NCBI RefSeq assembly: GCF_000803215.1
Contig: NZ_JSXC01000034.1
Location: 124,001-188,000 of the forward strand
DNA length: 64,000 bases
Source of the DNA: Pectobacterium fontis
GTDB lineage: Bacteria > Pseudomonadota > Gammaproteobacteria > Enterobacterales > Enterobacteriaceae
Reading direction: 5' to 3'
A program made the position numbers and the translations under genes. Numbering within the stretch: the first letter of the stretch is position 1; the number at the start of each line of letters is the position of its first letter. This document shows, one piece after another, positions 1 through 64,000 of the stretch. The notes beneath the pieces are model-generated. The model searched no databases. It was given only the letters and a program-made list of their open reading frames with translations, and had not been told where the DNA came from.

Positions 1-213
1 ACGTTGATAGCCCAGCCAGACGCGATTCTCGCAGCCGGACAGTGAAATACCCTCGGTTTTTAGTATCTCGGGCAGGGCTGGTAGCGCCTTTGCCAGCAAA
101 ATGAGCTGTCGATAGCGATCTTCCCAGGCTCGGCAGGTATCGAAACGTACCAGTAGATCGGCAACGGTAATACTGTGGCCAAAAGGGTGGGCGGTATCGG
201 TTATCTCGGTCAT
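1..213 (-). CDS. csdE: CsdE, sulfur acceptor for CsdA (partial, N-terminal part)
   Basis: SufE-family protein that accepts persulfide sulfur from the cysteine desulfurase CsdA in the cytoplasm. The reading frame starts at the ATG at 211-213 and runs off the left edge, so only about 71 residues are visible. These include the family block YRQLILLAKALPALPE followed by GCENRVWLG, whose cysteine is the sulfur-accepting residue in SufE/CsdE. It follows csdA in the same direction, 36 bases after the csdA stop, as expected for the csdA-csdE pair. An in-frame ATG at 246 would add 11 residues and is less likely because the shorter form matches the family N-terminus. Confidence 0.9.
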   Translation of the reverse strand, partial: MTEITDTAHPFGHSITVADLLVRFDTCRAWEDRYRQLILLAKALPALPEILKTEGISLSGCENRVWLGYQR

Positions 214-249
214 GATTTGTGGCCTGTCATCATTTTGGTCGAGCATCGT

Positions 250-1455
250 TTAGTCGAGCAGTAATTCAAGGGCGTTGCCCAGCGCGGCGACCAATGCAGC
301 AACATCTTGTTGGTTATTATACGGGGCAAATGAGGCGCGTAGCGTGCCGCTCACGCCGAGCGCGTCCATTAACGGTTGTGCGCAGTGATGTCCGGCGCGT
401 AGTGCGATGCCGCTTTCAGCTAACAGCGTCACCAGATCGCTATGGTGGATATTGGCAATATCAAAGGACAGCACGCTGGAATGCGGGCTACGGAAGCTGC
501 GAAAACCGGGAAAATGCGCCAACTGCGTTTCGGCAAGGTGCGCCAGCCGCTGGCTGTGTTGTTCTGCGGTGTGCCAATCCTGTGCGCTTAGCCAGTCTAA
601 CGCCGCAGACAGGCCAAGTACGCCAGCAATGTGTGGTGTTCCCGCTTCAAACCGCTGCGGAATCGCCTGTGGTAGGAAACCGTCAAAGGAAACCTGCGTC
701 ATCATTTTCCCGCCGCCTTGCCACGGCATCATACTTTCCAGCAAGGCGGTTTTGCCGTACAGCACGCCAATACCGGTGGGAGCATAAAGTTTGTGCCCGG
801 AAAATGCGTAGAAATCGATATCGAGCGCCTGTACATCGGGTGGACAGTGAACGATGCCCTGTGCGCCGTCAATCATCACTACCGCGCCATAGCGGTGAGC
901 CAGCGTAATCGCGCGTGCCAGATCGGGCTGGCCGCCGGTCACGTTTGACATTTGCCCCAGCGCCAGCAGACGGGTTTTAGCGGTGATCAGTGTAGCGAGC
1001 TGCTCAAGATCGGGTAAGCAATCCGTGCCTATTGGTAGCTTCACCACATGGGCGCCGGTTTGCTGTGCCACCATCAGCCATGGAATAAGGTTCGCGTGAT
1101 GTTCTGCTTCGCTGACGATGATCTCGTCGCCTGGCTGAAGGCGAGGGCGAGCATAGCTCTGCGCGACCAGATTGATCGCTTCCGTTGTGCCTCTGGTCCA
1201 GACAATTGCACGCGGGTCGTTGGCGTGAAGTAATGTAGCGACTTGCTCGCGAGTGTTTTCAAAACGTTGGGTTAGCGCCTGTGCGCCGCGATGCTGGCTG
1301 CGATGTACCGTACCACTTTCACTGCCATAGAACTGTTGCACCGCATCAATGACAGATTGCGGCTTCAGCGTGGTCGCGGCGCTATCAAGATATACCGCCG
1401 AATGCTGGAGTGCGGGGAACTGTTGGCGAAAGGTAGCGGGGTTAAACGGTGTCAT
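250..1455 (-). CDS. csdA: Cysteine desulfurase CsdA
   Basis: PLP-dependent class V aminotransferase fold enzyme that removes sulfur from cysteine (and cysteine sulfinate) and passes it to CsdE. Seen: the PLP lysine in AFSGHKLYAPTG (about residue 222) and the catalytic cysteine in LRAGHHCAQPL (about residue 358). The length of 401 residues equals that of E. coli CsdA. Start choice: an ATG lies two codons upstream (1461), but the AGAGG Shine-Dalgarno is 6 bases before the ATG at 1453-1455 and would abut the upstream one, so the downstream ATG is preferred. Co-oriented with csdE downstream. Confidence 0.95.
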   Translation of the reverse strand: MTPFNPATFRQQFPALQHSAVYLDSAATTLKPQSVIDAVQQFYGSESGTVHRSQHRGAQALTQRFENTREQVATLLHANDPRAIVWTRGTTEAINLVAQSYARPRLQPGDEIIVSEAEHHANLIPWLMVAQQTGAHVVKLPIGTDCLPDLEQLATLITAKTRLLALGQMSNVTGGQPDLARAITLAHRYGAVVMIDGAQGIVHCPPDVQALDIDFYAFSGHKLYAPTGIGVLYGKTALLESMMPWQGGGKMMTQVSFDGFLPQAIPQRFEAGTPHIAGVLGLSAALDWLSAQDWHTAEQHSQRLAHLAETQLAHFPGFRSFRSPHSSVLSFDIANIHHSDLVTLLAESGIALRAGHHCAQPLMDALGVSGTLRASFAPYNNQQDVAALVAALGNALELLLD

Positions 1456-1638
1456 GAGCATCCTCTTTTGGAGGGCAGATCCTGTCCCATTTTGCCGAGA
1501 GAGACAAGTTTAGGACTATGCCTAATGCGATTTTATGGAAAAAAAAACAACTATTGCTACGCTTTAAAGTGTTAATTTTCAGGATTTCCTGATGAATAAA
1601 GTTAACTATAAAACATTTAAATTCATTGAGGATTTATT

Positions 1639-1860
1639 ATGAAGAGTAAAATTTCTATTTTCGCCGCTATCGTGATGGCATTTTCTCTGGCAGCCTGTTC
1701 CAGTAATTACGTCATGCATACCAACGACGGGCGTACCATCATTGCTGAGGGGAAACCGAAGGTTGATGATGAGACCGGGATGATCAGCTATACCGATGCC
1801 TACGGTCAGCAACAGCAAATTAATCGTGATAATGTGAAAGAAATGGCGAAAGGGAAATAA
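1639..1860 (+). CDS. ygdI: YgdI/YgdR-family small lipoprotein
   Basis: A 73-residue protein with a type II signal peptide: MKSK start, hydrophobic core, lipobox LAAC with the acylated cysteine at residue 20. The mature part (NYVMHTNDGRTIIAEGKPK) matches the YgdI/YgdR (DUF903) family of small outer-membrane lipoproteins with an SH3-like fold. Function is not known. AGGA-type ribosome binding site just upstream (GAGGATTTATTATG). In E. coli a gene of this family also sits beside csdA and gcvB, which supports the symbol. Confidence 0.85.
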   Translation: MKSKISIFAAIVMAFSLAACSSNYVMHTNDGRTIIAEGKPKVDDETGMISYTDAYGQQQQINRDNVKEMAKGK

Positions 1861-1946
1861 CCTTGTTTGTCCATTGTCATTACCTGTTAAGCAGCATTAA
1901 CCTTATATTATCGGGCTATAGTGGCTTTTAGGTGTGAAACGTAAAC

Positions 1947-2145
1947 AAAAAAAAGCACCGCAAATTGCGGTGCTACACAAAAAATTACTTTAGACAGACA
2001 GGGTAAATGTGCAGGAAGTGAATAGGGTAGACTCGCTACCACATCTGCAAAAGGCAGATAAACAAATAGCAAACACAACATCACAACCACAAGCCAAAAG
2101 CACCTCAGGTTACCCCTCCGCACTTTTCGTTCCGGCCCAGGAAGT
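1947..2145 (-). ncRNA. gcvB: GcvB small regulatory RNA
   Basis: On the minus strand the sequence begins ACTTCCTGGGCCGGAACG, like E. coli GcvB. It holds a G/U-rich R1 seed (TTGTGGTTGTGATGTTGTG, about 2070-2092), the conserved TTCACTTCCTGCACATTTAC segment, and ends in a GCACCGC/GCGGTGC hairpin with eight U residues. Its position divergent from gcvA and next to a YgdI lipoprotein gene is the canonical one. GcvB is an Hfq-dependent RNA that represses many amino-acid and peptide transporter mRNAs and is activated by GcvA when glycine is plentiful (family knowledge). Length about 199 nt. Confidence 0.95.
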
Positions 2146-2151
2146 GGCGCT

Positions 2152-2180
2152 AATATAGGTATTTACTGGTACATCCTCAA
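2152..2180 (-). promoter_or_regulatory. gcvB promoter
   Basis: On the minus strand TTGAGG (-35, 2175-2180), a 17-base spacer and TATATT (-10, 2152-2157) end 6 bases before the predicted GcvB 5' end at 2145. GcvA sites are expected in the gcvB-gcvA gap but were not assigned. Confidence 0.7.
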
Positions 2181-2396
2181 CGGACAAATTATAATGTCTC
2201 GGATTACAAAAACTAATAGTTGTACCCATCATCTTTTCGTTGTGGAGCGGTTGGTCGCTGTCGATTATTTTGATCGTGCAGGCTACAAATCAACTGGGGG
2301 TGATTTCCCGTTATCACCTTTCTGCATCTTAAGCGCTATTGGGTACGAATGTGCCTGATAAATCGCTGATTTAGCCTAAACCAAAAGATTTCATTC

Positions 2397-3320
2397 ATGT
2401 CAAAACGTCTTCCTCCGCTCAACGCATTGCGCGTTTTTGATGCGGCGGCTCGCCATTTAAGTTTTACCAAAGCGGCCGAAGAGCTATTCGTCACACAGGC
2501 TGCGGTCAGCCACCAGATTAAATCGTTGGAAGACTTTCTGGGGCTTAAACTGTTCCGCCGTCGTAATCGCTCTCTGCTCCTGACGGAAGAAGGGCAAAGT
2601 TACTATCTTGATATCAAAGAAATCTTCTCATCTTTGAATGAGGCGACTCGGAAACTGCAATCGCGCAGCGCGAAAGGCGCGCTAACGGTTAGCCTGCTGC
2701 CCAGCTTTGCCATTCATTGGCTCGTGCCGCGCTTGTCGAGCTTTAACTCCGACTATCCGGGAATTGATGTGCGTATTCAGGCGGTGGATCGTGATGAAGA
2801 TCGTCTGGCGGATGATGTGGATGTGGCGATTTTCTATGGTCGTGGAAACTGGCCAGGATTACGGGTGGAAAAACTGTACGCCGAGTATCTGTTACCGGTT
2901 TGCTCGCCGGTATTGTTGACGGGGAATCATCCGTTAAAAACGCCGGACGATTTGGTCGCACACACGCTGTTGCACGATGCGTCGCGTCGTGACTGGTTGT
3001 CCTATACGCGGCAACTTGGCGTGCAGATTAACGTACAGCAGGGGCCGATTTTCAGTCACAGCGCGATGGTGTTGCAGGCCGCGATCCACGGGCAGGGCGT
3101 GGCGCTGGCGAATAATGTGATGGCACAGACAGAAATTGAAGCCGGACGGCTGGTGTGTCCGTTTAACGATGTGCTGGTCAGCCGCAATGCTTTTTATCTG
3201 GTATGTCATGACAGTCAGGCAGAACTGGGTAAAATAGCCGCCTTTCGCCATTGGATTTTGGCGCGGGCTGCCAGCGAGCAGGAAAAATTTCGCTTTCGCT
3301 ACGACAACGGTACGCGCTGA
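2397..3320 (+). CDS. gcvA: Glycine cleavage system transcriptional regulator GcvA
   Basis: LysR-type regulator of 307 residues. The N-terminal winged helix-turn-helix (LNALRVFDAAARHLSFTKAA, then VTQAAVSHQIKSLE, residues about 8-45) is followed by a LysR substrate-binding domain from about residue 90. GcvA activates the gcvTHP operon and gcvB in response to glycine, and represses gcvTHP together with GcvR and with purines. It is divergent from gcvB, as in E. coli. Confidence 0.95.
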   Translation: MSKRLPPLNALRVFDAAARHLSFTKAAEELFVTQAAVSHQIKSLEDFLGLKLFRRRNRSLLLTEEGQSYYLDIKEIFSSLNEATRKLQSRSAKGALTVSLLPSFAIHWLVPRLSSFNSDYPGIDVRIQAVDRDEDRLADDVDVAIFYGRGNWPGLRVEKLYAEYLLPVCSPVLLTGNHPLKTPDDLVAHTLLHDASRRDWLSYTRQLGVQINVQQGPIFSHSAMVLQAAIHGQGVALANNVMAQTEIEAGRLVCPFNDVLVSRNAFYLVCHDSQAELGKIAAFRHWILARAASEQEKFRFRYDNGTR

Positions 3321-3427
3321 AATGGCAATCGTTAACTGACTGAATAATTCACGTAGATAACGACGTATCAAATTGATGGCAGGCCTATTTGCCGAACGCA
3401 AACGGCGGCCTTTGTCAGAAACCTTGT

Positions 3428-3455
3428 GTATAGGTAATAACGTATAGGTAATAAC
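3428..3455 (+). repeat. Tandem 14-bp duplication covering the ygdD ribosome binding site
   Basis: The 14-mer GTATAGGTAATAAC occurs twice back to back (3428-3441 and 3442-3455) immediately before the ygdD ATG at 3457. Each copy holds a TAGG that could serve as Shine-Dalgarno; only the second is at a usable distance (8 bases). Confidence 0.8.
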
Positions 3456-3456
3456 G

Positions 3457-3852
3457 ATGAATAGTCGTTTTATGTTGGTATTTGCCGCTATCAGCGGCTT
3501 TACTTTTGTCGCGCTGGGCGCGTTTGGTTCCCATGTTCTCAGCAAAACGCTGGGCGCAACGGAATTAGGTTGGTTGCATACCGGCCTTGAATATCAGGCC
3601 TTTCACACGCTGGCGATTCTGGCGCTGGCGGTTGCTATGCAACAGCGCTCCAATCTGTGGTTTTACTGGAGCAGCGTTTTTCTGGCGTTGGGCACGGTAC
3701 TCTTCAGCGGAAGTTTGTACTGTCTGGCGCTTTCTCACCTGAAACTGTGGGTTTATGTGACGCCAATTGGCGGAACCTGTTTTCTGGTGGGGTGGATATT
3801 AATATTGATTGGCGCACTGCGTCTGAAGAGAAAGGCTGAACGCCATGAATAA
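3457..3852 (+). CDS. ygdD: YgdD, DUF423 inner-membrane protein
   Basis: A 131-residue very hydrophobic protein with four predicted membrane segments, belonging to the YgdD/DUF423 family (GAFGSHVL and [19 protein letters not shown] are family hallmarks). Function unknown. The 3' end overlaps rlmM by 8 bases, so the two are likely co-transcribed and translationally coupled. Same gcvA-ygdD-rlmM order as in E. coli. Confidence 0.9.
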
Positions 3853-4945
3853 AGTCATTTTGTATTGCCGTCCTGGGTTTGAGAAAGAGTGTGCGGCAGA
3901 AATAACGGAAAAAGCCTCGCAGCACAATGCCTTCGGTTTTGCTCGGGTCAAAGAAAATAGCGGTTATGTCGTATTCGAATGCTATCAGCATGAAGACGCC
4001 GATCGTCTGGTGAAAACGCTGCCGTTTCATGAACTGATTTTCGCCCGCCAGATGTTCGTCAGCGGGGAACTGCTGCGCGATCTGCCGCCGGAAGACCGTA
4101 TCACGCCGATTGTTGGTATGTTGTCCGGTGCCATTGAACGGGCAGGGGAACTGCGTGTTGAAGTTCCTGACACCAATGAAAGTAAAGAACTGATGAAGTT
4201 CTGCCGTAAATTCACCGTGCCGCTGCGTGCAGCGTTACGTGAACACAAGATTATGCTGAGCTATGAAAAAGCAGACCGTCCGGTGTTGCATGTGCTGTTT
4301 ATTGCGCCCGGCTGCTGCTATGTCGGGTATTCCTATAGCAATAACAATTCACCGTTCTATATGGGTATTCCAAGACTCAAATTCCCTGCCGATGCGCCAA
4401 GCCGTTCGACGCTGAAACTTGAAGAAGCATTTCACGTTTTCGTTCCAGCGGATGAGTGGGATGAGCGCCTGAGCAGCGGGATGTATGCGGTGGATCTGGG
4501 CGCTTGCCCCGGCGGTTGGACGTATCAACTGGTTAAACGCAGCATGATGGTTTATGCGGTAGATAACGGGCCAATGGCACCGAGTCTGATGGACACCGGG
4601 CAAGTGATGCACCATCAGGCCGATGGCTTCCGTTTCGAGCCACCGAGCAATAACGTGTACTGGCTGGTATGCGATATGGTGGAAAAACCGGCGAAAGTGG
4701 CGAGCTTAATGAGCGACTGGCTGGTGAAGGGCTGGTGCCGTGAAGCCATTTTCAATCTGAAGTTACCGATGAAGAAGCGCTACGAGGAAGTGTCGCAGAA
4801 CCTGGCGCTGCTGCGTGAACGCCTGAGCGAAAATGGCATTAATGCCGAAGTTCATGCTAAGCATTTGTATCATGATCGTGAAGAAATCACCGTGCATGTT
4901 CGTCGTTTCTGGAGCGCGGTGCCTGGGCGGCGCGACGAGCGATAG
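3845..4945 (+). CDS. rlmM: 23S rRNA C2498 2'-O-ribose methyltransferase RlmM
   Basis: 366-residue SAM-dependent methyltransferase that modifies C2498 of 23S rRNA before 50S assembly. An N-terminal THUMP-like region is followed by the Rossmann-fold domain with the SAM motif [14 protein letters not shown] (residues 216-229). A catalytic lysine sits in FNLKLPMKK (K306). Length matches the E. coli enzyme. Starts inside the end of ygdD. Confidence 0.95.
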
Positions 4946-5001
4946 CGCCGTGCTGATGCGTATCTGGAGTAACGGGTACGCATCCGTATTGATTCGTGTT
5001 G

Positions 5002-5784
5002 CTAGTGAGAATGCGGCTGAGCGCTATCCTGCATCGGTAGCCTTAGCTGCTGTAGATTGCCATTAAGCGTTAAATCGGTACGCAGCGTGGCTACCTGACG
5101 ACTGATCAGCGCCATGTCTTTATGTTGTTCCAGCTTCTTGCGCCACTTCTCCGGTACGCTATCTAGCTGTTGGTACAGCGCCTCCAGACTCCCGGCCTGT
5201 TGCAAGAGCAGTGCGGCGCTTTTGGGGCCGATCCCCGCGATGCCTGGGATCTTGCTGCTGCTAATGCCCGCCAGCCCCCAGTAGTCAGTCAACTGCTGTG
5301 GTGAAACACCAAATTCCTGTTCGATAAACGGCAGATCCAGCCAGCGTTTCTGAAAGTAATCTCTGATCTGAATGTGTGGTGCCAGTAGCTGGCAGTACCC
5401 TTTATCCGTCGATACAATCGTGGCCTGATGGCCTGCGGATGACAGCTTGGTGGCTAATGTGGCCGCCAGATCATCGGCTTCATTGCCGGGGCTATGCCAG
5501 CTTGCGACGCCAGCCGTGGCAAATGCCGCTTTAATCTGCGGAAGTTCCTGTTTCAGATTATCCGGCATGGGCGTGCGCCCTGCCTTGTAGTCGGGCAGGA
5601 TCTGGTGACGCCAACTGGTATCGCGATCTTCATCATCAAAGACGGCCACCGCGTGCGTAGGCTGGCTGTGTTGTATGAGCTGATGCAGCGCATGTTGGCA
5701 TGCGATGATACAGGGCGAACCTTGTACCGCATGAATGCGACGTATCAGATTGAGCGCGTCAACAATCAGCAAATGAACGGGCAT
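5002..5784 (-). CDS. xni: Flap endonuclease Xni
   Basis: 260-residue protein related to the 5'-3' exonuclease domain of DNA polymerase I (ExoIX/YgdG). Seen: the N-terminal [12 protein letters not shown], the acidic [12 protein letters not shown] and [11 protein letters not shown] blocks, and the helix-3-turn-helix DNA-binding part [19 protein letters not shown] around residue 180. It converges with rlmM and lies downstream of ppnN in the same direction. Confidence 0.92.
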
Positions 5785-5814
5785 CGCATCATTCCTATCG
5801 TGCTATTCATGAAA

Positions 5815-5838
5815 GGGGGGAAGCCCCGCTTCCCCGTG
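5815..5838 (-). terminator. Hairpin between ppnN and xni
   Basis: On the minus strand GGGGAAGC-GGG-GCTTCCCC is followed by CCTTTC. The stem is strong but the U-run is weak, so it is a possible terminator or pausing site after ppnN. Confidence 0.4.
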
Positions 5839-5860
5839 TAGGTGTCGATAGCGCTGTCGA

Positions 5861-7225
5861 TTATGAGCAGATTTCGTAGCAGGGAATATAGGCGCTGCCG
5901 GGGAGCTTCATACGTTGCTGGGCAACGAAGCCCTGCAACAGCGTATCCATACTTTTCATCATCTGTGGGTCGCCATGAATTTTGTACGGCCCACGTTGCT
6001 CAATGGCCTGAATGCCGACTTCCTTCACGTTACCGGCCACAATGCCAGAGAATGCCCGGCGCAGCGCGGCAGCCAGTTCTTCCGCCGGTTGATTCGGATG
6101 CAGGTTGAGATCGGCCATGTTTTCATGTGTTGGTTCAAAAGGCAGTTGCAGATCCGGTGCGATGCGCAGTGACCAGTTAAAGCTGTAAGCATCGCCCGTG
6201 TGGCGACGGCTTTCTTTCACCTGCGGCATCGCTTTTTTCATCTGACGGGCGACTTCTGCGGCGTCGTTAATGATGATCGAATAGTAGCGACGCGCCTGAC
6301 GACCCAGGGTGCCCACAATGAATTCATCCAGCACGCGGAAATAGTCTGCACTTTCTTCCGGCCCGGTCAGGATAATCGGCAGCACCTGTTCGCTGTTTTC
6401 TGGGTTCATCATGATGCCGAGCAGATAGAGAAACTCTTCCGCCGTGCCGACCCCGCCGGGGAAAATAATGATGCCGTGTCCGATACGTACAAAAGCCTCC
6501 AGACGTTTTTCGATGTCCGGCATGATGATCAGTTCGTTGACCAGCGGATTTGGTGGTTCGGCGGCAATGATGGACGGCTCGGTCATACCGATGAAACGCC
6601 CCTCTTTATAACGTTGCTGCGCGTGACCGACGGCGGCACCTTTCATTGGCGCTTCCATCGCACCCGGACCGCAACCCGTACAGATATTCAGTTCACGCAG
6701 GCCAAGCTGGCTACCTACTTTGCGGGCATACTGATATTCAATTTCATTAATGGAGTGGCCGCCCCAGCAGACCACCATATTCGGCTCTTCCCCAACGTGG
6801 AGCGCCTTGGCATTGCGCAGGATAGAGAACACCAGGTTGGTGATGTGGGCGGAATTTTCCAGATTCAGGTTCTGATAGCGACCTGCGCTGGCGATTTGGC
6901 CATTGACGAACAGAATGTCGCGTAATACAGCGAACAGATTAGCCTGTAGGGCGCGAATGATGTTGCCGTCAACGAAAGCGTCTTCCGGCGGGTTCACCAG
7001 TTCCAGCTTGACGCCACGTTCACGACGCAGCACGTTGATATCAAAATCTTCATAACGGGACAGTAGTTCTTTGCTGTTATCTGTCTGACTACCTGAGTTC
7101 AGTACGGCGAGGGAACAGTTGCGGAACAAACGGTAGAGATCGCTGCTGGCCGTGCTTTTCAGCATATCGACTTCCAACTGCGATAACAAATCCATCGATC
7201 CCAATGGGCTGATATGTGTAATCAA
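5861..7225 (-). CDS. ppnN: Pyrimidine/purine nucleotide 5'-monophosphate nucleosidase PpnN
   Basis: LOG-family (TIGR00730-like) nucleosidase that splits nucleoside monophosphates into base and ribose 5-phosphate; in E. coli it binds (p)ppGpp. The lysine-decarboxylase-like core carries the motif [18 protein letters not shown] (PGGxGTxxE). Start choice: the frame is open to an ATG at 7348, but a clear AAGGAG lies 5 bases before a TTG at 7223-7225, and starting there gives [12 protein letters not shown] and 454 residues, exactly the E. coli length and N-terminus. TTG is therefore taken as the start. Confidence 0.93.
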
Positions 7226-7574
7226 TTTTGCTCCTTGAAACGCAATATAATTCGCGATGTCACGTTGGCTGCCGAGTATACGCTCCGTTGTAACAGACGT
7301 TTCAGCAACATGGCACGAATAGCATTCATTTAAACCGCTACACGGCATGCTCGTGCGTTAAATGCCGTATGAAACCGGCTTGAGCATCCCGTTCAGACGT
7401 TATGGATCTTTTGTTGTCTGGCATACCACCTTAGCGCGCCGCCACCATTTTTTCCAATGTTGACGGCAGTCTGTCTCCTAACTTGCGTGACGCTACGCAT
7501 ATCTCCGTGCAACTTCACGTTGCATATGCGTTGGCGGGGTATCTTGCCGGGTAAGCCTGTGGCTTATCGACCGC
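7226..7574. other. Gap between queF and ppnN
   Basis: 349 bases between the stop of queF and the start of ppnN, both on the minus strand. It must hold the ppnN promoter. I see short inverted repeats (for example TGCAACTTCACGTTGCA near 7507-7523) but no coding potential, no clear U-run terminator and no RNA I recognise. Confidence 0.5.
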
Positions 7575-8423
7575 TTACTGGCGCGGCAGGCGTCCAGTCG
7601 GGGCGTTAAACGGGGCGTTGCTGCGCCACGGGTTGATGTCCAGCCCGCCACGTCGAGTGTAGCGGGCATACACGCTGAGTGTTTCCGGTTGGTAGTAATG
7701 CATGATGTCGTTAAAAATTCGTTCCACACACTGTTCGTGAAATTCGTTATGATGACGAAACGAAACAATGTAGCGCAGCAGCGCTTCACGGTTGATGCGC
7801 TTGCCGCGATAGTGAATCTGTACGGAGCCCCAGTCGGGTTGATGGGTGATCAAACAGTTGGATTTCAGCAGGTGGCTGACCAGCGTTTCTTCAACGACAG
7901 GCGTGTCCTGCTCATTTGTCGCCAGATAGTCGGCGTTGAAATCATAGCTGTCGATTTGTAGGTCTTGTTCGTCGATGCATTCGCCTGTAAACCCGGCGAG
8001 TGGCTGCCCTTCAAGCTCGCTGAGTTTGAAAAGCGTGACACTGACGTCACCCTGCGCGCACTGCGCCAGATCGTTAGCTAACGTTGCACGTACGCTTTCC
8101 CAACTGTCGAATATCGTCTGATTAAAGCTGTTCAGATACAGTTTAAAACTTTTCGATTCAATCAGGTTCAGGCTTTCCGCATTGAGATGCATTTCACCCA
8201 CCGCTACCTGAGGGAGGCCGCGGCTGTTTAGCCAGGACAGTTCGTAGAGCGTCCAGATATCTGCGCCATGAAAAGGCAGATTATCAGGATAAATACCGAG
8301 TGGATCGCGGTTCAGGCTACGTGGCACTGGTTGCAGAAGTGCGGCATCATAATGGTCGTGATAGGGCGTGGGTTTGCCGAGCGTCAGCCCGCTTAGGGCT
8401 TGATGCTTGTCATAAACGGACAT
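7575..8423 (-). CDS. queF: NADPH-dependent 7-cyano-7-deazaguanine reductase QueF
   Basis: Reduces preQ0 to preQ1 in queuosine biosynthesis (tunnelling fold, long YqcD type). Seen: the QueF motif [15 protein letters not shown] and the catalytic cysteine in [13 protein letters not shown], and [13 protein letters not shown] near the C-terminus. Start choice: the frame is open to 8501, but the ATG at 8421-8423 gives [17 protein letters not shown], the family N-terminus, and 282 residues, the E. coli length. Divergent from syd. Confidence 0.94.
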
Positions 8424-8492
8424 GCTGTTACCTTGATGTGAGAAGCGTGATGGCGAATAGTGTAACCTGACTAAAGAGTGATGAGAAAAATT

Positions 8493-9041
8493 ATGGATCA
8501 TGTGGTCGTTTCAGCGCTGGCGGCATTTACCCAGCGCTATGTTGCCTGTTGGCAGCAGGAGAAAGGGCATTTGCCGGCCAGTGCAGCACTTTACGGCATT
8601 CCTTCCCCGTGTATTGTCGAAAATCAGGGGGAGACGGTTTACTGGTCGCCACAGCCTTTTGCCCCTTCAGCCGCGTTGGATGGCGTGGAACGTGCGCTGG
8701 AAATCAGCCTGCACCCTGATATTCACGCTTTCTACACTGCACAATATGCCGGGGATATGGCGGCACAGTTCGATTCGCTATCTTGCCAACTGCTGCAAGT
8801 GTGGAGCGAAGAAGACTTTACCCGTATGCAGGAAAATCTGATTGGCCATTTGCTAACGCAGAAACGCCTTAAGCTCACGCCGACGTTGTTTTTAGCAACC
8901 ACCGATTCTGAGATGACAATGGTGTCGTTGTGTAATGTTTCCGGGGAGATCATTCTGGAAGAATTCGGCACAAAAAAACGCCAAACCTTAGCGCCGACGC
9001 TGGTAGCGTTTCTTTCTGACCTCAGCCCGCAGGCGATCTAA
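8493..9041 (+). CDS. syd: SecY-interacting protein Syd
   Basis: 182-residue peripheral membrane protein of the Syd family, which binds SecY and can inactivate abnormal translocons. Family blocks seen: [46 protein letters not shown] codons upstream (8478, 8481) would lengthen it by 4-5 residues; the ATG at 8493 fits the family length of about 181. As in E. coli it lies next to the csrB-type RNA. Confidence 0.9.
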
Positions 9042-9068
9042 TGATTAATCGAATTTCACTTTCGGTGC

Positions 9069-9086
9069 TGTAAGAGATCTCTTACA
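9069..9086 (+). promoter_or_regulatory. GacA/UvrY (ExpA) upstream activating site for RsmB
   Basis: TGTAAGAGATCTCTTACA is a perfect 18-bp palindrome that matches the GacA/UvrY consensus TGTAAG-N6-CTTACA. Its place between syd and the RsmB RNA is where the BarA/UvrY (ExpS/ExpA) system is expected to act. Confidence 0.85.
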
Positions 9087-9091
9087 TTTTC

Positions 9092-9109
9092 TGTAAGAAA
9101 TATCTTATC
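9092..9109 (+). promoter_or_regulatory. Second, imperfect GacA/UvrY site
   Basis: TGTAAGAAATATCTTATC keeps the TGTAAG half and the 6-base spacing, with CTTATC instead of CTTACA. It lies 23 bases (about two helical turns) from the perfect site. Confidence 0.6.
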
Positions 9110-9334
9110 TTTAATCTTAAAATTAGGTTTCATTTTTATTTTTTCATTATTAATTAGCTAATTATGGTGAGGATTCGCAATATTACTTAAGGTAGTGTGA
9201 GAAACATTGCCACTTACCCCTTGCCGAAAGCTGACAATTAATACATCTTATTACTTAAATTAGTAACCGGTTACAGTGTGTGTGACGGTAACTATCGGTA
9301 ACAAAATAACATTGCTGTGCTCGTATTATGTTCA

Positions 9335-9661
9335 GGAAGAGGCGGTGTTTTGGGATAAACACTGTTTTAGGAAGAAACTGGAGTTTCAGGAAGAAACACG
9401 ATTTCAGGATGAAATCAGGGACACCTCCAGGAAGGAGATCGAGAGCCGATTAGGAATGTCGGTGGGGCAGGAGCCTAAAGGGATTGGATCACGGAAGAGA
9501 CAGGATGGGAACGTCAGGAAGAAAGTGGGACGCCAGCAAGGATTGTGGGTCAGGGAGACCAAAAAGGAAAAGTTTTCACGGATGAGCAGGGATGCAAATG
9601 TGTAGCGGGATAGCTATAAAACGAACCGGGGGTACTGAGAAATCAGTACCCCCAATTTTTT
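9335..9661 (+). ncRNA. rsmB: RsmB/CsrB regulatory RNA
   Basis: Between syd and yqcC, the csrB position in E. coli. The plus strand carries 24 GGA triplets from 9334 to 9611, many as AGGA or GGGA in predicted loops, which are the CsrA/RsmA binding motif. It ends in a strong terminator (GGGGGTACTGA-gaaa-TCAGTACCCCC, then T6, to 9661). RsmB sequesters RsmA/CsrA and so promotes expression of extracellular enzymes in soft-rot bacteria (family knowledge). The 5' end is uncertain: a TATTAT at 9324-9329 suggests about 9335. A longer transcript starting near 9180 is possible. Confidence 0.9.
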
Positions 9662-9786
9662 GACTGCAATAAGCGCGTACCGGGCTATCGCTGAGAACGT
9701 ATGAACAAAATGCGGCGATTGGGTCAGGCTGATATCAATGCTATGCTTTGCCGCCATTACCGTTGGCTTCAAGGGCGAGAAACCGC

Positions 9787-10137
9787 ATGAGCAGAGAGAA
9801 CCTGGTTCGTCAGTCATTATTCGATATTGAGCGTGCATTGAGGGAAAGTCCTTTCTGGCAGGTGGTTCCGCCAGAAGACGACGCGTTTAACAGCACTGAG
9901 CCTTTCAGCCTTGATACCATGCGACCTGAAGCGTGGTTGCAGTGGGTCTTTTTGCCGCGGATGCATGCCCTGTTGGATAGTGAATTAGCGCTGCCCGCGG
10001 AATTGGCTTTGCTTCCCTATTTTGAAGACGCGCTGGAAGGTACGCCAGAAGAGACATCGGCAATCCTGTTGCGTCTCAAGCTGCTCGATGAGCTATTCAA
10101 CCCTGATGTACAGGATGGCGCAGTACACGATGCTTGA
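9787..10137 (+). CDS. yqcC: YqcC family protein
   Basis: 116-residue cytoplasmic protein of the YqcC (DUF446) family. Family features seen: FNSTEPFSLDTM, WLQWVFLPRMHALLD. Function unknown. The ATG at 9787 is preferred over the frame opening at 9748 because it fits the family length (about 109). The stop overlaps the truC start by 8 bases, so it is translationally coupled to truC, as in E. coli. Confidence 0.88.
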   Translation: MSRENLVRQSLFDIERALRESPFWQVVPPEDDAFNSTEPFSLDTMRPEAWLQWVFLPRMHALLDSELALPAELALLPYFEDALEGTPEETSAILLRLKLLDELFNPDVQDGAVHDA

Positions 10138-10915
10138 GATTATTTATCAGGATGAGCATCTGGTCGCGGTCAATAAACCTAGCGGCTGGTTAGTCCATCG
10201 TAGCTGGCTGGATCGCAAAGAAAAAGTCGTGGTGATGCAGACGGTGCGCGATCAAATCGGCCAGCACGTCTATACCGTTCATCGTCTCGACAGGCCGACA
10301 TCTGGCGTGTTGCTGCTTGCACTGTCCAGTGAGGTGGCAAGAACGCTATCTCAGCAGTTCGAATCGCACCAGATGCAGAAAACGTATCATGCCGTGGTGC
10401 GTGGTCATGTGTTGGATGATGGCGTGATCGACTATGCGCTTACCGAAGAACTGGACAAGATTGCTGATAAGTTTGCCCATCCTGATAAAGCGCCGCAGCC
10501 TGCTGTCACGCATTACCGTTCTTTAGCGCAGGCTGAGATGCCGGTCGCCATCGGTCGTTACCCCACGGCACGCTACAACCTGATGGAGCTGAAACCGCAA
10601 ACCGGACGTAAGCACCAGTTACGCCGCCATATGTCACATATCCACCATCCGATTATCGGAGATACTGCACACGGTGATCTGCGACACAACCGCGGCATGG
10701 CGACACATTTTTCCTGTGGCAGGCTCATGCTGCATGCCAGCGAGTTGCAACTGAATCATCCGGTGAGTGGACAGCCACTGACATTGCAGGCGCGTTGGGA
10801 TGCGCCATGGCAGGGCGTCATGAGGCAGTTTAGCTGGCAAGGCATTCTCCCTGAATTTGAAGGGGTTGAGTTTCCTGCCGAGTCAGGTCAGGATAGCGGG
10901 CATCTCGTCGAGTAG
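10130..10915 (+). CDS. truC: tRNA pseudouridine(65) synthase TruC
   Basis: 261-residue RluA-family pseudouridine synthase that makes pseudouridine 65 in tRNAIle and tRNAAsp. Seen: the RluA catalytic motif HRLDRPTSGVLL with the catalytic aspartate, and the KTYHAVVRG and ETGRKHQLRRHM-like blocks (here PQTGRKHQLRRHM). The frame opens further upstream, but the ATG at 10130 gives MLEIIYQDEHLVAVNKP, the family start, within 1 residue of the E. coli length. Confidence 0.94.
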   Translation: MLEIIYQDEHLVAVNKPSGWLVHRSWLDRKEKVVVMQTVRDQIGQHVYTVHRLDRPTSGVLLLALSSEVARTLSQQFESHQMQKTYHAVVRGHVLDDGVIDYALTEELDKIADKFAHPDKAPQPAVTHYRSLAQAEMPVAIGRYPTARYNLMELKPQTGRKHQLRRHMSHIHHPIIGDTAHGDLRHNRGMATHFSCGRLMLHASELQLNHPVSGQPLTLQARWDAPWQGVMRQFSWQGILPEFEGVEFPAESGQDSGHLVE

Positions 10916-10974
10916 TTATCTCTGTTGTATTACTTTTGTCTTAAATACATCGAATTAAAAAGGGAGTCAGAAGC

Positions 10975-11430
10975 ATGGCGCAGATTGGTATTTTTGTGGG
11001 TACGGTCTACGGGAATGCACTGCTGGTGGCCGAAGAAGCCGAAAATATCCTCAGGGAGCGTGGCCACGAGGTTAAGGTCTTTGAAGATGCGACGCTAGGA
11101 TCCTGGCTGGACTACCGCGAGCATACGGTTTTAGTGGTCACGTCAACAACGGGGCAAGGCCAACTGCCTGATTCTATCGTTCCGTTATACGCTGGATTGC
11201 GTGATAACGGTGGCTATCAGCCAGCCTTGCGCTACGGCGTGATTGCATTGGGTGACAGCAGCTATCCGAATTTCTGCGCGGGGGGGCATCTTTTCGATGC
11301 GCTATTGCAGGACATTGGCGCGAAGCGTTTGGGTGACGTTTTGGCAATCGATGCGGTCGAACACCCGGAGCCGGAAGTCGTGTCATGCCCGTGGGTTGAA
11401 GCATGGGCGGATTTGATTGACGAACAGTGA
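10975..11430 (+). CDS. yqcA: Flavodoxin YqcA
   Basis: 151-residue single-domain flavodoxin with the N-terminal phosphate-binding loop [15 protein letters not shown] and the [12 protein letters not shown] and [17 protein letters not shown]-binding loops. YqcA flavodoxins are electron carriers of uncertain partner. Follows truC after 59 bases in the syd/csrB-yqcC-truC-yqcA neighbourhood. Preceded by AGGGAGTCAGAAGC. Confidence 0.92.
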
Positions 11431-11445
11431 AGCCGTATTGCGATA

Positions 11446-11475
11446 AAAACGGGAGCTAGCAAGGCTCCCGTTTTC
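11446..11475. terminator. Bidirectional terminator between yqcA and yaeH
   Basis: AAAACGGGAGC-tagcaag-GCTCCCGTTTT: strong stem with T-run on the plus side and A-run giving U residues on the minus side. Serves the convergent yqcA and yaeH genes. Confidence 0.85.
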
Positions 11476-11513
11476 GTTGCGGTCTGTCGCAATATATTTA
11501 GCAATCACTATGC

Positions 11514-11903
11514 TTAGCGGTTCTTGGTCAGCTTCTCTAAATCCGCTTCTATTTCGGCAATTTTGTTGGACACGACGCTTTCCAGATGACGCAGATCGTC
11601 GAGGATTTTGCGTTTCAGATCGACTTCCACCTGATCTTGTTGGCAGATTTTATCTAATTCATCAATGACATAACGTAAATTTGGGCTAATTTCGTTGATC
11701 TCTTTATAGCCCTGTCCCGCGTTGTCAGCCATGATGGTTTTGCGCTGGCGTGGATATTTGAATTTCACGCTTTTCGCGAAAAATTCGCCTTTATCCTTGC
11801 GAAAATAGATCTTCAGGATGTCGTTATTCGCTTCCTGACGCAGGCTATAGCGATCGATATCATCGGGATTGGTAATGCCCAGGCTTTGTAGATTGTCATA
11901 CAT
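11514..11903 (-). CDS. yaeH: YaeH, UPF0325/DUF3461 family protein
   Basis: 129-residue conserved enterobacterial protein, nearly identical in pattern to E. coli YaeH ([30 protein letters not shown], ending EIEADLEKL). The C-terminal half is charged and likely a coiled coil. Function unknown. It lies downstream of dapD on the same strand. Here it follows yqcA, which is not its E. coli neighbour. Confidence 0.92.
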
Positions 11904-11948
11904 AGCGTCACCTTCTCGGTTTTAGATAGTCCTGATTGTGTTCGAACA

Positions 11949-11982
11949 TAAAAAAACGGCGGGTGATTAGCCCGCCGTTTCT
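11949..11982 (-). terminator. Terminator after dapD
   Basis: On the minus strand AACGGCGGG-ctaatca-CCCGCCGTT is followed by a run of U residues (plus-strand A-run at 11950-11956). Confidence 0.85.
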
Positions 11983-11985
11983 CGT

Positions 11986-12813
11986 TTAGTCGATGGAGCG
12001 TAATAACTCATTGATGCCCACTTTACCGCGGGTTTTCGCATCCACTTTCTTCACAATAACTGCACAGTACATGCTGTGGCTACCATCTTTGGACGGCAGG
12101 TTGCCGGACACGACGACGGAGCCAGCAGGGACGCGGCCATAGTGAATTTCACCGGTTTCACGATCGTAAATACGGGTACTTTGGCTGATAAACACGCCCA
12201 TCGAGATGACGGAACCTTCTTCAACGACAACGCCTTCTACCACTTCAGAGCGCGCACCGATGAAGCAGTTATCTTCGATGATGGTTGGGTTGGCCTGCAA
12301 CGGTTCCAGAACGCCGCCGATGCCAACGCCGCCAGACAGGTGGACGTTTTTACCGATTTGGGCGCAAGAACCTACGGTTACCCACGTATCGACCATCGTC
12401 CCTTCATCAACGTAAGCACCGATGTTGACGTAAGACGGCATTAGCACGGTATTACGTGCGATATAGGCGCCGCGGCGTACGCTGGCTGGCGGTGCAACAC
12501 GCACGCCTTCACGCTGGAAACGTGCTTCATCATAGTCAGCGAATTTCATTGGCACTTTGTCGAAAAAGCGTGTTTCGCCGCCTTCGATAAGGTGGTTGTC
12601 GTTAATACGGAAAGAGAGCAGTACGGCTTTCTTCAGCCATTGATGGGTAACCCATTGGCCGTCGATTTTCTCCGCAACACGCAGAGTACCGCTATCCAAC
12701 AGGCTGATAGCCTGGTTAACGGCTTCACGCGTCACGGTATCTGCGTTTGCCGGAGTGATTTCAGCGCGGCGTTCAAAAGCTGTTTCAATGATGTTCTGTA
12801 ATTGTTGGTGCAT
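11986..12813 (-). CDS. dapD: Tetrahydrodipicolinate N-succinyltransferase DapD
   Basis: 275-residue succinyltransferase of the lysine/meso-diaminopimelate pathway. The C-terminal half is a left-handed beta helix of hexapeptide repeats ([37 protein letters not shown]). A trimeric cytoplasmic enzyme. Follows glnD after 28 bases on the same strand; its own terminator follows. Confidence 0.96.
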
Positions 12814-12841
12814 CCTGATTTCTCTTTCCTGATTGTAAAAA

Positions 12842-15556
12842 TTAACTCAATGGTACTTTATCGTTTGGGTTAAGGGCTTCTGTCAACCGTTCTTGCAATT
12901 TAAGGCGTAATTCCGGCTTTAAGGCGCGTCTCTCGCTGTCAGCCAGAATGAAAAGATCCTCTACGCGTTCGCCGATCGTGGAAATGCGCGCACCGTGTAG
13001 CGACAGGTTGAGATCGGCAAAAATCTCACCGATACGCGCCAGCAGCCCCGGTTGATCGAGTGCGCTAAGTTCCATATAGCTGCGTCTGTCCGTATGCGTC
13101 GGCAGGAAGTTGACTTCGGTTGGCACGCTGAAATGACGTAGCTTCGGCGAGGGGCGGCGTACGCGCGGGTGTTGATAATGCCGTTGTGTCAGCGCCTGTT
13201 CCAGCGCATGGCGTATCATTTCATGCCGATCCTGCGCCAGCGGGCTGCCGTCCGGTTCCAGCACAATAAACGTATCCATCGCCATGCCGTCGCGACTGGT
13301 AAAAATCTGCGCATCGTGGACGCTGAGGTTACGTCGGTCTAACTCACCGGCGACCGCCGCGAAAAGATAAGGCCTGTCCGGGCTCCAGATAAAAATTTCT
13401 GTACCGCCACGACTGGCCTGATGGCTGATCAGTACCAGCGGTTTGTTGACATCATGCTCCAGCAGATGGCGCGCGTGCCAGGCAATCTGGTTTGGCGAAT
13501 GGCGCAGGAAATAATCGGCTCGACAGCGGCTCCAGATGTGGTGCAACGCCTCTTCGTCAATGTTATCCATACGCAGCAACGCCAGCGCTTGCAGCCGATG
13601 GTGACGGACGCGTTCGCGTAAATCCGGCGTATTTTGCATGCCACGACGCAACTGTTTCTCCGTCGCGAAATAGAGTTCACGCAATAGACTCTGCTTCCAA
13701 CTGTTCCATAGTGTTTCATTGGTGGCGCAAATATCCGCAACGGTCAGGCTGACCAGATAGCGCAAGCGGGTTTCACTCTGTACTTCCGCGGCAAATTGCT
13801 GAATGACGGCAGGATCCTGAATATCGCGGCGCTGTGCGGTGACGGACATCAGCAAGTGGCAGCGTACCAGCCAGGAAACTAGCTGGGCTTCACGCGAGTT
13901 CAGCCCGTGCAATGCGGCAAATTCCAGCACGTCGTGTGCGCCCAGTTCGGAGTGATCGCCCCCACGGCCTTTAGCAATATCGTGGAACAGCGCGGCCAGC
14001 AGGAATAATTCGGGCTGGGGCAGGCGAGGATGGAGTTCTACACACAGCGGGTGTTGCGGTCGGGTATTCTCGTCAGCGAAGCTTTCCAGCTTGAGCAGCA
14101 CGCGGATCGTGTGTTCATCCACCGTATAGGCGTGAAACAGATCGAACTGCATCTGACCGACGATGTTCCCCCACAGCGGCATATAGGCCCACAGCACGCT
14201 ATGGCGATGCATGGGCAACAGCGCACGACTGACTGCATAAGGATGGCGCAGGATATCCATGAACAACTGACGTGCCTCGGGAATGGTGCAGAGCGGGCTG
14301 GCGAGGTGACGGCGCGCATGGCGCAACTGGCGCAATGTGGTGGAATAGATGCCTTTGATATCACGGTTACGCACCATCAGGTAAAACATCCGCATGATGG
14401 CTTCTGGCTTTTTGATAAACAGGTTTTCATCGCGTAGATCCACCAGATTGCCGCGTAGCTGGAATTCATCATCAAGCAGGCGGGGCTTTTCACTCGCATC
14501 CAGCGCTAAAATGGCTTCATCAAAGAGCTGTAACAGCATCTGGTTCAACTCGCTGACGCGACGCGTCATGCGGTAGAAATCCTTCATCATGCGCTCTACC
14601 GGCGTGTTGCCTTCTCCTTGGTACTGCAACAACTGCGCGACGTTAAGCTGTCTGTCGAACAGTAGCCGGTTATCGTAGCGTGGCAGGAGTAGATGCAGGG
14701 CGAAACGGATGCGCCACAAAAAGCTTTGGCATTCGTTCAACTCTTTACGCTCGGCTTCTGTCAGGAAGCCGAAGCCCACCATTTCATTGAGCGAGGTCGC
14801 GCCAAAGTGGCGTCTGGCCACCCACAGCAGCGTGTGAATATCGCGTAGCCCGCCAGGGCTGCTTTTGATATCCGGTTCCAGATTATAGCTGGTGCTGTGA
14901 TAGCGCTGATGGCGCTCCTGCTGTTCGGCGATTTTTGCCGGAAAAAACGTGGATGACGGCCAAAATTCATCACTGAATACGTGTTTTTGCAGCGTGAGAA
15001 ACAGAGCAACATCGCCGCATATCATGCGGGATTCGATCAGATTGGTCGCGACAGAAATGTCTGCACGCCCTTCCTGTAAGCACTCTTCCAGCGTTCTGAC
15101 GCTATGGCCGACTTCCAGCTTCAGATCCCACAGCAGGGTGATGAATTGACCGACGCGCTGGGAATATTCTTCACTGAGCGCTGTCTGGCTTAATACCAGC
15201 ACGTCGATATCGGAAAGCGGATGCAGTTCACCACGGCCATATCCGCCAACGGCGACCAGTGCCGTTTGGGCGATATTTTCAAAACCGTAGAAGTACCACA
15301 GCCGCTGTAACAGGCGATCGATGAACAAGGTTCTGGCATCAATGAGTTTCTCCGCGCTGACGCCGGAACGGAATTCTGTTCCGAGCCAAAGCTGGAATAG
15401 CTCCAACTGTTGCTTCAGCGCCTGACAGTTCAGCATGTCATCTGAATAGGTCAGCGGCGACGCGGGAGGCTGTGATGGCGTAATGGCGTCTACAGGGCTG
15501 TGTGGTAAAGAAGCGTCAGGTGGCATAATGTCTGGCGAAAAGCGTTTATCTGTCAT
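12842..15556 (-). CDS. glnD: Bifunctional uridylyltransferase/uridylyl-removing enzyme GlnD
   Basis: Glutamine sensor that uridylylates or deuridylylates PII (GlnB/GlnK). Order of domains in 904 residues: nucleotidyltransferase with [17 protein letters not shown] (residues 104-120), HD hydrolase domain with [13 protein letters not shown], and two C-terminal ACT domains ([39 protein letters not shown]). The ATG at 15554-15556 is preferred to one four codons upstream, which falls in the terminator T-run of map. Both are weakly supported by Shine-Dalgarno. Confidence 0.95.
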
Positions 15557-15567
15557 AGCGCAGCCCA

Positions 15568-15595
15568 TAAAAAAACCGGCATCTGCCGGCTTAGT
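15568..15595 (-). terminator. Terminator/attenuator between map and glnD
   Basis: On the minus strand AAGCCGGC-agat-GCCGGTTTTTTT, immediately after the map stop. glnD begins only about 12 bases beyond the T-run, so glnD is either read through or has a promoter inside map. Confidence 0.8.
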
Positions 15596-15597
15596 GT

Positions 15598-16392
15598 TTA
15601 CTGTTCATGCGTGATGATGTTGGGGAGGGTGTCATCCTTTCGCAACGTCATTATTTCGCAGCCGTTATCGGTTACCACAATAGTATGCTCGTACTGTGCC
15701 GACAAGCTGCGATCTTTGGTTTTTACCGTCCAGCCGTCTTTCATTGTACGGATGCGGAAATCACCCGCATTGAGCATCGGCTCGATCGTAAATGCCATTC
15801 CGGCCTGCAACACCACGCCGCCGTCATCGGCATCATAGTGCAAAACCTGTGGCTCTTCGTGGAAGCCTTGACCGATACCGTGACCGCAATATTCACGTAC
15901 GACGGAGAAATTGTTGCCTTCAGCAAATTGTTGGATCGCTTTGCCCAATGTACGCAAGCGAATGCCCGGTTTGACCATTTTCAGCGCCAGATAGAGGCTT
16001 TCCTGCGTGATGCGGCAGAGGCGCTCGCCCAGAATAGTCGGTTTGCCTGCGATGAACATTTTTGACGTATCGCCGTGAAAGCCGTCTTTGATGACGGTGA
16101 CGTCGATATTGACGATGTCGCCATCCTTGAGAATTTTGTCATCGCTTGGAATGCCGTGGCACACCACTTCATTAACAGAAATACACACTGATTTCGGGAA
16201 ACCGTGATAACCCAGACACGCAGAAATGGCTTGCTGTTTGTTGGTGATGTGATCGTGACAGATTTTGTCCAGTTCGGCGGTACTGACACCCGGCACGACG
16301 TGGGGCTCGATGATTTCGAGAACTTCGGCAGCCAGACGACCCGCTACGCGCATTTTTTCGATGTCTTCAGGAGTTTTAATTGAAATTGCCAT
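15598..16392 (-). CDS. map: Methionine aminopeptidase, type I
   Basis: 264 residues, the E. coli length. Removes the initiator methionine from nascent proteins. Pita-bread fold with the dinuclear-metal ligands in [19 protein letters not shown] (two Asp), [19 protein letters not shown] (His, Glu context) and AFTIEPMLN plus the C-terminal [14 protein letters not shown] (Glu). Divergent from rpsB, as in most enterobacteria. Confidence 0.97.
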
Positions 16393-16544
16393 TGATGATT
16401 GTCCCGCAGGTGCCTGTTAAGCACGAAAATTAAGAGCGATAACTAATAACTTATGTTAACAGTCCTGCCGCTGGCTTGCCAAACTATCATTCTGATTCGT
16501 GGACGATTGCATAACAAAGGGTGGTGTCGTAGGGGGATTTATGG

Positions 16545-17463
<919 letters not shown>

Positions 17464-17510
17464 TAAGTCTGGCTCGTTGAGCCCTTATTAACCAGGTAGT
17501 ACTAGTTTGG

Positions 17511-17538
17511 TTAGGGGCCTTTTTATGGCCCCTTTTTC
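17511..17538 (+). terminator. Partial terminator between rpsB and tsf
   Basis: AGGGGCC-tttttat-GGCCCCTTTTT stem-loop with T5. In E. coli the equivalent hairpin sets the S2:EF-Ts ratio by partial termination. Confidence 0.8.
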
Positions 17539-17597
17539 ACTTTTAAAGCTGTTTGGTCGTGACGGCCAGGCAGGAAAAATCTCCCGAGGATTTTAGA

Positions 17598-18449
17598 ATG
17601 GCTGAAATTACCGCATCCCTGGTAAAAGAGCTGCGTGAGCGTACCGCCGCAGGCATGATGGAATGTAAGAAGGCGCTGGTTGAAGCGAACGGCGATATCG
17701 AGCTGGCTATCGAAAACATGCGTAAATCCGGCGCGATTAAAGCAGCGAAAAAAGCAGGTAACGTTGCTGCTGATGGCGTGATCAAAACGAAGATCGACGG
17801 CCACTACGCGGTGATCCTGGAAGTTAACTGCCAGACTGACTTCGTTGCGAAGGATGGTGGTTTCCAGGCGTTTGCTGACAAAGTGCTGGACGCGGCTGTA
17901 GCCGGTAAAATCACTGACGTTGACGTGCTGAAAGCACAGTTCGAAGAAGAGCGTGTTGCGCTGGTTGCAAAAATCGGTGAGAACATCAACATTCGCCGTG
18001 TTGCAGCGCTGGAAGGCGACGTTCTGGGTAACTACCAGCACGGTGCGCGCATCGGTGTTCTGGTTGCGGCTAAAGGCGCTGACGAAGAGCTGGTTAAACA
18101 CCTGGCTATGCACGTTGCCGCAAGCAAGCCTGAATTCGTGAAACCAGAAGACGTGTCTGCTGAAGTGGTAGAAAAAGAGTACCAGGTTCAGTTGGAAATC
18201 GCGATGCAGTCCGGTAAGCCGAAAGAAATCGCAGAGAAAATGGTTGAAGGCCGCATGAAGAAATTCACCGGCGAAGTGTCTCTGACAGGTCAGCCTTTCG
18301 TTATGGATCCCGCTAAATCTGTTGGTCAACTGCTGAAAGAGCACAACGCTGACGTCACTAACTTCATCCGTTTCGAAGTGGGTGAAGGTATTGAGAAAGT
18401 TGAGACTGACTTTGCTGCTGAAGTTGCAGCAATGAGTAAGCAGTCTTAA
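17598..18449 (+). CDS. tsf: Elongation factor Ts
   Basis: Guanine-nucleotide exchange factor for EF-Tu. 283 residues as in E. coli, starting [16 protein letters not shown]; contains the TDFVAK motif ([10 protein letters not shown]) that contacts EF-Tu. The ATG at 17598 is chosen over the frame opening at 17553 by family N-terminus and GAGGA ribosome binding site. Confidence 0.98.
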
Positions 18450-18455
18450 TAATAA

Positions 18456-18485
18456 AAAGAGCCGCCAGTTGGCGGTTCCTTTTTA
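18456..18485 (+). terminator. Terminator after tsf
   Basis: GAGCCGCC-agtt-GGCGGTTC followed by CTTTTT. Confidence 0.85.
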
Positions 18486-18601
18486 TCCAGCCTCAAGAGT
18501 TTTAGTTCGCTTGGCTTACTGCATTCAGATAGGGAGCCAGGTGGACAGTTTTGATTTTTACAACCCCCCAATACGACGACAGCCTGTAGGATAAGAACAC
18601 C

Positions 18602-19327
18602 ATGGCAACCAATGCAAAACCCGTCTATCAACGAATCCTGCTGAAGCTCAGTGGCGAAGCTTTACAGGGAACTGAAGGTTTTGGTATCGATGCGAGCATT
18701 CTGGATCGCATGGCTCAGGAAGTGAAAGAACTGGTTGAGTTAGGCATTCAGGTCGGTGTGGTTATCGGCGGTGGTAACCTGTTTCGTGGCGCGGGTCTGG
18801 CTAAAGCGGGTATGAACCGCGTTGTGGGCGACCACATGGGAATGCTGGCGACTGTGATGAATGGTCTGGCAATGCGTGATGCGTTGCACCGTGCCTATGT
18901 GAACGCTCGCTTGATGTCTGCTATTCCTTTGAACGGCGTCTGCGACAACTACAGTTGGGCAGAAGCGATCAGTCTACTGCGTAATAATCGCGTGGTGATT
19001 TTCTCCGCTGGAACGGGTAACCCTTTCTTTACCACCGATTCTGCGGCTTGCTTGCGCGGCATTGAGATTGAAGCGGATGTCGTATTGAAGGCGACAAAAG
19101 TCGATGGCGTCTATTCTGCCGATCCGGTGAAAGATCCTTCAGCAACGATGTATGAAACGCTAACATATCAAGACGTGTTAGAACGTGAGCTGAAAGTGAT
19201 GGATCTTGCTGCTTTCACGCTGGCTCGTGACCATAACTTGCCGATCCGCGTGTTCAACATGAACAAACCCGGCGCGCTGCGTCGCGTTGTCATGGGTGAA
19301 AAAGAAGGGACGTTGATTAGTCAGTAA
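18602..19327 (+). CDS. pyrH: UMP kinase PyrH
   Basis: 241-residue amino-acid-kinase-fold enzyme that phosphorylates UMP to UDP; activated by GTP and inhibited by UTP in E. coli. Seen: LLKLSGEAL at the N-terminus (phosphate-binding lysine), [25 protein letters not shown] and [10 protein letters not shown]. Between tsf and frr as in all gammaproteobacteria. Confidence 0.97.
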
Positions 19328-19464
19328 TAACGGCTAATCCCGATTATAGGGTAATATATTTTCAGTATTGCTCTATACACGTCAGCCGAGCGCTGGCATT
19401 AATTATTCACCGGATCATGTACTGACATGGTTCGCCAGGCAACCAGTTTTCAAGGGTTCACAAC

Positions 19465-20022
19465 GTGACTAATGAAATCAGAAAAGATGCTGAAACGCGC
19501 ATGGACAAATGTGTTGAAGCGTTTAAAAACCAGATCAGCAAAATCCGTACCGGCCGTGCATCACCTAGCATTCTCGATGGCATTCAGGTTGAATACTATG
19601 GCAGCGCCACGCCACTGCGTCAGGTGGCTAACGTTGTCGTAGAAGATTCCCGCACGCTGGCGATTACGGTATTTGATCGTACGCTGGGCCCGGCAGTTGA
19701 GAAAGCGATCATGGCCTCCGATCTCGGCCTGAACCCGTCTTCTGCTGGCACCGTCATCCGTGTTCCACTGCCACCGTTGACCGAAGAGCGTCGTAAAGAC
19801 CTGATCAAAGTCGTTCGCGGCGAAGCGGAACAAGGTCGCGTTTCTGTACGCAACGTGCGCCGTGATGCTAACGATAAATTGAAGGCGCTGTTGAAAGATA
19901 AAGCGATCAGTGAAGATGAAGAACGTCGCGCTCAGGACGACGTGCAGAAACTGACTGACAACTTCATTAAGAAAGTTGACGTCGCACTGGCAGAAAAAGA
20001 AGCGGAGCTGATGGAGTTCTAA
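19465..20022 (+). CDS. frr: Ribosome recycling factor
   Basis: 185-residue tRNA-mimicking factor that, with EF-G, splits post-termination ribosomes. Family blocks seen: [40 protein letters not shown]-like [14 protein letters not shown]. Starts with GTG at 19465, preceded by AAGGG. Follows pyrH after 137 bases. Confidence 0.97.
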
Positions 20023-20052
20023 TCAGCCCGTTGAATATCGCGTCGCAGGAAA

Positions 20053-20077
20053 TCTGTGGGGTTGCCCCCTTTTTTCG
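20053..20077 (+). terminator. Possible terminator after frr
   Basis: GGGG-ttg-CCCC followed by a run of T. Short stem, so the call is tentative. Confidence 0.5.
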
Positions 20078-20162
20078 GCGGCGCTTTATTTTTATATAAT
20101 GGTAATTGTTCTAAACTCGTGTACCTTCCTGTCATCAAATCCGGTTATTCAGAGCATTTTTA

Positions 20163-21359
20163 ATGAAGCAACTGACAATTCTTGGTTCCACTGGCTCTAT
20201 TGGCGTCAGTTCGCTGGCCGTGATTAAAGCCAATCCCGATAAATTTGCCGTACGTGCGTTATCCGCCGGGTACAACGTCAAGCTGATGCTGGAGCAGTGC
20301 CTCACGTTCCAACCTGCCTATGCCTCAATGGCGGATGAAGCCTCTGCAACCTCGCTGCGCCAGCAACTGGCGGAATACGGCTGTAAAACGGAAGTGCTGG
20401 CGGGGGAGCAGGCTGCGTGTGATCTTGCTGCCTTGGATGGCGTAGATCAGGTCATGGCTGCAATTGTGGGGGCCGCTGGGCTATTACCGACGCTGGCGGC
20501 TATCCATGCCGGAAAACAGGTTTTGTTGGCGAATAAAGAGTCACTGGTGACCTGTGGACGTCTCTTTATGGACGCCGTGGCGCGAAGTGGCGCACAGCTT
20601 TTACCGATTGATAGCGAACATAATGCGATTTTTCAGAGTTTACCTGAGCAAATTCAACGCCAGTTAGGCTACGCTTCATTGTCGCAGCATGGTGTTGACC
20701 GTATTGTCCTGACAGGCTCTGGTGGGCCATTTCGTGAAACCCCTGTGTCTGCGCTGGCAGACATGACGCCGGATCAGGCGTGTGCGCATCCAAACTGGTC
20801 AATGGGGCGTAAGATTTCGGTTGATTCCGCCACGATGATGAACAAAGGGCTGGAATATATCGAAGCGCGTTGGTTGTTTAATGCGTCTGCCGAACAGATG
20901 GAAGTGATTATTCATCCGCAGTCGGTGATTCACTCAATGGTTCGTTACCGTGATGGCAGCGTTCTGGCGCAGTTGGGGTCGCCTGATATGCGAACGCCGA
21001 TTGCCCACGCGATGGCGTATCCCGAACGGGTGGACTCTGGCGTGAAAGCGTTAGATTTTTGCCAGATTGGTGCGCTGACCTTTTTGGCACCGGATTATAC
21101 GCGCTATCCTTGTTTACAGTTGGCGATTGATGCCTGCAATCATGGACAGTCGGCCACCACCGCATTGAACGCCGCGAATGAAATTGCGGTAGCGGCATTT
21201 TTGCAGTCGCAGATTCGCTTTACCGATATTGCTGCGGTAAATCGATATGTTATTGAACAACTTACATTACCAGAACCCAGCAGCGTTGATGATGTTCTGT
21301 TCATTGATCGCTGGGCCAGACAGGCTGCAACACAGACTCTGACACACTACGCGCGATAG
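20163..21359 (+). CDS. dxr: 1-deoxy-D-xylulose 5-phosphate reductoisomerase Dxr
   Basis: Converts DXP to MEP in the non-mevalonate isoprenoid pathway, NADPH-dependent. Seen: NADPH loop GSTGSIG (residues 8-14), metal-binding D150 and E152 in [11 protein letters not shown], and the active-site loop [21 protein letters not shown] split over residues about 216-236. 398 residues, as in the family. First gene of the isoprenoid/envelope run that continues to accA. Confidence 0.97.
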
Positions 21360-21461
21360 CCGGATAGACCCATGGCACAATTTGTTCATGTGCGGTGGAG
21401 GTGGTATAGTCTGCGCCACTCAATGGTTGATTACGCAAAGCGGTTTAATTGACCATGCTGC

Positions 21462-21490
21462 TAAGCCGTGATCGTTCACGGCTTTTTTTG
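21462..21490 (+). terminator. Terminator between dxr and uppS
   Basis: AAGCCGTGA-tcgt-TCACGGCTTTTTTT. Confidence 0.9.
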
Positions 21491-21556
21491 CGCTAACGGG
21501 GTCTGATGTTACGGAAGGACTGTTGTATTTCTTGCTTGAGGAAATAAGTACGCGTT

Positions 21557-22318
21557 ATGCCGTCCGATAATCAAAAAAATACTCACGATCTGCCACCCGC
21601 CGGGCCGCGGCATGTTGCCATTATCATGGATGGCAACGGTCGCTGGGCGAAAAGCCGGGGAAAGATGCGGATTTTTGGCCATCAGGCTGGTGTAAAGGCT
21701 GTGCGACGTTCAGTCAGTTTCGCGGTGAACCAAGGGCTGGAGGCACTGACGCTTTACGCTTTTAGCAGTGAAAACTGGAACCGTCCGGCGCAGGAAGTTT
21801 CCGCACTCATGGAACTGTTTGTTCGGGCGTTGGACAGTGAAGTAAAAAACCTGCACAAGCACAATGTTCGCCTACGAGTAGTTGGTGATATCGCTCGCTT
21901 CAGTCCACGTTTACAAGAACGAATCCGCCGTTCAGAGGTACTGACAGAAAAGAATCAGGGTCTTACCCTGAATATTGCCGCGAATTATGGCGGCCGTTGG
22001 GATATTATTCAGGGCGTACGGCAACTTGCAGTGCAGGTACAGGAAGGCATTCTGCGGCCTGATAGCATTAATGAAGCGTCATTATGTCAGTACATCTGTC
22101 TGAATGATCTGGCCCCGGTTGATTTGGTGATCAGAACCGGTGGAGAACACCGCATCAGTAATTTTCTGCTGTGGCAAATTGCTTATGCTGAACTTTACTT
22201 TACCGATGTCCTCTGGCCAGATTTCGATGAACAAGTCTTTGAAGGTGCGCTGAATGCTTTTGCACAACGCGAGCGCCGCTTCGGGGGAACAACACCTATC
22301 GATGCGACTGCATCCTAG
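21557..22318 (+). CDS. uppS: Undecaprenyl diphosphate synthase (cis-prenyltransferase)
   Basis: Also called ispU. Adds eight isoprene units in cis to farnesyl diphosphate, giving the lipid carrier for peptidoglycan and O-antigen. Seen: [18 protein letters not shown] with the catalytic aspartate (D25), [14 protein letters not shown], and [15 protein letters not shown] with FDPpocket residues. 253 residues. Ends 9 bases before cdsA. Confidence 0.97.
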
Positions 22319-22327
22319 GGGGAACTT

Positions 22328-23185
22328 TTGCTGAAGTATCGCCTGATTACTGCTTTTATTTTGATCCCGATTGTTATTGCAGCGTTGTTCTTGCTGCCTC
22401 CTCTGGGATTTACGCTCGTTACGTTGGCGGTTTGTATGCTGGCGGCATGGGAATGGGGTCAACTGGCCGGTTTTGCCTCTTATGGCCAACGCCTGTGGCT
22501 CGCGATTCTGTGCGGTTTATTGCTGGCGCTGATGCTGTTCTCACTCCCGGCCTACCATTATTCTGCTCATATTCCACAGATCAGTATTGCGCTTTGGTCA
22601 TCGCTGGTGTGGTGGGGCGTCGCGCTGCTTCTGGTGCTGTTTTACCCGGTTTCTGCCTCATTCTGGCGTCATTCGCGCACATTGCGGCTCGTATTCGGTA
22701 TTATGACGATCGTGCCATTTTTTTGGGGCATGGTCGCGCTGCGTCATTATGACTACGCGATGAATCCGTTTACGGGGGCCTGGTGGCTGTTGTATGTCAT
22801 GCTATTAGTGTGGGGGGCAGACAGCGGTGCTTACATGTTCGGTAAACTGTTTGGCAAGCGTAAACTGGCGCCAAAAGTCTCGCCGGGCAAAACCTGGGAA
22901 GGCTTTCTTGGCGGTTTGGCAACCTCTGCGGCGATCTCTGGACTGTTTAGTCTTTATGCACCGCTAACAGTGGCACCGTCAACATTGCTGGCTTGCTCTA
23001 TCGCTGCGGCGCTGGCCTCGGTGCTGGGGGATTTGACGGAAAGCATGTTCAAACGCGAGGCTGGCATCAAAGACAGCAGTCACTTAATCCCTGGGCATGG
23101 TGGTGTGCTTGATCGTATCGACAGCCTGACGGCTGCGGTTCCTGTGTTCTCTTGCCTGATGCTGCTGCTGTTTAAAGTGGCGTAG
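22328..23185 (+). CDS. cdsA: Phosphatidate cytidylyltransferase CdsA
   Basis: Integral membrane enzyme that makes CDP-diacylglycerol from phosphatidic acid and CTP. About eight membrane segments in 285 residues, and the C-terminal signature KDSSHLIPGHGGVLDRIDSL with the catalytic DR pair. Initiates at TTG (22328) with GGGGGAAC upstream, as in E. coli cdsA. Confidence 0.96.
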   Translation: MLKYRLITAFILIPIVIAALFLLPPLGFTLVTLAVCMLAAWEWGQLAGFASYGQRLWLAILCGLLLALMLFSLPAYHYSAHIPQISIALWSSLVWWGVALLLVLFYPVSASFWRHSRTLRLVFGIMTIVPFFWGMVALRHYDYAMNPFTGAWWLLYVMLLVWGADSGAYMFGKLFGKRKLAPKVSPGKTWEGFLGGLATSAAISGLFSLYAPLTVAPSTLLACSIAAALASVLGDLTESMFKREAGIKDSSHLIPGHGGVLDRIDSLTAAVPVFSCLMLLLFKVA

Positions 23186-23206
23186 AATAAAGCGGTAGAG
23201 CTATTT

Positions 23207-24562
23207 ATGCTGAGTTTTTTCTGGAATCTTGCCGCGTTTATCATTGCACTTGGAGTGCTGGTCACCGTCCATGAATTTGGGCATTTCTGGGTGGCGCGTC
23301 GCTGTGGTGTGAAGGTGGAACGCTTCTCCGTCGGTTTCGGTCGTGCGCTCTGGCGGCGCCGCGATCGTACCGGTACAGAATTCGTGATTGCACTGATCCC
23401 ACTTGGCGGTTACGTCAAGATGCTGGATGAGCGTGTCGATGCCGTCGCGCCAGAATTCCGCCACCAGTCATTTAACAATAAAACCGTCTGGCAGCGTGCG
23501 GCTATCGTCAGCGCTGGCCCGATAGCCAACTTCCTGTTTGCTATTGTGGCGTACTGGCTGGTGTTTATTCTCGGCGTGCCGGGTGTGCGTCCGGTAGTGG
23601 GTGAAATTCTGCCCAATTCCATCGCGGCGCAAGCGGAAATGTCGGCAGGAATGGAACTAAAGTCCGTTGATGGTATCGAAACGCCTGATTGGGATACTGC
23701 GCGTCTGGCACTAATCGGTAAAATTGGTGATAGCGAGGTTGTGATCGGAACCGCGCCTTTAGGCTCTGACCGTGTCGTCCAGAAAACGCTGGATTTACGC
23801 GATTGGCAGTTTGAGCCGGACAAACAAGATCCTGCCTCTTCGCTCGGGATTATTCCGCGTGGCCCGCAAATTGAGCCGATATTGCGTCAGGTGCAGGCAG
23901 GGTCGGCGGCGGAAAAAGCAGGTTTGCAAGTCGGAGATAGGATCGTTAAAGTCGACGGGCAGGCGCTAGCGCAATGGCGTGATTTTGTCATCGCTGTGCG
24001 TGATAATCCTGGGCAATCTCTTGCTCTGGCGGTGGAGCGGAATGGCGAAACCCTGTCGTTAACGTTAATGCCAGACAGCAAATCGGTGGGGCGTGGCAAA
24101 GTTGAAGGGCTGGCGGGCGTGATGCCAAGCGTGACGCCGCTGCCTGAAGAGTATAGGACCGTGCGCCAGTATGGGCCGTTCAGCGCGATCTATCAGGCAA
24201 CAGATAAAACCTGGCAACTGATGAAATTGACCGTCAGTATGTTAGGGAAACTGGTTATGGGTGATGTTAAGCTGAACAACCTGAGTGGTCCGATTTCGAT
24301 TGCTCAGGGGGCTGGAATGTCAGCAGATTATGGATTGATTTATTACCTGATGTTTTTGGCCCTAATCAGCGTCAATTTGGGGATCATCAATCTATTCCCT
24401 CTGCCGGTATTGGATGGTGGACACCTGCTCTTTCTTGCAGTTGAAAAATTGAAAGGCAGGCCGGTTTCTGAGCGTGTGCAGGACGTTAGCTATCGCATTG
24501 GTACAGTATTGCTGATGTTGTTAATGGGACTCGCACTTTTCAATGATTTCTCTCGTCTCTAG
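23207..24562 (+). CDS. rseP: Sigma-E regulator, site-2 protease RseP
   Basis: Inner-membrane zinc metalloprotease (M50) that cuts RseA after DegS and so releases sigma-E. Zinc site HEFGH at residues 22-26 in the first membrane helix, two central PDZ domains (residues about 115-310), and the third zinc ligand in [13 protein letters not shown] near residue 400. About 451 residues. Located just before bamA, part of the envelope-stress regulon in E. coli. Confidence 0.97.
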
Positions 24563-24597
24563 GCGCGGGATTAGGTTAGGAAAAACGCATAACAACG

Positions 24598-27030
24598 ATG
24601 GCGATCAAAAAGTTGCTCATAGCGTCGCTGCTGTTTAGCAGCGCAACCGTATACGGTGCAGACGGGTTCGTGGTGAAGGACATTCATTTCGAGGGCCTGC
24701 AAAGGGTTGCCGTCGGGGCGGCACTACTCAGTATGCCTGTTCGTGTTGGTGATACCATCGGTGACGATGACATCGGTAACACTATCCGTGCCTTGTTTGC
24801 GACTGGAAATTTTGAAGATGTTCGTGTTCTGCGCGATGGCGAAACGCTGATTGTGCAGGTGAAAGAACGTCCGACAATCGCCAGCGTCACGTTTTCCGGC
24901 AATAAGTCCGTCAAAGACGACATGCTGAAAGAAAACCTTGAGGCGTCGGGCGTGCGCGTCGGTGAAGCCTTAGACCGTACTGCGCTCACTAACATCGAAA
25001 AAGGGCTGGAAGATTTCTACTACAGCGTGGGTAAATACAGCGCCTCGGTTAAAGCCGTTGTCACACCACTGCCGCGTAATCGTGTCGATCTGAAGCTGGT
25101 CTTTACGGAGGGTGTTTCCGCCAAGATCCAGCAGATTAACATTGTCGGTAACAAAGCGTTCAGCTCCGACGAACTGATTTCTCGTTTCCAACTGCGTGAT
25201 GAAGTGCCGTGGTGGAACGTGGTGGGTGATCGTAAATACCAGAAACAAAAGTTGTCTGGCGATCTGGAAACCTTACGCAGTTTCTATCTGGATCGCGGCT
25301 ATGCGCGTTTCAACATTGATTCTACTCAGGTGAGCCTGACGCCAGATAAAAAAGGCATCTATATCACTATCAATATGACGGAAGGCGAGCAGTACAAGCT
25401 ATCCGGCGTGACGGTGAAAGGCAATCTGGCTGGTCACTCTGCGGAAATCGAAGGGTTGACGAAGATTGAACCGGGTGAACTCTACAACGGGACGAAAGTC
25501 ACCCGCATGGAAGAGGACATCAAAAAGCTGCTGGGTCGTTATGGTTATGCCTATCCGCGCGTCGTCACACAGCCAGAAATTAATGATGCCGACAAGACGG
25601 TGAAATTAAACATCAACGTTGATGCTGGTAACCGTTTCTATGTGCGTCATATCCGTTTTGACGGTAACGACACGTCTAAAGACTCGGTTCTGCGTCGTGA
25701 AATGCGCCAGATGGAAGGTGCCTGGTTAGGTAATGATCTGGTCGAACAGGGCAAAGAGCGTCTCAACCGACTGGGCTATTTTGAAAGTGTTGATGTAGAA
25801 ACGCAGCGTGTTCCCGGCGTGGCCGATCAGGTTGATGTGACGTATAAAGTTAAAGAACGTAATACGGGCACATTCAACTTTGGTGTCGGTTTCGGTACAG
25901 AAAGTGGCGTGAGTTTTCAGGCGGGAGTTCAGCAGGACAACTGGTTGGGAACGGGGAATTCCGTGGGTATCAGCGGGACGAAAAACGACTACCAGACGTA
26001 TGTCGAACTGTCACTGACCGACCCGTACTTTACCGTTGATGGTGTGAGCCTCGGTGGTCGTGTTTTCTACAACAAGTTTGAAGCATCCGACGCCGATCTG
26101 TCTGACTATACCAACGTAAGTTATGGCGTTGGCAGCACGTTGGGCTTCCCCATTAACGAGAACAACTCGTTGCGCCTCGGTGTGGATTATGTCCATAACG
26201 ACCTCTCAGATATGAGACCGCAGGTGGCAATGTGGCGTTATCTGAATTCTGTGGGGGTCACGCCTTCTGTCGTTGATGAGAACACCAAGTCCGATGCGGA
26301 TTTCAAAGCCAACGATCTTTTCCTGAATGCTGGATGGTCGTATAACAACCTTGATCGTGGCTACTTTCCGACGAAAGGGACGCGTGCCTCTGCTAATGCC
26401 AAGGTTGCTATACCTGGATCTGACAATGAATATTACAAACTGACGTTTGACTCAGCGAGCTATTATCCATTGACTGATAGTGGCAAATGGGTGCTCATGG
26501 GTCGAACCCGTGCGGGCTTTGCTGATGGCCTCGGTGGGAAAGAAGTGCCGTTCTACGACAACTTCTATGCTGGCGGCTCCAGTACGGTGCGTGGCTTCCA
26601 GTCGAATACCATTGGTCCTAAAGCGGCTTATTACCAATGTACAACAGGTACTCATACGTCATATTCAAACTGTCCGATTGATTCAACCAATCTGGATGAT
26701 GCCGTTGGTGGTAACGCGATGGCCGTGTTGAGTGCGGAACTGATCGTACCGACGCCATTTATCAGTGATAAATACGCGAATTCAGTACGTACCTCGTTCT
26801 TTATTGATGGCGGTACAGTATGGGATACCAACTGGGAAAATACGCCTGCCACGATTGCCGCAGGCGTGCCGGATTACAGTAAGGCGAGTAACTTCCGCGT
26901 TTCCAGCGGTATCGCGTTGCAATGGATGTCTCCGCTTGGGCCATTGGTTTTCTCCTATGCCCAGCCGGTGAAAAAGTACGATGGAGACAAGTCGGAACAG
27001 TTCCAGTTTAACATTGGCAAAACCTGGTAG
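24598..27030 (+). CDS. bamA: Outer-membrane protein assembly factor BamA
   Basis: Central Omp85 component of the BAM complex. 810 residues, the E. coli length: signal peptide ending VYG-ADG (about residue 20), five POTRA domains (about 22-420), and a 16-strand barrel with the conserved VRGF motif in loop 6 ([12 protein letters not shown], about residue 660). C-terminal residue is W after FNIGKT, whereas many outer-membrane proteins end in F or W. Co-directional with rseP and skp. Confidence 0.97.
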
Positions 27031-27200
27031 TGTGACGTCAGTAGGTCGTATGCAGGGAATGTCGCATCGTTGTTCGTTGATATGAGTCGCTCATTGATAT
27101 GAACCGTTCATGGTATGAGTGTTGAATGCACGCTCATGTCATGACGCGGTGCTCATCATTAAGTGTTAAGACACAAATAGGTTAGGTTGAGGAGTTTATA

Positions 27201-27698
27201 GTGAAAAAGTGGTTATGTGCCGCAGGCCTCGGTTTAGCATTGGCTGCTTCAGCCAGCGTTCAGGCTGCTGACAAAATTGCCGTTGTTAACGTTTCCAGCA
27301 TTTTCCAACAGTTGCCACAGCGTGAAACCGTTGGCAAACAGCTAGAAAATGAGTTCAAAGGCCGTGCTTCTGAATTGCAATCTATGGAAAACGATTTACA
27401 GACCAAGATGCAAAAGTTGCAACGTGATAGTTCCACCATGAAAGCGAGCGACCGCAGCAAGATGGAAAAAGACATCATGGCGCAGCGTGAGCAGTTCTCA
27501 ACGAAAGCACAAGCTTTTGATCAGGATAACCGCCGTCGTCAGACGGAAGAACGCAATAAAATTCTGAGCCGTATTCAGGATGCCGTGAAAGCGGTTGCCA
27601 GCAAAGAAGGTTATGATGTTGTGATTGACGCTAACGCCGTTGCGTATGTCGCCAATGCCAAAGATATTACTGCCGATGTGCTGAAACAGGTTAAATAA
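27201..27698 (+). CDS. skp: Periplasmic chaperone Skp (OmpH)
   Basis: Trimeric jellyfish-shaped chaperone that holds unfolded outer-membrane proteins for BamA. Signal peptide of 22 residues (cut after SVQA), then [19 protein letters not shown] and a long charged helical hairpin (residues about 45-120). 165 residues. The stop is 3 bases from lpxD. Confidence 0.96.
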
Positions 27699-27701
27699 AC
27701 C

Positions 27702-28724
27702 ATGTATTCGATTCGACTGGATGCGTTAGCTCAACAGTTGGATGCACAATTACACGGTGATGGCGATATCGTCATCACCGGTGTTGCTTCTATGCATTCG
27801 GCAAAAGCTGGGCACATTACGTTTCTTTCCGACAGTCGTTACCGTGAGCAACTAGCAGTGACGCAAGCCTCTGTTGTTGTGTTAACGGAAGCGGATTTGC
27901 CTTACTGTCAGGTTGCTGCACTGGTAGTGAAGAATCCCTATCTTACCTATGCACGCATGGCACAACTTCTGGATACGACGCCACAGCCAGCAACCGATAT
28001 TGCGCCAAGTGCAGTTATTGCACCCGATGCGACGCTCGGCCAGCAGGTATCCGTGGGTGCAAATGCTGTCATCGAATCTGGCGCACAACTGGGTGATGGC
28101 GTTGTCATTGGCCCCGGTTGTTTTGTCGGTAAAGATGCTCGCATTGGCGCGGGGACGCGTTTATGGGCAAATGTAACGATTTATCACCGTGTGGAGCTGG
28201 GTGAGCATTGCCTGATCCAGTCTGGAACGGTTATCGGTTCTGACGGTTTTGGTTATGCCAACGATCGCGGCAACTGGGTGAAGATCCCGCAGTTGGGAAC
28301 GGTCAGGATTGGCGATCGGGTTGAGATTGGCGCAAGCACGACCATCGATCGCGGTGCGTTGGATGATACGGTCATTGGCAATGGTGTTATCATTGATAAC
28401 CAATGCCAGATTGCGCACAACGTCGTGATTGGCGACAATACCGCGGTCGCGGGTGGCGTCATTATGGCGGGAAGCTTGAAAATTGGTCGTTATTGCATGA
28501 TCGGCGGTGCCAGCGTGATTAACGGGCACATGGAGATCTGCGATAAAGTGACGGTCACGGGAATGGGAATGGTCATGCGACCTATCACAGAACCTGGGGT
28601 ATACTCTTCAGGCATTCCTTTACAACCCAATAAAGTATGGCGTAAAACCGCAGCGTTGGTGATGAATATTGATGAGATAAGCAAACGGTTGAAAGCCGTT
28701 GAACGAAAAGTCGATAACGTTTAA
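27702..28724 (+). CDS. lpxD: UDP-3-O-(3-hydroxymyristoyl)glucosamine N-acyltransferase LpxD
   Basis: Third acylation-pathway enzyme of lipid A synthesis. 340 residues: N-terminal uridine-binding domain, then hexapeptide-repeat left-handed beta helix (about 100-310) with the catalytic histidine in [12 protein letters not shown], and a C-terminal helix. Confidence 0.97.
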
Positions 28725-28825
28725 TCACTCGCGTTTTATTTGCGGCCTGCCTGAAGACACCTAATTTAGGGTCTGCGCAGGCCGTGTTGTTGATGGCATC
28801 AGTTTTTATGGACAGGAAGAGTATT

Positions 28826-29281
28826 TTGACTACTGACACTCATACTCTGCATATTGAAGAGATTTTAGAATTATTACCGCACCGTTTCCCGTTTTTGCTA
28901 GTTGATCGGGTACTGGATTTTGAAGAAGGGAAGTTTCTGCGGGCGGTGAAAAACGTCTCTTTTAACGAACCCTTCTTCCAGGGCCATTTCCCAGGTAAAC
29001 CGATTTTTCCTGGCGTGTTGATTCTGGAAGCTATGGCTCAGGCCACGGGGATTCTGGCGTTCAAAAGCGTCGGTAAATTGGAACCGGGTGAGCTGTACTA
29101 TTTCGCCGCTGTTGACGAAGCGCGTTTTAAGCGTCCGGTGCAGCCAGGCGATCAAATGATCCTTGAAGTTGAATTCATCAAAGAGCGTCGTGGCGTTGCA
29201 CGCTTTAAAGGTGTTGCCAAAGTTGATGGCGAAGTGGCCTGTGAAGCGTCAATGATGTGTGCTCGTCGTCGGGAGTCCTGA
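28826..29281 (+). CDS. fabZ: 3-hydroxyacyl-ACP dehydratase FabZ
   Basis: Hot-dog fold dehydratase of fatty-acid elongation. Seen: the catalytic histidine in [18 protein letters not shown] and the glutamate in LILEAMAQ. The frame opens at 28784, but a TTG at 28826 with AGGAAGA upstream gives [19 protein letters not shown] and 151 residues, the E. coli form, which also uses TTG. Confidence 0.96.
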
Positions 29282-29285
29282 TAAC

Positions 29286-30074
29286 GTGATTGATCAAACC
29301 GCCTTTATTCACCCTAGTTCGATTGTTGAAGACGGTGCCATTATTGGCGCTGGCGTTCATATTGGCCCGTTCTGCTATATCGGTTCTCAGGTTGAGATCG
29401 GTGCAGGTACGGTGCTGAAATCACATGTCGTCGTCAATGGCGTCACTAAAATTGGTCGCGATAACGAAATCTATCAGTTCACGTCAATTGGTGAAGTGAA
29501 TCAGGATCTCAAGTATGCCGGGGAACCGACCCGCGTTGAGATTGGCGATCGTAACCGCATCCGTGAAAGCGTCACGATTCATCGCGGTACAACGCAGGGC
29601 GGTGGGTTGACTAAAGTTGGTAGCGATAACCTGTTGATGATCAACACGCATATCGCACACGACTGTGTGGTGGGTAACCGTTGTATTCTGGCGAATAATG
29701 CGACGCTGGGCGGCCACGTATCCGTCGATGATTTTGCAATTATCGGTGGGATGACGGCGGTACACCAGTTCTGCATTATCGGTGCTCACGTCATGGTTGG
29801 TGGATGCTCCGGTGTCGCGCAAGACGTACCGCCGTATGTGATCGCGCAGGGGAACCACGCCACGCCGTTTGGCCTGAACATCGAAGGCCTGAAGCGTCGT
29901 GGATTCGAGAAAGACACCCTGCATGCGATTCGTAACGCGTACAAACTGCTTTACCGCAGTGGTAAAACGTTGGATGAAGTGAAACCGGAAATTGAAGCGC
30001 TGGCGGCGGAATACCCGGCGGTGCAGGCGTTTACCGATTTCTTCGCCCGTTCTACGCGCGGCATCATTCGTTAA
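29286..30074 (+). CDS. lpxA: UDP-N-acetylglucosamine acyltransferase LpxA
   Basis: First committed acyltransfer of lipid A synthesis. 262 residues, nearly all hexapeptide repeats, with the catalytic histidine in [10 protein letters not shown]. Starts with GTG at 29286 ([12 protein letters not shown]), 4 bases after the fabZ stop, with GGGAG upstream; this reproduces the E. coli length. A longer frame from 29259 overlaps fabZ and is rejected. Confidence 0.96.
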
Positions 30075-30077
30075 TCC

Positions 30078-31229
30078 ATGTCATCACGTCCTTTGACTAT
30101 TGGGCTGGTCGCCGGGGAAACTTCCGGCGACATCCTTGGCGCAGGCCTGATCCGGGCGCTAAAAGAAAAGGTGCCCGATGCGCGGTTTGTCGGCGTTGCC
30201 GGGCCGCGTATGCAGGCTGAAGGCTGTGAAGCCTGGTACGAAATGGAAGAGCTGGCGGTGATGGGCATTGTGGAAGTGCTTGAGCGGCTTCCTCGCCTGC
30301 TGAAAATTCGGCGGGATTTAACCCAGCGCTTCAGCGAACTCCAACCCGATGTTTTCGTGGGGATTGATGCACCTGATTTCAATATCACGCTGGAGGGGAA
30401 CCTCAAGCAGCGCGGCATCAATACTATTCACTACGTCAGTCCATCTGTGTGGGCTTGGCGTCAAAAACGCGTTTTCAAAATAGGTAAAGCGACCAATCTG
30501 GTGCTGGCCTTCTTGCCTTTTGAAAAAGCGTTTTACGATCGTTTCAATGTACCCTGTCGCTTTATCGGCCACACGATGGCAGATGCGATGCCGCTGCATC
30601 CCGATAAACTGGCCGCCCGTACGGCCTTGGGAATTGCGCCGGATGCGCACTGTCTGGCGCTGCTGCCGGGCAGCCGTGGCGCTGAAGTAGAAATGCTGAG
30701 TGCCGATTTCCTCAATACGGCTGTGCTACTGCGCCAACATTTTCCCGATCTGGAAATCGTGGTTCCGTTGGTCAACAGCAAGCGGCGTGAGCAGTTCGAG
30801 CGGATAAAAAGTAGCGTGGCTCCCGATCTCCGCGTGCATTTGCTGGATGGTCAGGCGCGTGAAGCTATGATTGCCAGCGATGCGGCGCTATTGGCATCCG
30901 GCACGGCGGCGTTAGAGTGCATGCTGGCGAAATGTCCGATGGTTGTCGGTTATCGTATGAAGCCGTTTACCTTTTGGCTGGCGCAGCGTCTGGTCAAAAC
31001 GCCGTGGGTATCACTACCTAACCTGCTGGCCGGGCGTGAGCTGGTGACAGAACTGCTACAGACCGACTGCACGCCAGATAAGCTGGCCGCCGCGCTGCTG
31101 CCACTGTTTGCCAATGCGGATAAAACGGCTGAATTGCGCACGACGTTTGTGGATTTGCATCAGCAAATTCGCTGTAACGCCGATGAGCAGGCGGCTCAGG
31201 CGGTGCTGGAATTAGTAAGGCCTTGTTAA
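30078..31229 (+). CDS. lpxB: Lipid-A-disaccharide synthase LpxB
   Basis: GT19 glycosyltransferase that joins lipid X and UDP-2,3-diacylglucosamine. Seen: [17 protein letters not shown] at the N-terminus, [14 protein letters not shown] and [13 protein letters not shown]. 383 residues. Starts 3 bases after lpxA. Confidence 0.96.
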
Positions 31230-31248
31230 TAAGCATATTAATAAAACC

Positions 31249-31845
31249 ATGAGCGAAATATTTGTCTATCCGCAGGCGACCTGTATCGCTGGCGTTGATG
31301 AAGTTGGGCGTGGCCCTCTGGTTGGCGCGGTCGTAACCGCTGCGGTGATCCTGGACCCGACCCGATCCATTGTCGGGCTGGCGGATTCTAAAAAGCTGAG
31401 TGAAAAACGTCGGCTGGCGCTCTATGATGAAATCAAAGAGAAGGCGCTGGCATGGAGCCTCGGTCGTGCGGAGCCGGAAGAGATTGACCAACTGAATATC
31501 CTGCATGCTACCATGTTGGCAATGCAGCGTGCGGTCGCGGGATTGGCTATCAAGCCTGATTTTGTTCTCATTGACGGCAACCGTTGTCCGGCGTTACCGA
31601 TGCCCGCTCAGGCGGTGGTTAAAGGGGATAGCCGCGTGGCAGAAATCAGCGCGGCCTCGATTATGGCGAAAGTGACTCGCGATCGTGAGATGGTCGAGTT
31701 GGATCAACGCTTCCCCGCTTATGGCTTTGCTCAACACAAAGGCTATCCAACGGCTTTTCATCTGGAGAAACTGGCTGCGCTGGGCGCGACTGAGTTTCAC
31801 CGTCGGAGCTTCGCGCCAGTTAAACGTGCATTAGGTCTGGCGTAA
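31249..31845 (+). CDS. rnhB: Ribonuclease HII
   Basis: Removes ribonucleotides from DNA. 198 residues with the catalytic DE pair in [15 protein letters not shown] (D17, E18), further acidic ligand in FVLIDGNR, and [16 protein letters not shown]. Co-oriented between lpxB and dnaE as usual. Confidence 0.96.
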
Positions 31846-31931
31846 AACATCATTATTAACTCTCGGTGTGGCGTGCGCAGGCAATCGTGTCGCAGCCATG
31901 CTGACTAATCGATAAATTCTGGGATCCGGAG

Positions 31932-34900
31932 ATGGCCGAACCACGTTTTGTTCACCTGCGTGTTCACAGTGACTATTCCATGATCGATGGGCTGGCTAAA
32001 GTCGGCCCTCTGGTAAAAAAAACGGCGGCACTCGGCATGCCGGCGCTGGCGATTACCGATTTTACCAACCTGTGTGGGCTGGTTAAATTCTATGGTGGCG
32101 CGCATGGCGCAGGCATCAAGCCGATTATCGGCGCAGACTTCTATGTCGAAAGCGACGAGCTAGGGGATGAACTCGCGCATCTCACCGTGCTGGCGATGAA
32201 TAATAAGGGCTACCAGAATCTCACGTTGCTGATTTCTCGTGCTTATCAACGCGGTTATGGCGCAGCCGGGCCGACGATTGACCGCGATTGGCTGATTGAG
32301 CATCAGGAAGGGCTGATTTTACTGTCTGGTGGTCGCCGTGGGGATGTCGGTCAATTTTTGCTCCGCGGTAATCAGGCGCAGGCCGAACAGTGTCTGGCGT
32401 TCTATCAGGAGCATTTCCCTCAGCGTTATTATCTGGAGTTGACGCGTACCTCCCGCCCCGACGAAGAAAGCTATTTGCACGCGGCTGTCGAACTGGCAAC
32501 GCAGCACGGATTGCCGGTAGTGGCGACCAATGAAGTGTGTTTCATCAGTTCTGATGATTTTGATGCCCATGAGATCCGCGTAGCGATTCACGATGGCTAC
32601 ACGCTTGACGATCCCAAACGTCCACGTCATTACAGCCCGCAGCAGTACATGCGTTCCGAAGAGGAAATGTGCGAGCTATTTGCGGATATTCCTGAAGCGC
32701 TGGCGAACAGCGTTGAAATTGCCAAGCGCTGTAACGTAACAATCCGTTTGGGGGAATATTTCCTGCCGCAGTTCCCGACGGGCGATATGAGTACGGAAGA
32801 TTTTCTGGTTCAGTGCTCGAAAAAGGGGCTGGAGGAACGTCTCGAATTCCTGTTCCCTGACCCGGAAGTGCGCGCTGAGCGTCGGCCTGAATATGATGAG
32901 CGTCTGGACATTGAACTGGGCGTAATCAACCAGATGGGCTTCCCAGGCTACTTCCTGATCGTGATGGAATTTATCCAATGGTCGAAAGATAACGACGTGC
33001 CTGTTGGGCCGGGACGCGGTTCCGGCGCTGGCTCGTTAGTGGCTTACGCGCTGAAAATCACCGATCTGGATCCGCTAGAATTCGACCTGCTGTTCGAACG
33101 CTTCCTCAACCCTGAACGTGTCTCCATGCCTGACTTCGACGTCGATTTCTGTATGGAAAAACGCGATAAGGTCATCGATCACGTCGCGGAAATGTACGGA
33201 CGTGATGCGGTATCGCAGATTATTACTTTCGGTACGATGGCGGCGAAAGCGGTGATTCGTGACGTTGGGCGCGTGCTTGGGCACCCTTATGGGTTTGTCG
33301 ATCGTATCTCAAAACTGGTGCCGCCCGATCCCGGCATGACGCTGGAAAAAGCCTTTGCCGCTGAGCCGCAACTGCCGGAAATTTATGAAGCCGATGAGGA
33401 AGTGAAAGCGCTGATTGATATGGCGCGGAAGCTTGAAGGCGTAACGCGTAATGCCGGTAAACACGCTGGTGGGGTGGTGATATCCCCCACCAAGATCACC
33501 GATTTCGCACCGTTATATTGCGACGCGGAAGGGAACCATCCGGTTACCCAGTTTGATAAGAATGACGTGGAATATGCCGGGCTGGTGAAGTTCGACTTCC
33601 TTGGCCTGCGTACGTTGACCATTATCGACTGGGCGTTGGGGATGATTAACGCTCGTCGTGCGAAGCAAGGGCTGGAGCCGATTGATATCGCTGCGATCCC
33701 GCTCGATGACAAGAAAAGTTTCGACATGCTGCAACGCTCGGAAACCACAGCGGTATTCCAGCTTGAATCGCGCGGTATGAAAGACCTGATCAAACGCCTC
33801 AAACCTGACTGCTTTGAAGATATGATCGCTCTGGTAGCGCTGTTCCGTCCCGGCCCGCTGCAATCCGGTATGGTGGATAACTTTATCGACCGTAAGCATG
33901 GCCGTGAAGCGATTTCGTATCCTGATATCGAGTGGCAGCACGAGTCACTCAAGCCAGTGCTGGAGCCGACCTACGGCATAATCCTGTATCAGGAACAGGT
34001 GATGCAGATCGCGCAGGTGCTGGCGGGTTACACGCTGGGCGGCGCAGACATGCTGCGTCGTGCGATGGGGAAAAAGAACCCGGTCGAGATGGCGAAGCAG
34101 CGCGGTGGTTTTGAAGATGGCGCGAAATCCCGCGGGGTGAACGGCGAACTGGCAGTTAAGATTTTCGACCTGGTGGAAAAATTTGCCGGTTACGGCTTTA
34201 ATAAATCTCACTCCGCCGCTTATGCATTGGTGTCTTACCAGACGCTGTGGCTGAAGGCGCACTATCCTGCAGAATTCATGGCGGCGGTGATGACCGCCGA
34301 TATGGACAACACGGATAAAGTGGTGGGTTTGGTGGATGAATGCTGGCGGATGAATTTAAAAATTCTGCCGCCGGACATCAACAGCGGTCTGTATCACTTC
34401 CACGTTAATGACGATGGCGAGATTGTTTACGGCATCGGTGCAATTAAAGGCGTGGGTGAAGGCCCAATAGAAGCGATTATTGAAGCGCGTAATCAGGGCG
34501 GCTATTTTAGAGAACTGTTTGATCTTTGTGCACGTACCGACATTAAAAAGCTGAACCGTCGCGTGCTGGAAAAGCTGATTATGTCGGGTGCTTTTGATCG
34601 TCTGGGGCCGCATCGTGCCGCGCTGATGAACTCATTAGCGGATGCGCTGAAAGCTGCCGATCAGCACGCGAAAGCGGAAGCCATTGGTCAGGTGGATATG
34701 TTTGGCGTGCTGGCCGAGGCACCAGAACAGGTTGAACAATCCTACAGTACGGTGCCGCCGTGGCCGGAGCAGGTGGTGCTTGATGGTGAACGGGAAACGC
34801 TGGGGCTGTATCTGACCGGCCACCCGATCACGCAATATATTAAGGAAATTGAACGCTATGCCAATGGCGTGCGTTTGAAAGATATGCACCCGACGGATCG

Positions 34901-35414
34901 GGGCAAAATGACCACTGCCGTTGGGCTGGTGTTGGCGGCCCGCGTCATGGTTACCAAGCGGGGGAACCGTATTGGTGTCTGTACATTGGACGATCGTTCC
35001 GGTCGGCTTGAGATCATGCTGTTTACCGATGCATTGGAAAAATATCAGCATTTACTTGAGAAAGACCGTATCCTTATCGCCAGTGGACAGGTCAGCTTTG
35101 ATGACTTCAGCGGCGGGCTTAAAATGACCGTCCGAGAGTTAATGGATATCAGTGAAGCGCGGGAAAAATACGCGCGCGGGCTTGCTATCTCGCTGACTGA
35201 CAGGCAAATTGATGACCAGCTATTAAACCGTCTCCGTCAATCGTTGGAACCCCATCGATCGGGGACGATCCCAGTGCATCTCTACTACCAGCGTGAAGAT
35301 GCGCGCGCCCGATTACGCTTCGGGGCAGCATGGCGTGTAACGCCTGCCGATGCGCTACTGAACGAGCTGCGCACATTAGTGGGTAATGAGCAGGTGGAAC
35401 TGGAATTTGACTAA
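31932..35414 (+). CDS. dnaE: DNA polymerase III alpha subunit
   Basis: Catalytic subunit of the replicative polymerase, 1160 residues as in E. coli. Order: PHP domain ([14 protein letters not shown] at the N-terminus), C-family palm with the catalytic aspartates in PDFDVDF (about residues 399-405) after [17 protein letters not shown], helix-hairpin-helix region, OB fold (about 990-1075) and tau-binding C-terminus. Confidence 0.98.
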
Positions 35415-35426
35415 TATAGGAATACT

Positions 35427-36386
35427 ATGAGTCTGAATTTTCTTGATTTTGAGCAGCCGATTGCAGAGTTGGAAGCGAAAATTGACTCGCTGACCTCAGT
35501 CAGCCGTCAAGACGAAAAATTGGATATTAATCTGGACGAAGAAGTCCAGCGCCTGCGTGAGAAAAGCGTTGAATTGACGCGTAAAATCTTCGCCGACTTG
35601 GGTGCCTGGCAGGTGGCGCAATTAGCGCGCCATCCGCAACGTCCTTATACGCTTGATTACATTAAGCACATTTTTACCGACTTTGATGAGCTGGCGGGCG
35701 ATCGTGCCTATGCCGATGACAAAGCGATTGTCGGTGGGATTGCCCGTTTGGATGGACGTCCGGTGATGATCATTGGTCATCAAAAAGGCCGTGAAACCAA
35801 AGAAAAGATTCGCCGTAATTTCGGCATGCCTGCACCGGAAGGCTATCGCAAAGCGCTGCGCCTGATGGAAATGGCCGATCGTTTCAAGATGCCGATTATC
35901 ACCTTTATCGACACGCCGGGTGCTTATCCGGGCGTTGGCGCAGAAGAGCGCGGTCAGTCCGAAGCGATTGCGCGTAACCTGCGTGAAATGTCGACGCTGC
36001 GTGTACCCATCATCTGTACCGTTATCGGTGAGGGTGGTTCCGGTGGTGCGCTGGCTATCGGCGTGGGTGACAAGGTCAACATGTTGCAGTACAGCACCTA
36101 CTCGGTGATTTCACCGGAAGGCTGTGCGTCTATCCTGTGGAAGAGCGCGGATAAAGCGCCGCTGGCGGCGGAAGCAATGGGAATTATTGCCCCGCGTCTG
36201 AAAGAGCTGAAACTGATCGATACCGTGATCCCTGAACCTCTGGGTTCCGCGCACCGTAACGTTCCGGCGATGGCAGCGTCTCTGAAAGCACAACTGCTGG
36301 CCGACCTGCTCGATCTGGACGGCTTGACGGAAGAAGAATTGTTGAACCGCCGCTATCAGCGTTTGATGAATTACGGCTACTGCTGA
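35427..36386 (+). CDS. accA: Acetyl-CoA carboxylase carboxyltransferase alpha subunit
   Basis: Carboxyltransferase alpha subunit that with AccD makes malonyl-CoA. 319 residues; crotonase-fold block [32 protein letters not shown] and [14 protein letters not shown]. Starts 12 bases after dnaE. In E. coli ldcC follows accA; it is absent here. Confidence 0.97.
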
Positions 36387-36438
36387 TAAGGCCATTGCCT
36401 GATTGCTGTATTCTTAATCAGGCGATTCTGGCGTACTC

Positions 36439-36476
36439 TGAAAATCCGTTGTCAGGAATGACAGCGGATTTTTTGC
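36439..36476 (+). terminator. Terminator after accA
   Basis: AAATCCG-t-TGTCA-ggaa-TGACA-g-CGGATTTTTT, closing the long uppS-accA transcription run. Confidence 0.85.
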
Positions 36477-36492
36477 TATGAGGGTATAAATA

Positions 36493-36882
36493 ATGCTGAA
36501 ACTGCTCGATATCCATCACATTGCAATAATTGCCTCTGACTATGAGCGCAGCAAGGCGTTTTATTGTGATGTTCTGGGGTTTACCTTAGACAATGAGGTC
36601 TACCGTGAAGCACGGCAGTCGTGGAAAGGGGATCTCTCACTGAATGGGCGTTATACGATTGAGCTATTTTCTTTCCCTCAGCCACCCATGCGTGTCAGCC
36701 GCCCAGAGGCCTGCGGTCTGCGTCATCTGGCTTTTGCCGTATCCGATGTAGAGCAGGCCATCGCTTCGCTGGAACAGGCTGGCGTTGTCTGTGAACCTGT
36801 GCGGATCGATCCTGAAACGCAGCAGCGTTTTACTTTCTTCTCCGATCCTGACGACCTGCCCTTAGAACTGTATGAGATCTGA
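36493..36882 (+). CDS. yaeR: VOC-family glyoxalase-like protein YaeR
   Basis: 129-residue single vicinal-oxygen-chelate domain with metal ligands expected from IHHIAIIASDYERSK (His), RHLAFAVSDVE (His) and DLPLELYEI (Glu). Substrate unknown. It overlaps tilS by 11 bases, so the two are translationally coupled, as in E. coli. Confidence 0.9.
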   Translation: MLKLLDIHHIAIIASDYERSKAFYCDVLGFTLDNEVYREARQSWKGDLSLNGRYTIELFSFPQPPMRVSRPEACGLRHLAFAVSDVEQAIASLEQAGVVCEPVRIDPETQQRFTFFSDPDDLPLELYEI

Positions 36883-38224
36883 TATCGTGGACTGCACCGA
36901 AACTGATGATGGATTGCTCCAGACGATCGTAACGCAAACGGCTGGATGCGGCTCGATCTTGCTGGCCTACAGCGGCGGCCTGGATTCCAGCGTGTTACTG
37001 CATCTGCTGGTGGCGGTGCGTCAGCGTGCCGGGCTGACTATTCGCGCGGCTTACATCCATCACGGCTTAAACCCGCTGGCGGATAGCTGGGCTGAACACT
37101 GTCGTCAACAGTGTGAACGCTGGCAGGTGCCGTTTGCCGCGCTCACGGTAACGGTTGAATCGCAGCACGGGGGAATTGAAGCCGCCGCCAGAACCGCACG
37201 TTATCAGGCGTTGCACGCGCATCTGCAAGAAGGGGAAACCTTGCTGACGGCGCAGCATCTTGATGACCAGAGCGAAACCTTCTTACTGGCGCTTAAACGT
37301 GGCAGCGGGCCTGCCGGATTGTCTGCGATGGCGGCGCAAAGTATGTTGGGCCACAATCGGCTTGTGCGCCCGTTATTAGGGTTTTCTCGCCTCCAGTTGG
37401 AAGCGTATGCGCAACGACACCAGCTTCACTGGATTGAGGACGACAGCAATCAGGACGAGCGTTTCGACCGTAATTTTCTACGCCGCCAGATTTTACCGCG
37501 TTTGACGCAGCGCTGGCCGCATTTCCCCTCTGCCGTGGCACGTAGCGCCCAACTTTGTGCTGAACAGGAAAAATTGCTGGATGAGTTGTTAGAGGAATCA
37601 TTGCAGGCACTATGCCAGCCGGATGGCGCGTTGAGTATTGACGGCCTGACGCCGCTCAGTTCGGTACGTCGTTTTGCGCTACTGCGACGCTGGCTGGCGC
37701 AGCAAGGAGCGATGATGCCCGCGCGCGAGCAGCTACAACGACTCTGGGATGAGGTTGCGATGAGCCGTCAAGATGCGGAACCGGTATTGCAATTGAATCA
37801 GATGCAGATCCGTCGTTTTCGTGAGCACCTCTATTTGTTGCCGCTGATGACGTCGCTAAAAGAGTGCATTCTGCCGTGGCAACCGACGTCGTGCCCGTTA
37901 TCGCTTCCTGACAATCTGGGAACCCTATGGCTGGCAGAAAGTGGTATGGCAGTTCGCGCACCGGAAAACGGTGAAGCGGTGAGTATTCGCTTTTCGACTC
38001 GCGGAATGGTGCATATTATCGGCAGAGCACACGGGCGACACATCAAGAAACTCTGGCAGGAGCTAGGCGTTCCGCCCTGGTGGCGCGACCGTACGCCGCT
38101 GGTGTTCTACAATGAACAATTGATTGCGGCCGTGGGACGATTTGTTACGCGGGAAGGGCAAGTGAAAGAAAGCGAGCCAGTGTGGCACATTAGTTGGGAA
38201 AACGGAGGAATCAGGCCGAAATAA
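36872..38224 (+). CDS. tilS: tRNA(Ile)-lysidine synthase TilS
   Basis: Converts C34 of tRNA-Ile(CAU) to lysidine. N-type ATP pyrophosphatase with the PP-loop SGGLDSS at residues 34-40, the block TAQHLDDQSETFLLALKRGSGPAGL (split over residues 130-154), and the TilS C-terminal domain GVPPWWRDRTPLVFYN. 450 residues, slightly longer than the E. coli enzyme at the N-terminus. Confidence 0.95.
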   Translation: MRSDIVDCTETDDGLLQTIVTQTAGCGSILLAYSGGLDSSVLLHLLVAVRQRAGLTIRAAYIHHGLNPLADSWAEHCRQQCERWQVPFAALTVTVESQHGGIEAAARTARYQALHAHLQEGETLLTAQHLDDQSETFLLALKRGSGPAGLSAMAAQSMLGHNRLVRPLLGFSRLQLEAYAQRHQLHWIEDDSNQDERFDRNFLRRQILPRLTQRWPHFPSAVARSAQLCAEQEKLLDELLEESLQALCQPDGALSIDGLTPLSSVRRFALLRRWLAQQGAMMPAREQLQRLWDEVAMSRQDAEPVLQLNQMQIRRFREHLYLLPLMTSLKECILPWQPTSCPLSLPDNLGTLWLAESGMAVRAPENGEAVSIRFSTRGMVHIIGRAHGRHIKKLWQELGVPPWWRDRTPLVFYNEQLIAAVGRFVTREGQVKESEPVWHISWENGGIRPK

Positions 38225-38252
38225 AAAACGGACAACTTGCATTGTCCGTTTT
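38223..38252. terminator. Terminator between tilS and rof
   Basis: AAACGGACAA-cttgca-TTGTCCGTTTT, symmetrical, usable by both convergent genes. Confidence 0.8.
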
Positions 38253-38297
38253 GGCGGCATTGTTCAGAGTTTGCCGCTAGATAAAAACCGAAGCCAG

Positions 38298-38558
38298 TCA
38301 GGATTCGCTGACGACGACTTTACCTATCTCAGGGTGACTGAAACTCACAATATGGTCGAGGCGCAGTTCTCGCGTTGCACCGGAGGCTTCAATCACCAGA
38401 TATTCGACCTGCTTGCGTGAGATCATGTCACTGGCTTTACCGGTTATCACTTCACCATTGCGCAGTTCCAGCGTCAGCGTCAGATTCTGCTGACAGGTGG
38501 CTTCCAGGCTGTCGTAATCATCACAGTTGATGGGTTGATATTCATTACTCATTGACAT
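38298..38558 (-). CDS. rof: Rho-binding antiterminator Rof
   Basis: Small Sm-like protein (YaeO) that binds Rho and inhibits Rho-dependent termination. Family core [17 protein letters not shown] and [19 protein letters not shown]. ATGs at 38564, 38558 and 38552 are all in frame; GGTGAG is 5 bases before 38558, which gives 86 residues. Overlaps the end of yaeP by about 14 bases. Confidence 0.92.
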
Positions 38559-38745
38559 AATCACTCACCAATAAGTTAGCGGCGGCAAAAGCGGCCTGTT
38601 CCCTGACGGAGGATGGCACTGCATCGTTCGCGGCAATGCCATCCAGGGTTTTCAAAACACAACCCAGCGAATCGGGTATATAGCCCAGATCGCCACTGGC
38701 GATCTCTGCGTATAAGCGACGTACTAATTCACAGTATTCTTGCAC
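38545..38745 (-). CDS. yaeP: YaeP family protein
   Basis: Small conserved protein (UPF0253) of unknown function with the block [19 protein letters not shown] and C-terminus [11 protein letters not shown]. The frame opens at 38784, but GGGAGG lies 5 bases before a GTG at 38743-38745 that gives 66 residues, the exact E. coli length. yaeP-rof overlap as in E. coli. Confidence 0.9.
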
Positions 38746-38984
38746 TATATCCTCCCTTAAAAGCTTAGCTTGGTAGATATTCATGCATCATCACCGGTTG
38801 CGGTGCGCGATGTTGTAAGCCTACGAAGATAAACTCTATTGATCAAACCGACTATAGCATAGGCACTAGCAGGATATCAGCAGTCGTTAGAGGCCTAATC
38901 TATCGGTTACGTGGCAGATATCACCTTTACTGTGAGGATGGCGCTAACTCAAGTAAACTAAAAGGAATAACAACGAGGTTACTG

Positions 38985-39539
38985 ATGGCATTAAAAGCAA
39001 CGGTTTACAAAGCAGCAATCAATATTGCCGACATGGATCGGAATTTTTTTCACGACGCGAACCTGACCATCGCACAACATCCCTCTGAAACGGAACAGCG
39101 CATGATGCTGCGACTTTTAGCGTGGATCTGTCATGCCGATGAAAATCTGCGCTTCACCAAAGGACTCAGTGCCGATGACGAGCCGGAAATCTGGCTGCGT
39201 AACGATACGATGGAGCTGGAACTGTGGATTGAGTTAGGCCTGCCGGATGAAAAACGGCTTAAGAAAGCCTGTAACCAGTCCCGTTCAGTGGTGCTGTATG
39301 CCTACAGCGATCGGGCGGCGCAGGTATGGTGGAATGCGATATCAGATAAGGTTTCTGGGTACAAGAATCTGGCTATTCGTTTTTTGGATGACAATCAACT
39401 GACGCAACTTGCCGGCCTGGCTCAACGCACGATGGTATTGCAGGCGACGATACAGGAAGGCACGATCTGGTTATCTGACGATAAGAATAGTCTGGAAATG
39501 GCGTTTTCTGAGTGGAAGATGCCTCAAACTCATAGATGA
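38985..39539 (+). CDS. yaeQ: YaeQ family protein
   Basis: 184-residue cytoplasmic protein with a PD-(D/E)XK nuclease-like fold (DUF1512/YaeQ); YaeQ was once reported as an RfaH suppressor but its function is not settled. Seen: [33 protein letters not shown]. The family's usual downstream partner arfB is not present; nlpE follows after 68 bases. Confidence 0.9.
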
Positions 39540-39607
39540 TAACAGACTGGACACGTTCTGGCGCTGAGTAAGAACGATAAAAACAGGGCAGAGACAGCAG
39601 GAAAAGC

Positions 39608-40297
39608 ATGATGAAAAAACTGGCTATCGGTGTGCTGTTGATGGCAGGGATTGTAGGGTTGATTGGGTGTCATACCCGCTCACAAGTTCAGGAAGAACCG
39701 CTGAAACCTATGGCGCAAAGCTATCGTGGCATTCTACCCTGTGCGGATTGTGAAGGCATTGATGCGTCACTGTTTTTAGAAAAAGATGGGACGTTCATTC
39801 TGCATAAGCAGTATAAGACGACGCAACCTGGAGAGACCGTTTTTTCCTACTATGGTCAATGGCGTCGTACGGCGGATAAACTGGTGCTGACGGAACGCTC
39901 AGGAGAAAAACATTACTTCCGTCCGATTGATAAAGGTCTTGAGTTGTTGGATGAGCAAGGGGGGCCAATCAATACCTCTCTTCCTCATCAACTGACCGCC
40001 ACTGAACAGCCTTTGCCAGAAACGCCAATGTTGATGAAGGGGATGTACCGCTATATGGCGGATGTGGCCACTTTTTCTGACTGCGCCACAGGGAAAACCT
40101 TCGTAATGGAGGGCGGTGCCGAGCTGGAAAGGCAATATTTTCGTGTGAGAAGTACCGCTGGTGAAGCGGTGTTACTTCTTCTCCCTGCCCATTTTGCTCT
40201 TGTTCCGTCAATGGAAGAAGGGGAGAGGGTTACCGCAGTGGTCTCTGATAGCCGTAATAATGCTTTGATGACCAGAGGGCTTGACTGTGATTCGTAG
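39608..40297 (+). CDS. nlpE: Envelope stress lipoprotein NlpE (CutF)
   Basis: Outer-membrane lipoprotein that activates the Cpx response on surface contact or lipoprotein trafficking defects. Type II signal peptide with lipobox GLIGC (cysteine about residue 21). The CXXC motif sits in LPCADCEGIDASLF, and the second cysteine pair is represented by FSDCATGK and the C-terminal GLDCDS. 229 residues, slightly shorter than the E. coli protein. Confidence 0.93.
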   Translation: MMKKLAIGVLLMAGIVGLIGCHTRSQVQEEPLKPMAQSYRGILPCADCEGIDASLFLEKDGTFILHKQYKTTQPGETVFSYYGQWRRTADKLVLTERSGEKHYFRPIDKGLELLDEQGGPINTSLPHQLTATEQPLPETPMLMKGMYRYMADVATFSDCATGKTFVMEGGAELERQYFRVRSTAGEAVLLLLPAHFALVPSMEEGERVTAVVSDSRNNALMTRGLDCDS

Positions 40298-40317
40298 TTG
40301 CATAATGTCGAATTAAA

Positions 40318-40347
40318 TGAAAGGCACTGATTCCCAGTGCCTTTTTT
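40318..40347. terminator. Bidirectional terminator between nlpE and mutS
   Basis: AAAGGCACTG-attc-CAGTGCCTTTTTT between convergent genes. Confidence 0.85.
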
Positions 40348-40361
40348 GCATCCGCTACAAG

Positions 40362-42926
40362 CTAAAGCATTTTCTTTAGTTGATACAACCAGTCCAGTGC
40401 CTGACGCGGTGTGAGCGTATCAGGATCGATGGCTTCCAGCGCTTCAATGGCCGGTGACGGTTCATCATTGCTCAGTAGCGCCAACTGCGCGCCGTCGATA
40501 TGGCTGGATGACGCATTATTCGATAGCGTTTCCAGTTCTTTCAATTTCTGGCGTGCGCGCTTAATCACGTCTTTCGGTACGCCAGCCAAAGCGGCGACGG
40601 CAAGCCCGTAACTCTTGCTGGCGGCACCATCCTGTACGCTGTGCATAAAGGCGATGGTATCGCCGTGTTCGCGCGCATCTAAATGGACATTCACCACACC
40701 TTCCATTTTTTCTGGCAGCGTGGTGAGTTCAAAGTAGTGTGTGGCGAATAGCGTCATCGCTTTGATGCGGTTTGCCAGATTTTCGGCGCAGGCCCACGCC
40801 AGCGACAGGCCATCATAGGTTGAGGTGCCGCGCCCGATTTCGTCCATCAATACCAGACTGTTTTCTGTAGCGTTATGCAAAATATTTGCCGTTTCCGTCA
40901 TTTCCACCATGAAGGTGGAGCGGCCAGACGCTAAATCGTCTGCTGCACCCACTCGGGTGAAAATGCGATCAATCGGGCCAATAACCGCCTGATCCGCAGG
41001 CACAAAGCAGCCGATGTGCGCCATCAGCACAATCAGTGCAGCCTGACGCATATAAGTACTTTTACCGCCCATGTTGGGGCCGGTGATAATCAGCATGCGA
41101 CGCTGTGGCGACAGCGCCAGCGGGTTAGAGATAAACGGCTCACGCAGCACCTGTTCGACGACAGGGTGACGACCGCCGGTGATTTTGATACCGGGTTTAT
41201 CGCTCAGCGTCGGGCAGACGTAATTCAGCGTATCGGCACGCTCGGCCAGATTCGTCAGGACATCCAGTTCGGCTAACGCGGCTGCACTTTGCTGAAGCTC
41301 CGCCAAATGAGGCAGCAGCAGGTCGAAAAGTTCATCATAGAGTGCCTTTTCCAGCGCCAGCGCCTTGCCTTTCGAGGTCAGAACTTTGTCTTCGTACTCT
41401 TTCAACTCAGGGATGATATAGCGTTCGGCATTTTTCAGCGTCTGGCGGCGTACATAGTGAATCGGCACCAGATGGCTTTGACCCCGGCTAACCTGAATGT
41501 AATAGCCGTGTACGCCATTGAAGCCGACTTTCAGCGTATCCAGCCCCAGCTTTTCACGTTCGCGAATTTCCAGACGGTCCAAATAATCGCTGGCACCGTC
41601 AGCCAGCGCGCGCCATTCATCCAGCTCTGCATGGTAGCCCGGTGCAATCACGCCACCATCACGTACCAGCACGGGTGGTGCTTCGACCATGGCGCGCTCC
41701 AGTAAATCGCGCAATTCATCAAATTGTCCAACCAAGCTGACCAGACGACGGACTGAATCCGTTTCCAGCGGTGCAAGCTGTTCACGAATAGCGGGAAATT
41801 GCTGGAAAGCATGGCGCATACGTGCCAGATCGCGCGGGCGCGCCGTGCGCAACGCAAGCCGTGCCAGAATACGTTCTAAATCGCCGACTTGTCGCAGAGA
41901 GGGTTGTAGATCGGGAGCAATGTCCCGCAATGCGCTGATAGCCTGCTGACGCTGCCTGAGTGTATCTGTATCGCGGCTGGGCATGTGTATCCAGCGCTTC
42001 AGCATGCGGCTGCCCATTGCCGTCACGGTACAGTCCAGCACCGCAGCCAACGTATTTTCCACACCACCGGATAGATTCTGCGTCAGTTCAAGGTTACGGC
42101 GGGTAGCCGCATCCATGATGATACCGTCCTGCTGGCGCTCCATCGTTATTCCGCGAATGTGCGGCAGCGACGTGCGCTGCGTGTCTTTTGCGTATTGCAG
42201 CAAACATCCGGCGGCTCGCAGCGCGAGCTGTGCCTGCTCTACACCGAAACCGGTCAGATCGCGGGTGCCGAATTGCAGGTTGAGCTGCTGACGTGCGGTA
42301 TCGGGTTCAAATTCCCACAGTGGGCGACGACGCAGCCCATGACGATTTTCGATCAAATCCATAGACTCAAAGGATTCAGGATAAAGCAATTCTGCCGGGT
42401 TGGTACGCTGCAATTCGGCCGCCATGGTTTCCCTATCGGCAGGCTCGCTCACGCGAAAGCGTCCAGAACTGATATCTAAGGTGGCATAACCGAATCCCCG
42501 GCTGTCCTGCCAGAGCGCGGCGAGCAGGTTATCCTGTTTCTCCTGCAATAGTGCTTCGTCGCTGATGGTTCCCGGCGTGACGATGCGTACCACTTTACGC
42601 TCTACAGGCCCTTTGCTGGTGGCGGGATCGCCGATTTGCTCACAGATAGCAACGGATTCGCCCATTTGCACCAGTCTGGCAAGGTAGTTCTCCACGGCAT
42701 GATGAGGAACGCCCGCCATCGGTATTGGTTCCCCAGCGGAAGCGCCGCGCTTTGTCAGCGAAATATCCAGTAATTGAGAAGCCCGCTTGGCATCGTCATA
42801 GAACAGTTCGTAAAAATCGCCCATGCGGTAAAACAGCAGAATTTCTGGATGTTCAGCCTTTAGCCTAAAGTACTGTTGCATCATCGGCGTATGGGCGGTG
42901 AAGTCCTTCTCTGTGGCTTCATTCAT
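40362..42926 (-). CDS. mutS: DNA mismatch repair protein MutS
   Basis: Mismatch-recognition ATPase. 854 residues. The mismatch-wedging motif FYE is at residues 38-40 ([10 protein letters not shown]). The Walker A is in [16 protein letters not shown] (about residue 615), with [12 protein letters not shown] as Walker B. A C-terminal tetramerisation tail [17 protein letters not shown] is present. The gene is intact, but its first 18 codons and its 5' flank are part of a 651-bp direct repeat and abut an integrase remnant (see separate entries). The coding start may therefore have been supplied by an integrating element. Confidence 0.97.
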
Positions 42927-43521
42927 ATTGATTTTACTCAGTTTTTACTCTATCTGTTAGCTCAGGTGACCGCGTGTAAAACCGTCAAAAACTCACCTAA
43001 ACCCATAAATTTGTATACTAATAAGATGCGTTACACATCCAGTCTGGCTGGTTATACATTAAGATTGCATCGATAAAAATGACACTCAATCCGCCTATTA
43101 TAATCAATAAGTTATCGATTGATGTGAAGCCTGCCTTCGATCCCGAAGGGCGTGTCATCTATGTTCCTAACCCAGCACGAAAGCCCTATCTTATCACCGA
43201 TAATTACCGTGATTAACCCGCAGGTTTTGGGGTAAAAATCAGCGGCACAAAAAAAAACTATATCATCCAGCGCCGTGTGGATTCCGGTCAACGAACAGCA
43301 ACCGGAGGAAAAGCACCACAGGACGTTATCAGAGCCACGATTGGAAATGTATCTGATTTTGCCACTATCGATCAGGCACGCGAAACGGCTCGCAACTTTG
43401 CTCAGACGATGAAACAAACGAAGCGCAGCCCGAATGCTATCAGAAAAGAAATCAACGTTGCCGAACTGACGATGAGTGAAGTGTTCGCCCAATACCGTAA
43501 TCACCTGCTTGGCAGAACCAA
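42871..43521. repeat. Direct repeat copy 1: mutS 5' end, flank and integrase start
   Basis: About 651 bp nearly identical to 47512-48163, with scattered substitutions and one 1-base indel near 43020. It covers codons 1-18 of mutS, the 150-bp mutS/integrase divergent region and the first ~440 bp of the integrase pseudogene. Interpreted as an integration-site repeat. Confidence 0.9.
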
Positions 43522-43903
43522 ACCTGCCAAACCCAATACGCTTAATGTGCCGAACAAAGCCGAAAACCGTTTGAAAGAATGGGAAAACCTGCGGGTAAAA
43601 GACCTGTCGGGTAATGAGATTTTGCGTAAGTTTGATGAGATTGCGTCAAGAGCCAGAACAGCCGCTGAACAAACTTTTCGCTGGGCGAATGTTTCTGTCC
43701 AACATGCCATCGAAATCGAAGCGATTAATGCCCAGACACAACAACGTCAACCGTCTCTGACCTATAATCCCTTTACTATCCTGAAAGTGCAGAAAAAATA
43801 CCGCACTCGCACAGAACTGGAAGACAGTTATCGGGCAAAAGGGGTGAGAAACCCGTTATCACCCAAAGATACGCTGGGACGCTTTCTGACGGCATTACAC
43901 TGA
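43079..43903 (+). pseudogene. Tyrosine-recombinase integrase remnant, copy 1
   Basis: Divergent from mutS. The frame from the ATG at 43079 reads MTLNPPIIINKLSIDVKPAF, then meets an in-frame TAA at 43214-43216 and continues in the same frame as PAGFGVKISGTKKNYIIQRR, the arm-binding domain typical of phage/island integrases. A core-binding (SAM-like) domain follows (MSEVFAQYRNHLLG..., RLKEWENLRVKDLSG). It ends at LTALH where the IS3-family element begins, so the catalytic domain (R..HxxR..Y) is missing. Non-functional as it stands. Confidence 0.85.
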
Positions 43904-43930
43904 TCCTACCCACGTAATGTGGACACAGCC

Positions 43931-44785
43931 CTAAGCGAGGTTCTGGTTTTCAAACTGTTCCGGGCTGAGACCGCCGCATGCACTGTGGCGACGCCAACGA
44001 TTGTAATCACACTCGATATAATTAAACACCGCCGTTCGCATTATTTCACGGCTGGCAAAGGACTCTCCGTGGATACATTCCACTTTCAGGGAGTGGAAAA
44101 AGCTTTCCGCACAGGCATTGTCGTAACAACATCCCTTCGCGCTCATACTCCCTCGCAGATTATGGCTTTTCAGCATGGACTGATAATCTGCTGAACAGTA
44201 CTGGCCACCGCGATCGGTGTGAACAACCACGTTTTGAGGCCGTTTTCGTCGCCAGAGCGCCATGTGCAGGGCATTACAGGCCAGCGCAGCCGTCATTCTC
44301 GATGACATCGACCAGCCGACAACAGCACGCGACCACAGGTCAATCACCACCGCCAGATACAGCCAGCCTTCATCTGTACGTAATTAATTGATATCTCCTG
44401 CCCATTTTTGATTCGGGCCGCTGGCGATAAAGTCTCGCTTCAGCAGATTTTCAGACACTGGCAGGCCGTGCTCCCGGCAGCTGACCGGACTGAACTTTCG
44501 CGCGGCTTTTGCCCGCAGCCCCTGACGGCGTAGACTGGCAGCAATGGTTTTCACGTTATAGTCCGGTAGCTCATCAGCCAGTCGTGGGGCACCGTACCAC
44601 TGTTTGGCGTGATTGAATGCCTTGCTGACGGCATCATCGCAGACAAGCCGGAACCGCTGACGCGAGTTGACCTGATGACGGCGAGACCGCCAAACATACC
44701 AACCGCTGCGGGCAACCTGAAACACCCGACACATGGCTTTGATACTGAACTCAGCCCGATGTTGTTCGATAAAGACATACTTCAT
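43931..44785 (-). pseudogene. IS3-family transposase OrfB (DDE), broken
   Basis: N-terminal part [20 protein letters not shown] to [11 protein letters not shown], in-frame TAA at 44384-44386, then the same frame resumes [19 protein letters not shown]. The DDE residues are visible: WAGDI (first D), [10 protein letters not shown] (second D), [12 protein letters not shown] (E). Normal members read [13 protein letters not shown] here, so one or two substitutions created the stop. Confidence 0.88.
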
Positions 44786-44786
44786 T

Positions 44787-45075
44787 TCAGGCGCTTTGCA
44801 AAGTATGTCGCGGCCTTTTGGAGAATGGCCAACTCTTCATCCCTCTCCGCCAGTTAGCGCTTGAGGCGGGCAATCTCTGCTGCCTGTTCACTCTCTCGCT
44901 CAGAGGAAATTGTCTTGCTCTGCTGCTTGCTACGCCAGTTATAGAGCTGGGATTCGTACAGACTGAGTTCACGGGCAGCAACACCGATACGCTCTGCAAG
45001 CTTCAGGGCTTCGCTGCGAAATTCAGGCGTATGTTGCTTACGTGGTTTTTTACTGGTTGATACGGATTTCGTCAT
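44787..45075 (-). pseudogene. IS3-family transposase OrfA, broken
   Basis: Starts MTKSVSTSKKPRKQHTPEFR with the helix-turn-helix ERIGVAARELSLYESQLYNW and a leucine-zipper-like end. An in-frame TAA at 44854-44856 replaces the usual glutamine in [13 protein letters not shown]; the frame then continues [20 protein letters not shown]. The stretch before ARELS also looks shorter than usual. Confidence 0.8.
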
Positions 45076-45194
45076 GAGTCACCTCTGGTAGAGAGTTTAC
45101 TCACTTAGTCGCGTGTCCACTATTGGCGGGTAAGATCATTGCACTACCTTTCAGGGGTGAAACGGGTGATGAGTGTAATGTGCTTTTGTGATAT

Positions 45195-45238
45195 TGTACG
45201 TACCTATAAAATCCAGCATAGTTAAAAAGGTACGTACA
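45195..45238. promoter_or_regulatory. Inverted-repeat operator before the RHH gene
   Basis: TGTACGTACC (45195-45204) and its exact reverse complement GGTACGTACA (45229-45238) flank 24 bases. Each half contains the 8-bp palindrome GTACGTAC, and the second half overlaps the start codon of the small DNA-binding protein. Likely autoregulatory. Confidence 0.65.
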
Positions 45239-45432
45239 TGTCAACGATAAAACGTGATACGAAGAAATCTTCATCAACAGGTAAATCACCGACTTTTCAG
45301 ATCCGGATTTCACCTGAGTTACGCGAACAGCTAGATGAAGTTGTTGCAAAAAAGGGTGTTAGCCTTGGGAACTGGTTCAAAGAGCTTGCCCGTGAGGAAT
45401 TGAGAAATCAGGGGATTGAGCCGAAGGGCTAA
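45238..45432 (+). CDS. Small ribbon-helix-helix (Arc/CopG-like) protein
   Basis: 64 residues: a charged, Ser/Thr/Lys-rich N-terminal arm, then TFQIRISPELREQLDEVVAKKGVSLGNWFKELAREELR, which fits a ribbon-helix-helix fold (beta strand, helix, SLGNW turn, helix). Such proteins are antitoxins, plasmid/phage repressors or Arc-like regulators. No toxin partner is adjacent. The operator-like inverted repeat at its start supports DNA binding. Confidence 0.7.
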   Translation: MSTIKRDTKKSSSTGKSPTFQIRISPELREQLDEVVAKKGVSLGNWFKELAREELRNQGIEPKG

Positions 45433-45632
45433 TGTTTGGCTGATTGATACTCGTTTTGCTTATTGATTTACTGAAATCATTCCGGTCTGGAGAATGAACT
45501 AAAAAGCCGAAAATTTAATATTGGTTCAATGATTATCAGTGTAGTTATTATAAAAGCAATTATGGTATGATGAAATGCGATGTGATAAATATGAAATTTT
45601 CTTGGATAGATTTTAACGATAAGGAATAATCG

Positions 45633-46112
45633 ATGGCTAACATTATATATCTAACCCTTACAGGCGAAAAACAAGGATTGATATCTTCAGGTTGCTCTAC
45701 ATTTGATTCAATCGGGAATAGGTATCAAAGCGGTCATGAAGATGAAATATTTACTCTGGCATTACGACATACCATTACACGCGATCAACATGTTAAACAT
45801 AATCCTGTTGAAATAATAAAACTAATTGACAAATCCTCTCCCTTATTAGGGATGTCTGTATCAGATAATGAAATTTTAAAATGTGTCTTTGATATTTACA
45901 GAGGAACTCCTGAAGGAGTATTGAAAAAATACTACACTATAAAGCTTAACGATGCATCCATAGCTAACATTTCAATTGATTATCCTCATTCTCTTACTCA
46001 TGCAGATAAGCAACCACATGAGATGGTGCTTTTCTACTATAAAGATATTACATGGACTAACCATGCTACGGGGACATCTGGTTATAGTTTATGGGAAGAA
46101 CGCATATATTAA
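45633..46112 (+). CDS. Hcp-family type VI secretion protein
   Basis: 159 residues, starting MANIIYLTLTGEKQGLISSG with CSTFDSIGNRYQSGHEDEIF, LALRHTITRDQHVKHNP and SSPLLGMSVSDNEILKCVFD. This is the Hcp tube-protein pattern of the subgroup that is often paired with or fused to toxins in enterobacteria. It forms hexameric rings and carries or is the T6SS effector (family knowledge). RBS AAGGAATAATCG. AT-rich compared with the core genome. Its stop overlaps the stop of the convergent immunity-like gene. No other T6SS structural gene is in the window, so it is an orphan hcp. Confidence 0.85.
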   Translation: MANIIYLTLTGEKQGLISSGCSTFDSIGNRYQSGHEDEIFTLALRHTITRDQHVKHNPVEIIKLIDKSSPLLGMSVSDNEILKCVFDIYRGTPEGVLKKYYTIKLNDASIANISIDYPHSLTHADKQPHEMVLFYYKDITWTNHATGTSGYSLWEERIY

Positions 46113-46522
46113 TAATCAATAAGATTTTTTACTCCAATAATTAAACTTTCCATTGTCGGGATATCTATGTATGATATCCCACGAACATAAGTATCAGAAC
46201 GAATATCCGTGTGTAAAGTATACTCTACACAATATGTTTCAGAGTCATTTTTCTCAAAATTTAATGAAACCATATTTTCATTGGGTGAGAACAAATAATC
46301 CGCAGGGGATCCATTGTTTTTTATTTCAGTTAGCTTGTTATGCAACTCTTTTAAATCAGAGATATAGCATCCCCATTCTGCATTAAACTTAATCCCCTTG
46401 GTTGTAAGTTCGATATACATTTTTAACCAAGCATCATAAGCGGTATCCTGCATATCCTCATTTTTTATCTTCTCAATGGGATATATGTTAATTTCAGTAT
46501 CTACATCTCGTATATTAACCAT
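46109..46522 (-). CDS. Putative immunity protein
   Basis: 137-residue acidic soluble protein (VNIRDVDTEINIYPIEKI..., AEWGCYISDLKELHNKLTEI) with no signal peptide. I do not recognise its family. It begins 9 bases after the candidate toxin gene on the same strand, is low GC, and has the size and position expected of a cognate immunity protein; function is inferred from position only. Confidence 0.55.
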   Translation of the reverse strand: MVNIRDVDTEINIYPIEKIKNEDMQDTAYDAWLKMYIELTTKGIKFNAEWGCYISDLKELHNKLTEIKNNGSPADYLFSPNENMVSLNFEKNDSETYCVEYTLHTDIRSDTYVRGISYIDIPTMESLIIGVKNLIDY

Positions 46523-46531
46523 AAAACCACC

Positions 46532-47239
46532 TTATTTATACATGTAATGGGTTATTGTCCAGTTTCTTTCATCGACGACCACTTCTAAAGTATAGTCTTT
46601 ATTTTCATATTTATTGTTTTTTTTATCGAATCTTGAACGGGTCATTTTTATTTCGTACCTTTTTAAAACCCTGTCTGATTTTCCTTTTAAGTCTTTACCT
46701 CGTTTCCCAAAACGTATTGCTTTTTCCAGAATGTAAACAGGAACATACCGTTCTGGCTCCCTCATATGTGTCGCTGTTGCTGATGTAAATTTTATACTTC
46801 TCGGTGAAAGTCCTATCTTTAGTCGGCCTCTCAATGAAGATATAATATTTTCGCTTAATCTGATCGAAAGGTTTTTTACAATTCCATTTCTTGTTGTTAT
46901 TTTAAATAAATTGCTGGCACCCTTTAATGATTTCCCTACAATAAATCCAAATAGAATTATGTCCAGAGGATCGAAGATAGGTGATTCAAGTGGAATTTCA
47001 TGCAGTGTGACAAACTTTCCATTTATATCATAAATATTATAGACTCCACCTCTGGATTGACCTATGTAACCGATACATAAGCCAGTTTCCTCATCAATAA
47101 TTGGCGAGGTTCCAGGAGGAAGTAGTTCTTCTGGTTTAATTGAGAAAAACTCATTTATGTCCAATGGAGAATTGAAGTCGTAAATCCGACCAGAATCCTC
47201 AAAATCCAGATATCCATTTTTATCTAATAAATCATCCAT
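46532..47239 (-). CDS. Candidate toxin/effector with C-terminal RNase-like domain
   Basis: 235 residues. N-terminal half: acidic segment, then CIGYIGQSRGGVYNIYD, SPIFDPLDIILFGFIVGKSLK (a hydrophobic, glycine-rich stretch often seen before polymorphic toxin domains). C-terminal 85 residues, ATHMREPERYVPVYILEKAI..., RYEIKMT..., LEVVVDERNWTITHYMYK, have the spacing of DUF4258/BECR-fold ribonuclease toxins: an early histidine (H158), helix, then strands ending in VV.DE...I.H. RBS ATAGGAGATAG. Toxin activity is inferred, not shown. Confidence 0.55.
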   Translation of the reverse strand: MDDLLDKNGYLDFEDSGRIYDFNSPLDINEFFSIKPEELLPPGTSPIIDEETGLCIGYIGQSRGGVYNIYDINGKFVTLHEIPLESPIFDPLDIILFGFIVGKSLKGASNLFKITTRNGIVKNLSIRLSENIISSLRGRLKIGLSPRSIKFTSATATHMREPERYVPVYILEKAIRFGKRGKDLKGKSDRVLKRYEIKMTRSRFDKKNNKYENKDYTLEVVVDERNWTITHYMYK

Positions 47240-47263
47240 AACTATCTCCTATGTGTTCGCTAC

Positions 47264-47294
47264 GACCCCCATAAATCCTTTTTCCTTATGGGGG
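47264..47294. other. Perfect 9-bp stem-loop upstream of the candidate toxin gene
   Basis: CCCCCATAA-(11 bases)-TTATGGGGG. Lies 25 bases upstream of the toxin start on the minus strand, in otherwise AT-rich DNA. It could be a leader structure or an old terminator. Confidence 0.5.
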
Positions 47295-47511
47295 GGTAAT
47301 TTCTGCATTTTTTAGTCAATGAGTCAATAGCGGTTATCGTGCAATGTGTATGATCTTAAATAGTTATTTTGATTATAATTATCGTGGGAGTTATATATTC
47401 ATGGGTTTACTTTGGTGAGGTTAAAATCGAAAATGTATTTCATTGGTATACTAAAAATCGATAATTAAAAATTTATTATATATTTATCAATGATTAATAT
47501 ATAAAAATCAA

Positions 47512-47567
47512 TACTGCTGCATCATCGGTGTATAGGCGGTGAAGTCCTTCTCTGTGGCTTCATTCAT
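47512..47567 (-). pseudogene. mutS 5' fragment (18 codons)
   Basis: Reads [18 protein letters not shown] on the minus strand from the ATG at 47565-47567, against [18 protein letters not shown] in intact mutS. Three differences in 56 bases, one changing His to Tyr. It then breaks off into unrelated sequence. Most simply an attachment-site remnant. Confidence 0.85.
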
Positions 47568-48163
47568 ATTGATTTTACTCAGTTTTTACTCTATCTGTTA
47601 GCTCAGGTGACCGCTTATAAAACCGTCAAAAACTCACCTAAACCCATAAATTTGTATACTATATAAGATGCGGTACACATCCAGTCTGGCTGGTTATACA
47701 TTAAGATTGCATCGATAAAAATGACACTCAACCCGCCTATTATAATCAATAAGTTATCGATTGATGTGAAGCCTGCCTTCGATCCCGAAGGGCGTATCAT
47801 CTATGTTCCTAACCCAGCACGAAAGCCCTATCTTATCACCGATAATTACCGTGATTAACCCGCAGGTTTTGGGGTAAAAATCAGTGGCACAAAAAAAACC
47901 TACATCATCCAGCGCCGTGTGGATTCCGGTCAACGAACAGCAACTGGAGGAAAAGCACCACAGGACGTTAGCAGAGCCACGATTGGAAATGTATCTGATT
48001 TTGCCACTATCGATCAGGCACGCGAAACGGCTCGCAACTTTGCTCAGACGATGAAACAAACGAAGCGCAGCCCGAATGCTATCAGAAAAGAAATCAATGT
48101 TGCCGAACTGACTATTAGTGAAGTGTTCGCTCAATACCGTAATCACCTGCTTGGCAGAACTAA
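47512..48163. repeat. Direct repeat copy 2: mutS 5' remnant, flank and integrase start
   Basis: About 652 bp; same content as 42871-43521. The 5' edge is abrupt: AT-rich DNA ends at 47511 and the match to mutS starts at 47512. Confidence 0.9.
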
Positions 48164-48263
48164 ACTCAATAACCTGAATACAACGGAGAATCGTTTGAAG
48201 AGCGGGGAAAGCCTGCGGATAGCCATAAGGGAAAAAAGTACCATGTACGCCGCATCGTCCTGA
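47721..48263 (+). pseudogene. Tyrosine-recombinase integrase remnant, copy 2
   Basis: Starts at the ATG at 47721 and carries the same in-frame TAA (47856-47858) as copy 1. It continues through PAGFGVKISGTKKTYIIQRR and the start of the core-binding domain (ISEVFAQYRNHLLGRTKLNN). After about 48160 the sequence departs from copy 1 toward a different allele (LNTTENRLKSGESLR) and ends at a stop at 48261-48263. Catalytic domain absent. Confidence 0.85.
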
Positions 48264-48603
48264 TGGGCGTAATTTTTCTGGTGATTATTATAATTCCTAT
48301 ATAATTACAGGGGTGAAACTATTTAGTTTGAAGTTATTTAAATAATTATTATTTTCTGACATGTATCAAGTTGTTTTTGCATTGATTGAGTTATCTGTTA
48401 CCTGGCTGTTTATTCCGGGTGACGGTATGGAGAGCGGATTTCATTATATTTAAATTCAATTATTAGCAATGTAAATAAAAATACTGAATATGTCTTTCAG
48501 TATTTTTTTTGTGCTTGTTTAAGGGTTTTGTTTTATTGTCTTTCCACCGCGGTATAGCGTTAATTTTTATTTCATGTAAGTTAATGAGGTTATTTTAGAT
48601 ATA
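48264..48603. other. AT-rich gap upstream of the isonitrile operon
   Basis: 340 bases. Very AT-rich, holds a terminator-like hairpin at 48476-48510 and then the presumed promoter/leader of the isonitrile operon. No ORF and no third copy of the mutS repeat was seen. Confidence 0.6.
48476..48510 (+). terminator. Terminator-like hairpin before the isonitrile synthase gene
   Basis: AAATACTGAA-tatgtct-TTCAGTATTTTTTTT. Strong intrinsic terminator form with no intact gene upstream on this strand. It insulates the operon from integrase-side transcription, or acts as a leader attenuator. Confidence 0.75.
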
Positions 48604-49590
48604 ATGAATAGTGAATTAGTTTCATCGGTAATATTAAATGAGTTAATGCAGTATCGGCGTAAATTCATCCATTCGTCGAAATCAGTGAGTGAAGAAGAGT
48701 CACAGGTGACTCAGGTACAATTACCGAGAATTCGTGCTTTTGTTGAAAAAAATCGTCGCATTGAACTCATTCTACCTGCATTTCCGGTTAAATCTCCCAG
48801 CCCTTATAAGGTATTGGGGAGAATGCCGGATATGGCAGAGCGTTTGTCTCTGATATTTCTGAATTCGTTATGCCAGCGTATTCAGCTTTATTATCCACCG
48901 GGTGCACATATCCGTATTTGTTCGGATGGACATGTATTTGGCGATCTGATTGGGACAAGTGACGAAACAATTAACACCTATCAAGATGAAATAGAAAACT
49001 TATTGAATGAGCTAGGTGCCATTCATCTTAGCGTCTTTAATCTTAAGGATGTTGAGAATATGGCCGCACTTACTACTGACTATGATCATCTCCGCCAGCA
49101 GTTGGTTAAGGATTACGCTGAATCAGAAGAGGAGATCAAGGCGCAGCTAATGCAGAGTGAGGAAGGCTTGCAGCTTTATCGTTCGATCACTCGTTTTCTC
49201 TATGAAGATAGTCTGCGGCCCGACTATACCGGCTCTCATGCGGCCTTACAGAAAGATGCCAAAAAACGTGCGTGTGGCGTTATTCAACGCAGTTGGGCGT
49301 GGGGCAATTTGCTTGCCGAAAATTTCCCAGACGCGATCCGTTTGTCTATTCATCCTCAACCTTCGGACAGCCTGAAGATAGGTATTCATATGATGCCCAC
49401 CAAAGATGACTGGTTGACACCTTGGCATGGTGTTGCTGCTAATGTTAACGGGCAATTTGTGCTTATGAAAAATACCGATGCACAGCAGTTGGACGGTGAA
49501 ATTGTGGAGATCCGCGGTACACCTAGCCATTACTTAATTAAACAGCCTGATATGGCATCAGCATATTCTTCTCGTTCAGCGAGACATTAA
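48604..49590 (+). CDS. isnA: Isonitrile (isocyanide) synthase, PvcA/IsnA family
   Basis: 328-residue member of the DIT1/PvcA family, which converts the amine of an aromatic amino acid (tyrosine or tryptophan) to an isonitrile with a C1 unit from ribulose 5-phosphate. Seen: ILPAFPVKSPSPYKVLGRMP (residues 56-75), the IRICSDGHVFGDLIG block (104-118), and AIRLSIHPQP near residue 245. Followed after 29 bases by the dioxygenase. A weak ribosome binding site (GAGG, 14 bases away) precedes the ATG. Lower GC than the core. The substrate cannot be read from sequence alone; tyrosine is suggested by the downstream glycosyltransferase. Confidence 0.88.
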   Translation: MNSELVSSVILNELMQYRRKFIHSSKSVSEEESQVTQVQLPRIRAFVEKNRRIELILPAFPVKSPSPYKVLGRMPDMAERLSLIFLNSLCQRIQLYYPPGAHIRICSDGHVFGDLIGTSDETINTYQDEIENLLNELGAIHLSVFNLKDVENMAALTTDYDHLRQQLVKDYAESEEEIKAQLMQSEEGLQLYRSITRFLYEDSLRPDYTGSHAALQKDAKKRACGVIQRSWAWGNLLAENFPDAIRLSIHPQPSDSLKIGIHMMPTKDDWLTPWHGVAANVNGQFVLMKNTDAQQLDGEIVEIRGTPSHYLIKQPDMASAYSSRSARH

Positions 49591-49619
49591 TATTCTCATC
49601 TTATAAAGGAATATACACG

Positions 49620-50471
49620 ATGGAAAATAGCATTAATTGTCGTATTGAGCCGCTTTCCCCTTTTGGCGCGTTGCTGATGCCCATTGAAGCGGGGCAGAAT
49701 ATTGCGACCTTGCCGATTGACACACTGCGTGAGTTGGCTCGTGAGCATCATCTTCTGGTACTGCGTGGGTTTACTTCTGGATTCTCTGATCCTGCAACGT
49801 TGACCGAGTATGCAGGCAACTGGGGGGAAATCATGATGTGGCCTTTCGGAGCTGTACTGGACGTCAAGGAGCATACGGATACCAAGGATCATATCTTTGA
49901 TAACAGCTACGTACCGCTACACTGGGACGGGATGTACAAACCAACCATACCCGAGTTTCAGCTATTCCACTGCGTTTCTGCGCCGGGACACGATCAAGGT
50001 GGACGTACCACCTTTGTCGATACCACGCGTTTGTTGGCAGAGGCTGACGCGAAGTTAGTTGATGAGTGGCGACGTGTTTCAATCACTTACCGTATTAAGG
50101 CCGTTGTGCATTACGGTGGCGAGGTGACCTCTCCACTGGTTATTCCTCATCCTAACGGTCAGGGGGAGATCATGCGTTATAACGAGCCGCCGACTGAAGG
50201 GGAGCGTTTCCTTAACCAGCATACGCTCGAATATCATCATGTTACGCCGGAAGCACAAGGCGCATTTAGCCAGACCTTACGGCAACATTTGTACGATCCC
50301 CGTTACTATTATGCGCACCAATGGCTACAGGGGGATGTGGTGATCGCTGACAACTTCTCGTTACTGCATGGACGTGAAGCCTTTACGGCACAGTCGGCTC
50401 GTCACCTGCAACGTGTGCATATTCAAGGCACTCCGATTTACGTCAACACCTGTATTGATAACGCGGCATAA
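49620..50471 (+). CDS. isnB: Fe(II)/2-oxoglutarate dioxygenase, PvcB/IsnB family
   Basis: 283-residue TauD-like oxygenase with the iron triad H101 and D103 in PLHWDGMY and the distal H250 in SLLHGREAF; R261 likely binds 2-oxoglutarate. In PvcB/IsnB systems it desaturates and decarboxylates the amino-acid isonitrile to a vinyl isonitrile. Starts with AAAGGAATATACACG before ATG and is followed 11 bases later by the glycosyltransferase. Confidence 0.9.
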   Translation: MENSINCRIEPLSPFGALLMPIEAGQNIATLPIDTLRELAREHHLLVLRGFTSGFSDPATLTEYAGNWGEIMMWPFGAVLDVKEHTDTKDHIFDNSYVPLHWDGMYKPTIPEFQLFHCVSAPGHDQGGRTTFVDTTRLLAEADAKLVDEWRRVSITYRIKAVVHYGGEVTSPLVIPHPNGQGEIMRYNEPPTEGERFLNQHTLEYHHVTPEAQGAFSQTLRQHLYDPRYYYAHQWLQGDVVIADNFSLLHGREAFTAQSARHLQRVHIQGTPIYVNTCIDNAA

Positions 50472-50482
50472 GGAAAAGCATC

Positions 50483-51778
50483 ATGGCACATATTCTCATG
50501 GCGGCGATGGCAACGCCGGGTCACGTTTACCCACTGCTGACCATTGCTCGCTATTTGGTTGAACAAGGGAACGACGTCACGCTATTTAGCGGCGCGTTAT
50601 TCCGTGAGCAGGCAGAGGCCGCTGGCGTCGGGTTTATCCCTTTTAGCGCTGAAATTGATTTTGACTACAGGCACCTTGAGCAGCATTTTCCGCAGCGTGG
50701 CATGTTGCCACCGGGGAACGCGCAGATGGCGCTGGCCCTGAAGGATTTCTTTGCTGCACCGATTCCATTATTGGATCGCCAATTGCGTGATGCGCTGACA
50801 AAAAGCAATGCCGATTTGCTAATGGTTGAAAACTGTTTTTATGGTGTTTTGCCGCTACTGCTTTCTGAGAGTCGGCCCCCCGTTATTGCCATCGGTGTTA
50901 CGCCTTTGTCCTATTCAACGCGAGATTCAGTTTTCTATGGGCCGCGCATTCCGCCTAAATTGCTGCCACCAGACCTGAGCCATGAACAGCTTGTCGATGA
51001 AGAAACGCGCAGATTGATGAACGAGGTTCAGCACGCGTTTAATCTTGCGATGGTGCAATCGGGAGGAAAACCGCTTGAGCGACCTTTTATGGATACGCTG
51101 ATTGGTCATTGTGATCGTTTCTTGCAGTTATCCACCACTGAAGTTGAGTATCGGCGTGACGATTTGCCACACAGTGTACGGTTTGTCGGGCCATTATCGC
51201 ACCACGTCGCAGCAGAACGTGTTCCGCAATGGTGGGCACCTGACGACAGTCGACCGCTTATTATCGTTTCGCAAGGAACATTGGCGAATGTCGATCTCCA
51301 GCAGTTGATCGGGCCAACACTGCGTGCATTGGCTGATTTACCCGTCAGAGTACTGGCTACCACGGGCGGCCGAGCGGTGGATTCGCTGCAAGCTTCCTTG
51401 CCTGAAAATGCCAGAGTGGTGAGTTTCCTCTCTTATGGCGATTGGCTACCGACGGCGTCGATAGTCATCACGAATGGTGGATACGGCTCGATTAATTCTG
51501 CGCTGAAAGATGGTGTTCCGTTGATTGTGGCTGGGGTCGGGGAAGATAAGCAGGAAGGGGCTGCACGCGTAGTGTTCGCTAAATGTGGGATTAACCTGCA
51601 AACCAGTACGCCGAGTGAAGAGCAGATCAAACAAGCTGTGATTGAGATATTGGAAGATCCGGGCTACGCGCGGCGTGCCACTTGGATTAAGGCAGATTAT
51701 GCCCGTTATGATGCATTTGCTCTGATTAATGCTGAAGTGAATGCGTTGTGTCCACAAGGGGAGAGCCGCGTAGCATAA
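50483..51778 (+). CDS. UDP-glycosyltransferase (GT1, MGT type)
   Basis: 431-residue GT-B enzyme. The N-terminal ATPGHVYPLLTIARYL holds the catalytic histidine (H14) of GT1 enzymes. The C-terminal half has VSFLSYGDWLP and ITNGGYGSINSALKDGVPLI (about residues 310-350), the nucleotide-sugar binding region seen in macrolide and flavonoid glycosyltransferases. In the isnA-isnB-GT context its likely role is to glycosylate the phenol of a tyrosine-derived vinyl isonitrile, as in rhabduscin synthesis. The sugar donor cannot be told from sequence. Confidence 0.88.
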   Translation: MAHILMAAMATPGHVYPLLTIARYLVEQGNDVTLFSGALFREQAEAAGVGFIPFSAEIDFDYRHLEQHFPQRGMLPPGNAQMALALKDFFAAPIPLLDRQLRDALTKSNADLLMVENCFYGVLPLLLSESRPPVIAIGVTPLSYSTRDSVFYGPRIPPKLLPPDLSHEQLVDEETRRLMNEVQHAFNLAMVQSGGKPLERPFMDTLIGHCDRFLQLSTTEVEYRRDDLPHSVRFVGPLSHHVAAERVPQWWAPDDSRPLIIVSQGTLANVDLQQLIGPTLRALADLPVRVLATTGGRAVDSLQASLPENARVVSFLSYGDWLPTASIVITNGGYGSINSALKDGVPLIVAGVGEDKQEGAARVVFAKCGINLQTSTPSEEQIKQAVIEILEDPGYARRATWIKADYARYDAFALINAEVNALCPQGESRVA

Positions 51779-51968
51779 GGTATTGCCTGTTTCGTGGATG
51801 ATGCGCACATTGGGAGTGAATGTTTGTCTGGTAAAGCAAACGAAAAACGCTCAGGCGTTCTGGTCATTGCGTTTGATCATGATGTAGAAGGATGTGAATT
51901 CAATCCCAAAGATCAATAATTGCGATCGTTAGGGGGAAGTCAACATCATCATCCCAATGTTGTTAAAA

Positions 51969-51998
51969 ATAAGGAGCTGCCATACGCAGCTCCTTTGT
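51969..51998. terminator. Terminator between the glycosyltransferase and grxB
   Basis: AAAGGAGCTGC-catac-GCAGCTCCTTT with T-rich sequence on both sides; serves the convergent operon and grxB. Confidence 0.8.
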
Positions 51999-52004
51999 CA
52001 TTTT

Positions 52005-52640
52005 TTACCGTGCTTTATCCGTCAACAGGGCAACCTGGCTGGCTGTCGAGATGCGATCAAGGTAGGCTCGGACGTTAGGGCCGAATTGAATACCTTTAAC
52101 GATTGTGAGCGACAGTAAGATCGGGAACAGAATAAAATCGGTGGTGGAAATGGGGCTGACGTTTGCTAAACGCGGTTCCAGCTCACCGAGTTTATGCTCG
52201 ACTTCCGCAATCAGTTCAGGGGTTTTTGCTAACAGTGCATCCAGATCGCCAAAGGCTTTTTCTTCGCGCTGGGTGTAGGCACGACGCGCCTCAGGTGTCG
52301 AAAGCTCTTTGAAATCGGCCTGTGTAAAGCGGGGAACCGCAAGGTTAAATACCGCGCTGGAAACAGATTTACACCAGGCTTCAATCTCAGCATCAACGGG
52401 TTTATCGGCGATTAACGGCGCCTGCTGGCTGTCGACATAATGCACGATATCCATACTTTCGGGCATAAAGCTGCCATCTTCTTTCTGTAGAATCGGCACC
52501 ACTTTGCGGCCTACCATGCGCGTTGGCGTATCGATATCACCTTCCATAATCACAGATTGCTCAACAGGCAGATTTTTCAGGCCAAAAATCATTCTGGCTC
52601 TGACACAGAATGGGCAGTGTTCATAAATGAAAAGTTTCAT
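52005..52640 (-). CDS. grxB: Glutaredoxin 2 GrxB
   Basis: 211-residue atypical glutaredoxin of GST fold. Active site CPFC in IYEHCPFCVRARM (residues 9-12), thioredoxin-like N-terminal domain, helical C-terminal domain (about 85-211). Reduces protein and low-molecular disulfides with glutathione. Family length about 215. Confidence 0.95.
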   Translation of the reverse strand: MKLFIYEHCPFCVRARMIFGLKNLPVEQSVIMEGDIDTPTRMVGRKVVPILQKEDGSFMPESMDIVHYVDSQQAPLIADKPVDAEIEAWCKSVSSAVFNLAVPRFTQADFKELSTPEARRAYTQREEKAFGDLDALLAKTPELIAEVEHKLGELEPRLANVSPISTTDFILFPILLSLTIVKGIQFGPNVRAYLDRISTASQVALLTDKAR

Positions 52641-52808
52641 GCATCGCCTCGTAACATTTTGAAAAAAGCCGGCAAAATTTTTCCGACCTCGTTATGACAA
52701 GTTATGCCATCAGAGTAATACCTGATGCGGTCGGTGGTAAAGCGAATGTGGCTTGATAGTCAGTCATGTTGTTGCGTGATGTGTTCTAACTGTCGCTATA
52801 CTTATCGA

Positions 52809-52901
52809 TGCGCAACGCGTGGTGCAGTTGTCGGGACGGTGATGAGCGGATTGTTAAGCGGTATTCTGCTGAGTCGTACTGCGGAAAGCGGGCTGAAATA
52901 G
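52809..52901 (+). pseudogene. MFS transporter fragment
   Basis: In one frame this reads RGAVVGTVMSGLLSGILLSR, a segment characteristic of YnfM-like major facilitator transporters (the fourth-helix region), then leaves the pattern and stops at TAG 52899-52901. No flanking part of the gene is present, so it is a deletion remnant. Confidence 0.6.
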
Positions 52902-52994
52902 CCAGATATTGCGGCAAGTTTCCATCGCCAATGTTGTTTTACAACCAAGAGACTAACCTTACTTGCTGATGACAATACTATACATTTTGCTTGC

Positions 52995-53101
52995 TATAGT
53001 CCTTACATCCCTTGTCAGTACCTCACACCCCTGTGAGTGTTGTGTTAGTGAACCATCCCTGTCATTAGAATGACCTTGCCCGCCTTGTGCGGGTTTTTTT
53101 T
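52995..53101 (+). ncRNA. Possible small RNA with own terminator
   Basis: A TATAGT at 52995-53000 could be a -10 box (no good -35). Downstream are two small hairpins (CTCACA-cccc-TGTGAG and GTCATT-ag-AATGAC) and an intrinsic terminator CCCGC-cttgt-GCGGG plus T8 (53079-53101). grxB and the SRPBCC gene are both on the minus strand, so no annotated gene uses this terminator. Transcript predicted about 53007-53101. Confidence 0.4.
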
Positions 53102-53258
53102 GTCTCTGTTCCGGCGCGGTGGATTAGCTTTGCTCGTGTCTATGCCGTGCCGTGGCTGATTAAACGCTTGGGGATTATTTGGTGATGACCCGATGTCTGC
53201 CGTCGTCAGTTCAGCAAAATGCCCAATGATAGCCTGTCGCTGTGCTGCCTTATGCGGC

Positions 53259-53747
53259 TTAAGCTAGCTCATCCTCTGCTAATTTCTTAAAACGACAGAG
53301 TGTTTTCGTCAGCATATCGCGAGAAAACATATCAAACATTTGGCCGATTTTTTTCCCGATCAAGCCTCCCGGTGGGTTATAGCGAATAGTCAGTGTGACT
53401 GCGGTTCCCAACTCCGACGCTGCTGACTGAAAAGAGAGTCGGCCTTCATTGGGTACTCGTGCTCCTTTCAGAGAGCGCCAGTGGATATATTCCCCCGGTT
53501 TTTCGTCAATAATACGAGCCTGCCATTCAATAAGTGCGCCAATCGGCGTGTTAATCCGCCAGTTGGAATCGGTATGGTTCAGTATCTCGATACTGGCGAA
53601 ATGCCCCATTAAGATCGGCAGTGTTTCCGGTTTACGCCAGAGATCGAACAAGCGTTCTGCCGGACGATTGATCGTAATACTGCTGCTGATTTCATTGACA
53701 TAGCTGCCATTTTCCGCTGCGGTTTTTCTTAAAAAAGAGGGAAACAC
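53259..53747 (-). CDS. SRPBCC (polyketide cyclase/START-like) protein
   Basis: 162 residues. From residue about 20: EISSSITINRPAERLFDLWRKPETLPILM, the N-terminus of SRPBCC ligand-binding domains, through WQARIIDEKPGEYIHWRSL to FSRDMLTKTLCRFKKLAE. These proteins bind hydrophobic ligands; specific role unknown. No operon partner. Confidence 0.75.
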   Translation of the reverse strand: MFPSFLRKTAAENGSYVNEISSSITINRPAERLFDLWRKPETLPILMGHFASIEILNHTDSNWRINTPIGALIEWQARIIDEKPGEYIHWRSLKGARVPNEGRLSFQSAASELGTAVTLTIRYNPPGGLIGKKIGQMFDMFSRDMLTKTLCRFKKLAEDELA

Positions 53748-54120
53748 CTGTCATTCTCCCTAATGGATTGTTACCCCTTTATGGGCATATGCACGCCATT
53801 CTGACTGATAACGACCAGCGACGCAAAGTTGAAGGCCGTGGATGAACAGACTATCGCAGTAATCGCCAGGGTTTTTATACAACGATAATAATAGTACCGT
53901 GCCTACTATTCTTAGTGATTTTTTATTTAGGAATTTTATTTTTATGTGGGTTGATATTTGTCAACTTATCGTTAATGGGTTATTACCTCGAAAGACGTAA
54001 TAATAGATTCTGGTTTACTTCATTCTGATTTGTAAATAGCCATCCTTATTGTGTTGTTATTTACTTTTTCGATATGTCGTGCTACGTTTATAGTTGGCTT
54101 TTATGCTGGTAGGAATCAAT
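53748..54120. other. AT-rich gap between two divergent small genes
   Basis: 373 bases with the upstream regions of the SRPBCC gene (minus) and of the small protein at 54121 (plus). AT-rich from about 53880. No ORF, repeat or recognisable RNA. Confidence 0.5.
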
Positions 54121-54456
54121 ATGAATAACCCCTTTGTCGCTAAGTGGAGTCGTAATGGCAATTTGCTTTGTCATGGTCGTTGGCTAATATCTTATAAAGA
54201 AAATGACTACAATCTACCGGAAAAATATAAAGAAAATCATATGGGAACGATGGGGATCTATTCTGTCATTGATCCTGATGATGAAACCTACCGGGACGGG
54301 TTAGATGAAGATGACTGGATTCTAGAAAATGTCGACTGGCTCGCTGATAGCTTCGAGGAAAATAATGTTCCACTCGAAGAGTGTTATTTTAGATTTTTTT
54401 TTCAGGCGATAAATAAGCAGGATTGGCGATGCACCAGTTGCGCAGGTTGTATGTAA
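54121..54456 (+). CDS. Hypothetical protein with C-terminal CxxCxxC
   Basis: 111 residues from the ATG at 54121 (TAGGAATCAAT upstream); the frame opens 9 codons earlier at a weaker start. MNNPFVAKWSRNGNLLCHGR opens the protein, the middle is acidic (DGLDEDDWILENVDWLADSF), and it ends QDWRCTSCAGCM, a three-cysteine tail that could bind metal. Soluble, no signal peptide. I do not recognise a characterised family. Confidence 0.6.
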   Translation: MNNPFVAKWSRNGNLLCHGRWLISYKENDYNLPEKYKENHMGTMGIYSVIDPDDETYRDGLDEDDWILENVDWLADSFEENNVPLEECYFRFFFQAINKQDWRCTSCAGCM

Positions 54457-54686
54457 TGTATACTGCTATTATTAATTATCCCTATCCCTCTGTATGCCTG
54501 CCGAACAATAATTTATTAAGGCGATACTGTTTTATCTGATTATTCGGCCGCGTTTTATTCGATTTCACTCGCTTTTCATTCCATTTCATTTTCTTTGCAA
54601 TGCGCTTCGCATACTGTGCAGCGGGCGTCTTTTTTGGGGAAAAGTGTTACCCTGAGCAAACAATCCTTGATTAAGATGAGGCAGCA

Positions 54687-55181
54687 ATGACAGAAGCTGA
54701 CATTCCGCGGCTAAGTGCTCTGGTGGGCGAAAAACTAAAGGCGCGTGGTGCTACGCTAACGTGTGCAGAGTCTTGCACCGGAGGCTGGCTGGCTAAGTCT
54801 ATTACCGATATCGCAGGCAGTTCTGGCTGGTTTGACTACGGCTTTGTGACATATAGCAATCTGGCTAAGCAGCGTCTGGTGAAGGTGAAGATGGAGACAT
54901 TAGAACGGTATGGTGCGGTAAGTGAAGAGGTCGTCAATGAGATGGCGGCAGGAGCTTTGCAGGCCGCCGATGCCGATTTTGCCATATCGATAAGTGGTGT
55001 TGCCGGTCCAGACGGCGGAACGGAAGAGAAGCCTGTAGGCACGGTGTGGTTTGGCTTCACAGACAAACAAGGTGGAGCATTTGCTCAGACAATGCGGTTC
55101 AGCGGAGACAGAAACGCAATTCGTCTGCAATCAGTCCATTTTGCATTGCAAACGCTGCTCGATGCTTTTCTGAAAAAATAA
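54687..55181 (+). CDS. pncC: Nicotinamide-nucleotide amidase PncC
   Basis: 164-residue CinA C-terminal domain protein (YgaD) that deamidates NMN to NaMN in pyridine-nucleotide recycling. Seen: TCAESCTGGWLAKSITDIAGSS with the catalytic serine, and ISGVAGPDGGTEEKPVGTVW. Directly upstream of recA, as in E. coli. Confidence 0.95.
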   Translation: MTEADIPRLSALVGEKLKARGATLTCAESCTGGWLAKSITDIAGSSGWFDYGFVTYSNLAKQRLVKVKMETLERYGAVSEEVVNEMAAGALQAADADFAISISGVAGPDGGTEEKPVGTVWFGFTDKQGGAFAQTMRFSGDRNAIRLQSVHFALQTLLDAFLKK

Positions 55182-55183
55182 TC

Positions 55184-55211
55184 TTGATGCTGTATGTGTA
55201 TACAGTATAAT
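55184..55211 (+). promoter_or_regulatory. recA promoter with LexA (SOS) box
   Basis: -35 TTGATG (55184-55189), 16-base spacer, -10 TATAAT (55206-55211). The SOS box CTGTATGTGTATACAG (55190-55205) fills the spacer, so LexA binding would block RNA polymerase directly. Same architecture as E. coli recA. Confidence 0.93.
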
Positions 55212-55288
55212 GTCGGTAAGTATTCAGCAATTCATGATTAAGCCGCCGCGTAGAGACCGTTGCTTTACGCCGCATGACAGGAGCAAAA

Positions 55289-56362
55289 ATGGCTATTGAT
55301 GAGAACAAACAAAAGGCACTCGCGGCAGCACTGGGCCAAATCGAAAAGCAATTTGGTAAAGGTTCTATCATGCGGTTGGGCGAGGATCGCTCAATGGATG
55401 TTGAAACGATTTCTACAGGATCCTTATCTCTGGATATTGCTTTGGGTGCCGGTGGCTTACCCATGGGACGTATCGTTGAAATCTATGGCCCGGAATCTTC
55501 CGGTAAAACTACGCTGACCTTACAGGTTATTGCTGCCGCTCAGCGCGAAGGCAAAACGTGTGCGTTTATCGACGCGGAACACGCGTTGGATCCGATTTAT
55601 GCGAAAAAACTTGGCGTAGATATCGATAACCTGCTGTGTTCTCAACCTGATACCGGTGAGCAAGCGTTGGAAATTTGTGATGCGTTAACGCGTTCTGGCG
55701 CGGTTGACGTAATTATCGTCGACTCCGTTGCGGCGCTGACGCCGAAAGCGGAAATTGAAGGCGAAATTGGTGACTCCCATATGGGGCTGGCCGCGCGTAT
55801 GATGAGCCAGGCCATGCGTAAACTGGCGGGTAACCTGAAGCAAGCGAATACGCTGCTGATCTTCATCAACCAGATCCGTATGAAAATTGGCGTGATGTTC
55901 GGTAACCCTGAAACCACGACTGGCGGTAACGCTCTGAAATTTTACGCTTCTGTTCGTCTGGATATTCGCCGTACCGGCGCTATCAAGGAAGGTGAAGAGG
56001 TCGTCGGCAGTGAAACTCGCGTTAAGGTCGTGAAGAATAAGGTAGCCGCACCGTTCAAACAGGCTGAATTCCAAATTCTGTACGGCGAAGGTATTAATAT
56101 CCACGGTGAGCTGGTCGATCTGGGTGTGAAACACAAACTGATCGAAAAAGCGGGTGCCTGGTATAGCTATAACGGCGACAAAATTGGTCAGGGTAAAGCG
56201 AATGCCAGCAACTTCCTGAAAGAGAATCCGGCGGTTGCGGCAGAATTGGATAAGAAACTGCGTGAAATGCTGCTGCATAAAGGTAATGAACTGACGCCTG
56301 CGGCAGCGGGCAATAGCCATGGTGAAGATGCATTCGCCGATGAAGGCAACGAAGAGTTTTAA
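55289..56362 (+). CDS. recA: Recombinase RecA
   Basis: 357 residues starting [20 protein letters not shown]. Walker [11 protein letters not shown] (about 66-75), catalytic E in [11 protein letters not shown], Walker [12 protein letters not shown]1/L2 DNA-binding loops, acidic C-terminal tail. Catalyses strand exchange and LexA self-cleavage. ATG at 55289 chosen (CAGGAG 5 bases upstream); the frame extends five codons further upstream without a ribosome binding site. Confidence 0.98.
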
Positions 56363-56407
56363 TGGTGGCTGAATTATCTGTGGCAGAGTACTTCAGCGGA
56401 TGAATGG

Positions 56408-56902
56408 ATGAATAAACCATTACGCTACGCAATGAATGTGCTTTCTGTTCGCGATTACAGTGAAGCTGAAATACGCCGCAAATGTGCGGCGTATTTATAT
56501 AGAGTAGAAAATGCAAAAGGAGAAGCTGAGGTTGACGAAGCCACTGCCCGAGCGGCGGCAGAAGATGTGGAAGCGGCCATTGCTTACTGTAAGGAACACG
56601 GTTGGCTGGACGATGTGCGCTATGCTCGCCGCTATATCAGCAGTCGGAGTCGCAAAGGCTATGGCGTCCAGCGGATTAAAGCTGAACTCAGTCAGAAAGG
56701 AATCGATAAGACAACCTTAACAGCAGTGTTAAACGACAGCGATATCGATTGGTGTGCGCTGGCGAAATCGGTTGTGGAGCGAAAATTTGGATCCCCGCTG
56801 TCCGATGAATGGAAAGACAAAGTCAAACATCAGCGATATCTTCTCTATCGTGGTTTCTTTCATGAAGAAATCCAGTCTATTTATACGAATTTTTCAGATT
56901 GA
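56408..56902 (+). CDS. recX: RecA regulator RecX
   Basis: 164-residue all-helical RecX family protein that caps RecA filaments and inhibits recombinase activity. Seen: LRYAMNVLSVRDYSEAEIRR, DDVRYARRYISSRSRKGYGV and RYLLYRGFFHEEIQ. 45 bases after recA, co-transcribed by read-through in E. coli. Confidence 0.94.
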   Translation: MNKPLRYAMNVLSVRDYSEAEIRRKCAAYLYRVENAKGEAEVDEATARAAAEDVEAAIAYCKEHGWLDDVRYARRYISSRSRKGYGVQRIKAELSQKGIDKTTLTAVLNDSDIDWCALAKSVVERKFGSPLSDEWKDKVKHQRYLLYRGFFHEEIQSIYTNFSD

Positions 56903-57040
56903 ACGCATACGGGATTTTACTTCCCATCGAAGAAAATTTATCTTATTCCCACTTTTTTGTTCGTGAGTTGCACGGTAGCGTCAGCATGCTGGACTAACCT
57001 TGCCCGCGATCTGTTCTTCTAGCTTGATTCCAGGACAATT

Positions 57041-59668
57041 ATGAGCAAGAGCACCGCTGAGATCCGTCAAGCGTTTCTCGATTTTTTCCATAGTAAGGGA
57101 CACCAGGTTGTTGATAGCAGCTCTCTGGTGCCGAACAACGATCCGACATTGTTATTCACCAATGCGGGTATGAATCAGTTCAAAGATGTGTTCCTCGGGC
57201 TGGATAAACGTAGCTATGTTCGCGCGACGACCTCGCAGCGCTGCGTACGAGCCGGCGGTAAACATAATGACCTGGAAAACGTAGGTTATACCGCACGCCA
57301 CCACACCTTCTTTGAAATGCTGGGCAACTTCAGCTTCGGTGATTACTTCAAGCATGACGCGATCCGCTATGCGTGGGAATTACTGACTTCTCCTCAGTGG
57401 TTCAATCTGCCGAAAGAGAAACTGTGGGTGACGGTATACGCTACGGATGACGAAGCCTACAATATTTGGGCCGATGAAGTTGGCGTACCGCGCGAAAGAA
57501 TTATTCGTATTGGTGATAACAAAGGCGGGCCTTACGCTTCTGATAACTTCTGGCAGATGGGCGAAACGGGGCCATGTGGTCCATGTACCGAGATTTTCTA
57601 CGATCACGGTGAGCACATCGCGGGTGGCCCGCCCGGAAGCCCTGATGAAGATGGCGATCGCTATATCGAAATTTGGAACCTGGTGTTTATGCAGTTTAAC
57701 CGCCAGGCTGATGGCACCATGCTGCCGTTGCCAAAACCCTCCGTCGATACGGGGATGGGGTTAGAGCGTGTTTCAGCCGTGTTACAGCACGTCAACTCAA
57801 ACTACGACATTGATCTGTTCAAAACGCTGATTGACGCGGTAGCAAAAGCCGTCGGAACGACGGATTTAACTAATAAGTCGCTACGCGTTATCGCCGATCA
57901 TATTCGTTCTTGTGCGTTCCTGATTGCGGATGGTGTGATGCCATCGAATGAAAACCGTGGTTATGTACTACGCCGTATCATCCGCCGCGCTGCGCGTCAC
58001 GGTAACATGCTGGGTGCGACGGACGCTTTCTTCTATAAACTGGTTGCACCATTGATTGACGTCATGGGGCCAGCCGCTGAAGCGCTGAAAAAGCAGCAGT
58101 CTATGGTTGAGCAAGCGCTGAAGATGGAAGAAGAGCAGTTTGCCCGCACGCTGGAACGCGGCCTATCTCTGCTGGACGAAGAAATTAAAAACCTGAAAGG
58201 GGATACGTTGGATGGTGAAACCGCCTTCCGCCTGTATGACACCTATGGTTTCCCGGTTGACCTCACTGCGGATGTTTGCCGCGAACGTGGTCTGAAAGTC
58301 GATGAAGAAGGCTTTGAAGCCGCGATGACGGCTCAGCGTCAACGCGCTCGTGAAGCCAGCGGATTTGGCGTCGATTACAACAGCCTAATCCGTGTGGATG
58401 AAAACACGCCATTCTGTGGTTATGAAAAAACGCAGCAGCAAGCGAAAGTGATTGCGCTTTATCACAATGGAAACGCGGTTGCTCAGATCGCAGCAGGTGA
58501 TGATGCTGTCGTGATTCTGAACGAAACGCCATTTTACGGTGAGTCCGGTGGTCAGGTTGGCGATCAGGGCGAACTGAAAAATGCGGGCGTTAGCTTTGCT
58601 GTTCAGGATACTCAGAAATACGGTCAGGCCATCGGCCATGTCGGTAAACTGATTCAAGGTACGTTGCGTGTTAACGATAGTGTCGATGCCAATGTTGATA
58701 GCCAACGCCGCGATCGCATTCGCCTGAACCACTCTGCGACGCACTTGCTGCATGCTGCGCTGCGTCAGGTTTTGGGCGAGCATGTCGCTCAGAAAGGTTC
58801 TTTGGTTAACGATAGCTATTTGCGTTTTGACTTTTCACATACGGAAGCGATGAAGCCGGAGCAGATTCGTCAGGTTGAGGATATCGTCAACGCGCAAATC
58901 CGCCGTAACCTTACCGTACAAACGGATGTGATGGCACTGGATGAGGCGAGAGCAAAAGGCGCGATGGCGCTGTTCGGTGAGAAGTACGACGACCATGTCC
59001 GTGTGCTGACAATGGGGGATTTCTCCATTGAGCTTTGTGGGGGCACGCACGCCAGTCGGACTGGTGATATCGGTCTGTTCCAAATTCTTTCTGAATCAGG
59101 TACTGCGGCCGGCGTACGTCGTATTGAGGCGACCACGGGGGAGAATGCGCTATCTACGCTGCACCGCCAGAGTGACGTCCTGCAAGACATTGCGCAACTG
59201 CTGAAAGGGGATAGTAACAACCTGACAGATAAGGTACGCTCTGTGCTGGAGCGTGCCCGCGCGTTGGAGAAAGAGCTTCAACAGTTGAAGGCTCAGCAAG
59301 CGGCGCAAGAAAGTTCATCGCTGTCCGGCAAAGCAAAAGAAATTAACGGTATGAAGTTGCTGGTTACGCAACTGGACAATGTGGATCCTAAGCTGCTGCG
59401 TACAATGGTCGACGACCTGAAAAATCAGCTTGGATCTGCTGTTATTGTTCTTGGAACGGCCTCGGAAGGGCGGGTTAGCTTGATTTCAGGCGTCACGAAA
59501 GATCTGACCGACCGCGTAAAAGCCGGCGAGCTGATTGGCTTTGTTGCCCAGCAGGTCGGTGGTAAAGGCGGCGGCCGTCCAGATATGGCGCAGGCTGGTG
59601 GTTCTGATGCGGCGGCATTGCCTGCTGCGTTGGCAAGCGTCGAATCTTGGGTCACTGCTAAGCTATAA
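57041..59668 (+). CDS. alaS: Alanyl-tRNA synthetase
   Basis: 875-residue class IIc synthetase. Catalytic domain with [20 protein letters not shown] (motif 2 region, about residue 67 on) and [12 protein letters not shown] (motif 3); editing domain with the zinc-binding [11 protein letters not shown] and [16 protein letters not shown]-terminal DHHA1-like domain ([15 protein letters not shown]). Charges tRNA-Ala and hydrolyses Ser/Gly mischarges. Confidence 0.98.
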
Positions 59669-59700
59669 AAAATAGATAACGTTTTATTCACGCTATCTAA

Positions 59701-59738
59701 CAAAACGCCATAACTTTCTGGTTGTGGCGTTTTTTTCT
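59701..59738 (+). terminator. Terminator after alaS
   Basis: AAAACGCCATAAC-tttctg-GTTGTGGCGTTTTTTT (one G-U pair). In the 322-base alaS-csrA gap; the rest of the gap holds the csrA promoter region and leader. Confidence 0.85.
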
Positions 59739-59990
59739 GTAAAAAGGATTCGGTAAGCAGGATAAAAGGTATGCTACCTTCAGATATTCTGAAGTATTGC
59801 ATGGTAGCCCTATTGTTATGATAACAAAAGCACAAGCTACTGATATCGACTAGACTAACAAGTAGTGACAAACCGGAGTGTGATGGTGGTGGTTATACCA
59901 TCGTCTAGGTTTACGTTTTCACGGCACATGATGGATAATGGCGGGGAGACAGAGAGACCCGACTCTTTATAATCTTTCAAGGAGCAAAGA

Positions 59991-60176
59991 ATGCTTATTT
60001 TGACTCGTCGAGTTGGCGAAACCCTCATGATCGGCGATGAGGTAACGGTTACCGTATTAGGAGTGAAAGGCAACCAGGTGCGTATTGGTGTTAATGCACC
60101 GAAAGAGGTTTCTGTCCACCGTGAAGAGATCTATCAGCGTATTCAGGCCGAAAAATCTCAACCAACGTCATATTGA
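59991..60176 (+). CDS. csrA: Carbon storage regulator CsrA (RsmA)
   Basis: 61-residue homodimeric RNA-binding protein. [20 protein letters not shown] and the [12 protein letters not shown] helix carry the RNA-contact residues L4 and R44. It represses or stabilises mRNAs with GGA in the leader; in soft-rot bacteria RsmA represses exoenzymes and quorum-sensing genes. Its own Shine-Dalgarno CAAGGAGC contains a GGA, consistent with autoregulation. The antagonist RsmB is encoded at 9335-9661. Confidence 0.98.
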
Positions 60177-60379
60177 TTGACAACTGCGTCTCGTGTTCGC
60201 GGGACGCAATTGTTATCTCCTGTTTTTCCCACGCGTTTATCGATATATCTACTTTTACTGTGAGCTTACCTTCTACAAGGTAACCGCCTGTTTTTCTGTC
60301 GATAAAACAGACTTTTTGTTGTGAAAATACGCGTCTTGGATGCGAATTGTTCAAACGAACACAAGGTGGGAAAAATTGT

Positions 60380-60407
60380 TTGACTTATAAGTCTGGGAAA
60401 GTAATAT
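60380..60407 (+). promoter_or_regulatory. Promoter of the serV-arg tRNA operon
   Basis: -35 TTGACT (60380-60385), 16-base spacer, -10 TAATAT (60402-60407), then a GC-rich discriminator (GTGCGCCACGC), as in stringently controlled stable-RNA promoters. Confidence 0.7.
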
Positions 60408-60470
60408 GTGCGCCACGCAGTACCGGTGAGCACTAGCAAGAAGTTGTTAGTCGCTAATCAGGTAATGTAA

Positions 60471-60563
60471 GGTGAGGTGGCCGAGAGGCTGAAGGCGCTC
60501 CCCTGCTAAGGGAGTATGCGGTCAAAAGCTGCATCGAGGGTTCGAATCCCTCCCTCACCGCCA
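60471..60563 (+). tRNA. serV: tRNA-Ser (GCU)
   Basis: 93-nt class II tRNA with long variable arm, anticodon GCT at 60505-60507, encoded CCA. The sequence follows E. coli serV closely. First of the array, followed by tRNA-Arg genes as in serV-argVYZQ. Confidence 0.97.
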
Positions 60564-60571
60564 TTTAATAT

Positions 60572-60648
60572 GCATCCGTAGCTCAGCTGGATAGAGTACT
60601 CGGCTACGAACCGAGCGGTCGGAGGTTCGAATCCTCCCGGATGCACCA
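60572..60648 (+). tRNA. tRNA-Arg (ACG), copy 1
   Basis: 77 nt, GCATCCGTAGCTCAGCTGGA start, anticodon ACG in CTACGAAC, encoded CCA. The A34 is converted to inosine by TadA. Confidence 0.97.
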
Positions 60649-60715
60649 TTAAATACCGCCTTTGCAAGGCAAGTAGTAGTGAAAGTAAGTTTATCGTAGA
60701 TAAAGAATTATTAAT

Positions 60716-60792
60716 GCATCCGTAGCTCAGCTGGATAGAGTACTCGGCTACGAACCGAGCGGTCGGAGGTTCGAATCCTCCCGGATGCACCA
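60716..60792 (+). tRNA. tRNA-Arg (ACG), copy 2
   Basis: Identical to copy 1. Start of the first 213-bp repeat unit (60716-60928). Confidence 0.97.
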
Positions 60793-60928
60793 TATTTCGA
60801 TATGGATGAGGTTGTTATCTTGCTCTTATAATCAGCCTATATGGCCTATAAGAACAAGGGAGGAAAACGTTGCTTTAGCAACGGCCCGCAGGGCGAGGCG
60901 AAGCCGAGTAATCCTCCCGGATGCACCA
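60793..60928 (+). repeat. tRNA-Arg 3'-end repeat unit A (rtT-like)
   Basis: 136 bp after tRNA-Arg copy 2: an AT-rich stretch (with TATAATCAGCCTATATGGCC), a GC-rich stem-loop region (GTTGCTTTAGCAAC then GCCCGCAGGGCGAGGCG), and a terminal ATCCTCCCGGATGCACCA that copies the last 18 nt of tRNA-Arg including CCA. Same design as the rtT repeats after E. coli tyrT. Confidence 0.85.
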
Positions 60929-60975
60929 TTCTTAAGTATCTCGTTACTCACCCCCAGTTTTCTGCACCACACTCT

Positions 60976-61052
60976 GCATCCGTAGCTCAGCTGGATAGAG
61001 TACTCGGCTACGAACCGAGCGGTCGGAGGTTCGAATCCTCCCGGATGCACCA
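60976..61052 (+). tRNA. tRNA-Arg (ACG), copy 3
   Basis: Identical to copies 1 and 2. Start of the second 213-bp repeat unit (60976-61188). Confidence 0.97.
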
Positions 61053-61188
61053 TATTTCGATATGGATGAGGTTGTTATCTTGCTCTTATAATCAGCCTAT
61101 ATGGCCTATAAGAACAAGGGAGGAAAACGTTGCTTTAGCAACGGCCCGCAGGGCGAGGCGAAGCCGAGTAATCCTCCCGGATGCACCA
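61053..61188 (+). repeat. tRNA-Arg 3'-end repeat unit B (rtT-like)
   Basis: As far as I can read, identical over 136 bp to unit A (60793-60928), including the terminal tRNA-Arg 3' end with CCA. Confidence 0.85.
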
Positions 61189-61359
61189 TATTCTGATGTA
61201 AATACAATCCCTTCCAACTATCCTTTACCTACTTGTAGTGCGATAGCATCATTGTGCTCTCTTGCTGATATCAGAACGATATTTCTCTCATCACGTTCGT
61301 ACCTTAATTCTTGCCTTCTATCCGGTCTGTATACCGATATTGAATCGGTGAATAAATAA

Positions 61360-61398
61360 AGGTTTTCTTACCACTATGGTAGTAATAACCTGTTTTTT
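61360..61398 (+). terminator. Terminator of the tRNA operon
   Basis: AGGTT-ttc-TTACCA-cta-TGGTAGTAA-t-AACCT followed by GTTTTTT. Preceded by a smaller hairpin ACCGAT-attga-ATCGGT at about 61333-61349. Confidence 0.65.
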
Positions 61399-61475
61399 AT
61401 AAGGTTATTGAGTAAGCGACAACGTTTTCACTTTACGATAAAGTAAGCTCTCTTTTCAGTGATCATGGAGTCATG

Positions 61476-62042
61476 ATGTACGATCGCTATCAAGGGTTGA
61501 TCTTTGATATGGATGGCACTTTGCTCGATACGGAACCGACGCATCGTAAAGCGTGGGATCGGGTTCTTGCCCGATATGGTATGCGTTATGATGCCAGCGC
61601 CATGACTGCATTGAACGGCTCGCCTACCTGGCGTATTGCGCAGCGTATTATTGACAGCCATCAGTCTGATATTGATGCTCACCAACTGGCGGCGGAAAAA
61701 ACGGCAGTGGTTGAAGAAATGCTGCTGGATACGGTAAAACCTCTACCGCTGATTGATGTGGTTAAGCATTATCACGGTCGGCGCCCTATGGCGGTTGGCA
61801 CGGGGAGCACGCATGCCATGGCGGATAGGTTGCTAATGCATTTAGGGTTGCATGATTATTTTGATGCGATTGTCGGGGCTGATGATGTTATTCAGCATAA
61901 GCCTTTTCCCGAAACCTTTTTGCGTTGCGCAGCATTGATTTCCGTCGCACCGGAACAATGTATTGTGTTTGAAGATGCAGACTACGGTATTGAAGCGGCT
62001 AAGCGAGCGAACATGGCCGTGGTTGACGTCCGTACGCTGTGA
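61476..62042 (+). CDS. yqaB: HAD phosphatase YqaB (fructose-1-phosphate/6-phosphogluconate phosphatase)
   Basis: 188-residue HAD-superfamily beta-phosphoglucomutase-like protein. Motif I FDMDGTLLDTEP (nucleophile D at residue about 11), motif II VGTGST, motif III K in IQHKPFPETF, motif IV VFEDADYGIEAA. The ATG at 61476 is preferred to 61473 because GGAG is then 5 bases away. Its stop overlaps the yqaA start. Confidence 0.93.
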   Translation: MYDRYQGLIFDMDGTLLDTEPTHRKAWDRVLARYGMRYDASAMTALNGSPTWRIAQRIIDSHQSDIDAHQLAAEKTAVVEEMLLDTVKPLPLIDVVKHYHGRRPMAVGTGSTHAMADRLLMHLGLHDYFDAIVGADDVIQHKPFPETFLRCAALISVAPEQCIVFEDADYGIEAAKRANMAVVDVRTL

Positions 62043-62467
62043 GTGAGTTCTGGGCCATTTTTTCTCTTTTCTGGAGCAGCCTGCTCAGTGCAACACTGTT
62101 GCCCGGCAGTTCGGAAATCCTGTTGGTGACATTATTGCTTGCTGATAGTGCAAAACCCTACCTGTTGATCGCTGTGGCAACGGTAGGCAATACGCTGGGC
62201 GGGTTAACAAATATTTTTATAGGGCGCTTACTCCCTCAGCCAAAACAACAAGCTGGGTATACGGTAGCTATGCGCGGGTTACAGCGCTATGGCTGTGCTG
62301 CGCTGTTATTGAGCTGGGTGCCGGTAGTAGGCGATTTATTGTGCGTGTTAGCGGGTTGGTTACGTATGCCCTGGGTGAAATCGGCGATTTTTATCGGTAT
62401 TGGAAAAGCGCTGCGGTATATCGTATTGGCAGGTATAACGTTACAGGGTATGGCGTGGTGGTCTTAA
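62039..62467 (+). CDS. yqaA: YqaA, SNARE-associated/DedA-like membrane protein
   Basis: 142-residue inner-membrane protein with the family segments SATLLPGSSEILLVTLLL, GNTLGGLTNIFIGRLLP and LLSWVPVVGDLLCVLAGWLR. Starts with GTG at 62039 within the yqaB stop (GTGA overlap), indicating coupled translation. Function not established. Confidence 0.9.
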   Translation: MSEFWAIFSLFWSSLLSATLLPGSSEILLVTLLLADSAKPYLLIAVATVGNTLGGLTNIFIGRLLPQPKQQAGYTVAMRGLQRYGCAALLLSWVPVVGDLLCVLAGWLRMPWVKSAIFIGIGKALRYIVLAGITLQGMAWWS

Positions 62468-62534
62468 CCAGATTGCAATGCGAACTGGTGAGTGCCGCTG
62501 AGTTTCAATTATGCTTACAACCATTACATTTTAA

Positions 62535-64000
<1,466 letters not shown>

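Follow-up and report, generated by a model that had tools for sequence, protein, structure and literature searches.

The isonitrile locus

The window, a 64,000-nucleotide stretch of the Pectobacterium fontis genome, carries three tandem genes on its forward strand: isnA (48604–49590), isnB (49620–50471) and a glycosyltransferase gene, GT (50483–51778). The first-pass annotation had placed the three reading frames at exactly these positions, and the gaps of 29 bases between isnA and isnB and 11 bases between isnB and GT are confirmed. The 3′ remnant of a 140-aa open reading frame follows on the same strand (51779–51919). In sister species the intact form, with an N terminus that looks signal-like by eye and no match in Pfam or NCBIfam, separates GT from grxB. 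Beyond it lies grxB (52005–52640, reverse strand; NF007702, 274.9 over 133), a conserved neighbour outside the pathway; each of the 21 other genus loci that extend far enough (L032–L051 and L053) has it beside the operon.

Two statements about the surroundings needed qualification. The operon had been described as ending at a terminator. A terminator-like hairpin does exist between the convergent GT and grxB genes (51971–51995), but it starts 193 bases past the GT stop and scores on both strands, so that it could also serve grxB; the region holds seven terminator-like sites against 4.2 expected in shuffles. The description of the operon as next to mutS is loose, since mutS (40362–42926, reverse strand, identified by its MutS domains) ends 5677 bases before isnA. 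The interval contains fragments of transposase genes, hcp, a repeated open reading frame and two orphan genes. By coordinates the two genes lie ∼2.5 Mb apart on one contig in genomes G152 and G164 and ∼43 kb apart in G160. Because of the intervening debris and the lack of a conserved link, mutS was dropped as a functional clue.

A terminator-like palindrome lies in the isnA leader on the forward strand (48477–48507), ∼100 bases 5′ of the isnA start. Its 12-bp, AT-rich stem is followed by a run of T's, and its predicted fold has an energy of −10.9 kcal/mol (z −3.14). The block containing the palindrome aligns in all of the 21 genus loci, whereas DNA farther upstream fails to align. A strict pattern recovers it in 19 of the 21, missing the window and L035, in which the loops differ; the same pattern finds none in 29 examined loci of other genera. 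In L032, L049 and L050, both sides of one stem pair appear by eye to have changed together. The element may be an insulating terminator, an attenuator or an operator. Its reading as an ARG box was ruled out by eye, the spacing being off by one.

Assignment of the three enzymes

IsnA (328 aa) is predicted to be an L-tyrosine isonitrile synthase of the PvcA/Dit1 family. It scores 628.4 bits against NF045653, the tyrosine equivalog and the sole NCBIfam family matched, although the cut-off of 600 leaves a margin of only 28 bits. It also matches Pfam DIT1_PvcA (4.4e-84) and the PDB entries 9dhm (447 bits) and 3e59 (PvcA, 413 bits). In a tree that includes no known tryptophan enzyme, IsnA falls in a branch of 59 rows, 58 of them vinyl-type and one unassigned, with all eight PvcB-type rows outside.

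IsnB (283 aa) belongs to the TauD family (6.5e-47) and is predicted to be an Fe(II)/2-oxoglutarate-dependent decarboxylating desaturase of the PIsnB type, which forms vinyl isonitriles. Its best PDB match is PIsnB (7tcl, 388 bits). The HxD...H motif, earlier called intact, is indeed complete (H101, D103 and H250). IsnB further has Lys107 and Asn188, both tied to vinyl-isonitrile formers by a correlative rule that we took from passages of PMC9467999. We scored as PIsnB type those oxygenases with HxD...H, Lys or Arg at 107 and Asn or His at 188, and as PvcB type those with Leu and Cys at these positions. Among 81 aligned oxygenases, 68 are of the PIsnB type, nine of the PvcB type and four neither.

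These assignments bear on a paerucumarin-like route, in which IsnB would make an isocyanoacrylate that cyclises to an isocyano-coumarin. PvcB ranks second among the PDB matches of IsnB (3eat, 282 bits), the family is common to both, and the residue rule is not decisive: in an Aeromonas homologue, according to the same passages of PMC9467999, the single changes K113L and N194C left the product unaltered. Against this route, IsnB has Lys and Asn in place of Leu and Cys, isnB is followed by a glycosyltransferase gene with no hydroxylase among the three genes, and IsnA stands outside the PvcB-type groups. We regard it as very improbable here.

The GT product (431 aa) is predicted to be a GT1-type glycosyltransferase acting on a vinyl-isonitrile phenol. 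It matches EryCIII-like_C (5.7e-18) and UDPGT, and belongs to a subfamily common to isn loci of Serratia, Xenorhabdus, Aeromonas and some Pseudomonas. Across 43 aligned sequences, each 400 aa or longer, 80 columns are invariant, including H14 and an N331-G-G-Y-G motif. As had been noted earlier, Pfam and NCBIfam identify no transporter among the three genes.

Predicted product and related systems

The proposal of a rhabduscin/byelyankacin-type gene set is borne out by the tyrosine model and by the grouping of IsnA with vinyl-type loci, apart from the PvcB/paerucumarin-type rows. The operon very probably is of this type, capping a tyrosine vinyl isonitrile with a sugar. From the observed genes, their order, spacing, families and predictive residues, and from characterised relatives, we infer the following chemistry. 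IsnA would condense L-tyrosine, through its amino nitrogen, with a ribulose-5-phosphate carbon, giving tyrosine isonitrile. IsnB would then take a hydrogen and decarboxylate this intermediate to 4-hydroxystyryl (vinyl) isonitrile, and GT would add a nucleotide-activated deoxysugar to the phenol. The product, once released, should bind the copper of phenoloxidases or tyrosinases as its presumed target. Sugar-donor genes are present in the same genome (wecD, 339.9 over 195.1; rmlD, 367 over 224.05), making an acetamido-deoxysugar donor (wecD) or a rhamnose donor (rmlD) possible; the GT sequence does not tell which sugar is used. The sugar of byelyankacin is rhamnose, whereas rhabduscin, an inhibitor of insect phenoloxidase, is a tyrosine-derived amidoglycosyl vinyl isonitrile.

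Among the closest known systems is the rhabduscin cluster, isnA-isnB-GT, of Xenorhabdus nematophila (passages of PMC6386379, which cites Crawford 2012). Gene set, order and enzyme families are alike, and Xenorhabdus loci share the PIsnB-type residues (Lys or Arg, and Asn) and a linked glycosyltransferase of one subfamily. The window host is, in contrast, a plant bacterium, and identity to 19 of 19 Xenorhabdus loci, X. nematophila not among them, is only 67–72% for IsnA, 55–59% for IsnB and 53–56% for GT. The same passages of PMC6386379 report that the three-gene set yields rhabduscin in Escherichia coli and that Xenorhabdus isnAB and GT mutants kept wild-type virulence towards Spodoptera, which speaks against a strong virulence role.

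Serratia loci have the same order in 12 of 12 cases and higher identities (IsnA 75–77%, IsnB 72–75% and GT 65–68%), but none has a grxB, recA or mutS match among its neighbours within the 8 kb compared. A pvc cluster of Serratia marcescens is reported, in an excerpt of PMC5109203, to give ICDH-coumarin. Byelyankacin of Enterobacter sp. B20, compared by product and not by genes, is likewise a glycosylated vinyl isonitrile from the same intermediate (passages of PMC9467999). IsnA and IsnB are homologous to PvcA and PvcB of the pvcABCD/paerucumarin system of Pseudomonas aeruginosa; in contrast to that system, the window has neither PvcB-type residues nor the pathway, and the PvcB-like oxygenase is one found in sister species, isnB2 (below).

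Conservation and loss across the genus

Comparison of 25 genus genomes found isnA in 22 and not in three. GT is broken in G151, and both isnB and GT are gone in five genomes; the operon is dispensable in the genus. Mean pairwise dN/dS is 0.052 for isnA (105 pairs from 15 genomes that keep isnB) and 0.055 for isnB (78 pairs from 13 genomes with the start located by script). These values, which are pairwise counts only, point to purifying selection on both genes.

Several apparent losses were set aside. In G170 the contig breaks off in GT, so that the missing isnA and isnB may reflect an assembly gap, and the genome was not taken as a clear loss. Joint decay of isnA and isnB2 in G168 was also dropped, since mutS and an mscK-like gene are broken there too and assembly indel errors are likely. 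G158 has isnA divided between the ends of two contigs.

The losses raise the question of whether the window genome's operon, too, is in decay and has ceased to be expressed or useful. The DNA directly upstream is AT-rich mobile debris, and the isnA ATG stands far from a GAGG site, several relatives having by eye a TTG four codons upstream. Loss of expression through a promoter insertion is on record for Xenorhabdus poinarii (passages of PMC6386379). All three window frames are nevertheless intact, genus-wide dN/dS is low and the leader palindrome is kept, and we consider decay unlikely.

A second oxygenase and a possible shared precursor

A second oxygenase gene, isnB2, is present in 11 of the 25 genomes, the window's not among them. 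Its product, where intact, is 47–49% identical to IsnB, matches PvcB (3eat, 386 bits) over PIsnB (7tcl, 227 bits) and has the PvcB-type residues Leu and Cys, as read in the G150 protein, one of the 11 copies. The gene is followed by one for an FAD monooxygenase, with no pvcA alongside, and the pair sits behind a dlt-like operon. Membership of the dlt-like genes in a second pathway is weakened by their distribution, dltA occurring in 25 of 25 genomes against 11 for isnB2. Lacking pvcA, the pair would need tyrosine isonitrile from the isnA of the operon.

In five of the 11 isnB2 genomes, three different deletions have removed isnB and GT and left isnA open, whereas isnB is lost in none of the 11 isnA-bearing genomes without isnB2. 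The first-pass reading stands for the gene set but had missed the isnA-only sister species, which are always isnB2 genomes. Fisher's exact P is either 0.012 or 0.035, according to how one poor assembly is treated, in a sample that is small and phylogenetically clustered. isnA itself was not found in three of 14 genomes without isnB2 and was present in all 11 with it, a difference not counted as significant.

Presence, residues and deletions are thus observed, and we infer from them a shared precursor, with IsnA feeding two pathways in the genus. Perhaps isnA survives alone in sister species as a second isonitrile pathway depends on it. More broadly, one synthase would be the hub for two distant pathways, the rhabduscin-type operon and the pvcA-less PvcB-FAD pair; where the second is present, isnB and GT could be lost while isnA is held, one virulence or defence isonitrile chemistry being swapped for another. 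We hold this proposal in even balance.

The deletion shared by G156, G157 and G167 bears on the selection argument. The noncoding remnant differs by 5–7% among these genomes and isnA synonymous sites by 16–28%, so the deletion is either younger than the isnA split or was spread by recombination. Much of the low dN/dS may therefore predate it, which counts against the argument from selection. Comparison of isnA nonsynonymous sites with the remnant (Fisher 0.0096, 0.0008 and 0.074 for three non-independent pairs) nonetheless suggests constraint on isnA.

Alternatively, isnA alone could be retained for a separate function, making free tyrosine isonitrile or N-formyl-tyrosine, with isnB2 acting on something else. 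An excerpt of PMC13005658 describes tyrosine isonitrile as a stable natural product of a fungus, and the FAD monooxygenase family elsewhere also pairs with vinyl-type oxygenases. Moreover, the genomes with isnB2 and those that lost isnB are grouped within a single part of the mutS tree, and shared ancestry may account for the association. The confinement of isnA-only loci to isnB2 genomes, by three different deletions, speaks against such a role, as does the membership of isnB2 in a family that takes tyrosine isonitrile. We view an independent role for isnA as possible, if somewhat doubtful.

Discussion

Among the matches listed, we found no description of an isonitrile cluster in Pectobacterium in the open-access literature searched. 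A 2007 survey of isnA clusters by Brady reportedly may have included Erwinia carotovora, so that prior notice of the Pectobacterium cluster is possible. Term searches of PMC6963963, PMC10991766, PMC7824751 and PMC6813493 returned no such cluster in the passages retrieved, the lone paerucumarin passage concerning Pseudomonas.

The operon places chemistry of the tyrosinase- and phenoloxidase-inhibitor type, studied for the most part in insect pathogens, within a genus of soft-rot plant bacteria and in most of its sampled species, with plant copper oxidases or insect carriers as possible targets. If IsnA is indeed a hub, a biosynthetic pathway would have been rewired across close species, and gene-cluster tools would misread a cluster whose first enzyme is encoded in a different operon. 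The precursor link between the two pathways would then be testable by single deletions.

Enzyme assignment of the probable isonitrile operon

The three-gene set isnA (48604–49590), isnB (49620–50471) and a glycosyltransferase gene (50483–51778), all on the forward strand, was found where the first-pass annotation had placed it, and re-measurement returned the same intergenic gaps of 29 and 11 bases. By Pfam profile search IsnA belongs to the DIT1_PvcA family (4.4e-84), and it scores 628.4 bits in the NCBIfam model for L-tyrosine isonitrile synthase, above the cut-off of 600; Pectobacterium species hold IsnA stretches 88–95% identical to it. IsnB is a TauD-family oxygenase by profile search, and the HxD...H motif said to be intact is indeed so, with ligands H101, D103 and H250. 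Comparison with PDB entries places it nearer PIsnB of Photorhabdus (7tcl, 388 bits; 7TCL is so named in PMC9467999) than PvcB (3eat, 282 bits).

The same source gives a residue rule: position 107 is K/R and position 188 is N/H in vinyl-isonitrile formers, and enzymes that form isocyanoacrylates have Leu and Cys there, with single changes at these sites leaving a homologue unswitched (PMC9467999). Window IsnB has K and N at the two positions. Among 81 aligned oxygenases (the window's; one encoded by isnB2, which is a second oxygenase gene of sister species; and 79 loci from the best 80 of 321), 68 are vinyl-type, 9 PvcB-type and 4 neither. In the IsnA tree (79 rows, likewise from the best 80 of 321 loci), the window joins the other five Pectobacterium rows with support 100/100, and the starred branch containing it has 59 rows, 58 of them vinyl-type. 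A paerucumarin-type grouping of IsnA, which the first-pass annotation had raised against its own assignment, is not what this tree of the best 80 of 321 loci gives: the window stands apart from all 8 PvcB-type rows.

The third gene encodes a GT1-type glycosyltransferase. Candidate sugar-donor genes wecD and rmlD are both present in the window's own genome (4.15 Mb, 105 contigs), and hence the sugar donor is not singled out. The glycosyltransferase also occurs in isn loci of Serratia (12/12), Xenorhabdus (19/19) and Aeromonas (5/5), and some Pseudomonas isn loci have one of this type. In 12 Photorhabdus loci the stretch compared gave no match to it; the Photorhabdus enzyme is reported to be encoded elsewhere, away from the isn genes (PMC6386379). 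Judged from its sequence, the window operon is an ordinary, intact and probably functional rhabduscin/byelyankacin-type set.

Surroundings and leader

The operon lies 5,677 bases from mutS, which is on the upstream side of isnA, with transposase pieces (Pfam rve and HTH_Tnp_1) in between. A direct repeat with copies 98% identical (42900–43320 and 47541–47962) covers the mutS 5' end. The roughly 4.6 kb that it encloses are AT-rich and contain hcp, the two orphan genes and the transposase pieces, an arrangement that looks like an insertion at mutS. The lone T6SS tube gene hcp (TIGR03344) and the two adjoining opposite-strand genes span 45633–47239; the latter have no Pfam or NCBIfam match and by eye resemble an effector and immunity-like pair.

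The isnA leader contains an AT-rich, terminator-like palindrome with a T tract (48477–48507), some 100 bases ahead of the gene. This palindrome is kept in 21/21 aligned genus loci, although the flanking DNA upstream fails to align; none of 29 loci from other genera showed it. It may act as an attenuator of the operon or shield the operon from transcription that comes from upstream. The isnA start may also differ (48588–48606), several relatives showing by eye ATA or ATT at the window ATG and, a few codons upstream, TTG (ATG in locus L035) better spaced from GAGG. Downstream lie the remnant of a 140-aa ORF (51779–51919), whole in several sister species and in that form matching no Pfam or NCBIfam family, and a bidirectional terminator-like hairpin (51971–51995) before convergent grxB, a conserved neighbour present in all 21 other genus loci that reach that far.

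Operon state across Pectobacterium

We surveyed the operon in 25 genomes of the genus. All three genes are open in 14 (G000, the window's own, G149, G152, G153, G154, G159–G163, G165, G166, G171 and G172). The glycosyltransferase gene is broken in G151, isnA is split over contig ends in G158, and all three frames are broken in G168. In the G168 assembly (L051, L145, L176, L177) the frames of mutS and of an mscK-like gene are interrupted just as those of the isn genes are, probably through indel errors. At E 1e-20, isnA was not found in three of the 25 (G155, G169 and G170), an absence that may be an assembly gap in G170. In five genomes (G150, G156, G157, G164 and G167) isnA is open and deletion has reduced isnB and the glycosyltransferase gene to fragments; on recheck, with G158 and G168 left out, the isnA frame is open in 20/20 genomes. 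Junctions distinguish three deletions: one common to G156, G157 and G167, one in G150 and one in G164.

A second oxygenase gene paired with an FAD monooxygenase gene

With IsnB as query, isnB2 was found at 47–49% identity in ten genomes (G150, G152, G153, G156, G157, G159, G160, G161, G164 and G167) and, in pieces, at 45–46% in G168. It sits behind a dlt-like set (dltD, B, A, C) and is directly followed by an FAD monooxygenase gene (NF005531, 848.3 bits; cut-off 530) in all ten intact cases, this being in pieces in G168. The pair thus occurs in 11/25 genus genomes (L142:8857-11189 and ten sister loci). Since dltA is present in 25/25, only the pair varies; the dlt region, examined in 10 of the 14 genomes lacking isnB2, contained neither isnB2 nor the FAD gene. 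In the G150 isnB2 protein the two diagnostic positions are L and C, and its best match is PvcB, with 386 bits vs 227 for PIsnB.

A DIT1_PvcA family search gives one full PvcA per genome, namely isnA (split pieces in G158 and G168), so the pair lacks a separate pvcA in its vicinity. Extra, weak partial matches occur only in G153 (G153:C1:3303546-3303893) and G169 (G169:C2:2393115-2393537), each lying in a longer open frame (507 and 477 codons). Four loci (L125, L131, L134 and L138) group pvcA, an oxygenase gene and the same FAD gene together, L125 alone with PvcB-type residues. Outside the genus, isnB2 matched 16/387 family genomes, all at 42–48%, the level of isnB itself, and 0/368 other class genomes at E 1e-60, both samples containing few Pseudomonas and Burkholderia, two genera in which PvcB-type genes are present.

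Retention of isnA without isnB

All five isnA-only genomes carry isnB2. They make up 5/10 genomes with intact isnB2, against 0/11 isnA-bearing genomes that lack it (Fisher 0.012); with G168 counted, the share is 5/11 and the Fisher value 0.035. The genomes are not independent, and both values are therefore too small to that extent. In the isnA tree the isnA-only genomes fall in three places, with G150 near G154/G163 and G164 near G149/G160. The mutS tree, which has several weak forks, gathers most isnB2 genomes in one part, with G160 outside; since it disagrees with the isnA tree, the operon has moved by recombination.

For isnA, pairwise dN/dS averages 0.077 (0.053–0.103) over 10 isnA-only pairs, compared with 0.052 over 105 pairs drawn from isnB-keeping genomes. 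The low value is weaker evidence than it appears, because the deletion shared by G156, G157 and G167 is younger than the isnA split, as dated by divergence of its noncoding remnant relative to isnA sites, or was spread by recombination; even so, the remnant changes two to three times faster than nonsynonymous sites of isnA. A less likely but quite possible explanation is that isnA is retained only for the compound it makes itself and that isnB2 has nothing to do with it. The presence of isnB2 in every isnA-only genome suggests that IsnA may serve two pathways in the genus.
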